Below, in pieces: positions 1 to 64,000 of a DNA stretch of 64,000 nucleotides. The DNA lies in assembly GCA_005656395.1 (NCBI GenBank), contig SRSI01000021.1:62001-126000 (forward strand), given 5' to 3'. Source of the DNA: Strongyloides papillosus (taxonomy: Eukaryota; Nematoda; Chromadorea; Rhabditida; Strongyloididae). The notes under the pieces were generated by a model, which was not told the origin of the DNA, made no database searches, and saw nothing but the letters and a program-made list of their open reading frames with translations. Each line of letters starts with the position of its first letter. The first letter of the stretch is position 1. Made by a program: the position numbers and the translations under genes.

Positions 1-265
1 TATAGAAATATATTACACATTAAAAAAAGAAACAGAAAGTTTTATAGAATATAGTGAACTTGTTTCGTCAAATAAAACTCTAATTTTTTTACTAGAGGCC
101 AATTTCATCACAATTATTTTGCATCTAAAAATAAAAACAATAATTATAATATTATTAATATAAGTTTCTATATTTCTTTAGTAGTATCTTTATTCTATGA
201 CTTGAGTTGTTTTCTACAATACATCTAAAATTATAAGATTATATTTAATTTTATGTAAAATTATA
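1..265 (-). repeat. Fragment of dispersed repeat R
   Basis: This stretch resembles, in inverted orientation, the right part of other R copies at about 16700-16860, 31320-31450 and 49010-49140. A shared landmark is the run read here as gttgttttctacaatacat. No coding potential is seen. R copies end in inverted repeats that begin near TACACAGAAA. This fragment lacks that terminus because it starts before the window. Confidence 0.6.
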
Positions 266-271
266 AATACT

Positions 272-960
272 GCGGCTAAAGTTCGGAATAAGGGCGACCA
301 GCGTCAAATTATTTTTAAATGGAACTTTTTTTGAGAAAGAGGGTATTCTAAGCATGGGTAACGATAAGTAAACATATTTTTAAGCATTTTGGAGCATTTG
401 CAGCAAATTTTTTTTGTGCGGCATTTGTGTTTTTGAGTGATTTTTTATAATTTTTTCGTATTATAAGCATGGATAACAATAAATAAACATATTTAAAAGC
501 ATTTAAGCAAATTTTTTTACAACATTTGTATTTTTTGAGTAGATTTTTTAAAGTGAACGGACTAGTTTTATTCATTTATTGATAAAGCTAAAGCATTGCA
601 TTCACTAACAAGCACTGCTATCATTATCACCTCATATAGAAAATATTTTTTTATTACTAATAGGTGGTCCTAATGAGGGCCGTTGAATTAAAATTCATTA
701 GTATTAGAAAAAGTAAAGAGCAGTCATGAGACTTTAAAATTTCTTGGGTCTTTTTCTAAGTGGTGAAACAACTTGTGAACTCGTCTGCCTATCTAAGTGA
801 TGTTGTCTATTAGTACCGAGATCCTGTTCCATGGATCTTTGACTATCATCTTTGTTTTGATTTGTAAGCATTTTTGGTTATTTTACTGGCAAGTTCATTT
901 TTTTCGTCAAATTTCTTATTTTTCTTTCAAATTTCTTGTTTTTATTATCAAGTTCCTTGT
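272..960 (-). repeat. Dispersed repeat M, copy 1
   Basis: About 690 bp are closely similar to 9460-10310. Landmarks on the minus strand are CTATATGAGGT (629-639), followed by a GCAGTGC core and then AT-rich blocks containing ATGCTTA and ATATGTTTA. The 700-960 part keeps an open minus-strand frame of about 45 codons (starting MLTNQNKDDSQRS) that is also open in the second copy, so M may contain the remains of a coding element. It cannot be assigned to a known family. Confidence 0.65.
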
Positions 961-999
961 TTTTAATAATTTTTAATCTATAACAAAAAATAATAACAA

Positions 1000-2565
1000 A
1001 AAAAAATTGTCTCTCTCAAGACTCTCTTCAAATTCAACCGATTTTTATGAATAAATAGCCAAAAGATGCGTTTTTTTAACTTAGAGGGGAAATAGGTCTC
1101 AAATATTAGCCGAATTATCTTTAAAAAACAGTGTTTTTTGACCTTTTTTAGCGTAGTTTTGTACAGGGAAAAAAGTTATTTTACAATTAATAAAGTATGA
1201 TGGTTTTTTTATTATTTGAAAGGTCTAATTCGAGAATGGTGCGGAAACACAATCCTATTAAATTTTTTTAAAAATTGGCCGAGTTATGATCTAAAGAGTG
1301 GTGACCATTTTGAAAAAAAATCTTAAAAAATTAATAAGAACAACTTAGTCGTAAATTGACGAAAACAAGCAAAATAGTATCTATTTTATAGATATACATG
1401 TAACTTTAAAAATAAGGGTCTAACGAAGTTTATAGCTTAACAACGAAAGAAGTTATATTAATTTGAATACTAACATTCCCACTTTTTTCCATTTTTTTCA
1501 CAAAAATCATTTTTGTCTTCAACTTAACTTTCCTCAAACTTAATCGATTTTTATGGCCAAATAGTCATTTTGATATATTTTGTTCTAACTTAGTGCAGAA
1601 AATGGGTCTCAAAACTTATGGTCTATAAATAGCCAAGTTATATTTTAAAAACATTGCTTTTTTGGACACATTTTTGCATAGTTTTGTTCTAAAAATAACT
1701 CTTTTTAAAGTTAATGAAATTTTATGGTTTATGACTAATTTGAGAGATACAACAACAGAATAGTAAAGAAACATAGCTGCATTAGGATTAATAAAGAATT
1801 GGCTAAGTTATAGATCAACATGTGATGACAATTTTTTTGGTAAAAATTAAAAAGCTTAATAGTTATTTATGAAAACTTCATAAATTTAAGTGGTTATGAT
1901 TTGCTTATATAGATTTAAATCTAACTGAGAAAATAAAAGTCAAACGAAGTTTATAGCTTATCTACGAAACGATTGATACTAATTTTGGTATCGTTTTTCT
2001 TGCTTTTTTCTATATCTTTTGTAAAAATTAATTTTGTTCCAGACATAACTTTTTTCAAACTGGATTAAATTTTAAGCTCAAATAGTCATTTGATGTATTT
2101 TTTTAACTTCGGAGGGAAAATAAATCTTGAAACTTTTGATCTATAACTGGCCAAATTATTTTTAGAAAACATCACTTTTTAGACACATTTTTGCATAGTT
2201 TGGTTTAAAAAATAACTCTTTTTAAAGTTGTTAAAACTTTATGATTTATTTATAAGATACAGGTATGAAAAAGAGGAAACTTAGTATAAAAAGAATAAAT
2301 AAAATGAATTAAGTAATGGATCAAGAAATGATAACTGTTTTTTAGTAAAAATTAACATTTTCTAATGTTTTAACTTTATGAAAAGTTGTTTAAAGAAAAT
2401 AAAACTAATGTTAGTGCATAGAACAAGACTTGACATAAAATGTAAAAACTATGGCAAAGTTTGTAGCTTACAAACGAAAAAAGTTATTTTTAAGCATAAT
2501 TTTTTTTGGTCTTTTAATTATTTATATATTTGTAAAATTCAGGTAAGTATGCAGTTAACAAAAGA
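1000..2565 (+). repeat. Tandem array T, about 510-bp unit, three units
   Basis: Three diverged units follow head to tail. The same block, with the landmark cgatttttatg then aatag, recurs near 1036, 1545 and 2065, giving a period of about 510 bp. Each unit also repeats a segment like acatttttgcatagtttg and a later segment like cgaagtttatagctta. A second array of the same unit lies at 17800-19130. No gene is seen inside. Confidence 0.65.
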
Positions 2566-2569
2566 AATA

Positions 2570-3498
2570 CATTGAATTGTTTATACCAATTTAAAAAAAA
2601 TAATAAAAAATCACTTAAATAGCTATTTATAATAATTTAAATTTTTGTTCACTTTTTTGATATAAAATAAATTATTTTTGTTAGGTAAATTTTTTTAACT
2701 AAACAGTTTCAATGAATATAAACGTTATACATTGATTCTAAAAACTTAGAAATATTTCATAATGTATTAATATATTATGACAATGTACTTTCGGTTATTT
2801 TATTTCTCCAAAAATATGTAACTAGATAGAACAATTTTTTTATACACATACTTTCACTAATAATTTAGTATAAAAAAGTTTTTGAAAAATATGCTCCGCG
2901 GACTAGCCCTGACCAGCCGAAGGCGGGTCTAAGACTGGTAGTATAAGTATTAATAAAAATATTAATAAGAAATCTATTGTTTTTATAAATATATAATAGA
3001 GAAAATATATTTATAGATATAGGTTGTGGCGTCCTCCTTTTCAAACAAATTCCCAATGCCCTCTGAATCTCCGACAGACTTTTAAACCTTTACCAATATC
3101 AAACTTTTATTGACCCAAACTTTAATACAAAAAGACACACTAATATAATACTACACAAAGTGGCCACCTAGGGATAATATTTTTAAAACTACAACAATTT
3201 ACTTACTTATAAATAACTCTTTGACCTCTTAGAAACTCCTGAAATCTCCTTCAACTCTTTCTGAAACTCCTAGTGGTCTACAAAATACAATATTAAAATT
3301 ACAATATGATTAAGTTATACATTTAATAAATATGATATAATAAAACAAGTCTTACATTAAATATGATGATAATTAAAAATAACTACAACTACTACCTCAG
3401 TTAATAAAATGACTGTTTTGGTGACTTTTTCACCTATTATATAAACAAAAGAAAATGTTCTCGAATTTTCCAAACAGTTTCCAACTGTTATATTTTTA
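2570..3498. other. Non-coding; start shared with 19130-19460
   Basis: The first 380 bases are a diverged copy of 19130-19460, including a GC-richer block at 2890-2935 with gctccgcgga and agccctgacc. The remainder (about 2950-3498) shows no recognisable gene or repeat structure. Confidence 0.4.
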
Positions 3499-3506
3499 CT
3501 ATAGTA

Positions 3507-4371
3507 TAGTACATTACTAGAAGCGCATAATGCATCGGATATTACGGAGCAGAGCGAATAGTTAACTATGCGGAGCGGTTTAGAATCGGGAATTTTACTA
3601 TCCGCCCCGATCCGTATAAGTATCCGCAGACCATTTCATAAGTATCAACGGATCGATTCGTATAAGTATCCGTGGATCATTTCGTAAGTATCCGCAGATC
3701 TATCCGTACAAATATCCGTGGATCGATCCATATAAGTATCCGTGGATACTTGTAAATTTTAAAACTTAAAAAATATAATATATAAAAATTTAATTATATA
3801 GTAACAAATTACTTAAAATTCTTTTGCTCATTCTGATATTTAAAAAGATATCAGAAAAATTCTTAATTGAATCTTTAAAAATTTTTTATAATGTATAAAA
3901 TTAATAACAAATATTATAATTAAATAATTAATGACATAATATTAAAATCAAACTAAAAAAAAACAATAAACATTTTTTAAAAATAAAAATATATTAATAA
4001 TATACTATTAATATTGAAATAGTTAATAAGTTATCAACAACAATAATATAATTAATAATTTTAAAAGAAATATTTATATATTTTAACAATATATTAATAA
4101 TAATATTATAATTAATATTAATTATGAGACTTGTTACCCTGTTTTTAAAACATGAGTTAATTCCTTGATCTTTCTGATCAATAGATCGTGATAAGAATAT
4201 CACAATTATTCACTCTTTACATACATGTCTTATTTTTTTAAGCCGCATTGTAGTTTACAATTTAACAGCAATTTTTACTATTTATGGATATATCCGGATC
4301 TAATCTGCGTTCGCTCCGGAGCACTTTCTAAATTTTTTTGAGTATCCGATCCGCTCCGAATCTCTGTACTA
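3507..4371. mobile_element. Short non-autonomous hAT-like element
   Basis: An 865-bp segment is flanked by the 8-bp direct duplication CTATAGTA (3499-3506 and 4372-4379). Its ends are short inverted repeats: TAGTACA at the left and TGTACTA at the right. Eight-bp duplications are typical of hAT transposons. Both subterminal zones are GC-richer than the rest of the region and carry repeated GTATCCG-type motifs (3600-3760 and 4285-4360). There is no transposase, so it would need one in trans. Confidence 0.6.
3604..3760 (+). repeat. Short tandem repeats around GTATCCG
   Basis: The phrase (c)gtataagtatccg(t/c)(g/a)gatc recurs about every 24-27 bp, five to six times, inside the hAT-like element at 3507-4371. 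Related inverted motifs occur near its other end. Such subterminal repeats are commonly transposase-binding sites in hAT elements; that role is inferred here. Confidence 0.6.
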
Positions 4372-4394
4372 CTATAGTATATTCATTGATAAAA

Positions 4395-5075
4395 AAAGTA
4401 GCTAAAATATTCGTTAACAAGAATTATGTAACTAAAACATTCGTTAGTTAAAACCAAATAGCTAACGAATTTTGTTAATTAAAATTATGTAACTAACGAA
4501 CTCTGTTAGTTAAAATATAGTAACTAACGAACAATGTTAGTTAAAATATAGTAACTAACGAACTTTGTTAGTAAAAATATAGTAACTAACGAACTTTGTT
4601 AGTAAAAATACAGTGACTAACGCACTTTTTTAGTTAAAATTTATGTAACTAACGAACTTTGTTAATAGCAATTTATGTTAATAACTAACTTCGTTAACAA
4701 CTAACTTCGTTAACAACGAACTTCGTTAACAACTAACTTCGTTAACAACTAACTTCGTTATCAACTAACTTCGTTAACAACGAACTTCGTTAATAACTAA
4801 CTTCGTTAACAACGAACTTCGTTAATAACTAACTTCGTTAACAACGAACTTCGTTAATAACAATTTATGTTACTAACTAACTTCGTTAACAACGAACTTC
4901 GTTAACAGCTAACTTCGTTATCAACTAACTTCGTTAATAACAATTTATGTAACTAACGAACTTTGTTAAGAACGACTTATGTAACTAAAGAACTTTGTTA
5001 GTTTAAATTATGTAACTATCGAATTTTGTTAGTTAAAATTATGAAACTTAAGTATTCGTTAGTTAAAATCAAGTA
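4395..5075 (+). repeat. Minisatellite with 16-bp core and 31-bp flanks
   Basis: The centre (about 4675-4945) is built from a 16-bp unit close to TAACTTCGTTAACAAC, with GAACTTCGTTAATAAC variants alternating. Both flanks use a longer unit of about 31 bp sharing AACTAACGAAC and a TTTGTTAGT half. The core unit contains the palindrome GTTAAC. There are no spacers of unrelated sequence, so it is not a CRISPR array. Confidence 0.85.
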
Positions 5076-5088
5076 GCTACAGACAAAA

Positions 5089-5320
5089 AATAAAGAAGAC
5101 ACAGGTTTGCATAAAATTTAACAAATATGTCCTACTTAAAAAAATTGAATTTTCTTTTTTTGCGACTAATTTTTTTGCAATTATCGCATGTATAAAAATT
5201 AAAACAATAATTAAAGTATTATTAAAATAAGTTTCTGTTTTTTAGTAAATTTTTTTCAAATCGCACTTTGTGAGTCAATAAGATATTGGAGGTACAACTA
5301 AAATTTTTACCCTTATTTTT
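5089..5320 (-). repeat. Fragment of dispersed repeat R
   Basis: The block starts with an acacaggtttgcataaaat-type end and continues with tgcgactaatttt and aattatcgcatg. It is the inverted counterpart of the right end of R at 16835-16930 and 17340-17450. It appears to be one terminus of R truncated at about 5320. From there to 5718 nothing is recognisable. Confidence 0.55.
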
Positions 5321-5718
5321 ATTATATTAATAAAAAAAAGCAATTAAAAAAATGTATGTTAGCAAGTTTGTTCGGTCTCAAACTTTGAAATATAAGAGCC
5401 GCAGTGGATCAAAGTCGGAAAAATTGATCATTACAAGTTTACAGTAAATAGATTTTTTTAAAAACAAATGTTTCTAGAGTTTGTTTTTTTGTTAAAAAAC
5501 TAATGAGCATACTTCCGGCTTTATAAATTTACCTCATTATTGTTTTTTGGAATTTTTTTTAGTTTTTCAATTTTTTTTTTTTTACATTCCTCTCTTTTTG
5601 TCTCTTATGAGTGTACGTTTTTATATTTATTCCCTAATTTTTACATAATATTATTGCATAAGCATATACTAAGATAATAAAAAGTTTTAAAATTAAAAAA
5701 TTAAGTAAAGTAATTAAA

Positions 5719-8494
5719 ATGGATACGATAAAGGCAAAAATTAGAGGTTTCGAGCCAGGGAGTGACGTCGGGCCTTCGGATAGTCGAATAATTAACAATC
5801 ATGCAAAAATGTTAAAAATGATGACACTTAATGTCAGATCACTACTCCACAAAATATATGAATTGAATGAACTGCTGAACTCAGAGGAAATTGATGTTGC
5901 GTTTATTACTGAAACCAGATGGAAAACAGATGAATGTTTCCAAGAATAAGGTTTTGTATATATCATGGGTAAAGCGGACAATAGAAATGGAGGTAGTGGT
6001 ATAGTTATCAAAAAAGAACTACTAAAATACATTCAAAAAATAGTTACACAATCGTCGAGAATAACCAGTATTGTTATGAAAGTAGAAAATGAGACATGTG
6101 TTCTTACATCATGTTATTTCCATACTTTTGCTGCTTCTGAAGATGAAATTGACATTTTGTACGACAAATTACGAGGTATCATTACTGATAGTAAAGATAG
6201 AAATATGAAATGCATTGTTGGAGGAGACTTTAATGCAAAGGTACTATTCAATAACAAGAATGGAAGACGGTTAAACGGGAATGTATTAGAAAATGAAAGA
6301 GGAGAAAGATTGACTCAATTTTTATGAAGAAATGGAATTATGTTGCTGCAATATGCTCTTTAACAGGAAATCCAACAGAAGAACAACTTGGATATCACCC
6401 AATCAAAAAATTAAAGGAGAAATAGACTATTTCTTATCAGATGAAGTATTAGCTAAAAGAATAAAAGATGTTAGGGCGTTGCAAAAACATATCTTTAACA
6501 GCGACCATAACCCTTTAATATTAAAATTAGAATTCAAAGTCTTATCACATAGGACAAAATTCAAGAACAACAAGGTTAATGTTAGACCGAACTTTAATAA
6601 AATTGACCCCATGAAGTTAAAAGATATTAAGAAAAAATTAAATTGGGACCTTGGTGAAAATGCTGAACAAAACTGTGATACAATCAGAAGTAATCTTACA
6701 AAAATTTACAATAAATATAAAATAAAAGAAATAAAGTCATCACGTAGAATCACTGATAATCCGAAAATCAAAAATCTACTTATCAAGAGGAAAAATCTTA
6801 AAAGTAAAGGTTTGAATTATACTATTCTTAGCAAACTATTAAGATTCGAAATTAATAAGTTGTGCTTAAAAAGAACAAATTCAGTTATTGATAAAGCTAT
6901 CAAGGAAGGTAGATCAATGAAATATGTTTTTAAAGAAACAGCTAGGAAAAAATTCAACAACATAAGCAAAGATAGTGTGAAGAAAACCTTTGGTGAAATC
7001 TTTGGTAAAGAAAGAGAAGAAAGTATCGAGTGGAGGAATTATGTCAAAAAAGATTCTAAATGACATCCCATAACACCTGAAGGAGTTAGTTTTAGAATTA
7101 AAAAAAGTAAAAGAAAAGCTTGTGGACCTGATGGCATTTTTCTCGAACACCTCATATTAGGTGACAGAAAAGCAGCAGAAGCACTAGCTACTTTATTCAA
7201 TAAGCATGGACATTTGATTCCTGACCAAATAAATGAATGCAGTATAGTTCTTATCAAAAAACCTAGCAGTATTTCGAATGATATTTCTAGTTTTAGGCCA
7301 ATATCAATCTTACAAACTATTTTCAAAATTTATACTGGAACTTTACTTGAACGTATCCAAGATAAGATTGAAAATTGTGTCAGTTCTAGCCAGGCGGGGT
7401 TTTTTAGAAAAAGAAATACTTTAAATCAGATATTACAATTCTGCACAATAATTCAAACGTGTAGAGAGTATAAGAAAGATTTATATGCTATTTTTATAGA
7501 TTTTAAAAAAGCATTCGATTCAGTTAACCATAGCTGGCTTCTCTACAGTTTGGCAATAAATGATTTTGATGAAGAATTGGTAAAAAGAATTGAAGCATTA
7601 TACAGATCTCCAAAAGCTACCTTTTCCACAGGTATCAACAATTCATATACTACAATCGAAGTGAAGTCAGATATTAGACAGAGTGATACAGTAAGCCCAA
7701 AATTGTTTATTCTATTATTGGAAATAATTCTTAAGAATGCCCAACATGATTTAGATGATTGTTTTAAAAACGAAGAAAGTAACCTAGTTAAGGTTATGAT
7801 TGATGGTACTCCTACAGTTAGCTTCAAATTAGAGTTTGCTGAAGACATAGTAATTTACACCTATGATCAAAAGCTAACAGAAAAAATAGCTCATGTTATT
7901 AAATATCATGCCAGGAAAACAGGTCTAGAGTTGAGTAAGGATAAAACAAAAATGATGGCTACGCAATATAAAAAGAAGTTAGATAATCCAATATATGAAG
8001 TAGTATCAAATTATAAATACCTAGGAAGAGTGGTATCTATGGACCTGAATGGAGATAATAACGATTTCAATGAACGTGCAAAGGCCACATGGCGGGCAAG
8101 ATTTAAAAACAAAGAACTATTAAATAGAGCTGATTACAAAAATAAATTAAAAATTTATAATTGCATCATAAGACCAGCAACTCTATACAGTATAGAATCT
8201 ATGAGACCGACTATTATGCTTATCAATAAATTTGTATAACTGGAGAAGAAGGTTCTATATTCTATTTTCAAAAAAGAGATCCATCTTGCTATGTGTATTA
8301 AAGATATAATACTAGATAGAATGGAAAAGGCAAGAAAACCTTTTGATGTATATGTTGAGAAAGATTGGAAAAGACCAGTAGGCAGACCTCCAAAGAGACT
8401 TCTATCTCTTGTTCCTGATAATTCTACTATACGAAAACAACCTGATAGAAAAGCCAAATTATCATTAAATGTTAATATTTATAAACGTTTGTAA
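5719..8494 (+). pseudogene. Decayed RTE-like LINE (endonuclease + reverse transcriptase)
   Basis: This is a degenerate non-LTR retrotransposon polyprotein. The N-terminal part is an apurinic-type endonuclease: TLNVRSL then ITETRW near 5825-5925, and GGDFNAKV near 6218-6240. The RT follows: RPISILQ, FIDFKKAFDSVN (about 7495-7530), IRQSDTVSPKLF and FAEDIVIY (about 7830-7860). GRPPKR near the C-terminus is RTE-like. The frame is broken by in-frame stops at 5947, 6325, 7061 and 8237 and by a frameshift near 6340-6360. The active-site FADD is FAED, so it is dead. A run of AATAAAATAAA follows at 8520-8550, like an RTE 3' tail. Assignment to RTE rests on motifs only. Confidence 0.85.
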
Positions 8495-8519
8495 ATTTTT
8501 CGTCCCTTTTAGATGAATG

Positions 8520-8555
8520 CGAATAAAATAAAAAAAATAAAATAAAAAATTTCAA
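8520..8555 (+). repeat. A-rich AATAAA-type tail of the RTE LINE
   Basis: Short AATAAAATAAAA repeats follow the last recognisable LINE codon by about 25 bp. Short A-rich microsatellite tails are typical of RTE 3' ends. The exact element boundary is not fixed because no target duplication was found. Confidence 0.5.
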
Positions 8556-9458
8556 TTTTTAAGTACAGAAATCAAAAAAGCGCATGTTTTCACTATGCTC
8601 ATTCGTTTTTTCATAAAAAATTACTCTTTAGAAACAATATTTATTTTTAAAAAAATTTATTCACCGGAAACTCTTAAAAATCAATTTTTCCGAATTTGTA
8701 TCATTGCAGATACTGTATCTCAAAGTCTCAAGCCAAATAAATTTGCCAACATACATTTTTTTAGCTGCTCTTTATATTTATAAAAAAGGATGGAAGTCAA
8801 ATTTTTAGGTGTATAAAATTTTTAAAAAATGTTCGGGTGACTCAAAAAACGAGATTTAATTAAAATTATCTTATTTGTCTCTTAATATCTATAATTAAAA
8901 TAAATGAATATAACAAATATTAAAAGACAAAGAAATAATAATGATAAAAATGTGAAATTTATAATTTAATATAGTATAAAATTTATACTAAATTGCATTT
9001 TTACCTTTATTTTAAAACTTAAGTTGTTTTCTACAATACATTTGATAATCCAAGAGTAAAATAAGATTTAAATAATTTCGTTTAAAGATCATTTGTCATT
9101 TTACCGGGCACTTCCAGGGGTTATAACGTTTAGATATAAAGATTGTGAAAATATATAGATAGTTATTTTAATTTTCTCGACATAAGAATGTAATTGTTTT
9201 TCACTGATTGTAATCAATTTATTTTTAGGTAGTTTGTTAATACTACAATATAAACATTAACAAATATGGCTGATTTTTCATATACTAGATGGTGACCTCC
9301 AATGTAAAAAATAAAACTTACTAAAAAATCATGTTTTTTTACAGTTAAAGTAAAAATACTTGTAAATTTCACTATTTTTATGCTCTAACATTACGCAACA
9401 TTAACAAATTTGGTCAATTTTCCATAAACATGAGAGTGACTTTCAATCTACAATATAC
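8556..9458. other. Non-coding, partly R repeat
   Basis: From about 8980 to 9100 the sequence resembles R (cttaagttgttttctacaatacat). The rest is AT-rich and contains no gene that can be supported. Confidence 0.35.
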
Positions 9459-9459
9459 C

Positions 9460-10310
9460 AAATGGTTAAAGTTCAGATTAATAGTGACCAGCGTCAAATT
9501 GTTTTTTAGTGGAGTTTTTTTTGAGATAGAGAATATTCTAAGCATAGATAACGATAAATAAACATATTTTTTAGCATTTGCAGCTTATTTTTTTTGTGCA
9601 GCATTTGTGTTTTAGAATGATTTTTTTTTAATATTTTGGTATTATAAGCATGTGTTATTCGGTATCGACACCGTGCTTGGCGAAATCAATGATGTAGGTA
9701 ACACAATATAAATTGAATGATCAAATTTATTTTAAAAAATAAGATATCAAAATTATATGATTTATATACCATGACAATCCATTAGTGATATTTATCTTCT
9801 TATAATAAGGTTTTGAGAAATACTAAATATCTCAAAAAAATGACTTATTTCTTTATACATAAATAACTATAAACAAACATATTTTAAAGCATTTTAGCAA
9901 TTTTTTTTACAGCATTTGTGTTTTTGAGTAGATTTTTTGATTTTTTTAAAGTAAATTAACTTGTTTCATTCATTTTTTGATGAAGCTAAAGCATTGCGCA
10001 TTCACTAGCAAGCACTGCTATTATTTTCACCTCATATAAGTGTAATTAATTATTATTAATTGGTAGCCTTTATGAGAGACGTTGGGTTAAAGTTGATTAG
10101 TATTAGAAAAACTAAGATGCAGCCTTGAAACCTTAAGAATTCCTGGATTTTTTTCTAACTAGTAAAGCAACTGGTCAATTCGTCTGCCTATCTAAGTGAT
10201 GTTGACTATCAGTGCCGAGATACTCTTCAATGGATCTTTGACTATCATCTTTGTTTTGATTTGTAAGCATTTTTGGTTATTTTACTGGGAAGTTTATTTT
10301 TTTTGTAAAA
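9460..10310 (-). repeat. Dispersed repeat M, copy 2, with an insertion
   Basis: This is a diverged copy of 272-960. It is interrupted at about 9652-9850 by roughly 190-200 bp absent from copy 1; the insert begins near tgttattcggtatcgacacc. The CTTATATGAGGTG core on the minus strand lies at 10028-10040. The small minus-strand frame beginning MLTNQNKDDSQRS at its far end is conserved with copy 1 but stops earlier. Confidence 0.6.
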
Positions 10311-11139
10311 TTCTTTATTTGTCTATAAAATTCCTTATTATTTTTATTAAATCCCATTTTTCTAATGATTTTTAGTTAATTAAATTGAAAAAAATTTTGA
10401 AAAAATATAGATTTTTTTGTATAAAAAAAATATTTTTTAATTTTTAAAAATCTATAAAAATAATAAAAATGTTTGCTAATTTTAATATTTTTTTTAAAAC
10501 ATCATAAAAGTAAAAAACAAATTGTTTACAATCAAAAACTTTTGGTCGCTCTTATTTCGACCTAACTCCAAAAATGATTTAGAAAAAGTATACACAGAAA
10601 AAAAGGACAAATTTTGACAAATCTATCTATAATGCAAAAAAATGTCCCACCATTTTAAAAAATTGAATATTATTCAAATTTTAAAATTATCAAGCAATAG
10701 CATAAATTTTTAAACAACGCAAAATATTGGGTTGTCGCATACATTTTACCGTTTTTTTTACAAAGATATATATGTTTAACTTTTTCAATTAATGTGACTT
10801 TTTTTAATTTGATATTTTTTATGACATTATGTCCATTTAGATCTTAACTTGTTTTTTTATTTTATAAAAAATGCTATTAAAGGTCAATTTCGTGTAAAAT
10901 TATTGATGTTTTAATAAAGATCATTATTTTAAACAATCTATTAAGGACAATAAGTTTAAAAATTTCACAACAATAATAAAGAAAAACAGTAATTATTTAC
11001 TCACACAAAGTATTATTAATTAAAAATATTACTTTAGTATTCGTTCTTATTTTAAATTAAAATATGTAAACGTTATTTTTTTACTATAAATAAAAATCTA
11101 TATTATTTTATAACTTTTCATAAGTTTGATTTTTAAAGA

Positions 11140-11350
11140 TGAAATATGAATATTATAAAATATTAATATTAATGAAAAGAAATTATAAATTATGAATTTT
11201 AAAGAAGAAATTTTAAATATTATAGTAATTTTGAATATAAAAATGTCTATAAATTGTATGATTATTTTCTAAAAAACAAGAGTTTTAATAAATTGTGTTA
11301 ATTTATTGACTTGTGTGTTATTTTATTATCTATATTGGTTTTATTTTACA
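11140..11350 (+). repeat. 5' LTR (211 bp)
   Basis: TG...CA termini. By eye it is identical to 15663-15873. It is AT-rich and contains no obvious protein. It is preceded by the duplication AAAGA. Confidence 0.93.
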
Positions 11351-11361
11351 TGGCGATCCTG
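11351..11361 (+). other. Primer-binding site
   Basis: TGGCGATCCTG follows the 5' LTR with no spacer and begins with TGG, the complement of tRNA CCA. Against the 3' end of the tRNA-Arg(TCG) at 53624-53696 with CCA added, 10 of 11 positions pair, so an Arg-type tRNA primer is likely. The true donor gene may be elsewhere. Confidence 0.7.
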
Positions 11362-11369
11362 TTTTTATA

Positions 11370-14300
11370 ATGAATCTACCGGACCTTTCAAGTATACCTG
11401 TTCAAAGTATGGAAAACTACAGAGGTAGTCTACCATATGCGCGTTATTTTAAAAATGAATTAATTTTACGTTCCATCTCCTTGGATTCTATGGAGTGTGG
11501 GAAATTGTTTTGTATCTATCAATCTGAGAAGGAGAAGCAACGATTCTATGAGCATTTTGAAGACATCAATCTCTCATTTTATGACATAGAAAGCTATATC
11601 CAATCTCGTACTACTTTTTATGAACCTTCTGCTGCTGAAAAGATCATGATGTTCAATAAAGCTGTGAAACCATCAACGGAGTGTTACTCTTCATTTGCTG
11701 CTACTTTGAAGACAATGCTGACTGATGTTGTTCCACGTGCTGCTGTTGATTCATGTTTATTGCTGAAAATGTTAAATGATGCTCCCCAACCTGTCAAAGA
11801 AGCTTTGGTTAAGCATTCTTCTATTACACTGGAGGTTTTTCTGCGTGAAGCTAAGGACCATGAGGACAAACAACGTGTTCGATTGTTGTTCCCCCGTCCC
11901 TCCCCGGAAAATGTTCAGGAAAGAAGAAAAGAACCAAAGATCTTGTCGTCACCTCAAGTTATGGTACCAAAAAAATGTTTCAACTGTCAACAACCTGGTC
12001 ACCTTCGTCCCAATTGTCCGTTGAAAACTGATCTGAATCCAACGACCGAAGCTAAACTTCTATCACTGGCCATTGAGAAATCTCAATTTTACCCAAATGA
12101 ATGGAACAAGGCTCCACTGTTGTTTGAATCTTTCAATTTTGGACCACATCAACTTGTAGCGTGCATTGACTCTGGTGCTGAAATTAATGTTCTGCCTGCT
12201 TACATGATTGATGCTTATGTTAATGTTGGAATTGATGTTCGAAAAGTCTCTCAAATGGTTGTTTCTGGTGTTGGTAAAAAGGATGTAGCTGCAGTTGCAA
12301 ATCTCCTTATCTACTCCATTGCCACTCAGAAAGCTGTTGCTGTTGATGTATATTTTATCAACGAAATGACTCCCTTAATCACTGTTCAAACAGCTCATGC
12401 TCTGGGTTTGAGCATTGATGAATTGGCGTCTCATGCTATTGATGAAAGAGTGAAATTGAAGCAAGTTTTGGATGATTTGTATGTTTTTGATAAAGAATTA
12501 GCGAATGAATTTCTTAGAAACAAATCTACATTTGACGAAAGCAATGTCGAACCTAAGTTAGAGGTGAAAATTGAATTGGCATCAAATGTACCTTCCAAAA
12601 TATTCAAACCATATCCGATTAGTGATTCAGGTAGAAAGATTCTTTCAAAGTTTTTGTCTGAGGAAATTAAATTAGGACACATCAAACCAATTGCTGATCC
12701 TATTGTTGCTTTACCTATTACAATTGAACCTTTGAAGAATCGTGTTTGTACGGATTCACGTTGGATAAATCGTTTTATTCATGGTTGTGATTTGCCTGTG
12801 CCTTCAAAAGAAGAATTGTTAATCAAGATTTCACAATCAGAGTATTTCAGCACTTTTGATTTTCGTAGAGCTTTTAAATTGATGAGAATTAACAAAGAAT
12901 TTGAGAAATTTAATGTTATTTCAACTTGCTATGGTTATTATTCGAGTGATAGGTTACAATTCGGAATCAAGTCAGCTTCTGGACTTTTCCATTTGATGAT
13001 TAGTGATTTATTACGTCCTTTAAGTAAGAATGCATTGTGGTATGTAGATGATGTGTTGTTTTTTGGTGATTTGGATTCCCAGAGATCAGCAATTATTGAA
13101 TTTGTGAAGATATGTAGTATTAATGGTTTAAAGTTTAATATACATAAAATGCAGTTGTTTAAGAAATCTGTAACATTTTTGGGTTCTCTAATTTCAAGTA
13201 ATGGAATTTCTGTTCATCCATCTCGTATTGCCGAATTAAAGAATTTGGAGAAGCCAAAAAGTGTTAATGAGATGCAACGTTTTTTAGGAAAATATGTGTT
13301 TATTTCAAAGAATATTGAGAATTATTGTGAAATTGTTAATCCTTTGTATCCAAGAAAGGATGATGAAAATGATGGTTATGTATGGTCGAGTGCTCGTGAA
13401 AAGGCATTTCTAAGGTTAAAAGATGCTACTCAAAATTACTTGACTCTTACACCACCATTACCAGGTGAAGATCTGTTTCTTTATCATGTACCAACACCTG
13501 AATCTCTTCATGTAGAATTGAGAAATGCAAAAGATGATATGATTGATATTTACATGAGAACTTATACCTCTGCTGAGAACAATTATTCAGAATTGGAGAA
13601 AGAGTTGCTCTCAATTTCGTCTTACATCAATTTATCACTACCGTTTATTTTTGAAAGAAATATTATTTGGCTTACGACTTCTAAAATGATATCAAAAATG
13701 TTACAAACACCATTGGATTTGAGTTCTAATGCTTCAAGTAGAATTCAATCTCTTCTAGCACCTTTGGTCATTTTTAACATGGAGTGTCGTTTTTCAAATA
13801 AATTAAAGTCAGAGCGAAATAATGTTGAGGTCAAAATTTTTGCTGCGAAAATTGATATTTCTAGTTTTAGTGATATTTCTTTGACTAAATATTTAACTAA
13901 TGGTGAAATTCGTGCTGATCAATCTTCTTCTGTAGTGTGTTTAAATTTATTTAAATATTTTGATTCTTTAGATAAAAAAGGTGAATATTTGCTGTCTATT
14001 CCAAAGTACTTGAGGGAGGAGATCGAACTGTTGAATGTTATTGAAGGTATTATATGTATTGATGGTAAGCCAATTATTTCATCAAATTTGGCGTTAATAG
14101 TAATTAGAGAAATTCATAGACAGTCTCACTCAGGAACTGTTATAATGGTTAATGAAGCTTCTTTATGGTATTTTTTTAAAGGATGGAGTTCTATTTGTGC
14201 ACGTGTATTAGATGAATGTTCTTTATGTTTACGGATGAAAGCTCCCACCCATAAAAAAACAACTTGTTGGTCTCCAGCGTTATTTCCAAGAGAGCGTGGA

Positions 14301-15665
14301 CACTATGATATTTGTTATATTGATAATAATCCAATTATTATGTTATGTGATAGTTTTTCAAATTATGTAATGGTCAAAATGTTAAAAAGTAAATCTCAAG
14401 AAAATCTGGTATCGTTTTTTCGTCCACTTCTTGAACAATTTCCGTGGTCAATTTTAATTTCTGATAATGAACCATCTTTGTGTGGTCCTGATTTGGCTAT
14501 GTTATTTCAAGAATTTCATGTACATCACGTTACTTCGATACCATATTTTCCAGCTAGTAACGGTTTAGTAGAAAAGTATATTCACATTTTTAAAACAAAG
14601 GTTAAGAAATTTATGTTATCAAGCATGTCTTTATCTTCGTCAATTAGTGCTGCGGTACATGCTATTAATCATTTTGCAAATACAAAGAGAAAAATTTCTG
14701 CTGCTCAATTATTTTATACTTCTTATGACAAAAAAATTGATTACTTACCACCAAAGGAGGTTGTTGTTCCAAATAAGATGATTTATTTTTTACCAAAAGG
14801 AAAACTTTCGTCAACTTATCTTGCTGGAACATTGGTTGCTACACTTGGTTCTCGTATAAATGTTGTTTTGCATGAAGATATGAAATATTATGTTTCTGTT
14901 GATCATTGTCACTATGGGTATCATAAGTATAATTTGGATGAGGTCTTGAAGGATGTTCCAAATTTATTTACAACTTCATTAGAACATGATGATAAAACTT
15001 TAAAGCTTCTGGATCATGATCATGTGGATGATGATGCATTTTTGTACAATCAACGTGAGTTATTTAATAAAGAGTGTTTGGAAAATTCAATAAAGTCAAT
15101 GAAAGAACTTCTAGAGTTAATTAGAAAATCTAAACATAAGAATTTTTTATTTATTGATGGATCAATTAAAAATGGTCATGGTGTTGGTATTTATGGTTTA
15201 CTTAATGGAATTCCTGTTTTTATTAGCAAGCGTGGATATTTAAGAGGGCGAGTTACCTCACCGCGTATGGAGGTTGAAGCTCTTATGGAATGCATGAAGC
15301 TTTTACAATCAAAGGGTGTTGGTGAAGCAGACATTTTTTCAGATAACAGTTATGTGGTAAATTCTGTCAATCAAGGATGGGCAAAGCTCTGGTTATCTGA
15401 GGAGGGGAAGAGGAACTCGAGAAACAAAGTCCCAGCTCATATCAATCAATGGAAATCAATTATGGAGATTCACCACCCAAACTACAGGATTTATCATGTT
15501 CAAGGTCACCAGTTGGAACCTCACAATGTAGCAGATCTATTGGCTAAAGGTGAATCTATTAATGAACTGTTAGAATCTATCAAAAAATACAATGATCCTG
15601 ATGAATTGTTTCCTACAAGTGAAAAAGTTCCACCACTTCAACTTAACCTGCCAGCCCCGGAGTGA
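11370..15665 (+). CDS. Gag-Pol polyprotein with a C-terminal second RNase H
   Basis: The protein is 1431 aa from the first ATG after the LTR; an upstream GTG lies in the LTR and was not used. Order: gag-like region; CCHC knuckle CFNCQQPGHLRPNC (from residue 203); aspartic protease DSGAEIN (D267); Ty3-type RT with YVDD (558-561); an RT-linked RNase H that keeps the NYSELEKELL glutamate but lacks the first and third acidic residues; integrase with a zinc-like CSLC, D1032 (SDNEP) and E1068 (D-35-E). Last comes a full RNase H: D1263 (FIDGS), E1303, D1325 (SDNSY), H in VQGHQ and D1389 (VADLLA). It is expected to package, copy and integrate the element's RNA. The stop codon TGA is the first three bases of the 3' LTR. 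Confidence 0.92.
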   Translation: MNLPDLSSIPVQSMENYRGSLPYARYFKNELILRSISLDSMECGKLFCIYQSEKEKQRFYEHFEDINLSFYDIESYIQSRTTFYEPSAAEKIMMFNKAVKPSTECYSSFAATLKTMLTDVVPRAAVDSCLLLKMLNDAPQPVKEALVKHSSITLEVFLREAKDHEDKQRVRLLFPRPSPENVQERRKEPKILSSPQVMVPKKCFNCQQPGHLRPNCPLKTDLNPTTEAKLLSLAIEKSQFYPNEWNKAPLLFESFNFGPHQLVACIDSGAEINVLPAYMIDAYVNVGIDVRKVSQMVVSGVGKKDVAAVANLLIYSIATQKAVAVDVYFINEMTPLITVQTAHALGLSIDELASHAIDERVKLKQVLDDLYVFDKELANEFLRNKSTFDESNVEPKLEVKIELASNVPSKIFKPYPISDSGRKILSKFLSEEIKLGHIKPIADPIVALPITIEPLKNRVCTDSRWINRFIHGCDLPVPSKEELLIKISQSEYFSTFDFRRAFKLMRINKEFEKFNVISTCYGYYSSDRLQFGIKSASGLFHLMISDLLRPLSKNALWYVDDVLFFGDLDSQRSAIIEFVKICSINGLKFNIHKMQLFKKSVTFLGSLISSNGISVHPSRIAELKNLEKPKSVNEMQRFLGKYVFISKNIENYCEIVNPLYPRKDDENDGYVWSSAREKAFLRLKDATQNYLTLTPPLPGEDLFLYHVPTPESLHVELRNAKDDMIDIYMRTYTSAENNYSELEKELLSISSYINLSLPFIFERNIIWLTTSKMISKMLQTPLDLSSNASSRIQSLLAPLVIFNMECRFSNKLKSERNNVEVKIFAAKIDISSFSDISLTKYLTNGEIRADQSSSVVCLNLFKYFDSLDKKGEYLLSIPKYLREEIELLNVIEGIICIDGKPIISSNLALIVIREIHRQSHSGTVIMVNEASLWYFFKGWSSICARVLDECSLCLRMKAPTHKKTTCWSPALFPRERGHYDICYIDNNPIIMLCDSFSNYVMVKMLKSKSQENLVSFFRPLLEQFPWSILISDNEPSLCGPDLAMLFQEFHVHHVTSIPYFPASNGLVEKYIHIFKTKVKKFMLSSMSLSSSISAAVHAINHFANTKRKISAAQLFYTSYDKKIDYLPPKEVVVPNKMIYFLPKGKLSSTYLAGTLVATLGSRINVVLHEDMKYYVSVDHCHYGYHKYNLDEVLKDVPNLFTTSLEHDDKTLKLLDHDHVDDDAFLYNQRELFNKECLENSIKSMKELLELIRKSKHKNFLFIDGSIKNGHGVGIYGLLNGIPVFISKRGYLRGRVTSPRMEVEALMECMKLLQSKGVGEADIFSDNSYVVNSVNQGWAKLWLSEEGKRNSRNKVPAHINQWKSIMEIHHPNYRIYHVQGHQLEPHNVADLLAKGESINELLESIKKYNDPDELFPTSEKVPPLQLNLPAPE

Positions 15666-15873
15666 AATATGAATATTATAAAATATTAATATTAATGAAA
15701 AGAAATTATAAATTATGAATTTTAAAGAAGAAATTTTAAATATTATAGTAATTTTGAATATAAAAATGTCTATAAATTGTATGATTATTTTCTAAAAAAC
15801 AAGAGTTTTAATAAATTGTGTTAATTTATTGACTTGTGTGTTATTTTATTATCTATATTGGTTTTATTTTACA
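15663..15873 (+). repeat. 3' LTR (211 bp)
   Basis: Same sequence as the 5' LTR. The gag-pol stop codon overlaps its first three bases, and the preceding bases (ccagccccggag) form only a very weak polypurine tract. It is followed by the duplication AAAGA. Confidence 0.93.
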
Positions 15874-15912
15874 AAAGATGATCTTTAAAAGACATGGAAA
15901 ATGGAATTTGAC

Positions 15913-16524
15913 AGTCAACTACATTAAATATGCTACATATTTGTAAAATTTGCTACATCTTATGACATTTTGCGCCATCTTTTTTACCAATTTGCACCAT
16001 CTTAATACATTTTTGCGACATGTATCTTTTATACCAAATAAATTATCTTTCAACATAATTTAGGTATGTTAAAGAGTAAAATAATATTATTAAAATAAAG
16101 TGGAATTGAATTGAAAAAAGTGACTTTCGCTTGTCCATTGGGTAACAAAAATGATTTTTTTAAGAAACATACATAATATGGGCAAGCGAAAAAGCACTCT
16201 TTTTTATTTTTTACTAACTTATTTTTTAATTATTCCATTGGATTCAGTTCACACACGGTATTGCACTTTACAGCGACCCCTACTCTAATTTAGTTAAAAA
16301 AGAGACGATGGAAATTAACTTGCCCGTGGTCACCTGTGATCAAGCGAAATGACATTAAAACAGGAAAAAATATGAGTAACCATGGACAAACGAATGTCTA
16401 CCGTCTGAAAAAAGATGGCGCAAATTGGTCAAAAAGATGTACCAAAAATGATAAAAATGGCGCAAATTGATAAAAAAGATGGCGCAAAATGTCATAGGAT
16501 ATAGCATATTTGATGTAGATAACT
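15913..16524. mobile_element. Inverted-repeat element (MITE) with iterated motifs
   Basis: A segment of about 610 bp has inverted ends about 100 bp long: agtcaactacattaaatatg at the left matches the reverse complement of the right end with few changes. Inside each arm a 20-22-bp motif around GCGCCATCTTTTT plus CAATTTG is repeated two to four times. It lies just downstream of the LTR element within the R copy. There is no coding capacity, and no clear target duplication was found. Confidence 0.6.
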
Positions 16525-17334
16525 CTTAAATTCTTGGGTTCAAAAGACATTATGAAAACAATTTAGAGCATCAAACGTGAAAATTTTATAAAATACAATT
16601 TATAATAATTCAAACGATTAAAAAATATTTAAAAAATGTACTGTAATATGTTAAAAATGTTTTTTTTATAAAAGTGTTTGTAATTTTACATAGAATTAAA
16701 TTCTAATCTTGTATTTAAAAATGTATTGTAGAAAACAACTTATGTTCTGGAATAAAAGTAGTATACTAAAAAAAGAGAAACTTATTTTAATAATTCACTA
16801 ATTATTGTTTTAATTTTTCATCTACAAAATAATTGCGATAAAATTAGACGCAAATCAAGAAAAATCAAATTTTTTTAGGTGGGACAAATTGTTACATTTT
16901 ATGCAAACTTGTGTTTTTTTTTCTGTGTGTGTTTTTAAAACAAAATCAACTTTAACCGACAAATTTGGCATTCTTTAAAGTCTATGAAAAAATTAGAGAT
17001 TTTGTTTTCACCGATATCATATATTTTTTAGAAAATATTTAATAGTTAAAAAATTTACATCATGTAAATAAATAAATTATACCAAAACCAGTAAATTCAA
17101 ATAGTTACCTTTTTTAGTTGTTTTTCTAAAAACTATTAATAAAGCACAAATATTAAATACTTCTGTTTGTCTATACTATATTATTTATTTCAAAAATGAG
17201 ATGTGGATGTTATAATAATTTAGGAATGATTGAAATTTTTTTCATTAATTTAAACAAAAAAGTTCTTTTAAAAATATTGGATTTATATTAAATAATTAAT
17301 GTTTAATAATTTTTTAATTTTCTATGTAATTTTT

Positions 17335-17450
17335 ATATGCGAAATAGTGAGACAAAATTAGTCGCAAATAAAGAAAATTTGAATTTTAATGGTGGGACAA
17401 ATTTATTACATTTTTTGCAAACCTGTGTTCTTTTTTTTTGTGTGTACTAC
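17335..17450 (+). repeat. Right terminus of an R repeat
   Basis: This near repeat of 16835-16930 has aaattagtcgcaaat, then ggtgggacaaat, then tgcaaacctgtgtt, ending in tgtgtgta. It is a second, separate R end. The following 350 bases up to 17800 hold nothing recognisable. Confidence 0.55.
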
Positions 17451-17799
17451 GACACGGAAAAAGTAGATAAGACAACAACACATTTTACTAATTATAGTGA
17501 AGACGATTAAGTAGATTTTAGATGATTTAACATTCTCAATTAAAAAGAAAGGTAGAATAAATTAGTCACAATTAGCTGTATTATTAATTACATCAGTAAC
17601 AAAAAGTTTTAAATTAACAATTGAGTGTTTGGTTGTAATCTCTGATCTTAAGCTTTAATTTAAATGTTGTGTTCTTTGATTTCTTCATAATCTAACATCT
17701 CTTCAATTTTCTTATTATATAAACTTTTCTAGTGGTGTAGATTCTTAAAACTGTTTATAGAATCTATAATAAAAAGAAATAAAAAAATTGTCTTTCTCA

Positions 17800-19130
17800 C
17801 AACTTCTTTTAAATAAAATCGATTTTTATGAGTAAATAGCCAAGAGTTATGTTATTTTTAACTAGTAGGCCTGAGTCAGTTTGGAAAATTTTCGGTCAAA
17901 ATTTGGTCAAGTTATTCTTAAAAACAGCTTTTTTGACCCCTTCTTTAATACAGTTTTGATCAGAAAATAAACTTTCTTCAAAGTTAATAAAATAATTTGA
18001 TTAGTATGTCATCATAAAAGTTACAATTTCAGAATAGAGCGGAAACGCAATACTTTAGAAATTTACTGAAACTGGTTAAGGTAATGACCAAAGAATGATA
18101 ACCTTTTTGGAAAAAAACTTTAAAGTTAAAAAACTTTAATTTATTGATAATTTAATAGAAACGAATAAAATAATGTTTGTTATAAAGATCTAAATCTAAC
18201 ATAAAAAAGATAGTCTCGCGAAGTTTATAGCTTAATAACGAAAGACGTTATTTTTAACTAAATGCCAACAAATTCGCTATTTTTGTCACAAAAATCAATT
18301 TTGGCTTCAGCTTTATTTTTTTCCAACCTAATCCATTTTTATGATAAGATAGTAGTTAAATGTATTTTGCTCTCAGTGCGGAAAATGTGTCATAAAACTT
18401 TTAGTTCACACAAATTAGAAATTCTGCAATTTATGATTGCAATCTAATGCAAATTGTCATACAATTCACTAAAAGATATAACGACAATTCAGAGAAGTTT
18501 GTAATACAATTTTACTAATTTTTGTATAGGTACAATTTTAGATAGAATTGTTACACATTTTAGGTAGAATTTTCGTACATTTTCTGGTAAAATTGTATAA
18601 CAATTAAATATACTTTTGTAAAAATTTATTTTTTGTAAATGTAAGACAATTTTACATAATCTGTTGTGTACATTTTAAATAAATGAATTTTTAGTTTGTG
18701 TTCATAGGTGGTCAAGCACATTTAAAAAACATCACTTTTTAGAACAAATTTTTGCATAGGTTTGTTACAGAAATACTCTTTTCAAAATTAATAAAATTGT
18801 TTGATTTATGACTCATTTTAAAGGTGGAAGTACACAATAAGGAAGAAATTTAATTTTAAAAAGATTTATAAAAAATTATCTAAGTTGTGAACCAAAATGT
18901 TACGACCATTTTTTAGCAAAAATTAAAATTTCTTAGTGTTACAACTTTATGCAAAAGTTGTTTAAGTAAACAAAACTAATTGTAGTACATAGATCAAAGT
19001 CTGATTTAAAATAAAAAGCCATAACGAAGTTTATAGCATAGAAACGAAAGAAACTTTTTTAGGTAATGATTTTGTTTGGTTTTTCTTATTTATATATTTG
19101 CAAAGTTGACGTAAATATGCAGTTAATAGA
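17800..19130 (+). repeat. Tandem array T, second copy, with insertion
   Basis: The same 510-bp unit as at 1000-2565 is recognisable at 17812 and 18324 and again after 18715. Between about 18420 and 18705 there is unrelated sequence rich in acaattttac and its inverse, best read as an insertion. The 19130-19460 stretch after it is shared with 2570-2950. Confidence 0.55.
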
Positions 19131-19459
19131 TGAATAATATTAAGTCGTTTATACCAATTTCAGAAATATAAGAGAAAGTCAATTACTTAGTTGCTTGATA
19201 TTGTTCAAATATTAGTTTTTACTCATCTTTTGGACATAAAAAACTGCTTCAATAAATTGGACGTTATAAAATAATTCTCAAACTGAGAAATATTTCATAT
19301 ATTAATATATAATAACAGTATATTTTCGGTTATTTTCTTTCTCTAGAAATATGTAATTCGATGGAACAAATTTTTATACAAATATTTTAAATAATAAGTT
19401 AATATAAAAATAATTTTATAAAAAAAGTATGCTCTGCGGATCAGCCCTGACTTGCCGAA

Positions 19460-19840
19460 AACGAAGTTAAAGCAAGCTTTATGAAAATAATGAAGAATAT
19501 AGTACATTGAAAAAAGGAAAAGCCGGTCCTGCGAGAAAATCGCGACGGACGAAGCGAGATCGTGACTTGTTTCAGTATTTAATGACCATCACCCTGTTTC
19601 TTGTATAAGCTTTCGATTGTAGAGAAGCAGCTAAAATAATGCAATGTTCAAGTAGAAAATAAAATTAGAAGACAAAAAAAATAAAACATGTGTAGAGAAT
19701 TCTATAAAAAAATCAAAACAAACACTCGAAAAATCATCTTTACCATATAAAATGTAATTAATCAATGAAAGAATTGTAAATGTATTGTATAAGATTTCAG
19801 CTATAAAAGTATTTTTCTTTGTCTTTTATAAAAAAATAAT
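19460..19840. other. No recognisable feature
   Basis: It begins with a GC-richer patch (19520-19560, containing gcgacggacgaagcgag). No gene, RNA or repeat can be supported. Confidence 0.3.
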
Positions 19841-19843
19841 CTC

Positions 19844-19883
19844 AGATGATCTTTTGATCACTTTAACTGATAAAAAGATATCT
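19844..19883 (+). other. Array stem-loop 1
   Basis: AGATGATCTTTTGATCA pairs with TGATAAAAAGATATCT, with the bulged A after AGATG. The closing pair at position 5 is a G-U type pair in RNA. Confidence 0.6.
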
Positions 19884-20250
19884 ATTGTATATTGTTATAT
19901 ATTAGTATTGTTGTGTATTAAAATTGTTATGTTAAAAGTAAATATTATTTATTTACTGCATACAAATTCTTTTCTTTTGGTTTATTCTGGATGTTCTAAT
20001 ATTTTTTTTCTTTATCAAACATGTTTTGTGAAATTTTCTTGAAAGCGTGCCTACTTCCTCACCTTCTTATGGCTCAAAGTTAAAAAATCAACTAATAAAA
20101 AATGTTGATTTTACAAAAAAAAAACCACTTTTTATAAAACTTCTACTATTTCTTCATTCTCAATGATCTGACTACTAGTTTCTATATAAGACCTCAATTT
20201 TGAAGATCATGTGAGTTCTGTATAAGACTTGAAGTGTAGGATGTTATTTC

Positions 20251-20289
20251 TAATGATTTTTCCATCATTTACATGATAGAAAAACATCT
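20251..20289 (+). other. Array stem-loop 2
   Basis: The inner stem TTTTTCCATCAT / ATGATAGAAAAA is well paired. The outer end is TAATGA rather than AGATGA, so the basal pairing is weakened. Confidence 0.55.
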
Positions 20290-20535
20290 ATTTTATTGTC
20301 GATGACTTGATTACTACTTCTATATGGAGTAGGGTATTGAGACAGTGCATTTTGAAATGAATGCAAAGCTCAAGAAGAAAGGAATTCTGTAACAGACTTC
20401 AGCTGTGCAAAAGTGTTGTTACTTGTGAATGTTACTTCATTCTCGATGACTTAACTTCTAGTTCCTATATGAAGTGTACAATTATAGAAATCGTGGGAGT
20501 TCTGTATCAGACTTGAAGTGTAGAATGTTACTTAT

Positions 20536-20574
20536 AAATAATTTTTCAGTTATTTAAATAATAGTAAATCATCT
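20536..20574 (+). other. Array stem-loop 3 (degenerate)
   Basis: AAATAATTTTTCAGTTAT against ATAATAGTAAATCATCT keeps the position and loop size but several pairs are lost. It is the most decayed copy. Confidence 0.4.
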
Positions 20575-21127
20575 ATCTCTATTTCATTTTCGATGACATG
20601 CTACTATATTCTATGTGAGATGTGCAATTCTAGTAGTACATAAAATCAAATGCATTGCATAAGTAAAAATTAAAAAAAAATACAAAAAACAAATTAAAAA
20701 ATGGAAAAAGATTTTATTAAACATAAAAGGCTTAAAAGAGTTGTCAATAATCATCATTTTTTTCATTCTCAATGACTTTATTCTAGTTCCTATGTGGAGT
20801 GTACTTCTTTGGCAGTGCATTTTTTTTTATGCTTCGCTCTTCTTCTATTAAACTGTATCAGACATTTCTTTCTCATTCTTTTTTCTTTCTCTTTCTCAAG
20901 TAATTCTCTCTCTTTTTATCATTCTCTCTATCACTCTTTCTCTTTTTCATTCTCGATGACTCTATTTCTAGTTCCTGTATGTGGGTTTTTTTGATGCGCC
21001 ACTATTTGAAGGGAAAGGTTATCACAGGAGTGAAAGAGTCAATATTGAGTGAGAAGTTGTATCGGACTTGTGGTATTCTGGGTCAAACTTGAGTGATGCA
21101 TTGTTGTTTCTTCTTCTTTCTACTTAT

Positions 21128-21165
21128 AGATGATTTTTCAATCACTGTGTGATCGAAAAACATCT
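21128..21165 (+). other. Array stem-loop 4
   Basis: AGATGATTTTTCAATCAC pairs with GTGATCGAAAAACATCT, leaving one bulged A and one A-C mismatch. The sequence downstream is nearly identical to that after stem-loop 10. Confidence 0.7.
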
Positions 21166-21396
21166 TTTAAATATATATATTAATAATGTTAATTGTGTAT
21201 TATATTCCTTGTATTGTCATTCTCGATGACTAATTCTAGTTCTTGTATGGCGTGTCTTTTCAATGCGCCACTATTTGAAGGAAAAGGTTGTCACAGGAGT
21301 GAGGGAATTAATATTTGGTGAGGTGTTGTATCAGACTTCTGTTATTCTGTATTGAACTCGGGCTGTGCATTGTTCATTCTTCTTTCTTCAACCTTA

Positions 21397-21435
21397 AGAT
21401 GATTTTTCAATCATTGTTATGATCGAAAAACATCT
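21397..21435 (+). other. Array stem-loop 5
   Basis: AGATGATTTTTCAATCAT pairs with ATGATCGAAAAACATCT. The apical C-G pair of copy 4 is T-A here, a compensating change. Confidence 0.7.
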
Positions 21436-21709
21436 ACTTTAAATTATCTCACATGTTGAAATGTTTATTAAATAAAAATATGTATATTAATTAAAATTCT
21501 TTATATCACACTTTCTTATTTTAATTCTCCATGACAACATTCCAGTTACTATATGAAGTTTCATTGTGATTCGCTAATGGATTTGGTTTTTTTGATTGGC
21601 CAATGGAGTTGGTCATTACATATAAAACTTGTGATATTATGTATCAGACTTGTGGTATTATGTATTGGACTCGGGCTATCAAATGTTTCTTCTTCTTCTT
21701 TTTATCTAA

Positions 21710-21748
21710 AGATGATTTTTCAATCACTGTTGCGATAGAAAAACATCT
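21710..21748 (+). other. Array stem-loop 6
   Basis: AGATGATTTTTCAATCAC pairs with GCGATAGAAAAACATCT, with two weakened positions near the loop. Confidence 0.6.
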
Positions 21749-22268
21749 ATCATATCTTTGATTAGTATTTTTTAAAATGGTTTAATTAATATTCTTTTCT
21801 CTTAAAAGATTCTTTTTTAAAATTAGAAAGTGTAATTTTTTTTAATTAATGAGAATTTTTAATAATTAATTAATTGAATTTTTAACAATAAATATAGTAG
21901 TAATTAATTTTGTAGATTTGTTACTGATTCATTTATTTTGCTTAAATAATTAATTTTTTTAATTTAAAAATATTTTATTTTACATAACAAGTACTTGTTC
22001 TTATTAAATAAATGTATATTTATATTAAACATTGTTTATTTTAATTGTTATATATTAAAATTCTTATATTAGTAGTATATCTTATTTATTTGTTCAATAA
22101 ATCTTTTTTATATTTTTTAAATAGTATTTTTACAAACATTTTAGTAAATTTTTTATTGATTGTTGTTTTTGTTTCTTTTCATTGATTGGTCTTTTTGACA
22201 GTGTGTCAGATTTTAGGTGTGCAAAATCTTCTGTTCATTTTTTGAAAGAATGTTTAATGGAAATTTGT

Positions 22269-22307
22269 AGATGATCTTTTGACCAGGAAACTGATCAAAA
22301 GACATCT
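22269..22307 (+). other. Array stem-loop 7
   Basis: AGATGATCTTTTGACCAG pairs with CTGATCAAAAGACATCT around a GAAA loop. The inner stem differs from copies 4-6 at several positions, yet the opposite arm changes with it. The bulged A is kept. Confidence 0.7.
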
Positions 22308-22900
22308 AGGGAATTATTGTATCAAAATTCTTCTAGGATTCTTTTTAAAAATGTTAATTAAATTTCTTATTCTTTTTAAAATTGTTATTTGAAATATAAA
22401 TTGGAATTTTTAGTTGTTGTTAATTAGAATTTTTTATAATTGATTACTAAAGATTATTTATAATTGGTTAGTAAAATTTTTGTCAATTTGTTGTTGTAAA
22501 ATTGTTATTCAAATGATCGATCATCTTTTGTTATTTTTTGTCAGACTTGTGAAGGGAAATTTTAAGAATGTGTCAAAGAGTTTCAATTTCTTTGGTTAAT
22601 TGATTTTGGGTAGTTAATTAGTATTTTTAATAATTAGTTAATTAGTTTTTATTGTTGTTAATGAAGATATTTTATTATTTTATTGTTAATTAATTAGTAA
22701 TTTTTAAAATTGTTTATTGGTATTTTTTAAAATTGTTAATTGGTATTTTTTAAATATTTTTAATTACAATTTTTTGTGATTAATTAATTGAAATTTGTTT
22801 TAAAAGTGTATTTTATTTATTATTATTGTTATTTTTTATTATTTTTTGTAACAGAGTTTGGCTGTGCAAAATTTTTTCAAGTATATAAAAAATAACTTTT

Positions 22901-22940
22901 AGATGAAGTTTTAATCTCCGAAAGAGATTAAAAAACATCT
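22901..22940 (+). other. Array stem-loop 8
   Basis: AGATGAAGTTTTAATCTC pairs with GAGATTAAAAAACATCT. The inner stem is entirely different from copies 4-6 but still paired. It is preceded by aagtatataaaaaataactt, shared with copy 9. Confidence 0.7.
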
Positions 22941-23101
22941 GAACAGATTATATTACATTTAAAATTCTCGATGACTACAGCTAGTTCCTGTATGGGGTGT
23001 CAAACTACGGCAGTGCATAAATTCAGATGCGTAGCATAAGTAAAAGAAAAGATGTGTCAGACTTGTAAAAAATCTCTTTAAGTATATAAAAAATAACTTT
23101 T

Positions 23102-23141
23102 AGATGAAGTTTTAATCTCCGAAAGAGATTAAAAAACATCT
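23102..23141 (+). other. Array stem-loop 9
   Basis: Same sequence as stem-loop 8, 201 bp downstream, with the same upstream 25 bases. A local tandem duplication. Confidence 0.7.
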
Positions 23142-23650
23142 GAAAAGGTTTTATCATAATGATAATTTTCTATAATTAAAATAGTTAATGAGGAATTTTT
23201 ATAATTATTAATGAGGATTTTTTATAATTAATGAGGAATTTTTATAATGGTTAATTAATATTTTTTATAATTGGATAATTAAATTTTTAACAATAACTGT
23301 AGTATTAACTGATTCTTGTTAATTCATTTATTTCACCTAAATAATTGATTTTTTTGTTTAAAAATTGTTAGTATTAAAAATGTTTATTGTGTGTGTTAAA
23401 GTTGTTGATTATTATTTTTGTTATATATTAAAATCGTCATATTGATAATAATTTTTTTCTTATAAATGTATTGAAATAGTGAGTCAAAATACTTGTGTCA
23501 TATAAAGTTGATTATAAAATAATTGATACATTAATTTGTTGTAAAATACATTTGATAATTTGATGTACCTTCAAAATTATTGATAAAATCTTCTGTAATT
23601 ATGTATCGAACTCGAGCTATGCATTGTTGTTTCTTCTTCTTTCTACTTAT

Positions 23651-23689
23651 AGATGATTTTTCAATCACTGTTGTGATCGAAAAACATCT
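23651..23689 (+). other. Array stem-loop 10
   Basis: AGATGATTTTTCAATCAC pairs with GTGATCGAAAAACATCT around TGTT. The surrounding 23629-23807 is almost identical to 21108-21285, so this is a recent duplication within the array. Confidence 0.7.
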
Positions 23690-23920
23690 TTTAAATATAT
23701 ATATTAATAATGTTAATTGTGTATTATATTCCTTGTATTGTCATTCTCGATGACTAATTCTAGTTCTTGTATGGCGTGTCTTTTCAATGCGCCACTATTT
23801 GAAGGAAACAGTTATCACAGGAGTGAGGGAGTTAATATTTGGTGAGGTGTTGTATCAGACTTCTGTTATTATGTATCACACTTGAGCGATTCATTGTTGT
23901 TTCCTCTTGTTTCTACCTTT

Positions 23921-23959
23921 ACATGATTTTTCAATCACTTACATGATCGAATAACATCT
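23921..23959 (+). other. Array stem-loop 11
   Basis: ACATGATTTTTCAATCA opposite TGATCGAATAACATCT. One basal pair (the G of AGATG) is lost and one A-T is replaced. Confidence 0.55.
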
Positions 23960-24606
23960 CTTTTTAAATTTGATTCATCTCATCTATGGAAAATTTGGCA
24001 GTTATTCATCTCATATATCAAAATATTTATTCAATAAAAATGTGTATATTAATAAAAAATTCTTTATGTCACACTTTTTAAACTTAATTCTCGATGACTT
24101 TATACCAATTTTCAACAGTGTGGTATTCTTGTAGTACATTCTTTTCAGAAGACAAAGCTTTTTTTTATTACACTGTGTCAGATTTCTGAGAACATTCTTT
24201 AAGGTTTCATCGGTATTCGTTTTTCTTTCTCTCAAATGTCATTTTCTTTGAGATTCAGTTTCACAAAACTTTTTTAATTCTTCATTTTCGATGGCTAATA
24301 TTATTTTAGAGTTCTGGCGATTTCCATATTCTTATCGAGGTGAATAACTAGTATAGTAAGGTCTTGAAAAATGTAAAAAATACATTTAAAAATATTACAA
24401 AATAACTGTGATTAAAAAACTAATTAATATGAAAATTTGTTTCTATCGCAAAATTTGTAAAAAAGTTAGTCTTCCAAAGAAAAATGCATTATGTAACATC
24501 TTTATCACTTTAAAAAATGTCAAATATCAATAATAACATCTTATTTGCACTGTATCTAATTCCGACTATAAAAAAATTTTTTCAAAGTCTTAAAAAAATG
24601 TCATAG

Positions 24607-24646
24607 ACATGATTTTTCGATCATTTATAGTGATCAAAAGACATCC
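24607..24646 (+). other. Array stem-loop 12
   Basis: ACATGATTTTTCGATCA opposite TGATCAAAAGACATCC. It is separated from copy 11 by about 690 bp and is the last recognisable member. Confidence 0.5.
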
Positions 24647-24649
24647 ATT

Positions 24650-27266
24650 GCAAGTTATTATTAAAATTGTTAAATTAAAAGAAATTCTTAAAAATAATTT
24701 TTCTTAATTTCAAGTATGTTCATGGTCTAATTAAAACAATACATTCGTAGTAAATGTAATTCTTAAGTAAAAAGTGAAAAAGATATAAAAACTAAGAAAA
24801 ATTTAATTTTAAAGTTCAAAAAATAAATAAAAATTAAATAAAAAACAGTATGAAAAATTTTCTAAAACTACTCAAAAAATTCAATACATATACCTAAAAA
24901 GTCTGTTTACCGGTCAAAACACACTTCTATTATTAACTAAAAGTCCTAACTTTCTATAAAAGTTTTTTATCATACTGTATGATACTTGGTAAATCAATTG
25001 AAAAAAGTTGGTCAAAATTCTTCAACATAGTCAAAATTACTAGTTAATCAGTAATTTTTCATTGATTAACTGCTTCTTTATTTATCTTCAACTATCGGCC
25101 TCTGTTATTTTGTATCAAACATAAAAATTGAGTGTAAAATTGTCAGGAAGATCAAAATACAAAGCTAAAAGTTATGTTATAATTGATCGGCAACACAGGT
25201 TATTTTTTCAACATTTGTTTCAAATTATAAAAGCTTAGCTGTATCACGTTTCATCTTATCTAAAATTTAATAAAATTCTTCAATACGGTTTAAATTATCA
25301 GTTACTCATTGTGCTTATCAATGATTAATTGCCTTTTGTATTGTCAGACACCTTATCTGATTTTCTCTTTCATTTTATTCATTACTAATGTCGGATCAGA
25401 GGTATCAAATTCTGTCATGCTGTAATAGATCTGAGTGTTAAATCTATCAAAATGTAATAATTCACGTGTAAAAAAAAGTAAATATTATTTTAAATACAAT
25501 ATTTTCACTTAAAATTGTATTTATCATCATTCAATCATTGCAAATTTCTTTGAAAGTTACAAAGTTGAATAATGTTACATGATTTATCAGATGCCAAGTA
25601 ACGCATTTGTTAAAAAGAAATGTAAAAACTTTTTTTTATTCAAAATATAAAAGATAATTGTGTGAATTATCAAATGATTTATATTTATTAATAAAAATTT
25701 TACTTAATTCTTCTATAAAAATTTACTTTCACTCAACTTCTTCTTTATCATTAATTTCAGATGACTTCAAACATTTTTACTTCGTTAACTTCAACCCATT
25801 TTCTCTCAATTTGAAAGAAAATATATTTATTGAATATTTAAATATAGAAATAATTGTATTTAGATTTACTTTTACGAAAAATTTCCGAAAAACAAAATTA
25901 TACAAGGAAGTAATGGTTTTAATAATAATTTAACCACTTATGAGTCTAAAGCTTCAGAGATTTATATTTCCTCTTAAAATAAAAAAAGAATACATCTATT
26001 GAGTAATGGAAGATAAAAAATGGTCGAGTTTCTAATGATTTGTGTATGTATAAAAATTGATTTTGCTGGAAAAACAAAAAAAAAGTTGACACTTAAATTA
26101 GCATAATTCATTTTTGTTGTTGATCTATAAACTTTGTTGTACTCTCATTTTTTAAGATAGACAGAGATCAATGTAAAGAATACTATCTTGTTTGTTTTAG
26201 TGAAATTATCAAAAAATTATAGATTTTTTACTTTTAAATTAATTTGTCTAAATAATTACAACTTTTTGGTAAATTACGTGACTAATTATAATTCAATTTC
26301 AATATCATTTAGCTTTCATGCTACACTGTAATTATATCTTTCTAATGATATATAAAGCATTTTATTTCGTAAAATTTAAAAAGAGTAAACGCAGTAGCAA
26401 AACTGAGTAAAAATATTTGAAAAAATTCATTGCAAAATAATTCGTCTAATTTTGGAAACAAAAAACTGGAACTAATCTAGTCTTCTAAGTTAGAAAAATC
26501 GCGTCTTTTAACAAAATACTTATAAAAATCAATAGAATTTGAAAAAGGTTATGATAGAAACAAAATTTTCTTATTAGTGATATATTTTTTATTATGAAAT
26601 TTACCTTATGCTCACACTCTTAAAGATTCAAGCCGAATAAATTTTTAACATATACTTTTATGGTTGTTCTTTTTATTAATAAGATAAAAATTTGAGAAGA
26701 TAGTAAAATTTTTATTGTATATAAAATGTCTAATTGACTTACAAAACAGGTTTTATAAGATAAAAACATCTTTTATTATTTAACTATATATAATTTTTAT
26801 AGATTTGTCGATATTTTTCACTCTGTCTCTAAATTAATTTTTTTTATTAAAAATAATTATTCTATTATTAAAGTGTTCATTGATGTTTATTTTTATTTAG
26901 TCTCAGTCTTCCTTTATTTTCGGTGACATCTCAGTGACCGAAACTAAAGTGGAGGTTTAGGTTATGGCAGCGCAAAAAAATAAATGCACTGCTCAAACAA
27001 AATGTATAAATAAAATTAAAAAACGTAGAAAAAATATTAACTGTTCATTAAAAATTTATTTAAATATTGTTTAACAATTGTCCAAAAATCTTTAAATGAC
27101 GAAACACACACTGTTGAAAAAATGTTAATCGATATAATTTTATAGTTAATTGTATATTTTTCATTGGTTAACTTAGTTTTTTATTGTCAATCATCTTATC
27201 TAGCTATTTTTTGTTGTTTTGTTTCATTATCAATAATCATCTTCTGTTTTTCTGTATCAGACTTAA
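24650..27266. other. Non-coding; remnants of array-like units
   Basis: Three loosely related blocks with ttttcattgattaact-type sequence followed by gtatcaaac or gtatcagac lie near 25045, 25318 and 27160. A block at 26915-26985 carries tcggtgaca and ggcagcgca, like the array units. No gene is supported; short open frames here are low-complexity. Confidence 0.4.
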
Positions 27267-27274
27267 GCTATGCA

Positions 27275-29308
27275 CGGACATGGGCATTTATCAATTATCA
27301 GTGATAATATTATCAGTGATACATTTATCAGTGATAAAACTTATCAGTGATACATCTATCAGTGATAAAATTTATCAGTGAAAAGTTTTGACAAAAATCA
27401 CTGATCATTTTGGAACATACTATCTGATCAGTGATAAATTATTTCTTCCAACTTTGAACGATGATAAAAAATGTAATGTTTTTTTATGACAGATAATATT
27501 GCAAAAGTTATTTTATCTTTGATATTAAGACTTAAAAGAAAATTTATCAATGATTTTTGAATAATGATTTACCTTCCATTGATAAATAGTATATTTTAAT
27601 TAAATAATAAATAAAAAATTTTTCTATAAGTATAATAGTTTTTTCTGGACAAATAAAATTTTAAAAATCACATGCCATTTTAAAGATAATTCAAACAGTA
27701 AAGTGAAACAAATTTTTAATTATAAATATTTTATCAATTATACAGTTTTATTTAAGTTAGACGTTTAAAAAATATTTTGTATTTTAAAATTACAAACCTT
27801 TTAATTACTAAAATCGATTAAAATATTTATTTTAACATCACATAAGACAAATTTTAAATATTATTTAGTAAAAAATTTATAAAAGCTTCATTTTTACTGT
27901 CTCCATAGATGTACGCGACTTTCTGCCGTCTAATAACATTTTCAAATAAGAAAATGTTCCCTCTACTCTAGCAATAGATGCAGGTGTTGTAATAATTGCT
28001 GTGTAATATTTTTGAAGATTTATATTTTAAAATTCAAAATATGGTAGAGTTTGAAAATATGGATCCGAAAAAATTATAGAATTGACATCTTTATTATTAT
28101 TTTTTTTTAGTTCTGATATGTAATCATCATCATCTTTATCATTATTATGAACTGAATCATTTCCATTATTTAAATTAAACTGTTTTTGTAGCATATTAAT
28201 AACAGTTTTTTTTTCTGACGATGTTAGGCAAAATCTTAAAAATGCAGAAAATTGGATTTTTAGATATATCCAAAACATCAGAAAATCTTTTTTTTTTGCA
28301 GCTTTAAAAATATGCATTTTTAAATTGATCTCTTATTCCTAATTTTTTTACCAAAAAATATAGTTTACCTAAGATAAAAACAACATATTTCATACCAAAA
28401 CTGTTTTTCTGCATACTTTCGGAAGTTATGTACAAAATGTTTAATAAACTTTCAATTTCTTTAGCAGCATTGATATTTTCATTGTCAAAATAAAAATTAT
28501 TGAATCTTTTTAATTGAGAAGATAATTGTATGAACCTATGAATCATGCGATATGCATATATCCAACTGATTTTGGGTACCAAAATAATTCCTTTACCGGT
28601 ATGTTGCTTCAAATAAATATTTACTTTATCGCGACGTCCAATAGATACGCAATATGTATAAATGTGTTGCATAAGTTTGAAGCATTCCATATTTACTAAA
28701 ACTTAAAACAGTAGGTTTAGTTTATGGCTTTAGCACCATATACGTATTGGTGATTTAAAATGAGTTAAAAGATTTTTTGCATTAACATTATTATCTGCAT
28801 TATTAAATGAAAAAACATCATCAACTTCTATTGGATCAAATTCACTATCATTAAAATTAAGTGATTCTTCAATATTATTAATAACATCATTAAAATCATT
28901 TTCCTCTATAAATTAAAAAAAGCATATTTTTATACAAAAATTTTGAATTATAATAATATTTAAAAATTTTGTTCATTAATTAATCAAAACATGTTAAATA
29001 TTCCTCAATTGAAAATAAAACTTTATTCAAAAATCATTGATAAATTTTCTTTTAAATCTTAATACCAAAAAATATCAAAGATAAAATAACTTTTGCATTA
29101 TTATCTGTGATAATAGTACATCACATTTGTTATCATTGTTCATTGTAGAAGAAGCGAACTTATCACTGATAAATTTTTATCACTGATCAGATAGTATGTT
29201 CCAAAATGATCAGTGATTTCTGTCAAAACTTATCAGTGATAAATTTTATCACTGATAGATGTATCACTGATAATAATATCAGTGATAAGTGATAAATGCC
29301 CATGTCCG
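27275..29308. mobile_element. hAT transposon (decayed, 2034 bp)
   Basis: A perfect 8-bp duplication GCTATGCA flanks the element (27267-27274 and 29309-29316). The terminal inverted repeats are perfect for 19 bp (CGGACATGGGCATTTATCA) and continue imperfectly for about 150 bp. They carry many copies of the motif ATCAGTGATA in both arms, a layout typical of hAT subterminal transposase sites. It was inserted into a copy of the TCTGTATCAGACTT unit found in the array upstream. Confidence 0.9.
28027..28925 (-). pseudogene. Remnant of hAT transposase
   Basis: Reading the minus strand, an acidic stretch (DFNDVINNIEESLNF) precedes C*SHKLNLLF, which matches the hAT C-x-H-x-LNL signature but with a stop inside. 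Next comes a segment ending VPKISWIYAYRMIHRF, in the place of the hAT R/KW-x-ST-Y-M-ER-F motif, and then ESLLNILYITSESMQ. Several stops and at least one frameshift near 28304-28317 break it. The N-terminal BED finger and the C-terminal dimerisation block are not recognisable. It cannot make a working transposase. Confidence 0.65.
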
Positions 29309-29995
29309 GCTATGCATAATTATAAAATTAAAATATGGATGAATGAAATGTTTTCCCCATGCATGTTAATAAATTCTATGCTCATGATCAAAAATATTAG
29401 TAGACATTGCAAGATATTGGGTTACGTTAAAAGATTAGTAGATGTTAGAAATAAAAAATGTAATATTGAAGATGAATGTAAATACGGAGACATTTATCAA
29501 ATTTATCAGTATTATCACAATATCAATAAATTAATTAAAGGATTTGTCCAGGCTTACAATACTTTATTGTGCATAATCGTTTATGATTCAAGAGATAAAT
29601 ACCAGAAGCAGCTGAATGCTTATTCAAGCAAATTTTTGAATTAAAAAAATCACGATAACAAAAGCCTTTCATTAGAAAGCAAAAATTACCTATGGTACGC
29701 CAGACATGTCGTACTACCTAATATTGTCAAATCAATGACAATGGGAAAGAAATACTATGACGTTATGAAATATAGATCTTCAGTTTCTACTACAGTTTTG
29801 AATTTCACTCGTATCATCCTCACTTTACACCTCAGCTCTACTCCTTCTTTCTCAAGAAAACAAGAAAATTTGCGCAATGAGAATGTAGTGACTCTAGCTA
29901 AAAAGCATAATAAGAGTGATGGAATTGAATGCATTGAAATTTTATCCGATTCTGATTCGGATGATACAATTTTATTTAAAAGTATTAAAAAATAA
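29309..29995 (+). pseudogene. Interrupted open frame, unknown
   Basis: One reading frame runs from the hAT target duplication to 29995 with a single in-frame TAA at 29642-29644. Before the stop it reads KLIKGFVQAYNTLLCIIV and similar; after it SLESKNYLWYARHVVLPNIV, ending in an acidic tail with IEILSDSDSDD. That tail resembles a SUMO-interacting motif followed by acidic residues. No family is recognised. It may be a pseudogene, a gene with an unrecognised intron or a mobile-element fragment. The start is not defined. Confidence 0.3.
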
Positions 29996-29999
29996 TTCA

Positions 30000-30825
30000 T
30001 CGTGATATAATTATTTCTGTAAATTAAAATATTCTCACTATGGAAGGTTTTAAAACAATATAGAAATAAAGTAATTAGAAGAATGTGAAAATAAAGATGA
30101 AATAGTTAATCATCTTTGCATTAAATTCAATACTTATAGAAAAAAAAGATTCAAGGATTGTTTCTGTTGTAAATCTGACTGATATATACCAATCTTATTA
30201 CATATATAAAAGCTTTTGGAAAACATTACTTATCAAAAAGACTTGTATCAGGATCAAAATGAGTAAGGTTTTTTAAATGTAATCAATTTCTTCTTTTATT
30301 TTTTATAGCTTTCGTCCATAAATATATAACATTGTAGGTTATGTATTACAATTTTATTGCTAATGGTATTATCATTTGTAAGCAATGTTTAAAATGAAAA
30401 ACTTTTAAAATTTTCTTCATACTTTTTGATATACTTATTACTCATATTATCAAATTTTTGATATACTTCTTTTTATAGCCATAAAAGTATTTGTGTAGTT
30501 ATAAATGTTTCTGATATAAATATGAAAAAAGAGCTCTTATCAATTGAGAAACAAAATATACGAAAAGGTTGCATAAAACAAGTGTTTTGTAGACAGTTTT
30601 TTTATCAATGAATCGAAAGGCACAAAAAATTTGTAATGATTAGAATAATGATCACGATTTAACTATCTCATCAAACATTTTAAATTCTATCATTGAATGT
30701 CTGCGACAAAAAGAAATGTTAAATCTTAATTTAAAATATTCTTTTCATATAAGCAACACACAAAATAAAAAAAATTTCTATAGTTCTTTAAGAAATTCAA
30801 TAAAATGTTCTACCTGTCAAGAAAA
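30000..30825. other. No recognisable feature
   Basis: AT-rich; no frame, RNA gene or repeat copy can be supported. Confidence 0.3.
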
Positions 30826-30829
30826 TTAA

Positions 30830-31530
30830 AGCTTATTCACATTTTAAAAATATCACGCGACAACAAATAATGTTGTAAACTACGCAAAATATTGAGTTAC
30901 TGCATAAATTTTTTTTCAAATATGTATGTATGGTATTTTAAAGTAATGTAACTTTTCCGTTATTGATATTTTTTATGATATTATATTCATTTAAGAGCCT
31001 CACTTGTTCTTTTATAATACATTGTGGATTATATTGTCCGATATTATTTTAGTATTAGCACTTTTTTAAATGAAAATACTTTAAAGTTATTTTATTATAA
31101 ACAAAAGTGTATAATATTTTTTAGAACTTTTTATAAGTTCGATTTGTAAATTACCTTGAAAAACATTAAAAAAAAACTTTAGGTTATTAGATAAATATAA
31201 TTTAGTAGAAAAATATAATTTATAATAATTCAAACTATCGAAACATATTGGAAAAAATACTTATGGTATGTTTAATAAATGCTCTTTATGACGACATTTA
31301 TAATTTTACATAATATTAAATATTGTCTTGTAATGTATTGTAGAAAACAACATAAATTTTAGAACAAGAGTAATATCACAGAAAATGTCAACTTATTTAA
31401 GTAATTTTTTAATTATCGCTTTAATTTTTAGACGCGAAATATTTGAGATAAAATTACATTCAAGTCAAAAAAATTATATTTTTGATAGATGAAACAAAAT
31501 TATTATATTTTATAAAGAGTTGTGTTTTTT
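30830..31530 (+). repeat. R repeat copy
   Basis: It matches 48530-49230 over its length and the two halves of the interrupted copy around 10700-11139 and 16525-16930. A conserved run is tgtattgtagaaaacaac (31336). It is part of the larger duplication that includes the tRNA-Gly gene. Confidence 0.55.
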
Positions 31531-31797
31531 TATGCGTAATTTATTTTTATATAACTGTTAGTGAGGTATTTATATTTTTTTAAGTTAATTGAGAGGAACA
31601 GTCAAAATAGCTGTCTTTTACTCATTATGAAAAATATTAATTATATTTTTATTTGACAATAAATTAGATTAAAAATAATCAATTAACAAATACTTTATTG
31701 TTTTTTAAACTGAAACATAATTGTTATATATAAAATAAGTTATTAGATAAAATATACTACATGTAAGAGCGAAAAAAGTTGGTGCATTTGAAATATC

Positions 31798-31818
31798 GCG
31801 TTTATGGTGTAATGGTCA
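31798..31818 (+). pseudogene. tRNA-Gly(TCC), 5' part, split by LINE
   Basis: The acceptor strand GCGTTTA followed by TGGTGTAATGGTCA is identical to the start of the intact tRNA-Gly(TCC) at 49491. After the D-arm the sequence switches to the LINE 3' end. The remaining 3' part of the tRNA is at 35537-35601. Confidence 0.9.
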
Positions 31819-34800
31819 TTTTATTATTAGTAAAGTTAAACATTAAAGGAAATTATACAAAAATAATATTTAACTATTAGTTAATTTACGCTAAATGGTG
31901 TTCTATAATTCGTACACTTCCTAAAACAACTTCCTTTGAAGCATGTGCCCACATTCTGTTAGAAGCAAGTTTACCAATTTTGAATTCCTTGTTCAACAAA
32001 TCTTTTGTTCCTCTAAAGCAGTCACCGAAAGAAGAAAATACCACGGGGATGAACATACATTCATATCCAGTCTCTTCCTCTAAAGCACTCGCATAATTTG
32101 TAGATTTAGGTTGTTTATGAATGTCCTGATAATTACTATTATTAACTTCAACTGTACCGTTCCAGGTATATTTAACCTTTTTTATGCTCTCCATTTGCTT
32201 CATATTTGGAAAGAAACTGACTGCAAAATCAAAAACATAAGATTTCCTGCGTTGTTTGTCAATGATAACCATATCCGGATTACTAGCAACAACTTGAGAT
32301 AGCAAGGGGTAAGGTGTATCGAAAAATATTTCAGCATTATTGTTCTTATATATTTTTCTACCCTTAACATAACTGAATCCATATTTTTTGAGAACCCTTC
32401 TTAAAATAGCAATTCCCATGTTGTTGTGGCGAGATACGAAAAGTGATTTTTTGAATTTCTCGCACCGGTTGAGGATATGGTATACGGTTTCAACAGCTTG
32501 CCCACAATGTCTGCATTTTCTATCAACAAACTCATTGCTACCAAATTTCCAATGACACTTTGTTATTGTTTGTCCCTCAGATGCAGCAAATAATTTCCTC
32601 ACATGCTTTATGCTAATGCCACCTCTTATCCAATCACTATCTACTTCATCTTTACATTTTAATCTCCATTTACCATATTCCAGATTTCTACTGAATTTTT
32701 CACTTTTTTGTTCAATAAACACTTTTTTAAAATGCTTCTTAAACATCTTTTTTGCATCATCGACATTTGAGAACTTGTAACAATCTTTGCCCAGTCGAAT
32801 CTCAAGAGGTACATAGTTCATTCCTTCTTTATAGCTACTGAACATTGGAGTGACTTTGACCTCATCATTCTTCAGATTGTAATATTGAGCTAGAATTTGT
32901 TGAAGATCAGTTACACAAGATCTTTGTCCCTTCAATGTACTAACATGATAATGCGTGCATGTTTCTGGTATGGTATCAACATTCATTAGATTGTATATAA
33001 TACTAACAGTTAATGTCAGTTCACATCTATAACGAACATTGAGTAAATTCAACCCTCCCAAAGACGTAGGAAGATAAAGTCTAGCAGTACTTGTATTTTT
33101 CTGGATTAATCCTAAATCCCTTAACCTATTCACTATTGCTTGATCAACCTTGTCTTCAATAAATCTCATAGTTTCTCTCCAACGATTATTCATTGTTACA
33201 GCAACATATTCAGCAATAGCTGGAACTATTTGATTATGACATGTTACCAGTTGACCAATGTGAAGGTCTGACTGCCATATTTGCTTTACTTTACAAATAA
33301 TCTTTTCCTTCATACGTTCGAGATTTTCAGGTGCTGTATCTAATACTTTTTGATAGATCCCCAACCATTTATACGGATCACTCTCATGATCAAAGATTTG
33401 TATATCATCCATGGTACTAGGATCAAGTTCATCATTGTTGGCACATTCCGGTTTGATTTTACCTTGTACAGATGCTACTTTGCCACATTTGCTTTTATTG
33501 ACTTTCACACCACAGATACTACCAATCTCGCATACTTTGTTGAACAATAATTCTAGAGATTTACCACTACTTGAATACAACTTCAGGTCGTCAGCAAAGA
33601 ACAAGTGGTTAAATACTCTATTATTATTCTTAACATTACCGATTGGTTTGCTACGGCCCACATTATATGTTATTTTATCCAGTTTGTTCAACTCGAAGGT
33701 GATCCAACTCATGCATAGACAAAATAAACTTGGTGACATACTGTCTCCTTGCAATACCCCTCTCTTAATACTTATTTCACTACCTGTTCTTCCCTCCATA
33801 AAGATTTTACTCTTCCATGAACCAATGATACCACAAATTAACTTTTTAACCTTTTCAGGTATTGACAACGATGATATCAAGTATTTGATGAATGGTTGAT
33901 GGAGGCTGTCGAAGGCTTTGGAAAAATCCACGTATGCCGAAACCAAAGTATTTTTTGCTTTATTTGCAGTGAATTTTTTATCCAAAACCAAACTGGAATC
34001 CCGGTAATGAGCCACACAAGTTCCCCATACATTTCTAGCATTAGCCAACTGTTCATTTGGATTCATAACTGTTTCAGCAGTAGCAGCAATTATAAATTCG
34101 TTCAAATAAGCAGTTACGGCTTTGTAACTTGTGTTGCAGCAGGATATTGGTCTATAGTTGGTAACTGAATTTGAATCTCCCGATTTGTGTAACAAGTAAA
34201 TTATAGCCTTTGTGTCTGAAGATGGAATACTGGATGACTCGATGCACTTTTCGATATAACTCTGAAGTTTGTCGAAAGCACATGGTAGTTTCTTGTATAA
34301 GATTCCAAATATCTTGTCCGGTCCAGGAGACTTCCAATTACTTAATCTTGCAATGATATCTGATATGGAAAAAGCAGGTACCAATTCTCTTCCATTAACT
34401 TGAGAACAATACATTTCAATAAAATCTTTCGATTTAGCTTTTGCGTTTTCCAGATCAAATTCAACTTCTTTATAAAGATTTTTATAAAAATTAGTTGCTT
34501 CATTCATATTCAAATCATTTTTTCTATTATTCTTATTAAGTAACATTTGGATTGATTTTAGTGATGGTTTGGCATCAAAAGCTGTACGTATTCTAGACAA
34601 CTTTTCCTTGTTAAGCCAGTAAGTTAGTGAAGATGTTTGCTTGTTGATTAGTATACTCAAGAATGATGTCCAGTCATTTTTACAAAAATTTTTCCTTTTA
34701 GGGAATTTCTTACGAAGTTTTGTTTGTAATGAAGGATCATCAAAGTTATTGGTTACTTTTTCAAGAAGTGATTTATTTTCACTTATTTTCTTTTTTAGTT

Positions 34801-35536
34801 TGTCAGAGTATTTTCCTTTTCTAAATTTTTTTCCCATGGTCATTTCATTGAGCAACACACCCGCAACAAATATAAACTTTTTTGCTTCAGTTAAATCCAA
34901 ATTGACGATAAAACTTTCAAGGATACTGTTTACCAGATTCCATTGCCATTGATAAGGTTTGCAATAATATATCCTTTTTGGTAACTTTTTCTGTTTTAAC
35001 AGGATATTGAATCTTTCTAACCAATACTCTCTAATAACTTTATCATCATGTGGTAACTGATTGTCTTTAGGTACTCTTTTGTCATCACTATTTTCATCAC
35101 AATTGGTATCTTGCGTATCAATATATGATGATACATTTGATGAGTTGCTGGATTCATTTTGTGACTGGATCACTTCTTTCCTGTTTAGAGCTTCCTCTAC
35201 CCATAAAAATTTAGATGGATCCACTTCCGAAACTTTACCAGCAATATGTCTTATTCTTCTCCTCGTCTCGATAGAATTGTCGACAGTTGTCATCAAATTT
35301 AGCTTGTTAAATTTATTTAGTACCATCACCCAATCATATTTCCCATGCTTTTTTGAATTTTCAGCTAAAAATTTTAGTATTTCTGCATGTTCCTCCATTA
35401 GCGTAACTTTTGCATTTATTTTGTTAACCATTTTTGGCCAGTTTTTAATTGCAAAGGTCTCTTAGTATGAAATAACAGTAGAAAATACAGACGAAATAAA
35501 AAAGCGTCAGTCTTCCAGGTGATCAAAAAAGAGACT
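31819..35536 (-). mobile_element. Full-length RLE-type LINE inserted in tRNA-Gly
   Basis: This 3718-bp element lies antisense to the tRNA. Its limits are set by a 14-bp target duplication, TGGTGTAATGGTCA at 31805-31818 and the same with one G to A change at 35537-35550. It has a roughly 105-bp 5' UTR, one long ORF, a short 3' UTR and no poly(A); the sense 3' end reads ...CTAATAATAAAA. RLE-type LINEs (R2, R4, NeSL, CRE) are often site-specific, and the location in the tRNA fits that habit. Confidence 0.88.
31886..35431 (-). CDS. LINE protein: reverse transcriptase + restriction-like endonuclease
   Basis: A 1181-aa open frame without breaks. The N-terminal 75 residues could be a Myb-like DNA-binding helix bundle (KYDWVMVLNKFN); this is weak. 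RT motifs follow in order: KSPGPDKI, INYRPIS-type TNYRPISCC, YVDFSKAFDSL, RGVLQGDSMSPSLF, HLFFADDLKLYS (FADD at 612-615) and DPYKWLGIYQ, a pattern of the R4/NeSL/Dong group. Near residue 972 is a CRHC...H...C knuckle. At about 1050-1080 NPDMVIID...VFDFAVSF matches the PD-(D/E)xK endonuclease of R2-type elements. It nicks the target and primes reverse transcription there. The start is the first ATG after a stop. It appears intact and may be active. Confidence 0.88.
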   Translation of the reverse strand: MVNKINAKVTLMEEHAEILKFLAENSKKHGKYDWVMVLNKFNKLNLMTTVDNSIETRRRIRHIAGKVSEVDPSKFLWVEEALNRKEVIQSQNESSNSSNVSSYIDTQDTNCDENSDDKRVPKDNQLPHDDKVIREYWLERFNILLKQKKLPKRIYYCKPYQWQWNLVNSILESFIVNLDLTEAKKFIFVAGVLLNEMTMGKKFRKGKYSDKLKKKISENKSLLEKVTNNFDDPSLQTKLRKKFPKRKNFCKNDWTSFLSILINKQTSSLTYWLNKEKLSRIRTAFDAKPSLKSIQMLLNKNNRKNDLNMNEATNFYKNLYKEVEFDLENAKAKSKDFIEMYCSQVNGRELVPAFSISDIIARLSNWKSPGPDKIFGILYKKLPCAFDKLQSYIEKCIESSSIPSSDTKAIIYLLHKSGDSNSVTNYRPISCCNTSYKAVTAYLNEFIIAATAETVMNPNEQLANARNVWGTCVAHYRDSSLVLDKKFTANKAKNTLVSAYVDFSKAFDSLHQPFIKYLISSLSIPEKVKKLICGIIGSWKSKIFMEGRTGSEISIKRGVLQGDSMSPSLFCLCMSWITFELNKLDKITYNVGRSKPIGNVKNNNRVFNHLFFADDLKLYSSSGKSLELLFNKVCEIGSICGVKVNKSKCGKVASVQGKIKPECANNDELDPSTMDDIQIFDHESDPYKWLGIYQKVLDTAPENLERMKEKIICKVKQIWQSDLHIGQLVTCHNQIVPAIAEYVAVTMNNRWRETMRFIEDKVDQAIVNRLRDLGLIQKNTSTARLYLPTSLGGLNLLNVRYRCELTLTVSIIYNLMNVDTIPETCTHYHVSTLKGQRSCVTDLQQILAQYYNLKNDEVKVTPMFSSYKEGMNYVPLEIRLGKDCYKFSNVDDAKKMFKKHFKKVFIEQKSEKFSRNLEYGKWRLKCKDEVDSDWIRGGISIKHVRKLFAASEGQTITKCHWKFGSNEFVDRKCRHCGQAVETVYHILNRCEKFKKSLFVSRHNNMGIAILRRVLKKYGFSYVKGRKIYKNNNAEIFFDTPYPLLSQVVASNPDMVIIDKQRRKSYVFDFAVSFFPNMKQMESIKKVKYTWNGTVEVNNSNYQDIHKQPKSTNYASALEEETGYECMFIPVVFSSFGDCFRGTKDLLNKEFKIGKLASNRMWAHASKEVVLGSVRIIEHHLA

Positions 35537-35601
35537 TGGTGTAATAGTCAGCATGGCCGCCTTCCAAGCGGCCGATTCGGGTTCGATTCCCGATAAACGC
35601 A
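35537..35601 (+). pseudogene. tRNA-Gly(TCC), 3' part
   Basis: From the duplicated D-arm through anticodon loop CTTCCAA, T-arm GGGTTCGATTCCC and acceptor TAAACGC it is identical to the intact gene at 49491-49562 except for one base in the duplication. It lacks its 5' acceptor strand, so it cannot form a normal tRNA. A T5 terminator remains just downstream. Confidence 0.88.
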
Positions 35602-36846
35602 TCTACAAACTTTTTCCAAGTAAAATTGTGTATTTTGTTTTTTTAATTTATATTTTTTTAATTTTTTTATTAATATCAAATTGTTTTTATGTGACTTTTC
35701 TGTATATTAATATGTTATTTTATAAATTAAAACTTTTTTATATTTATTCTATTTTTATGTAAAAATTGTATTTAAAATAAATTCTTAGAGAACCTTAATT
35801 CTATCCCCTTTGCATCTTTGTCAGTATGGTCTTTCGTATAATGTTTTATAACAGCAAAATAACTAACTATATAATCAAATTGCTACAATTTGTTAATGAA
35901 TTATTACCAATAAATTGTTTATTATCAAATTTATAAATCTGTGATTTAGTGATCATTTATAAAATACTGTTTTCTGCAACAAAATTTATCTAGGAGATTT
36001 TTAAGATTCAAAAAATGAACACAATATATAAAGTTTTTGGTAATAAAAAAATTTTACTTGTGAAAAATAACTTATCTAAATTAACTTAATGTAATTTGGT
36101 CATTTTAAAATATTTTGTTTCTAAAAAACAATTGTTTTTCTAACTGAGAACTTTCTATCAGAAATAAAGTTTGACAATATCTTATTTGATCTTTCAATAG
36201 TAGATAAAATTGGTTTAAGTTATTTTCTAACTCCATACAACCTTTCATAGTAAGAATTTATAGTTAATTTGATGTCTTTTTACCAGCAGTAAAATAAAAT
36301 AAATAGTGTCAATTAAAAGAATGTGTAGTATGTCAATTATTATTGGAGATTCAATGATGTAGAAATCCAGATTTTAACGTGAAAAAATTATTTATCATTA
36401 TCAAAGTAAGAAGATTAAAAAGCTTTAATTAACTTTATTTGCTATCTCTAATATAGAGTAGTAAAGAAAAAATCAAAATGTCATTTGTTGTTGACAATTT
36501 CTCAGTTACATAAAAATCTGGAACTCAATCAATTCTGATTGGCAATCAAATTTCGAAATAATTGTAGGTATAAAATGCAGCCAAATACTTCTTTATTTTT
36601 AATAAAAATATCTACAAATTTTATTTATAAAGCAATTATATAGTTTGTTGACAAATTTGAACTTACCGTTTTTAAATGATTCTCAAGTCGTTTATGTACC
36701 AAATTTTTTATATATTAACAAATGTTTAGAAAAAAATAATTATTATTTACACTTATTAGATACTTATGTATTAAAATACTTCAAAAAAATGCAAAGAAAA
36801 AATTTGAAAATTTCGAGCTTGAAAATATCTCAGGTGGTGTCTGGTA
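35602..36846. other. Non-coding; start is part of a duplication
   Basis: 35602-36070 is a diverged copy of 49563-50040, for example tttttagagaat-type and ttattaccaataaattgttta blocks. Beyond 36070 no gene or repeat can be supported. Confidence 0.4.
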
Positions 36847-36918
36847 TCTCTGGTAGTATAGTGGTGAGTATCCGCGCCTGTCACGTGCGAGACCGGGGTT
36901 CGATTCCCCGCCAGAGAG
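36847..36918 (+). tRNA. tRNA-Asp(GTC)
   Basis: The acceptor TCTCTGG/CCAGAGA is perfect. The D-arm is TAGTATAGTGGTGAGTA and the anticodon loop CTGTCAC gives GTC. The T-arm GGGGTTCGATTCCCC is a good B box. A discriminator G and a TCTCTTTTT terminator follow. It looks functional. Confidence 0.95.
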
Positions 36919-37464
36919 TCTCTTTTTACTTTGGTACCCATAAAATACAGTTTGAAACATTTTAAATATTAATTTCTTAATTATTTTACTTGTACAAAAT
37001 ATAGTCAAAAAGGCACTTTTTTATATTTTAAGTATCGTTTTTTTGTTTATTAATGATATTTTTCTTATTTTATATTAAAAAATAAAAAAATATATAGTAT
37101 AAGACCCAAAAAATACCATAAAATGTTATGTACCTTCATAGTATAATTTTAGCTTTTCATATAAAAATTAACGTTTGTATTATTCTTTTATTGTTATGTA
37201 AAGTGATTTCCTTTTAAAAAGACATTTTAAACATGTTAAAAATTATTTTCAACCATAAAATGTACCATATATTAAATATTGATAATCACCTGTTTCGATT
37301 TTCAAACATAAATATCTTCGTATAACTACACTCTTTCTTTGAATCTTTCAAAATTCTTTTTCTATTTCTTATCTCATTTGATAAATTATTCACAATTCAC
37401 TTTTTAATCTATAAACATTTCTTTTATGTTAGATATGACACGTCAATGTCATCATAAAATTAGA

Positions 37465-37657
37465 ATATAAAAGAACATTGACAGAGCTTGTCAATCACTT
37501 ATTCTACTTACTAACTTCGGTAAAATAACTAGTTAACAAGCTCTAGTATTAAATAAAATTCTTTCTTTAAAATGATCTCCAGAAGCATGAATAGTAATGA
37601 GGAGAATGTCGGAGCTAATGTACGTTTCCGTATCCTTAACATTTTAAAATATTTATA
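37465..37657 (+). promoter_or_regulatory. Possible promoter and first exon
   Basis: A TATAAAAG box at 37467 is followed about 100 bp later by ATG (37571) and a short frame MISRSMNSNEENVGAN, ending at a consensus-like donor GTACGT. No downstream exon could be identified, so this is only suggestive. Confidence 0.2.
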
Positions 37658-37659
37658 AA

Positions 37660-38465
37660 ATCAAAATTGTAATGATAAACTATTTAAATTTTGTAATCAA
37701 GGTTGTATTATTCTAAAAAGTTCGAACAAAAGCATTTTTTTGTTGAAAACACACTATTTTTGCTTTAAAAAATATTTATATTAATGTAATTTCTAATGAT
37801 ATCTTATTAATTTTTTATCTCACAAACAACTGTAGTTTCATTAGAAACTTGTAATTTCTTAAGAGTCTATAAAAAATTTCCTAATGAAATTAATGCCATA
37901 ATCAAATTATCATTGTTTTATTTAATATGGAAATTAAAATTATGAATTTTGTATAACAAAAATTATCAGTGTAAATTCAAAACTTTTACACAACAAGAAA
38001 GAATTTAATTGACGGTTTCAAGTAATTCAATATTTTATGGTGGAATCTTTCAATTTTACAGACTAAAATTTGTTCCATAAAAACATTCAAATGTGTTAAA
38101 TATGATTTAAAATTGCATTTAAAATGTAACCTCTGTATATTATTACTAGAAACCATTTCTGGCTTCATTTCAAAATTTTAAGAACTGAAAAATCAACTTC
38201 AGAAATCAGTAATTACCTCTAATGGGATTTTAAAAAGCAATGACTTCATACTAATACTAACCCACATCTTTTTCATAACATTCACATACAATTTTATGTC
38301 AGTTAATACACAGTAAATACATTTATATGTTTATAAGATCGATGTTTTAGTGAAAATGCCGATAAAACAACTATATTATAAATAATAACAACATTTTGGC
38401 GTTCTTAAATATTACAATTTACGAAATTTATTTCACTCTTTAAAAAGTAGATCTACATAAAAAAT
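37660..38465. other. No recognisable feature
   Basis: AT-rich sequence without a supportable gene or repeat. Confidence 0.3.
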
Positions 38466-38469
38466 AAAA

Positions 38470-38720
38470 AAGAACACAAATTAATGAAAAATATATTTAC
38501 AATTTCTCACCTAATAAAAATTAAATTTTTTTTTGACTTGTGACTAATTTTACTGTTAACATTTTGCTTATGAAGACTAGAACAATAACTACAACTTTAT
38601 TAAAATAAGTTGTTATTTTTGAATGATTTTATTTTTATCTTAAAACATAAATTGTTTTCCACAAGACATTCTAAATTACAGGATTGAATCTTATTTGTTT
38701 GTAAATTTATTAGTGGTTTC
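38470..38720 (-). repeat. R repeat fragment
   Basis: It contains cacctaataaaaatt, tgactaattttac and ttgttttccacaagacatt, matching the inverted right end of R seen at 5089-5320 and 1-265. Confidence 0.5.
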
Positions 38721-38916
38721 ATAAAAAGCATTTATTAACATATCATGTTATCTTTGTTAAAAAGATTTCAATAGTTGAAGTTCTTAATAGATACAATTTT
38801 TTGTGAAATTATAATCATCAAATAGTTAAACTTTTTTTGTACTATCTTTAAAAATTAAACTTATAAAAGTTATAATAACATTATATTTTTTTGGGACCCA
38901 CCACTTTTGCTGAATG

Positions 38917-39344
38917 TTCAGGCAAAACATACATATAAAAAAGAACTATTGTTCAAATAGTGTCGCTTTTTTTTTAAAAAAAATATTTTAAAATGAGAAT
39001 TAATTGTTTTTTTAATAAGCAATCAAATATATATTCTTTAAAACATATTAAATATAAAAACTATGGTAAAATTCACTAAAAAAATTTTTTTTTCAAATTT
39101 TGTGTCCCCTTCCCCATTTTCTATATGAGGTAAATAATGACGGCAGTGCCAAACAAGTGGTGCATTGCACTATCTTTACCAGAAAATAAACAAGACTATT
39201 GTAATTTCCTTGAAAATTATATAAAATGCATTTTCCTAATAATCGTTAACATTTTCGTGTCGAGTAAAATGCTTCATTATTTCAGAAATCATTCTGAAAA
39301 GGCTTTTATTTATGTACGTTTTGCCTGAACGTTCAGGCAGAATT
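38917..39344. mobile_element. Small inverted-repeat element
   Basis: Inverted ends of about 27 bp (TGAATGTTCAGGCAAAACAT and its counterpart ATGTACGTTTTGCCTGAACG...) bound about 430 bp. The right end overlaps a perfect palindrome GCCTGAACGTTCAGGC. Inside lies a copy of the CTATATGAGGT...GGCAGTGCC motif (39121-39150). No target duplication was found. Confidence 0.4.
39121..39165 (+). other. CTATATGAGGT...GGCAGTGC motif
   Basis: CTATATGAGGTAAATAATGA precedes CGGCAGTGCC, followed by GTGGTGCATTGCAC. The same bipartite motif occurs at 600-639(-), 10000-10040(-), 47948-47980(+), 54302-54331(-) and 62780-62827(+), and in shorter form in the 20-24 kb array. Function unknown. Confidence 0.5.
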
Positions 39345-39349
39345 ACAGT

Positions 39350-40830
39350 TTGCGTTTTTTTTCATGGTTAGTATATATCTTTAAAGTATTTAAATTTATA
39401 TAGTTAAATAATCATTGCGTTTCATCAATACTGTTATAAAATTTTTAAATTTCTGAATCTATTGTTGTTGGTAAAAAGTTTAAAGAATGATTTTTGTTAG
39501 GAACACAAACAACTTTACACGAAATTGACTTTTAATAATATATTTCATAATACATTATAGAAAACAAATTAGTTCTTATATGAGAATAATAAAATATTAA
39601 GATTAAAAAAGTTACATTACTTCAAATTGTCAAACATATATTTCTATTGTCGCTCTTTGATATTTTTATGATTAGAATAACATTTAGTTTTTTACGTAGG
39701 TGTAGCATTATATTTAATGTAAAATTGTTCTATTTTTATGTGTTTATTCAAATTAATACAATAATAAAAGCATGGTTTTTTTTCCAAGAACTGGTAAATT
39801 TTTTAAAACATATAGTAAATATACAATACAAATTTCTGTAGTAGAGATTAAATTCATTCAAATATCTTACATGATTGTTTTAGTTCAAATCTAAATTTAA
39901 ACTTTTCAAATCTATCTTTGTATAAAGCCTTATTAATAAAAAAAAATTTGTTAACTTAATGCACCAATCGACTGTCATATTTCTAATTGATTGATTTTAC
40001 ATTTTCGATTCATCCTCATTACAATTATTTTTCTCTTAAAATAATGCTTTAAATTATTATTAAACCTTTCATTTTCAATATTCGCAAATTTTATAGGAAG
40101 AACTAAATTTTAACAACTTCCTAAAAAATGTTTAAAGATTCATTTATAACATATCTAAAATTAAAAAATTTATTGGAATTAAAATTATCTTTCAGAGCAG
40201 TGTTTTAAATTAAAATTGGAATATTGATTTTTCATTTCTACTAATTCCATAGTAGAATAAATTAAAAGTTAATCAAAATAGATTCATAAAAGACTTTTTT
40301 AAATGTAAATTAGTATTTGTGGTCTAAAATCATAAAAAATCAATATCTTAAAACTTCTATTAAATAACTGATAATAATTATAAAAACTTTTGCTAAAATG
40401 AAAACTAAATCTCTTGTCCCATTAGAGATAACGAATCACAGAAAAAGTAGAAAGTAAATTTTATATGATTGAAAAAAATATTTTAAAATGTCTTTTTATT
40501 TAGAAAATTTAGGCTGGGAATGAAAAATTTATAAGATCAAAACAATTCTTCCAAATTAAACTAGCAAAAAATTTTTTTAAAATCGTAATTAATCTTGTTA
40601 CACTTTCTATAAATATTGATTATTATTATAATTCTTCCACTTAAAATATTAGTACCATAAGATGTCATGGCACTACATATTTATTTTATGTTACTCCAAA
40701 ACCACACATTTTTTTATAGTAGAAAGTTGATAAATTTTATTAAAACAATCTAACAAATTTATTTATTTTTTAAAAAAAATATATCAAAGTTAATAATAAA
40801 TTATTTTAATTTTTGGTAAAATAAATATTT
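39350..40830. other. No recognisable feature
   Basis: AT-rich; the only short open frame is low-complexity. It includes the upstream region of the gene at 40881. Confidence 0.3.
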
Positions 40831-40835
40831 TAAAG

Positions 40836-40843
40836 GTATAAAA
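40836..40843 (+). promoter_or_regulatory. TATA box of the secreted-protein gene
   Basis: TATAAAAA lies about 42 bp upstream of the ATG at 40881. It is a plausible core promoter placing transcription start just before the ATG. Confidence 0.4.
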
Positions 40844-40880
40844 AAGTAGTAATTTTTCATTATAACGTACTATTTCAATT

Positions 40881-41213
40881 ATGAAAAGTGTTAAATTAAT
40901 TATTGTATTTATATTACTCATTAATATATTATTAACTGAATCTTTTGAAAGCAAAAATGATTTAGTTTCTAATAACATTGAAAGCATTGATAATTTACAA
41001 CAGCCAGCTATTTTAAATGATGAAGAAGATATAAACTCTATTGAAAAAAGACAAAGTAGATCGAGAAAAAGTAGAGCAAAAAAAAGAAAAAGCAAACAAA
41101 GAAGAATAAATCAATTTATACAAACATTAACACAATTGCAATCACAAATAGCCTCTATAGCTACAAGATTGGACAGTTTAACAACAACGGCAAGACCTAA
41201 TGGAAGACGTTGA
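40881..41213 (+). CDS. Small secreted basic protein (possible peptide precursor)
   Basis: A 110-aa single-exon frame. Residues 1-20 form a clear signal peptide (MKSVKLIIVFILLINILLTE). An acidic segment follows to about residue 55, then a dibasic EKRQ site, then a strongly basic stretch (SRSRKSRAKKRKSKQRR) and a Gln/Thr-rich C-terminal part. The last residues are PNGRR; Gly followed by two Arg at the very end is the form of an amidation signal. A TATA box lies upstream and AATAAA directly after the stop. The function is unknown: a secreted peptide or a nucleic-acid-binding basic protein are both conceivable. The composition and promoter/poly(A) context make it a likely real gene. Confidence 0.6.
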   Translation: MKSVKLIIVFILLINILLTESFESKNDLVSNNIESIDNLQQPAILNDEEDINSIEKRQSRSRKSRAKKRKSKQRRINQFIQTLTQLQSQIASIATRLDSLTTTARPNGRR

Positions 41214-41215
41214 GA

Positions 41216-41221
41216 ATAAAA
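41216..41221 (+). terminator. Poly(A) signal AATAAA
   Basis: AATAAA begins within a few bases of the TGA stop of the 40881 frame, implying a very short 3' UTR. Confidence 0.4.
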
Positions 41222-41224
41222 TAT

Positions 41225-42815
41225 TCAAACTAAAAAACTCTTTTCAAATATTTTTTTATTTTTCTACAAAATATAAAATATTTTTTGTTTTTAAACTGAC
41301 AAAAATTCTGCAGATAATTTATAATATGTTTTTGTCATTAAAAACATTTTGTTTTGAAAAAGTGTAAATCTTTTAGTTTATTAGAACACAATTGTTAATT
41401 ACATCTATAATATATTTTTTATTTTTATATAGATTTATGTCCATTTGAAAATAAACTTTTATAAAAAATTCATATATGTTTTTTTTATCAAAATATTTTA
41501 TATGTTGATTTTTATAAGATTTTAAAAAACGATTTAAAAGAATTAAATTGTTAAAAATTATATCAATATGGTTAATAATTATAAAATATCTACCATTTAA
41601 AGTAAAAATAACAAAGAAGTGCCACAAATAAAAACATTCAAACCACTTCACTACGTTAAAAAACAAATCTGTATTCTTTTTTGTGTATAATCATACATTT
41701 ATAGAATTACAATTTTACAAAACGTTTAAATATTTGTTAATAAAAGTTATTTAAAAATTCTAAACATTTATCATAAAACTTTTATTTAACTTTTAAAATT
41801 TGCATTTACATGTTAATATATAGATTGTCTCAGTAGTTTTGTCGTTTTTTAATCACATTTTTTTAATGATTTAAAAGGAGACGATTTTATTAAAAATTTT
41901 ATTTTATAAATACAATAAAAATAGATATAAGCTATAATATAATTCAGTAATGTTCAAGTTAATGGTTATCACTGCACATATTTATCAATTGAAAAATATG
42001 ATTATTAGTGTATAAGAATAAGCTATTATTGTAATTAGATAAAATCACTTCTATAAATTATATTTGTATAATTACAAATTATCATATAATCTATACTTAA
42101 CTTTTTTGTTAAAAAGTGAATGTAATTATCCATTATTTTAGATACCGTGTCTTCTAAGAGTTTTACTAAGATATAATGAACTGAAGCTTAAAAAATTTAT
42201 GTCGAACATTGAAAAGATATATTAAATGTTAAAACGATTTAGTAATTGTTTTCAAAATGTCGAGATGCAGAAATGAAACATGTATTTGTAGAATTTCCGC
42301 TTCTAATGAAGACTTTTTAAATTATATTACTTGAAAACTACTTTTAATAACCTATTATATAATATGTTTTCAAAAGTGAACAAGAAAAAATGGAGTACTA
42401 GTAACGTATTTTATAATATATTATAAAAACAAGTTAGACTTTAAAATTAGCATGATATTATACAAAATATTAAAATTCAACAACAATTTACATTGTTTCG
42501 AAATATCGAACATATATATTATTGTAAAATAAAAGAAACACTTTATGGTAAAACCTAATGTTGTTCTTCGTTTTAAACATTTTTTTGTCGTTTGATATTT
42601 TTTTATAGGTAGAGCTTTTTATTACATTTACTAAGAATTGTTAAAATTTGTCTCATTTTTCTTTTGTATATATCATATTAAAAAAATTCTACACTAATTT
42701 AATATCATTAAATACGTTTTAATAAAATTTTAAATGTAGTTTGTATTAGTAGTGTTCATAGTAAAATAACATTTTTAATAATTATGTAAAAAATAATTAT
42801 AACGTTTTATGCTCA
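41225..42815. other. No recognisable feature
   Basis: AT-rich; a 97-codon minus-strand open frame at 41373-41666 is low-complexity and not convincing. Confidence 0.3.
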
Positions 42816-42816
42816 T

Positions 42817-43370
42817 ATTCGGCTGAAATACACCGAATTCCGTCCGGTCTTTAAAGTAAATTAGTCGGAAGACATTTTAATACTTGTATGGGAAACTTTC
42901 TGGAAACTGTTAGTGATGTAAGCCTTTTTTTAAAGACTTTTATATCTACTCACTAACGTATGTATGCAACGGCAAACGCTTTCTTAACTATATTTGACCC
43001 TCTAGATTTCAGAATTTGATTCTGAAAATTTGCATGTATATAGATTCCAACACGCTCGACCGGAATCTAAAATAAAAATTTCAAAAATGTTTCTCCATCA
43101 TGGAGAAAAATGAAGCCAAAGTGCCAAAAATGGTGCAAATTTTGGATTAATGGACGCGCCGCGTTTTAACAAAATATATCACACACTAATTACTCAGCAA
43201 ATGAACGCGCCGTGTTTTAACGAAATATATCACACAAATCAGTATATGTGTGTAAAAATTTGATCTTGACCATCCCAACTAAAATAAGAAGTGCCAAACC
43301 GAGGTTAAATAAAATATTTACTAACGAATAGTCGGTTTCATCGTGCGCTGTGCGGCATCCAAGCTCCAAT
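42817..43370. repeat. Diverged repeat with a 51-bp tandem duplication
   Basis: 42817-42930 is paralogous to 45425-45540 (ttccgnnnn..aagtnaat...gacataagcctttttt). At 43149-43250 a 51-bp unit containing GACGCGCCGCGTTTTAAC and atatatcacaca is repeated twice with few differences. It is unusually GC-rich for this window. No gene. Confidence 0.45.
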
Positions 43371-43724
43371 GAAGTACTTCATGAGACTTCAGACTTCACG
43401 ATGAATGTTCTGAAGTTAATTTTTAGAGGATTTTCTTTGGGAAATTGAAATTAAGATGAATCTAAGAGTGAAGGTTTCTGTGGCATTTTTTTTACTTTAG
43501 AGTTATGGGTCGCATTTTTTTCTTATATAAATCTACTTTTTTTAAAATATGAGATGTCGAAAATTTTTTTTAAAAATAGAAATTTACTTAAGAGATTTAG
43601 AAATTATTAAATAACATAGTTGAAAAGATGCATCTTTAAACAACTAATTTAGCAATTTATATTATTAACATTGATAATTACAAAGTTTTTAGATTATTAC
43701 ACTTATTTGTAACGAAAAATAATG

Positions 43725-44747
43725 AAAATAAATAACCACATCAAAAACCTAGGTTTTTGTATTCTAAAGACTTTTATATCTTAATATATTATACGCGCAC
43801 TTAAATGAAAAAAATAAATTTTGCGTACTAAAAAGGATGAAAATAAATTTTGATTCCTATAATATCACTCATCTGTATAAAAGTAGCGTCGTCTAGTAAT
43901 TTAGATTGTATCGATGACTACTAGAAAATTATAAATACATATAATATAATATTCCATGTAATTGGAAATGCAAATGTAAAATCAACTTAATCATTAATTT
44001 AACAATAGAAATTAAATATTACATGAAATTATATATCATAAGAAACGTGTACGATATCCTTTTAATGTTAATAATGATAAAAATATTGTTTGATGACTCT
44101 ATTTTATTAAAATAGGACATTCTCATTGTTGTTGCAAATATATTAAAATCCACTTTCTACTCCAACAATAGAACACATATTCGGCATCCTTAAAAAAATA
44201 ATAATTACACAACTTTGATTTAATAAAACTTTTATGTAAACATATACTATGATATATTCTATGTAATCAGAAACCAAACTGTTAAATGTAAATTCTACTT
44301 ATCAGTGATTTTTTGCAAATGAAAATAAGTAATACATGAAATTATATATCATAATAAATTTTCACAATATCCATTTACTGCTAATAAGGATAAAATTGTT
44401 GTTTAATTATTATATTTTATTAACATAATACACTCTTAATATTGTTACAAATATATTAAAATTCGTTTTCTTTTCCAACAATAGAAAACATAATCGTTAC
44501 CATTAAGAAAAACTAAAAAATCAAATGAAAATTGCACAGCTTCGATTTAATAATAAACGATAATAATCTAAGTCACTAGACGACGCTACTTTTATACAGA
44601 TGAGTGATATTATAGGAATCAAAATTTATTTTCATCCTTTTTAGTACGCAAAATTTATTTTTTTCATTTAAGTGCGCGTATAATATATTAAGATATAAAA
44701 GTCTTTAGAATACAAAAACCTAGGTTTTTGATGTGGTTATTTATTTT
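43725..44747. mobile_element. Long-TIR foldback element, copy 1
   Basis: The ends are inverted repeats of about 180 bp with few differences. They start AAATAACCACATC, include the palindrome AAAAACCTAGGTTTTT, and reach the gtagcgtcgtctag block (43885 and 44575). Each arm contains TATAAAAG pointing inward. The interior consists of two diverged units of about 300 bp (43955-44190 and 44260-44520). No protein. A second copy lies inverted at 62871-63945. Confidence 0.85.
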
Positions 44748-44749
44748 TA

Positions 44750-46170
44750 AATCTTATTTATAATAAAATAATTACAATAACAACTTTTTTATACAAATAA
44801 TTTTTACTATCTTATAAAAAGTTTAAATAATTACCAAAAAAAATAGCAAAATAAATAAAATTTTGGTTATCATTTTGATTTTAATTTATTTTTATTATGT
44901 ATAATTTTAAATTCTAGATGTAGTTATAACAACTAAATATATACTTATAATAAGTATTAGTTAATATATTTAATTCAGAAAAATGTTTAAAATACTAGGA
45001 GCTATTTCTAGCTTCATTCAAAAATTTTGAAAGCTGAAGAATTACCTTCAGAATTCAATTTTACCTTTAAATTAAGTTATTTAAACCGACATTTTTATAA
45101 TATTACCAATCCATATCTTTTACATTTCATTCGTTTACAATTTTTTACCAATTAATATGCAGCGAATGTATGTAAATGGATATAAAAGATCATTGTTTTA
45201 ATAAAGACGCCAAAAAACAACTGTATAATGAAAAATAACAATATTTTCGAAGTCCTTAGATATTAAAATTAACAAGATTAATTTTTAAAAAATGTACTTA
45301 CTACAATAAAATATTTCTTCATTAATTTTATATCATTATTAGTAATTATGTAGAAAACAATTATAGTGTCTTGCTTTTATACACTCAAAATCAAAATGTT
45401 AACTGTTGTTGACAATCTGATGTTCAGTATATTCTATTTAATGTACTGAATTTCATCCGATTTCCGAAGTGAATCTGCTGCAAGTTATTTTAGAACTTGG
45501 ATGGAAGAACTATTAGCAAATTTTATTGACATAAGCCTTTTTTTATTTTCGTTTATAAATGTTTCTTTAGTAAAAAGGTAAAATTTTATTTTGGTGTTTA
45601 TTTGATATTACATTATACATTTTCATAATTTTATCGCCATTCTCATTTATAATAAAATAAAAATTATCGAAATACTTTGCTTTAAGTGTTTCAAGAACTC
45701 ATTGTATATTCAAAATTATATATCTAGAAAAATAGAAATTACAAAACTTTTATAGCTTAAATTAGAAAAGTATTAAATAATAATACAGTTTAATTCAATA
45801 ATTACCATATTTTTTTGTTTTTATTGACAAATGATAGCCATTTAATTTAATAAGTAACTATATTTTGATATAAGCCATTCATTTTATATCATGGAAAATT
45901 TTTTATAATCTTTTGTTAATTTAGTTAGTAAAAAAGCACCTGTGTTAGTAGTTTTTGTTAACATCAAATTTCAATAACCGTATTAATTAAATTATATTTT
46001 ATTTAATATCATAGCTTTTTTTCCAAGGATGAAGATTAATTAACGTATTTAAAAGTATTTACTAAATGAAAGAAATGAGTCATTTGAAAATGTTTGCGTA
46101 ATTTTTTTGAGTAAAATAATATTTTGCTTTTTTGACGTGAAATCTTGAAGAAAAAGGTTCGCCACACGTG
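44750..46170. other. Non-coding
   Basis: Contains only the paralogue of 42817-42930 at 45425-45540. No gene can be supported. Confidence 0.35.
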
Positions 46171-46172
46171 GC

Positions 46173-46241
<69 letters not shown>

Positions 46242-46244
46242 GCG
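46171..46244 (+). tRNA. tRNA-Asn(GTT)
   Basis: The acceptor is GCCTCCG/CGGGGGC with one G-U pair. The D-arm is TGGCGCAATCGGTTAGCGCG, the anticodon loop CTGTTAA (GTT) and the T-arm GGTGGTTCAAGCCCACC. A short T-run follows. It looks functional. Confidence 0.95.
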
Positions 46245-46701
46245 TTTATCTCTCCTTTTGATATCAGTTCCTACACAAAATTACTTCTAAATTCAAAGTA
46301 AAGCAAGATTTTGGAATAGTGAACGAATTTGTCTTGATGCAGTAGTGTTTTGTGTGATAATAAAATGCTTTATTACATATTCATAAAGATTTACTAACAT
46401 TTTGACAATAACTAAGTTTTCCTTTGAATTAACTTACATACGAAGTAGTTTTTAACCGTAGCTTCAATTTTCGTTTTCTGAATTACTTACATAATGTATC
46501 TTTTAAATTTTGATAAAATGTTTATTTGAAGACAAGTGTGTTCACTGTTTCAAAAAAAATTCAAAAGTAATTCACAATGTCTACTAACTAATCTTTCCCT
46601 AGTTTTCTCCTAATTGTTTACTTATACGAGATTTTAATAATAGAAGAATACGAATATAAGACTTTTGTTTTTGTAGTATTACAGATATAAAATGTGACCT
46701 T

Positions 46702-46795
46702 TGCCCCATACCAGGCTCGAACTGGTGACCTTGGCATTGCTTAGAACAGATTTAACTTATAAGTACCACGCGCTAACCAACTGCGCCAATGGGGC
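46702..46795 (-). tRNA. tRNA-Ile(TAT) with 20-nt intron
   Basis: The acceptor GCCCCAT/ATGGGGC is perfect. The anticodon loop CTTATA is followed by an intron of about 20 nt (AGTTAAATCTGTTCTAAGCA) at the standard position after base 37; the exon resumes ATGCC. The T-arm is CCAGTTCGAGCCTGG and a TTTT terminator follows. Introns are typical of eukaryotic Ile-TAT genes. Confidence 0.93.
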
Positions 46796-47086
46796 TTGAA
46801 AAGAGAACGACAACTAATTGATCATTACGAATTAAAAATTATATACATTAAATTTAAATGATTTTCTTTAATTCTAAAAAAAATAAGCAGTTTTGTAAAT
46901 TATTAATAATCTAAATATTCAGAGATTTGATAATTCAACAAATTGGCATAAAAAACTTAGGATACTGAGAAATGCAGTTATAAATAATTTATTATTCAAT
47001 TAGCCAATATTGCAAATCTTGACTTCTAAAATTGACTGTATAAAGAATTAAGCGTGGTTACCAATCAGGGTGTGCTCGGATTCACA

Positions 47087-47159
47087 GCCACATTGGCTCA
47101 GTGGTAGTAGCGTCGGTCTTGTAAACCGAAGGTCGCTGGTTCAATCCCAGCATGTGGCA
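47087..47159 (+). tRNA. tRNA-Thr(TGT)
   Basis: The acceptor GCCACAT/ATGTGGC is perfect, the anticodon loop CTTGTAA gives TGT, and the T-arm is GCTGGTTCAATCCCAGC. TTTT lies a few bases downstream. It looks functional. Confidence 0.95.
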
Positions 47160-47164
47160 GCTCA

Positions 47165-48525
47165 TATTTTGTTAATACAACGGGAAATTCTACCCAAAAT
47201 GTATGCTAATATTTCATGTTTTCCAAAAATCTTAAGCTAGTCATCATAAGCTTTTATTAGACACTTTTTTTTAAAACGTTGGACTAAGTTTAAATAGATT
47301 TAATCAGAAAACCAGTATAGATAAAATTGAATCTTTTAAATAATTTATAAATCATCGTATCTTACGTATTTTAAAATAATGTTATTTATATGTACAGTAT
47401 TAAAAACATAAACGCAGATAGCAAAGATTTACAATAACTTAGATAATTAATATTTTAAAAGTCTAACCAAGGCGTTTAATATAATAAATAGACAAAATAA
47501 TAATAATAAAAAAATTAAAAAAGGAAGATTCTTTATAATAGTTTATAAGATCTAATTTTAAAAAAACAAAATTTGTTCATAAAAAATTACAATATTTTTT
47601 TTCCTAAAATACCATTCATATAACAGTCCAACAATTATGGTTAATTTTATAATAAAAGAGAAGTATTAATTCTGTCAAAATTTTAATGTTAAATAGAATT
47701 AAAAGTTAGCAAAGTATTTTTAAAAATGCACTTTTATTTCTTCTAATATAGAAAATGAAAATCTATCGAATGACTATAGAAGATGGTAGATATTAGTTCA
47801 TCGCAAAAATTCATGTTGTACGCGCCAATAATGCGCAAAATTTATAAAGTAAAAAAGGTAATTTTTTATTAACATTCAAATATAAAAATATCTATATAAA
47901 TATTTATTAACAATAAATAAATAATTCGTAAAAATGTTTTTATCTATCTATATACGGAGGTTAAATTACGGCAGTGTCAGTCAAAGAGATGCCATAGGCT
48001 AAGCCTTATCAATAAGTGGATAGGAATTATGTGCTTTTTTCGGAAAAAATCATAAAAATTCACTCAAAAGAACAAATGCTGAAAATTCTTCAAAATATGT
48101 TTATTTATTATTATTTATGCTTAGGATACCTTTTATTCTAGAAAAAAATCGATCTAAATAGCAATTTTTAGCCAAACTGTTAAATCAAATACCTTCGCAA
48201 TTCCTTTATTATAGAAAATTAACGGGCAAAATTAAGTAGCGGCGCGATTCGCTATATAGTCCTTAGACAAATGTCTCTTTTCTCGACTACAGTAATATTA
48301 ATTACAATTAAATTTTGAGAAAATTTTGACTAATCAAATACCGATTATTTCTTACATTGTTTTTAGTAATCAGGAAATTGTGCAATGTTTTATTATATTT
48401 TTAATAATCTTAATATTTTATTGGAAAAATTATTTACAGTAAAGACGAAATAATAAAAACAAATTATGAAAGTCTTTTATAAAAGTAATAGCATTATTTG
48501 TAAAAAAATTAAATTTTATTAAAAT
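47165..48525. other. Non-coding with an M-type motif
   Basis: 47948-48130 carries the CTATATAC...GGCAGTG motif followed by the M blocks (ttcactcaaaagaacaaatg, atatgtttatttatt, tatgcttagga) in plus orientation. The rest is featureless AT-rich DNA. Confidence 0.45.
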
Positions 48526-48529
48526 TTTA

Positions 48530-50040
48530 ATAATATCAAACGACAAACAAAAAGTGCTGTAAACGACATAAAATATTATTTCGCTAAATAAATTTTCATA
48601 TGCTTTACAAAAATATATATGTTTGACACTTTGAAGTGATGTAACTTTTTTATTTTTAATATTTTCTATCATATTCTGCTCATCTTAGAGTTGCTTTATT
48701 TAATATACTATGAAATATATTATCAGATATTATTTTAATATAATCTCTTTTTAAAAGTTAAAATATTTAAAAGTTTTTTACTTTGAACACGAATGCATAA
48801 TGCATTATAAATTTATATGAATCTGTTTTTATGAGTGATCATGAATGATATCATAAAAAAATTTGGTCGTCAGATGAGTATAACTTTATAAAAAAAATAT
48901 ATTTTTACTATAATTAAAATTATTAAAAAAAAAAGATATTGTTATGTTTTAATAAATGCTCTTTATAACAGTATTTACGATTTTTATAAAATTGAATATA
49001 ATCTTGTATTTTGAAATGTATTGTAGAAAGCAACTTAATTTATAAAATAAAGATGATGTTATAGAAAAAAGGCAATTATTTTTATACTTTTCAAATTGTT
49101 GATTTAATTTCTAAATGCTAAATAATTGCGATAAAATTAGTGGTAAGTCAAAAAAATTAGATTTTTTAATAAATGTAACAAAATCACTATATTTTACAGT
49201 GATTTTTGCTTTTTTTATATGTATCATGTTATTATATAACTATTAGTGAGGTATTTATATTTTTTCAAACTAAGTGGAAGATCAGTCAAAGTAGCTTTCT
49301 TTTATTCATTATGAAAAACATTCATTTATTTTTGTTAATTTAAAAGTAAATTAGCTTACAAACAAATGATAAAAAAATGTTTTATTCCTCTTTAAATTAC
49401 AACATTATTAATATATTAATTGTATTATTGGATTGAAAAAAATAAGACAATGTGTAAGAACGGAAAAATTTGGTTTTCCCATCATAACACGCGTTTATGG
49501 TGTAATGGTCAGCATGGCCGCCTTCCAAGCGGCCGATTCGGGTTCGATTCCCGATAAACGCATCTACAAGTTTTTTTAGCGATAAAATTATGTATTTTGT
49601 TCATTTAATCGTATCTATTTCTTTGTTTTTACTATTACCAAATTGTTTTATGTAACTTTTTAATATATAAATATATTATTTTATAAAGTATTAATTTTTT
49701 TTACTTTTATGACATTTTTGTGTGAAAATAACTTTAAAATAATTTTTAGAGAATATTCAGTTTACTTCTTTGCCATCTCTGTCAAAATAGTTTTTGTATT
49801 GTTTTTACAACTGCAAAATAACTAGTTATCTCATCAAATTGCTATAATATAAAAATAAATTATTACTAATAAATTGTTTATTACCGAATAAATAAATATG
49901 CGAAAAGTGAATAATCTAAATATTTCTCGCAAGTTATTTTATTTGAGACAATTTTTGATTTTAAAAAAATGAACACAATATGCAAAGTTTTTAGTAGTAG
50001 GAAAGTCCTATTAATGGCAATAAACTTTTTCAAATTTGTT
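48530..50040 (+). repeat. Duplicated locus (uninterrupted copy) carrying tRNA-Gly
   Basis: It is paralogous to 30830-31818 joined to 35537-36070. It contains an R repeat copy (48530-49230), the gtgaggtatttatattttt stretch at 49246 and the tRNA-Gly gene. It represents the site as it was before the LINE insertion. Confidence 0.75.
49491..49562 (+). tRNA. tRNA-Gly(TCC)
   Basis: The acceptor GCGTTTA/TAAACGC is perfect. The D-arm is TGGTGTAATGGTCAGCA, the anticodon stem GCCGC/GCGGC with loop CTTCCAA, and the T-arm CGGGTTCGATTCCCG. The discriminator is A, with a T-run at 49570. Intact; it is the empty-site paralogue of the tRNA split at 31818/35537. Confidence 0.96.
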
Positions 50041-50044
50041 AGAC

Positions 50045-51070
50045 AATAAGCTAATTAATTATTATCGATACTTTCATTACTTTTAAAAAACATTCTTTAT
50101 ATTTTACAATTACAAAACAAAGTTTTATAATGTTAATTCTTTCACACCATATACAACAAAATTATTAAACCTAAAATATGCTCATAATCTTGAATTCTTT
50201 ATGAAATTTATAAAATTATAGTGGTATTTATCTTTATTACAAAATAAGATATTTATTGTTAAACTTGATTTATTTTAAATAAATATCGCATGAATAGTAA
50301 TAAAATAAATTACTTAAATTGTCCAATAAAAATAACCTAGTTTAATATAATTAAGATATACTTAATTAATTAAAACTTATTTTTCACATTACACTTTATT
50401 TTCCATAAATTAAAATTTATTGAAAATAAAAATAGACTCAACCAACTTCACTTTTAAAATTGAAAAAAAATATCTAGTCAAATGAATAACCTTTTTTATA
50501 AAAAAATATATATAATTTCCTACTAACTTGAAAAAAATTTTAAATTTTTGTCAGCTTTAAATAAAAAATTGTTATTTTGGAAATATAATTACATATATAA
50601 AAATTATTTATTTAAATTACGTTAACAAGTACTACAAAAATTTAATATAAATTACAAAATATTTTTGAAAATAACTATACATAAAAATTTAATGCTAATA
50701 AAAAATAAGTTTTTTCTAATACCATTTAGAAATTTTTAAAAATTACTTTATATAACAAAAAATATTACTTGAAACAAATATTTCTTATGCATCTATCTAT
50801 TATTAATTTACTAAAGTATAAAATAAAACTTTTGTTATTTTAATTACTTTATTTCTTCTTAATTTCTAATAAATATAGTATTGTTTATGCTTCAAACCTT
50901 TAGTTGAAGTGAAGAGAAATTTTTTCTGTTTAAATATAGTCTTAAAAAACCTTAAACAGTAAAAAATTACTAAAAACAATCAGAAATGTTTAACAGAAGT
51001 TAGTGAAAATTGATCAAAATTACTAAAATTAAAATAGAATTTTGTAGAGAAATCGACGTTTCGTGTCTTG
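50045..51070. other. No recognisable feature
   Basis: Very AT-rich; no gene, RNA or repeat copy could be supported. Confidence 0.3.
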
Positions 51071-51075
51071 CACCA

Positions 51076-51083
51076 GCGTTGAT
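51076..51083 (+). pseudogene. tRNA-Gly(GCC), 5' acceptor, split by transposon
   Basis: GCGTTGAT is exactly the 5' acceptor strand that would pair with TCAACGC of the tRNA-Gly body at 51920-51982. It is separated from that body by 834 bp bounded by inverted CACTCAAA ends. Without the insert the sequence would read as a continuous, fully paired tRNA-Gly. Confidence 0.75.
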
Positions 51084-51917
51084 CACTCAAAACCTTTTGC
51101 TTTTCTTTTTCCGGTGTTTACCAAAAAGACGGGAAATTTTCTGACAATTAGAAAATCCCGACTATTATATAGTATTTGGTTAAATGTTCCCTAATATTAT
51201 ACTTCAATCGTATTTATTTATCATTTTATGTTAAGATTTAACAAAATTGGCTTCTTAATATGTTATTAATAATTCTTTTGTACGATATTTTTAATGTATA
51301 TTTTTAGGTTTAATGTTTTGTTGTGAAAAGGCTAGCTGTTGGGAATGAGTTTCATGTAAGTATATTTCTATAAATAAATAATACTTCTAAATTTATAATC
51401 ATTATAGGTTACCACACTAAGGAATGTTTTGGAGCTCGTCCAGAAAAACTAAGAGATAAGTTTTTAGAGTTTCTTCACTAATATAAATAATTTTAGGTAT
51501 GGGTTAATTTCGTATAAGAATATGTGTGAAGACGGTTTAAAAAGAATCTTGTAGGCTACAGATTTATAATTACAAGCTATGCTGGATAAATTAAGCCGAA
51601 CGTTTTGAAGTTAATTGGAATTTCATCGGATAAGTTTATACTAAACTACTTTTTATAATTATTATTTATCTTTATTTATTGTTGTATAGTAATCTAATTA
51701 TTGTTAGTAAATCTTTGATGTTTATATGTTTTTTATCAATGTTTTCTAAAATTTTCAATCAGTATACAGGAAGTATATAGTATATTTTATACCATTTATG
51801 GAGAAATTTAAAAATTTCTCTTTAGGAAAACACTTTGGAATAACGTAACAAATTTCTGACAGTTGGAAATGACAGCCAATTTTGACGTCAAATTTTCTGA
51901 CAATTAGAATTTGAGTG
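51084..51917. mobile_element. CACTA-like element inserted in tRNA-Gly(GCC)
   Basis: The termini are CACTCAAA and TTTGAGTG, flanked by AT on both sides (a 2-bp duplication, 51082-51083 and 51918-51919). A 3-bp TGA reading is also possible. Subterminal repeats aaattttctgacaattagaa occur near both ends (51134 and 51890), plus a variant at 51849. Starting with CACT, having a short duplication and subterminal repeats fit the CACTA superfamily. There is no transposase. A GT-AG intron with short flanking frames lies inside (51320-51450). Confidence 0.65.
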
Positions 51918-51919
51918 AT

Positions 51920-51982
51920 GGTTAAGTGGTATAATTCTCGCCTGCCACGCGGGAGTTCCGGGTTCGATTCCCGGTCAACGCA
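51920..51982 (+). pseudogene. tRNA-Gly(GCC), body without its 5' acceptor
   Basis: GGTTAAGTGGTATAA D-arm, anticodon stem CTCGC/GCGGG with loop CTGCCAC (GCC), T-arm CCGGGTTCGATTCCCGG, acceptor TCAACGC and discriminator A are all intact. The seven bases now preceding it (TGAGTGA) pair with the acceptor at only three positions because they belong to a transposon end. Hence it is inactivated or at least hard to process. Confidence 0.85.
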
Positions 51983-51989
51983 TTTCGTT

Positions 51990-52362
51990 TTAATCTTTCT
52001 TGTCTTAACTTTTTTGTTTATCAGTATTTTTGTATATTTGTGTCAAAAATTAAGGAATTTTGGTAAATATAAATTTTTAATGTGACAACACATTATGACC
52101 TACGTGTCCTAAGAAACCAAAACAAACACATTAAGAATATTATTATCACACATCATAATAAATTTATATAAACTCGGTTCAATAAGAACAAGACATTTCA
52201 ACACATCTACGTCAAGAAACGAATATAAAAAGATAATTTTCGTGAACAACCATGCAGTCTATCATTTTGTGTTCAATATGTTGTAACTTTATATGTATAC
52301 TTCCTTTCTTTTATCTTATCAAATAAACTTATATTTTATCATCCGCCTTATTCATTTATTCC
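51990..52362. other. No recognisable feature
   Basis: AT-rich spacer between the tRNA-Gly body and the MITE; nothing supportable. Confidence 0.3.
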
Positions 52363-52364
52363 TA

Positions 52365-53376
52365 TACACACAGAAATTTTTCTATCCTAAAACATGCAAT
52401 CTTATATATTTGAGTATAAAAATTGCACAAGTCGCATTTGATTAGATAGAATTTTTTTTAAATATGTTATATTTAAATTTTTTACTAAAATAGATATTTT
52501 TTACAAAAATATAAAATTGTGTAGATATAATAATTTACTGCTCAAATTTAAATTGAGAGGATAGAATTTTTAGAATTAATTTGCACGAAAACACGTCGCA
52601 ATTATTCAAACGACACAAAAGTTAATAATTTAACGAAATAAATTTCAATTGTTTAATTCTTCTATTCTTTTATTTGAAATTTTAGTGTTAATAGGGTGTC
52701 ATATTGATTTCTTTTATGTATCAACATTTGAATAGAAAAATTGTTTATCTTAAAAAAGTATATGATGAAGCAAAAATTCAAAAAATTAAAACTTCTTTTG
52801 CTATTAATAAAAAGAAATAACTAAAAAACAATGAAAGAACATTAATAAATATTAATGAAGATTGATGAAGATTAGTGAACCTGAAATAATGTTCTGCAAA
52901 CAAGTAGGTCGTTTCTCTGAATTAACCATTTAACTAGAGAGAAATTAAATACTTTGGGTCTACATAATTTTTATTTAAAAAAGTAGTATTTTTAATACAA
53001 ATTGTTATTATAAATGAAATACAGATACGAAAAAGATCTTTCAATTAAAATTGAGTCTTGTAAATGTTACCCAGATAAGTAAAAAGTCTCTAAATATTTG
53101 AATATAAACCATAAATCTTTAGAAAATTTAAACTTTTTCAATTCATAAACAATGTAGGCAATTTTTAAAATGTAGATTAATTTTCCGTTAAATTTTATCG
53201 CTTAATAATTTTGCAATAGTCAACTTTTTTCTGAAAATTTTGAGAAAGATAGAATTTCTAGGAAATTTAAATATATATTCAAAATAATTTATGTTATTTA
53301 ATTGAATATAAAAAATTCTATCTTCTCAAAAATCATTTAAGTGCTATGTTTTGGGATAGAATAATTTCTGTGTGTA
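52365..53376. mobile_element. TA-flanked MITE, about 1 kb
   Basis: The inverted ends TACACACAGAAATTTTTCTA... at the left and their complement at the right (ending CTGTGTGTA) share about 30 bp with few mismatches. TA lies on both outer sides. A second inner inverted match (tagaattttt...) extends the foldback. TA duplication and no coding sequence suggest a Tc1/mariner-type MITE. Its terminus resembles that of family R. Confidence 0.6.
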
Positions 53377-53623
53377 TAACAAATTTGTTAATCTGTGATC
53401 ATTTTCTTTGATTAAAATTATCTCTAAATCATTTTTCTATATTGAATATCCTATACTTTCAAGAAGATTTGCGGTTATTGATTATACGTACGGGAACAAC
53501 ACTAAAAAAAAAGTGCAAATTGTCTAATGCATTCATAAAGTATAAGCAAAACGTCAATTTCGTAACGTAGCATTAACTAGCACTGCTAATAGTCTGTATT
53601 CTAGGAGATTTTAAAACATTCTA

Positions 53624-53696
53624 CGATCTTGACAGGACTCGAACCTGCAATCTTCTGCTCCGAAGGCAGACGCGTTAGCCATTACGCTACAAGATC
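53624..53696 (-). tRNA. tRNA-Arg(TCG)
   Basis: The acceptor GATCTTG/CAAGATC is perfect, anticodon loop CTTCGGA gives TCG, and the T-arm is GCAGGTTCGAGTCCTGT. The discriminator is G and TTTT follows. Its 3' end matches the retrotransposon primer-binding site at 11351 at 10 of 11 positions. Confidence 0.95.
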
Positions 53697-53989
53697 GGAC
53701 GCCCAGGACCGTATTTAGTTAGCTACCGAGCAACAATATGTGTTACTAATTGTAAAATCTATAGAATATCACAATTAATCATTACATATTACTTTAATAT
53801 ATATAAGATTTTACTAAACATTTGTTAACATAAACAACTATTAGTAATTTTTATATATTACAAACAAAATTTTGTTAGTTTAACAATTCTTTTTACTTTA
53901 TTTTTTGTCATATTTTGCGCTTTTAAAGTTATTTCTTAAAATTTTTAATGTATATTGTACATTCATGATAATATTTCTACACAATATCA

Positions 53990-54335
53990 TTTTTTCTTCT
54001 TTGTTAACCATTTTTGTATAGTTTTATACTTATTGCATATAAAAAAGAATGTTATTAATAATACATTAAGTGAGATATATTTATTATATAACGGTGTCTT
54101 CCCATTATATCCCATTCTCAGAATGTCCTCTTTTTGGAAAAATGTTTGTCTAAATTTCATAATAACGAAAATCATCGTCAAATTGTTATTTAGAGCCATT
54201 ATTTTTGTGCAGCATTCTTTTAAGTGGATTTTAAAGATTTTTTTTCGAATAAAATGAACATTATTTTTATTAATAAAGTTGTGCCATGTCCTCCCATTGT
54301 CTAGCACTGCCGTAATCTAGTCCTCGTATAGAGAA
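53990..54335 (-). repeat. Dispersed repeat M copy
   Basis: On the minus strand CTATACGAGGA (54321-54331) is followed by TTACGGCAGTGC and then blocks such as AATCCACTTAAAAGAATGCTG, homologous to the other M copies. Open frames on both strands here are chance frames in AT-rich repeat. Confidence 0.5.
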
Positions 54336-54339
54336 TGGA

Positions 54340-55378
54340 TAAAAACATTCTACAAATTATTTATTTATTTTTAATATGTTCGTCGCTGTTATTCTTAACT
54401 ATCTCCTTATTAATTTTTATTTAGTACTTTTTGTAAAAAAATTGTAATTAACGATATTTCTTTAAGAATATTTTAGAAGAATATATTTCGCAAAATAAAA
54501 AAACATTTTTCTAAAAATGGGACATTCTGGAAATGGAATATAATGGTCCGTAACTTAAAAAATTAGTAAAATTGATGGAATATAATTAAAAGTTTTATTA
54601 TGTAGATAAAATAAAAGAACCCTTTTAATTCGGAAATTGCATACATTTCGTAATGGGTTGCCACATTAGATAATGACAACTTAACTAAGGTTTTATTTGA
54701 TAACACCGGTACAACGGAATGAAAATATATAATTATTAGTTATTTATTAGTACAATTTCCTTCTTATTTGGTTCCAGGCCTTGTAGACTCCAAACTGCAA
54801 TGACCACAACTGTAGCTCTAACATCTAGCAACTGCCAACAGATACTGACAATTACCAATAACAACTACTAACAACCACTAACAACTACTGACTTAGGTCC
54901 CTGATCTACTTTCTTTTATATTCTCTGGATTTCGCAATTATTGCGAAATGAAAATATTTTTATTTTCGACTCCTTAGCTTCTAGAAGTTTCCATTATTTT
55001 TATTTTCAGCCTCTTGGCTTCTAGGAGTTTCTATTACAATTTATATTTATGAGGATAAAATTTTTTAAATATACAAATGTTAAAACGATTTTCTAATATA
55101 CACTATTTTTTCATTAAAAAAGATAAACAACCAAATATATCAGATTATTAATCATATAACTTTGTTTTGAATATGTAGAATTGAAAATATAAAATAATTT
55201 ATCAAGATCTTTTAAAAATAATAATTTTAATTTAACAACTGAGATTAAAGTTAATTTAGTCAGTCCTTTTTATTGTTTTCTTTTTCATTCAATTGATAAA
55301 ATAATAATTTCATACTTCTTTAAATTGTTTAATAAAAAAGAAAACAACGTTTTTTTTATAAATTCTCTTGATCAAGTA
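54340..55378. repeat. Non-coding with 40-bp duplication and palindrome
   Basis: 54956-54995 and 54996-55035 are a 40-bp direct repeat around TTAGCTTCTAGAAGTTTC. Just before it is a perfect 10-bp-arm palindrome, ATTTCGCAAT(T)ATTGCGAAAT. Upstream, 54820-54895 has short caactactaac repeats. This CT-richer block may be a solo-LTR remnant, but no boundaries were found. Confidence 0.4.
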
Positions 55379-56665
55379 TTAGGTTGTTACATATGAAATG
55401 ACTGTTTTTTACTCTAATTTTTAAATACGCATAACTTTACTAAAAATTAATATTTTTATTCAAAATAAGAACTATTAGAATCTACACATTGTTGCCAACG
55501 AGATACAAGCTTATTTATTCCATTTGCATAGAAATCCGGGGTTCTAGATTCAATGAAAGCTTCAAAGGCAGTTTTTATGTCCTCATCGTTTCTGAAGATT
55601 TTCTCTGTTAAAAAGTTGTCGAGATGTTTGAAAAAGTGGAAATCTGTTGGAGCAAGGTCAGGTGAATATGCGGGATGAGGCAGTGTTTCATACCCTAATT
55701 CGTTCAATTTCTGGAGGGTCTTCTTTGAAACATGAGGTTTTGCGTTATCATGGAGGAGAATTGGCCCTTTTCTATTGACTAAAACGAGCATTTTTTGAGA
55801 CAATTTTTGATTCATTTCTTCAAGCAGTTGACAATAGGACTCCGAATTAATAGTTTCTCCAGGTTTCATGAACTTATAATGAATGACTCCTACAGCAGAC
55901 CACCAAACAGTTACCATAACCTTCTTTGGGGTCAATTTGGGTTTTGGAAAGTGTTTTGGAGCTTCATTTTTGTCCAACCATTGTCCAGTTCTTTTACGAT
56001 TGTCGTACAGAATCCACTTTTCGTCACAAGTTATAAGACGACTTAGAAATGGATCATTTTTGTTCCTCAAAATGAGAGAAGAACAAACCTCATAACGACA
56101 CATTTTTTGATAGTCGTTTAATTCATGAGGTACCCATTTGTCAAGCTTTTTCGTCTTTTCTATCTCTTTTAAGTGGCGGGAAATTGTTGCTGTAGATACA
56201 TTTAAGTCTTCTGCAAGACTCCTGACAGTTGTACGTGGATTGGCTTCAACAGCTTCCCGTAATTCATCGTTATCAATTACGGTCTCAGGTCTCCCACGCT
56301 CTTCATTCTCGAGGTCTTCACTGCCTTCTTTGAATTTTCTAAACCATCTTTGTACAGTGGAAACAGAGACAAGATCTTCTCCGAAAGATTCATTAATTTG
56401 TTGAGTTGTTTTTGCAGCATTAGTACCGCGTTTGAACTCATAAAGCATAATAGCACGAATATCACGTTTTGAAAGCATAGTTTGTTTTTGAAATAATTTG
56501 AAGATAAATAGAGCTCATGACAACAATATATATATCATCGTGTAGAGGAGATTTAGAAGAATCTAACAGTTTGTTTAATTATACCAAAACATAACAAATC
56601 GTTTAAGAAAAGACGCGCCAAACAACGCGCATTAAAAAACAGTCACTTCATATGTAACAACCTAA
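55379..56665 (-). mobile_element. Intact mariner element (1287 bp)
   Basis: TA dinucleotides flank 33-bp inverted repeats starting TTAGGTTGTTACATATGAA that differ at one base. The length equals that of typical mariners. A complete transposase frame is present on the minus strand. It resembles the cecropia-type group (TIR TTAGGTTG..., WVPHEL linker). It looks young and potentially active. Confidence 0.95.
55456..56478 (-). CDS. Mariner transposase
   Basis: A 340-aa intact frame, normal for mariner. The N-terminal paired-like helix-turn-helix DNA-binding region covers about residues 1-110 (including GRPETVID, an AT-hook-like GRP linker, and TISRHL). The linker motif WVPHEL is at 115-120. The catalytic DDE/D domain has D152 in TCDEKW, D244 in LLHDNAKPH and D279 in [13 protein letters not shown], giving the D34D spacing of mariners. 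It cuts at the TIRs and reinserts into TA sites. No stop or frameshift is seen. Confidence 0.96.
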
Positions 56666-56774
56666 TATTAACTTTAAAGTTTTATTTTGTAAAAATCTGA
56701 CTGTTTTCTCATTATTATAAGTATTCTTAAACTTGAGAAAGTTTGGTGGTCAATAAAGTATGCTATCGCCTTCG

Positions 56775-56846
56775 GCCTATTTAGTATAGTGGTTAGTACT
56801 CCACGTTGTAGCCGTGGCGACGTAGGTTCGATTCCTGCAATAGCCA
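56775..56846 (+). tRNA. tRNA-His-like gene with Tyr anticodon GTA
   Basis: The body (TTAGTATAGTGGTTAGTAC, anticodon stem CCACG/CGTGG, loop TTGTAGC, GACGTAGGTTCGATTCC) follows metazoan tRNA-His. Position 36 is A instead of G, so the anticodon is GTA (56808-56810), which reads Tyr codons. The acceptor GCCTATT/AATAGCC has one C-C mismatch at 2:71. The T-stem is paired and a TTTT terminator follows. It has no intron, unlike usual tRNA-Tyr. Either a mutated His gene, a pseudogene or a chimeric tRNA. Confidence 0.8.
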
Positions 56847-56854
56847 TTCCTTTT

Positions 56855-57845
56855 GTGAAATGTATAGTAGAAATTATACTATATAATATAGTTTTTCTTT
56901 TTAATTCTATCCATTTATATTAATTTCATATAAAAAAATCAGAATGATCACTATGTAGACACTTTCTTTATTAGATGTCTAAATGTTTATGTAAAAAATT
57001 ATAGATAAAAAGAAAGTAAATTATCTTAATTACAATTATACTTACAAAAAATAATTTAGTAATTATATTGCGAACAACAAATAAATTTAATTTATTTTTA
57101 AACCAAAGAAAAAATCATATTCGCTATATAAAGTTTATTTTATTATACAAAGAGTTGTTTTAAAATGTATAAAACTGTATACTATTAGTATGAAGCAATC
57201 GACACAATAAATTTACTACTTATTTACATGAGTTCTAAAAATTAAAAGGAACAGATTAAAATGACTTCATAATAATAAAAAATAGTAAAACACTCTTTAT
57301 TAAAAAATAGCAGGAATTTAACGGTATTTTTATTAAACAGAGATAAAACATATTTATCTCAAAAAATCGTTTCTTAAATACAGCTTAATATGTTGTATTT
57401 CTAAAAATCTATTTACTTTATCAATACGGCATAAAGCATTCATTACAAAACTTAGAACAAACATAATTTGAATATTATGACTCTTCTTGGTAGTAAAGTC
57501 ATAAACTAGTTAAATTAATAAAATAATATAGTATGTGTGTAATAGTAGACGCATTTCTTTTGCACGAAAATGTTCTGTATGTTAGAAAAATAAATTACTA
57601 TTTTTTCATTAAAACATAGTAGCATTTTAACAATATTCTTTTTTTATAATTACTATGCTTTTTTGTAACTTCATACTTATACGAAGTAGCGTTTAAACAC
57701 GGTTTTAACATTACTTAAAACATAATACTCCTCCAAATTTTTGTAAAAATGTGTATTTAAAAAAAATGCGTCTACTACTCCAGACTAAATATAAATATTT
57801 TACTGGTTTGTGATTTATCTAAAACATGTTTGTTTTTTACAAAAA
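56855..57845. other. No recognisable feature
   Basis: AT-rich spacer between tRNA loci; nothing supportable. Confidence 0.3.
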
Positions 57846-57852
57846 CATGATT

Positions 57853-57934
57853 CGTTTGGGACGAGATTCGAACTCGCGCGGGCAAAGCCCAATGGCTTAG
57901 CAGGCCGGCCCCTTAACCACTCGGGCACCCAAAC
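57853..57934 (-). tRNA. tRNA-Ser(GCT)
   Basis: The acceptor GTTTGGG/CCCAAAC is perfect. The anticodon loop CTGCTAA gives GCT. The long variable arm is TTGGGCTTTGCCCGC and the T-arm CGAGTTCGAATCTCG. The two outer pairs of the anticodon stem (27:43, 28:42) are mismatched, so function is less certain. A TTTTT terminator follows. Confidence 0.88.
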
Positions 57935-58527
57935 ACGTTCCGGCCACCGTTTATGTTTTCCACCAAGAGTTTACTACGTATATTTTATTAAGTTATATAA
58001 TCACTAAAAACGATTTATAAATATTAAATTAACCAACCGTTTTGTTATTCTTAATAAATATAAATAAAAATAATTTAATTTTGAAATAATTATAAAATTT
58101 TTTTAAAGTAAAAATATATTATTAGTTAAATATTTTTTTATTCTTTTTATAATATAAATTTAAAATTTGTAATGGAAATTGATCCAAATAAAAATAATAA
58201 ATGAAAGAATATCAATAATCAAGACTGAAGACAGAAGACTATCTAAATAATTTATATATTTCTTATCTATTATTGAATATTATAAAAGTAAAAGAAAATA
58301 GATGATAACCGGGCATTCTCGGTTGTTAATAAACCATATATTCATATGTATGTGTATTATATTTATATTCCATAACAAATTATACGTATCTTAATTTTTT
58401 TTTATTGAAAAACAGTAGAAAAAAAATAACGTTAAAATATTATTGTAACATAAAATTTTATAAATTCTTACTAAAAAAACGTTTTAAAATTGTTTTATTA
58501 GAAAATATAAAAACTGTCAAAAAGTAT

Positions 58528-58648
58528 TGACGGAAGTGGGATTTAAACCCACGCCTCGATAACGAGATCAGAATACCCAGTGATGATGTAGAACCTACAT
58601 AAATTACGTACTTGAGTCTGACGCTTTAGACTACTCGGCCATTTCGCC
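58528..58648 (-). tRNA. tRNA-Leu(CAA) with intron, partly degenerate
   Basis: The anticodon region CAGACTCAAG gives CAA, followed by an intron of about 37 nt before TTCTGAT. The variable arm is CTCGTTATCGAG. The acceptor GGCGAAA/TTCCGTC has one A-C mismatch. The T-loop is TTTAAAT instead of TTCRANT, which changes two key B-box bases. TTTTT follows. Intron and anticodon fit eukaryotic Leu-CAA, but it may be a decaying copy. Confidence 0.8.
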
Positions 58649-58654
58649 TGTTGA

Positions 58655-59640
58655 AAAGGATATTTACTTCTACAAAATTAAATTATGTTTAGAGAAATCA
58701 TCAAATAAGTACATATATGACGACTTTTATACAACTAAGTTTAATGTTGTATAGCAATGTTGAATACAATTATTTTTGACAGTTTAAATAAAAAATAAAA
58801 TAGTAAAGCATTTTTTTTTTAATTTACATTAACTTAAGTAAAATATTTTAATGTTTATACTGGTCTCCCAATAGCCAGTGAAGACTGAATCAAATAACCA
58901 ACAAATTCAGATAAATTGATATATTATATAAAAAACTATAAAGCGTTATAAAAAAATAAAGGATTACAATATTACTTACCCAAGTAACCCTTGGTCGTCA
59001 CTATAACAAATATATGACTATCTCATACAAAACTAGGCCTTATATACTAACTAATTTGTCATCGTAAATACTATTACTCTTAATAATATACATAGTTTAA
59101 TTTAAAATAAACAAAATTTTGAAATAACCGCTGTTTTTCAAATATAAATATTTTTGAAAACAATAATATTCAGAGAATTTAAAATACATGAATTTTGACA
59201 GAATATATTTTTTACTCTTTTAATATAATAATTTACAATTTGAGTATTTTTTTTATTGTTTACAAAATAAGAACACAAAAAAAAAACTTGCTTATATAGG
59301 AGGCAATAATTTTTTTTTTAAAGTGGAAATACAAAAAAGCAAATTAAAAAAAAATTTATTAAATTTATAAAGAACAAATAAAAAAGCATAATTATGCAAA
59401 TTAAAAAAACGTCCAATTTATTCATTATTATTTGCACCATTGATAATATTCTAAAATGGAAATAATTACTATTATATTTTTTAAGTATACTTACGGTTAT
59501 TTTATGTTTAAGAGCAATTGAAGAGAGTGAAAATCCACCAAATGTGTTCTTAAAACTGTTCCTTGATATTTAACAAATGTTAAATATGGCTTCAAAGAAT
59601 TTTTCTACGTTTTATCGCCATGTATACATTTTGTAATAAT
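58655..59640. other. No recognisable feature
   Basis: AT-rich; short phrases such as tatgcaaattaaaa at 59395 recur at 61180 but give no defined repeat. Confidence 0.3.
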
Positions 59641-59646
59641 AAATAG

Positions 59647-60510
59647 TTACATAGCTCCATAAATTGCTTTTGATATATGATGATACTTGTGCCTTATCCC
59701 TTGGAAATCAACATAGCATTTTTGTAACTCATTAATCTCCTTCTCGTCTACCAAGCAAATCCACAAGTATTTTTTATCTTTTTTTGTAAACTAAAATTAA
59801 TTATAAATATAAAGGCCAATAAAGTAATTTTTATAAAAATATAAACTTACAAAAGCTCTTGGTACAAATGTTGATATTTTGCCAAAATTATCCAAAAATG
59901 TTATTAAGTTTTCTGTTATGTGATAACGCATGTCACTATCGAGAAGTTTTCTGCAAAATGAAAGATAAGAACAAGAATAATAAACTTACTTGAAAGTGGA
60001 ATGCTACTTGTAATGCTGTTAAAGAATATTTTTTTTATGGTAAGCCAGATTCGTATTGTTTCGTATAATATCTCCTTCTGCATTGATAATTGTCCTTAAA
60101 AAAAATAATCCAGCATCATCATTTTCCTTTGTAAAGACCTCCTCAAATTTCCATAATGGTATCAATAAAAATTTACTGCTTTTACTGATTATACCATTAT
60201 TTACTTTGTACATATTAAGAAGTCTGTTCCGTTTTGATCTATGTTTTTTCATGAAAATATTTGAGAATTAATGCCAGAGTGAAGAAGAGGGATCCTTGCA
60301 ATATTTTTCCATGTCATTGTTGAGAAGTTTCTGCACCCATGCTTCACTCACTGATAAAAAATTGTGCCCACCCGCATCGATTAGAATTTCCAAAGTTGTA
60401 CTAAACTCAGGCTTCATTAGTTGAATTTTTACTTTTCTCCCTCTTCTTCTGGTACCAACATCATCTTCTTCCTCAATTTGGAGGTCACCGCTCTCACTTA
60501 TATTGTCCAT
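59647..60510 (-). pseudogene. Three-exon gene or recent pseudogene, unknown function
   Basis: Exons on the minus strand: 60510-59990, 59950-59851 and 59790-59647. They are separated by introns of 39 nt (GTAAGTTTATT...TTTTGCAG) and 60 nt (GTAAGTTTATA...AATTTTAG). The reading phase is kept across all three and the last exon ends in TAA. Start MDNISESGDLQIEEEDD; later parts VWICLVDE-like YLWICLVDEKEIN and KAIYGAM. The first exon has three in-frame stops (60268, 60019 and one near 60009), so either more introns exist or it is broken. KLLNNDM in exon 1 and KLLDSDM in exon 2 suggest an internal duplication. No family is recognised. Confidence 0.45.
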
Positions 60511-60728
60511 TTAGTTCAATCTAAAAAATAAAAAGTTTTGAAATTATAAGAAAAAAATGATATGAAATAGTAACAAAAAAGTTATTGGAATAATAAGATT
60601 TAATGGAAAAGTAAAAATAAGAAGACAAATGTAATCGAGAAATAAAGTTGTTAGAAAACAAAAGTAACGTCGTAAAAGAAAAGTTGAAACTAACCTTTTA
60701 TTGAAATAACAAATAAATTAATTTAGTT

Positions 60729-61055
60729 GAAAATACGCCAAATATCAAACTTAAAGATTTTAAAAGTATTGAAGTATGTAATGAAATAAACAGTGCTATT
60801 GGTATTCCAGTTATGTGGTTAACAACAGTTGATTGTGTACATGTAATAGATTCTGTGTTATATAAAGATTCTTTTCAATTTTCATTATCAGACGTTATTT
60901 CATATAAAAAAGAATCCTGTATAGATATTTCCAATTACTTAGGCTTCATTTTTAGTGAATATGTTTCATTCGGGACTAACGATAGATCTAAAAACTACAT
61001 AAAACAATTAGAATATCAGATAACAAGAAATCTTTTTTATTCTAGTAATAATTAA
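60729..61055 (+). CDS. Possible terminal exon, unknown protein
   Basis: After a TTTAG acceptor at 60724-60728 an open frame of about 108 codons runs to TAA at 61055: ENTPNIKLKDFKSIEVCNEI then IGIPVMWLTTVDCVHVID and SYKKESCIDISNYLGFIF. Composition is more protein-like than that of chance frames nearby. No upstream exon or family was identified. It is divergent from the gene at 60510. Confidence 0.35.
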   Translation, partial: ENTPNIKLKDFKSIEVCNEINSAIGIPVMWLTTVDCVHVIDSVLYKDSFQFSLSDVISYKKESCIDISNYLGFIFSEYVSFGTNDRSKNYIKQLEYQITRNLFYSSNN

Positions 61056-61059
61056 AACA

Positions 61060-61765
61060 ATGGTATTATGTATATCTCATTTTTTTATGACGGTGGTGTT
61101 TTTTATGTACCTATTTAAAATTTTAATTTTCTTAAAACGCAAATCTTTTTTATATGAAAGCAAAATAACATGAGTATGCAAATTAAAATTCTTTAGAAAA
61201 CCAATTTATTTTCATAAAGCAAAAAAGCAAAATAAAAAATTTTTTTGTGTGGACATAGTTTTATACAAATTAAGTATATTTTAAAAATAAAATTGTACCC
61301 TCAAAAAGAATTTAGATGAATATAAAAAATATTAATAATTGTGGCTTTTTTGTTTTCATATTTGCTAGTTTACTTTTTAAGAATATTCCATTTTAAAAAA
61401 TTTTGTTGTTACATAAAATTATATTTTAAGATTTTGTGTTAAATTTAATTTTGATTTAATATTTTGGTAAACTTTATTATATTAATTGTTTTATCAAGTT
61501 TTGCTATTTTTTGTATTATCGTAATAAATTTATTATTAATACACTTTTCAAAAAGTATAAATAAAAATTTAAAAAGCAATTAAACGATTTTATATGATAT
61601 ATTCATTAAATTGCTATCTATTATCATATTTAGAATACATCTACATGACTTATTAAATATTTTACAGCAAACAACAATCAAAAACATTCAAGAAAAATAA
61701 ATAAAAATTGGTGAAAATTAATAATATTAAAATTATAACCTATAGACAAATAAATCATTCCGCGC
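61060..61765. other. No recognisable feature
   Basis: AT-rich; nothing supportable. Confidence 0.3.
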
Positions 61766-61768
61766 ATA

Positions 61769-61842
61769 GATTTCGTGGTGTAGTCGGTTATCACATCTGT
61801 CTAACACACAGAAGGTCGGCGGTTCGAATCCGCCCGAAATCG
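61769..61842 (+). tRNA. tRNA-Val(AAC)
   Basis: The acceptor GATTTCG/CGAAATC is perfect. The D-arm is TGGTGTAGTCGGTTATCAC, anticodon loop CTAACAC (AAC) and T-arm GGCGGTTCGAATCCGCC. TTTTT follows. It is convergent with the Val(TAC) gene 97 bp away. Confidence 0.95.
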
Positions 61843-61939
61843 TTCTTTTTGATATTTTGTTTTAAAACAAATTACTTTTCAAATTCATTCTTTTGAGGTA
61901 AAAATTGTTTGAATTTTTAGTAAAATACCTCAAAAAGAC

Positions 61940-62013
61940 TGGCCATAGCCGGGTTCGAACCGGCGACCTTCTGCGTGTAAAGCAGACGTGATAACCGACT
62001 ACACCATACGACC
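61940..62013 (-). tRNA. tRNA-Val(TAC)
   Basis: The acceptor GGTCGTA/TATGGCC has two G-U pairs. The D-arm is identical in type to the neighbouring Val gene. The anticodon loop is TTTACAC (TAC) and the T-arm GCCGGTTCGAACCCGGC. TTTTT follows on the minus strand. The pair probably arose by inverted duplication or shared ancestry. Confidence 0.95.
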
Positions 62014-62019
62014 TGAGCG

Positions 62020-62775
62020 TGGAGGAATTTTCTTCTTACAACTAAAATTATTTTGTTGAAAAATCGTCGAAAAAGTACATAAAAATGATTTTTTCTTTCC
62101 ATAACTAAATATAAAGTATCTTAAGAATACGAACCCCCTAACTTTTTTGTAAATTTTTAAATGTTTTACAAACTTTAATAAATCAGAATTTTTATAAATT
62201 TTTTTTAAAATAAATAAAAATTATGTAAAACGATGGATTTTATAAAAAAAATAAAGGGTTTAATGGAAAAAAAGAATTTGGCAGTAAAAAGATTTTTTAC
62301 ATTTGTTTAACCTTCTTATTTAAATGTTTAAAACTAAGATGTTTTAAAAAATGTCTTTTATATAATAAAAACATATCATAACTAGTGATAAACTATTTTT
62401 AAAGAATTTAAATTTTCAAAAAATTTTAAAGTGCATTTTTTTTTAAATTAAAAGAGGTTAAAAGTTAGTAAACAATATACAAATGTACGCAAAATTTAAA
62501 AATGATAAAAAAGTCTAAGTAAACTGTCAAATTAACTCAACTTAAAAAAGAAATATATAATTATTATATTATTATATGCTATTGTTAATTATATGTTTTT
62601 TTAGGTACACATACCAAAAAAATAAAGTTTACTAATCGACCTTTTTAGTTCACAATAATAAAAAGATATAGTCTCACTGCATTTATAATAAACAAAGATT
62701 CACTAGATAACTTTTAAGCAATTCATTAACATAAAATTGTATTAATGAGTTAGTTTCGTTTACTATTTAACTCTA
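62020..62775. other. No recognisable feature
   Basis: AT-rich; nothing supportable. Confidence 0.3.
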
Positions 62776-62779
62776 ATCC

Positions 62780-62827
62780 CTATATGAGGTGATTAACGAC
62801 AGCAATGCCTATTAGTGAATGCAACGC
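62780..62827 (+). other. CTATATGAGGT...GCAATGCC motif
   Basis: CTATATGAGGTGATTAACGA then CAGCAATGCC and TAGTGAATGCAACGC. It is closest to the M copies at 600-639 and 10000-10040 but without the rest of M. It lies 44 bp from the foldback element. Confidence 0.5.
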
Positions 62828-62870
62828 TTAAGCTTTAACAAAATATTAACGAAAATAATGTACTATCTTC

Positions 62871-63945
62871 AATAAATAACCACATCAAAAACCTAGGTTT
62901 TTGTATTCTAAAGACTTTTATATCTTAATATATTATACGCCCACTTAAATGAAAAAATAAATTTTGCGAACTTTAAAGAATGAAAATAAATTTTGCGTAC
63001 TAAAAAGGATGAAAATAAATTTTGATTCCTATAATATCACTCATCTGTATAAAAGTAGCGTCGTCTAGTGACTTAGATTATTATCGTTTATTATTAAATC
63101 GAACATGTGCAATTTTCATTTGATTTTTTAGTTTTTCTTAATGGTAACGATTATGTTTTCTATTGTTGGAAAAGAAAACGAATTTTAATATATTTGTAAC
63201 AATATTAAGAATGTATTATGTTAATAAAATATAATAATTAAACAACAATTTTATCCTTATTAGCAGTAACTGGATATTGTGAAAATTTATTATGATATAT
63301 AATTTCATGTATTACTTATTTTCATTTGCAAAAAATCACTGATAAGTAGAATTTACATTTAACAGTTTGGTTTCTGATTACATAGAATATATCATAGTAT
63401 ATGTTTACATAAAAGTTTTATTAAATCAAAGTTGTGTAATTATTATTTTTTTAAGGATGCCAAATATGTGTTCTATTGTTGGAGTAGAGAGTGGATTTTA
63501 ATATATTTGCAACAACAATGAGAATGTCCTATTTTAATAAAATAGAGTAATCAAACAATATTTTTATCATTATTAGCATTAAAAGGATATCGTACACGTT
63601 TCTTATGATATATAATTTCATGTAATATTTAATTTCTATTGGTAAATTAATGATTAAGTTGATTTTACATTTGCATTTCCAATTACATGGAATATTATAT
63701 TATATGTATTTATAATTTTCTAGTAGTCATCGATATAATCTAAATTACTAGACGACGCTACTTTTATACAGATGAGTGATATTATAGGAATCAAAATTTA
63801 TTTTCATCCTTTTTAGTACGCAAAATTTATTTTCATTCTTTAAAGTTCGCAAAATTTATTTTTTCATTTAAGTGCGCGTATAATATATTAAGATATAAAA
63901 GTCTTTAGAATACAAAAACCTAGGTTTTTGATGTGGTTATTTATT
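62871..63945. mobile_element. Long-TIR foldback element, copy 2
   Basis: It is an inverted copy of 43725-44747 with the same arms and interior. Both arms carry the same additional segment of about 31 bp (gcgaactttaaagaatg at 62967 and its complement at 63838) that is absent from both arms of copy 1. Similarity to copy 1 continues past the right arm to the window end (63946-64000 matches the inverse of 43676-43724), so the real element or duplication is larger on that side. Confidence 0.85.
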
Positions 63946-64000
63946 TTCATTATTTTTCGTTACAAAAAGTGTAATAATCTAAAAACTTTGTAATTATCAA

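Follow-up and report, generated by a model that had tools for sequence, protein, structure and literature searches.

The window analysed here, a stretch of 64,000 nucleotides of Strongyloides papillosus DNA, contains a tRNA-Gly(TCC) gene split in two by a LINE, and poses the question of whether this element landed there by chance or is directed to the gene. Our analysis points, with a probability of about 0.9, to a recently active, site-specific LINE of the restriction-endonuclease (RLE) type, which inserts in tRNA-Gly(TCC) directly after nucleotide 21 (give or take ~1 nt), just beyond the A box. A first-pass annotation had described the two halves of the gene as flanking a LINE of ~3.7 kb, the 5' half being identical to the gene at 49491 and the 3' half one base off, and this anatomy was borne out to the base (Table 1): the LINE measures 3,718 bp, the 5' half matches at 21/21 positions and the 3' piece (nt 8-72) shows 1 mismatch in 65 to the intact gene at 49491-49562. 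The 14-bp duplication over the A box reported with it holds for the window copy, with 1 mismatch (31805-31818 versus 35537-35550), but not as a general figure, since the duplications of the five copies found in the genome range from 11 to 14 bp.

Table 1. Features of the split tRNA-Gly(TCC) gene, the LINE that it contains and the intact comparison gene (window positions).
Feature	Position	Strand	Evidence or remark
tRNA-Gly(TCC) 5' piece, nt 1-21	31798..31818	+	identical to 49491-49511
Target-site duplication, left copy (tRNA nt 8-21, A box inside)	31805..31818	+	13/14 bases as in right copy
Full-length LINE, 3,718 bp, antisense to tRNA	31819..35536	-	identity to C32 copy, junctions
LINE 3' untranslated end, 67 bp, LINE-sense terminus ...AATAATAAAA	31819..31885	-	same terminus in 5/5 copies
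One open reading frame (1,191 codons), with ATG at 35431 as its likely start	31886..35461	-	ORF, database protein
RT domain, residues 428-702; catalytic DD = residues 624-625	33356..34180	-	PF00078
CCHC knuckle, RH, restriction-like endonuclease PD...D (residues 983-1079)	32225..32515	-	alignment, window protein
5' leader ahead of open frame, LINE-sense start AGTCTCTTTTTTG	35462..35536	-	T-rich start similar in other families
Target-site duplication, right copy	35537..35550	+	one mismatch to left copy
tRNA-Gly(TCC) 3' piece, nt 8-72; A and B box stretches retained	35537..35601	+	98.5% over 65 nt
Intact tRNA-Gly(TCC), comparison gene	49491..49562	+	ARAGORN

The assignment of the element to the RLE LINEs, made in the first-pass annotation, was confirmed by the CCHC knuckle, RH and PD...D motifs of the window protein and its relatives. 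The frame, whose likely initiator Met is also the first residue of the S. papillosus database protein P0064, encodes a reverse transcriptase domain (PF00078, E 4.6e-21) and, towards the C-terminus, the knuckle CRHCGQAVETVYHILNRC, followed by RH and then by PDMVIIDKQRRKSYVFDF. The RT DD, H995, C1000, R1011, H1012, P1062 and D1063 are invariant in 12/12 related proteins, and the two knuckle cysteines are spaced CX2-3C in 10 of these 12, the exceptions being L026 and L032. No match to the apurinic-type endonuclease (PF03372) was obtained in the window protein up to E 0.1. At its N-terminus, where the model stays under pLDDT 50 (residues 1-218), Pfam gave no match, neither to a zinc finger nor to Myb; in the sister protein L017 Myb scored E 4.8e-4, short of the curated cut-off. 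Outside the genus, even the best relatives are weak (27% over 42%), and among 154 proteins (P0001-P0154) only P0013, from Panagrolaimus, carries the strict RLE pattern. The family profile matched the R2 structures 9nl3 and 9dou at E about 1e-50, reaching the knuckle region (position 1007); matches to L1 ended at 831, with L1 ORF2 scoring 9e-50, and the match to R2 of Bombyx extended only up to position 759. A fold search with the structure model, a poor one (mean pLDDT 54, pTM 0.43), hints at the same kinship, with R2 proteins at PDB ranks 1-4 and human L1 ORF2 close behind at rank 5. R2 proteins are thus among the nearest solved relatives of the window protein, a kinship shared with L1 and so not exclusive.

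Target specificity had been proposed from the single insertion in the window, and the copies in the genome lend support to it. Five were found, the window copy included, 2 full-length, 1 internally deleted and 2 5'-truncated, a count from which very short or strongly diverged copies may have escaped; the open frame is intact in 2, and the copy C6 is degraded (80.5%). All five lie directly after nt 21 of tRNA-Gly, antisense to the tRNA, and none of the others, the second full-length copy included, lacked tRNA-Gly flanks. With up to 3 mismatches allowed, a junction probe of 24 bases found 5 matches in the 58.2-Mb assembly, all of them this LINE, and the 29-base 3' end of the LINE alone, at the same stringency, retrieved these 5 places only (with 2 mismatches in C6) and hence no copy outside tRNA-Gly; reversed controls gave 0 matches for either probe. 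Neither probe revealed use of 28S rDNA as a target, all 5 copies being in tRNA-Gly. The hallmarks of a LINE are present, that is a fixed 3' end, variable 5' truncation, with different points in C22 and C6, and a target-site duplication, the right tRNA piece beginning at nt 8, 11, 10, 9 and 11 in C52 (the window copy), C32, C14, C22 and C6, respectively. The tRNA left of the LINE comprises only nt 10-21 in C14 and nt 7-21 in C22, because another transposon end abuts there. A sixth candidate (L054/L057, at C47:216192), consisting of tRNA nt 1-21 with 2 mismatches and having no LINE frame or 3' tRNA half in 4.5 kb, was left out of the count.

The biochemistry of R2 serves as the model for the insertion steps proposed here. 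By analogy, the endonuclease would nick the tRNA gene after A21 on its RNA-like strand, the LINE RNA would be reverse transcribed from its AAUAAAA end onward, primed by the 3' end thus freed, a cut of the other strand 11-14 nt upstream would generate the target-site duplication, and an early stop of copying would leave a 5'-truncated element. The LINE would need its own promoter, because an element antisense to the tRNA cannot ride on the tRNA transcript. An interrupted tRNA-Gly copy is expected to be dead, as its 3' piece keeps both internal promoter boxes but lacks the acceptor stem's 5' strand; its cost would be low, given some 29 further copies that look uninterrupted. As for the 5' end, the first 110 nt were extracted from 12 loci; alignment and folding of 7 of these ends, after trimming, gave fold z-scores of -0.06, 0.13, -2.50, -2.50, 0.11, -2.25 and -0.44, and we therefore do not claim a common structure. 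No ribozyme family of Rfam matched in 25 loci at E up to 5, the window LINE being represented by its twin L002.

An alternative is that the Pol III machinery or open chromatin, and not the DNA sequence itself, guides the LINE to tRNA genes; Ty3 and the Dictyostelium TRE elements are precedents, and unrelated transposons are indeed found in tRNA genes of this genome. Such a general attraction to tRNA loci would not, however, lead to a single nucleotide position and a single isoacceptor in 5/5 copies, and in two of these copies the tRNA gene is also broken, ahead of the site, by the end of a different transposon. One base of the C14 duplication may be transposon-derived, which would indicate entry into an already broken gene, although a single base is expected to agree 1 in 4 times by chance. 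We consider this explanation unlikely.

A different reading holds that the LINE recognises a feature common to the tRNA genes of many isoacceptors and that its restriction to Gly reflects small numbers. The relatives of the element in the same genome bear on it. Six related proteins are encoded by elements that occupy tRNA-Glu, -Asp and -Pro genes in the manner of the tRNA-Gly LINE, and further relatives reside inside spliced-leader-like, 18S and 28S genes. That related families use the nt 21 register in tRNA-Glu would favour a common feature, but 5/5 copies are in Gly(TCC) though there is no shortage of other tRNA genes (in the window, ARAGORN makes 11 calls, 1 without assigned amino acid), and the sister families with several loci (3 Glu, 2 Asp) keep to one isoacceptor each; recognition of a general feature thus appears quite improbable. 

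In a tree of the families of this genome plus one outgroup, cutting after nt 21 is common to the Gly family and two Glu families, and cutting after nt 14 (15 being possible in one) to the third Glu and two Asp families; the Pro family cuts after nt 28. Cut position thus tracks ancestry, whereas the tRNA that is hit varies. It is tempting to speculate, at about even odds, that a radiation of RLE LINEs partitioned the tRNA genes of one nematode genome, with the cut position inherited within each clade, the isoacceptor exchanged and tRNA-Glu colonised by both clades, recognition being anchored on the shared A-box/D-arm and combined with a replaceable part that reads identity.

It is very unlikely that a single chance insertion spread to other tRNA-Gly loci through segmental duplication or gene conversion among dispersed tRNA repeats. 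Recombination is plausible among tRNA-Gly loci whose flanks are 73-91% similar over hundreds of bases, and C14 and C52 have a downstream flank in common at 91% (620 bp), which makes their status as separate insertions less clear. On the other hand, the bodies of C32 and C52 are 99.76% identical (9 mismatches in 3,718, no gaps) and their upstream flanks only 73% (778 bp), and are therefore separate insertions; C22 and C52 compare similarly (bodies 97.7%, downstream flank 73% over 1,460 bp). Duplication of one filled locus is thereby ruled out for both pairs, and at least C52, C32 and C22 are shown, as far as body and flank identity can tell, to have inserted separately. The varying 5' ends and starts of the right tRNA piece are those expected of separate retrotransposition, and the same anatomy recurs in the sister families of tRNA-Glu, -Asp and -Pro. 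Plain chance insertion, with a probability of ~7e-7 for one event at the exact position (~42 candidate sites in 58.2 Mb), is ruled out by the two probes.

Site-specific RLE LINEs are the model for target-primed reverse transcription, and a radiation that partitioned the tRNA genes would, if true, constitute a natural series for how such an element changes its address. Sister elements of one genome that occupy identical or adjacent positions, but in tRNA genes of different kinds, would allow the address-reading part of the protein to be located by comparison. These elements would also supply further multicopy addresses, and RNA-templated gene insertion is already being tried with the R2 address in 28S rDNA, according to the part of PMC11331408 covered here. 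In broader terms, tRNA genes emerge as a niche that several retrotransposon families divide among them, in this genome together with DNA transposons.

Among known systems, R2 (structures 9nl3, 9dou, 9nl2 and 8gh6) shares with the tRNA-Gly LINE a zinc knuckle and RLE that come after the RT, but its target is the 28S rDNA, whereas the LINE described here is inserted in tRNA-Gly, antisense to the target gene. R2 proteins carry N-terminal zinc fingers and Myb; Pfam detects neither in the tRNA-Gly LINE protein. R4, part of the R4/NeSL/R2-like label of the first-pass annotation and known from a nematode, and Dong are alike in general type, as RLE LINEs. NeSL-1, the spliced-leader LINE, is likewise of the RLE type, comes from nematodes and occupies a small-RNA gene that is multicopy, and sister families of the tRNA-Gly LINE are found in a spliced-leader-like gene; it differs in its target. 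The NeSL clade is characterized by a protease domain, as stated in the excerpt of PMC4640811, and no such domain was detected by Pfam in the window protein or 7 sister proteins, all from outside the SL families. Directed to tRNA genes as well are NeSL-1_TV, LIN15_SM and LIN25_SM, RLE-type LINEs specific for tRNA-Pro, tRNA-Arg and tRNA-Glu in the same excerpt (Kojima and Jurka 2015), each tied to one tRNA gene. The LIN families are from planaria and ours from a nematode, and tRNA-Gly is absent from the targets that the excerpt names. The first-pass proposal of a distinct specificity thus stands as far as tRNA-Gly is a new address, but LINEs that target tRNA genes were already in print. No title or abstract start among the matches listed reported a tRNA-Gly RLE LINE or tRNA-targeted LINEs in Strongyloides, in a literature scope that held the Strongyloides papers PMC10676819, PMC10676810 and PMC9203780 and had Repbase reports and most subscription papers outside it. 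DNA transposons also interrupt tRNA genes in the S. papillosus genome. In the parts of PMC3706591 and PMC8869645 covered here, the Dada elements are described as inserting in tRNA genes, some of them in the A box and with tRNA-Gly among their targets; these belong to the DNA transposons and leave short duplications of 6 bp, whereas the tRNA-Gly LINE is a retrotransposon.

The tRNA-Gly(TCC) gene that the first-pass annotation had described as split by a LINE was borne out by comparison with the intact gene at 49491-49562 (Table), as was the 14-bp target duplication, which spans tRNA nt 8-21 with one mismatch and includes the sequence TGGTGTAATGG (nt 8-18) that we take to be the A box. The 3,718 bp between the halves carry a single minus-strand frame of 1,191 codons with a reverse transcriptase (RT) domain. 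Across 43% of its length this frame shares 98-100% identity with a database protein from Strongyloides papillosus. A chaperonin gene matches, at 100% identity, a Strongyloides cluster of two members represented by an S. venezuelensis sequence; the DNA most probably comes from S. papillosus.

Target specificity of this element (Gly LINE) had been proposed from one insertion, and it passed the check on the flanks of all copies found. A DNA search of the assembly (58.2 Mb, 79 contigs) with the whole stretch gave 41 rows, all 39 first-look candidates being scored; six rows were LINE sequence, at five loci, and the other 35 were whole or partial tRNA-Gly genes, among them the right flank of the C22 copy. 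In 5/5 loci the LINE lies antisense with its 3' end directly after tRNA-Gly nt 21. A word spanning the junction, made up of the duplication and the LINE 3' end, matches the genome five times; the LINE 3' end alone matches in those five places and nowhere else, and neither reversed control has any match. The first 21 tRNA-Gly bases occur 39 times at two or fewer mismatches (33 exact). With about 42 candidate sites, the chance of four more matches after the first is about 3e-25 if insertions were independent. The right tRNA piece begins at nt 8 (C52), 11 (C32), 10 (C14), 9 (C22) and 11 (C6); the left piece extends to nt 1 in C52, C32 and C6 (the last with two mismatches) and begins at nt 7 in C22 and nt 10 in C14, where the end of another transposon adjoins. 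An orphan 5' tRNA-Gly piece (L054/L057, C47:216192; nt 1-21, two mismatches) ends exactly at A21, and neither LINE frame nor 3' tRNA half was found within 4.5 kb.

The bodies of C52 and C32 show 9 mismatches in 3,718 positions (99.76% identity), yet the upstream flanks are 73% alike over 778 bp, which points to separate insertions; the near-identity of these two intact copies indicates recent activity. C22 likewise is 97.7% identical to C52 in the body and 73% in the downstream flank (1,460 bp). For C14 (body 98.0%, downstream flank 91% over 620 bp) the case for an insertion separate from C52 is less decisive.

Target-primed reverse transcription is established for R2. The Gly LINE agrees with this process in its constant 3' junction, its short duplications, its varying 5' ends and its antisense orientation; by analogy, copying would be primed by the tRNA gene's RNA-like strand, the nick being placed to about 1 nt only, with A21 assignable to either side. 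Guidance by tethering to Pol III would also bring an element to tRNA genes; however, the constancy of the site to a single nucleotide leads us to prefer a model in which the element reads the sequence, and the C14 duplication, one base of which may derive from a transposon end, gives no more than a hint in the same direction.

Sister families came from two protein searches (with the Gly LINE and a Glu family; largely the same set), only the best candidates being scored, and their junctions were read from loci extended by 1.5 kb on either side; C14:136709-138241, C24:12954 and about eight RT-only matches do not enter the junction count. Fourteen LINE loci, the five Gly copies included, lie in tRNA genes, with duplications of 10 to about 17 bp, read by eye. 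The upstream flanks of L017, L018 and L020 are 88-94% alike, so perhaps not all are separate insertions; L019 and L025 are stacked at one tRNA-Asp site. The tandem array on C24 has a period of 5,544-5,545 bp; judged by eye, L027 and L032 carry the LINE in the same sense as the leader, and L036 carries it in antisense. A gene with weak similarity to SL1 RNA (25.5 bits, E 2.8, below the gathering score), whose leader is presumably Strongyloides-like, is found next to 5S in the C14 locus. LINE 5' leaders that begin T-rich and contain a T-rich word resembling GACGCTTTTTTATTTC were seen at window 35462-35536 and in L013, L014, L017, L019, L022 and L024, families with different targets.

In the tree, Gly groups with Glu-L013 and Glu-L014 (99/98), Glu-L017 joins the two Asp families (98/95), and a further group (99/98) unites the spliced-leader families. 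Terminal branches are long, with a median of 1.32; only 41% of the 28S row is filled; and the Pro placement is unreliable, the tool warning of long-branch joining with the outgroup. These groupings argue that insertion position follows clade while tRNA identity changes, tRNA-Glu being used by both clades.

Across 12 proteins of restriction-like endonuclease (RLE) LINEs of this genome, the window protein and 11 others, invariant positions occur in both RT and RLE; RH and the PD...D/E pattern occur in 12/12, and two knuckle cysteines at usual spacing in 10/12, the exceptions being spliced-leader families L026 and L032. The alignment profile matched two R2 structures at about 1e-50 (positions 364-1007) and L1 ORF2 nearly as strongly (9e-50) but ending at 831; the match to Bombyx R2 reaches 759 only. 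A weak AlphaFold model of the Gly LINE protein (pLDDT 54) retrieved R2 proteins at PDB ranks 1-4 and L1 ORF2 at rank 5. The domain scan called no N-terminal DNA-binding domain in this protein; sister protein L017 has a Myb match below the curated cut-off.

Table. Interrupted gene, LINE copies, sister-family targets and other elements
Feature	Location	Remark
tRNA-Gly(TCC) nt 1-21	window 31798-31818	100% identity to 49491-49562
tRNA-Gly(TCC) nt 8-72	window 35537-35601	98.5% identity to 49491-49562
Gly LINE copy	C52	window copy
Gly LINE copy	C32	full length
Gly LINE copy	C14	two pieces, internal deletion
Gly LINE copy	C22	5'-truncated
Gly LINE copy	C6	5'-truncated, about 81%
tRNA-Glu, after nt 21	L013, L014	one locus each
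tRNA-Glu, after nt 14	L017, L018, L020	3 loci
tRNA-Asp, after nt 14	L019, L021, L025	15 possible for L025
tRNA-Pro, after nt 28	L024	Pro assigned by eye
Spliced-leader-like gene	L026-L028, L031, L036; tandem array on C24 (L029-L035)	
18S gene, before GATGGCCGTTCTTAG	L016/L022	RLE LINE, one junction seen
Next to 28S sequence	L015/L023	RLE LINE
DNA transposon, roughly 935 bp	L042, L046-L051, L056, L058-L061, L063-L065; window 51084-51922	inverted ends starting CACTCAAAGTCA
Pol-like frame, 1,451 codons	window 11310-15665	identity by eye
RT-like stretch, two adjoining frames	window 6314-8239	identity by eye
Mariner-like transposase frame, 352 codons	window 55456-56514	identity by eye

The roughly 935-bp DNA transposon has 2-bp duplications agreeing at 10 of the 12 sites with flanks read (L062 and L066, with one end only, left out), and at 6/12 sites a tool supports the presence of a tRNA: ARAGORN on joined flanks gave Gly twice and Ser, and Rfam a tRNA at L049, L051 and L056 (Lys, Asn, Tyr by eye). 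By eye, L047 (Pro) holds a tRNA, as does C66, which is apparently the L056 locus once more, and L048, C25, C39 and L063 are tRNA-like by eye only. If tRNA-directed, this element would be a subject in its own right. Window 51084-51982 has 94% similarity to the transposon end that flanks the Gly LINE in C14 and adjoins tRNA-Gly(GCC) at 51915, so that this gene also looks interrupted. Two further families inside tRNA-Gly (L043, L045, with L052 and L053 beginning alike; L044) were read by eye: the first has inverted ends GGTAACACGTCAACT and 9-10-bp duplications, being MULE-like by duplication length only, and the second is CACT-ended with duplication TT.

The literature searched gave no report of a tRNA-Gly RLE LINE or of the present Strongyloides set, although tRNA-specific RLE LINEs are already known. 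Kojima and Jurka 2015 (PMC4640811) name RLE LINEs specific for tRNA-Pro, tRNA-Arg and tRNA-Glu, whereas the present target is tRNA-Gly; Dada elements, as described in PMC3706591 and PMC8869645, insert in tRNA A boxes and share the tRNA-Gly target, but are DNA transposons, whereas the Gly LINE is an RLE LINE.
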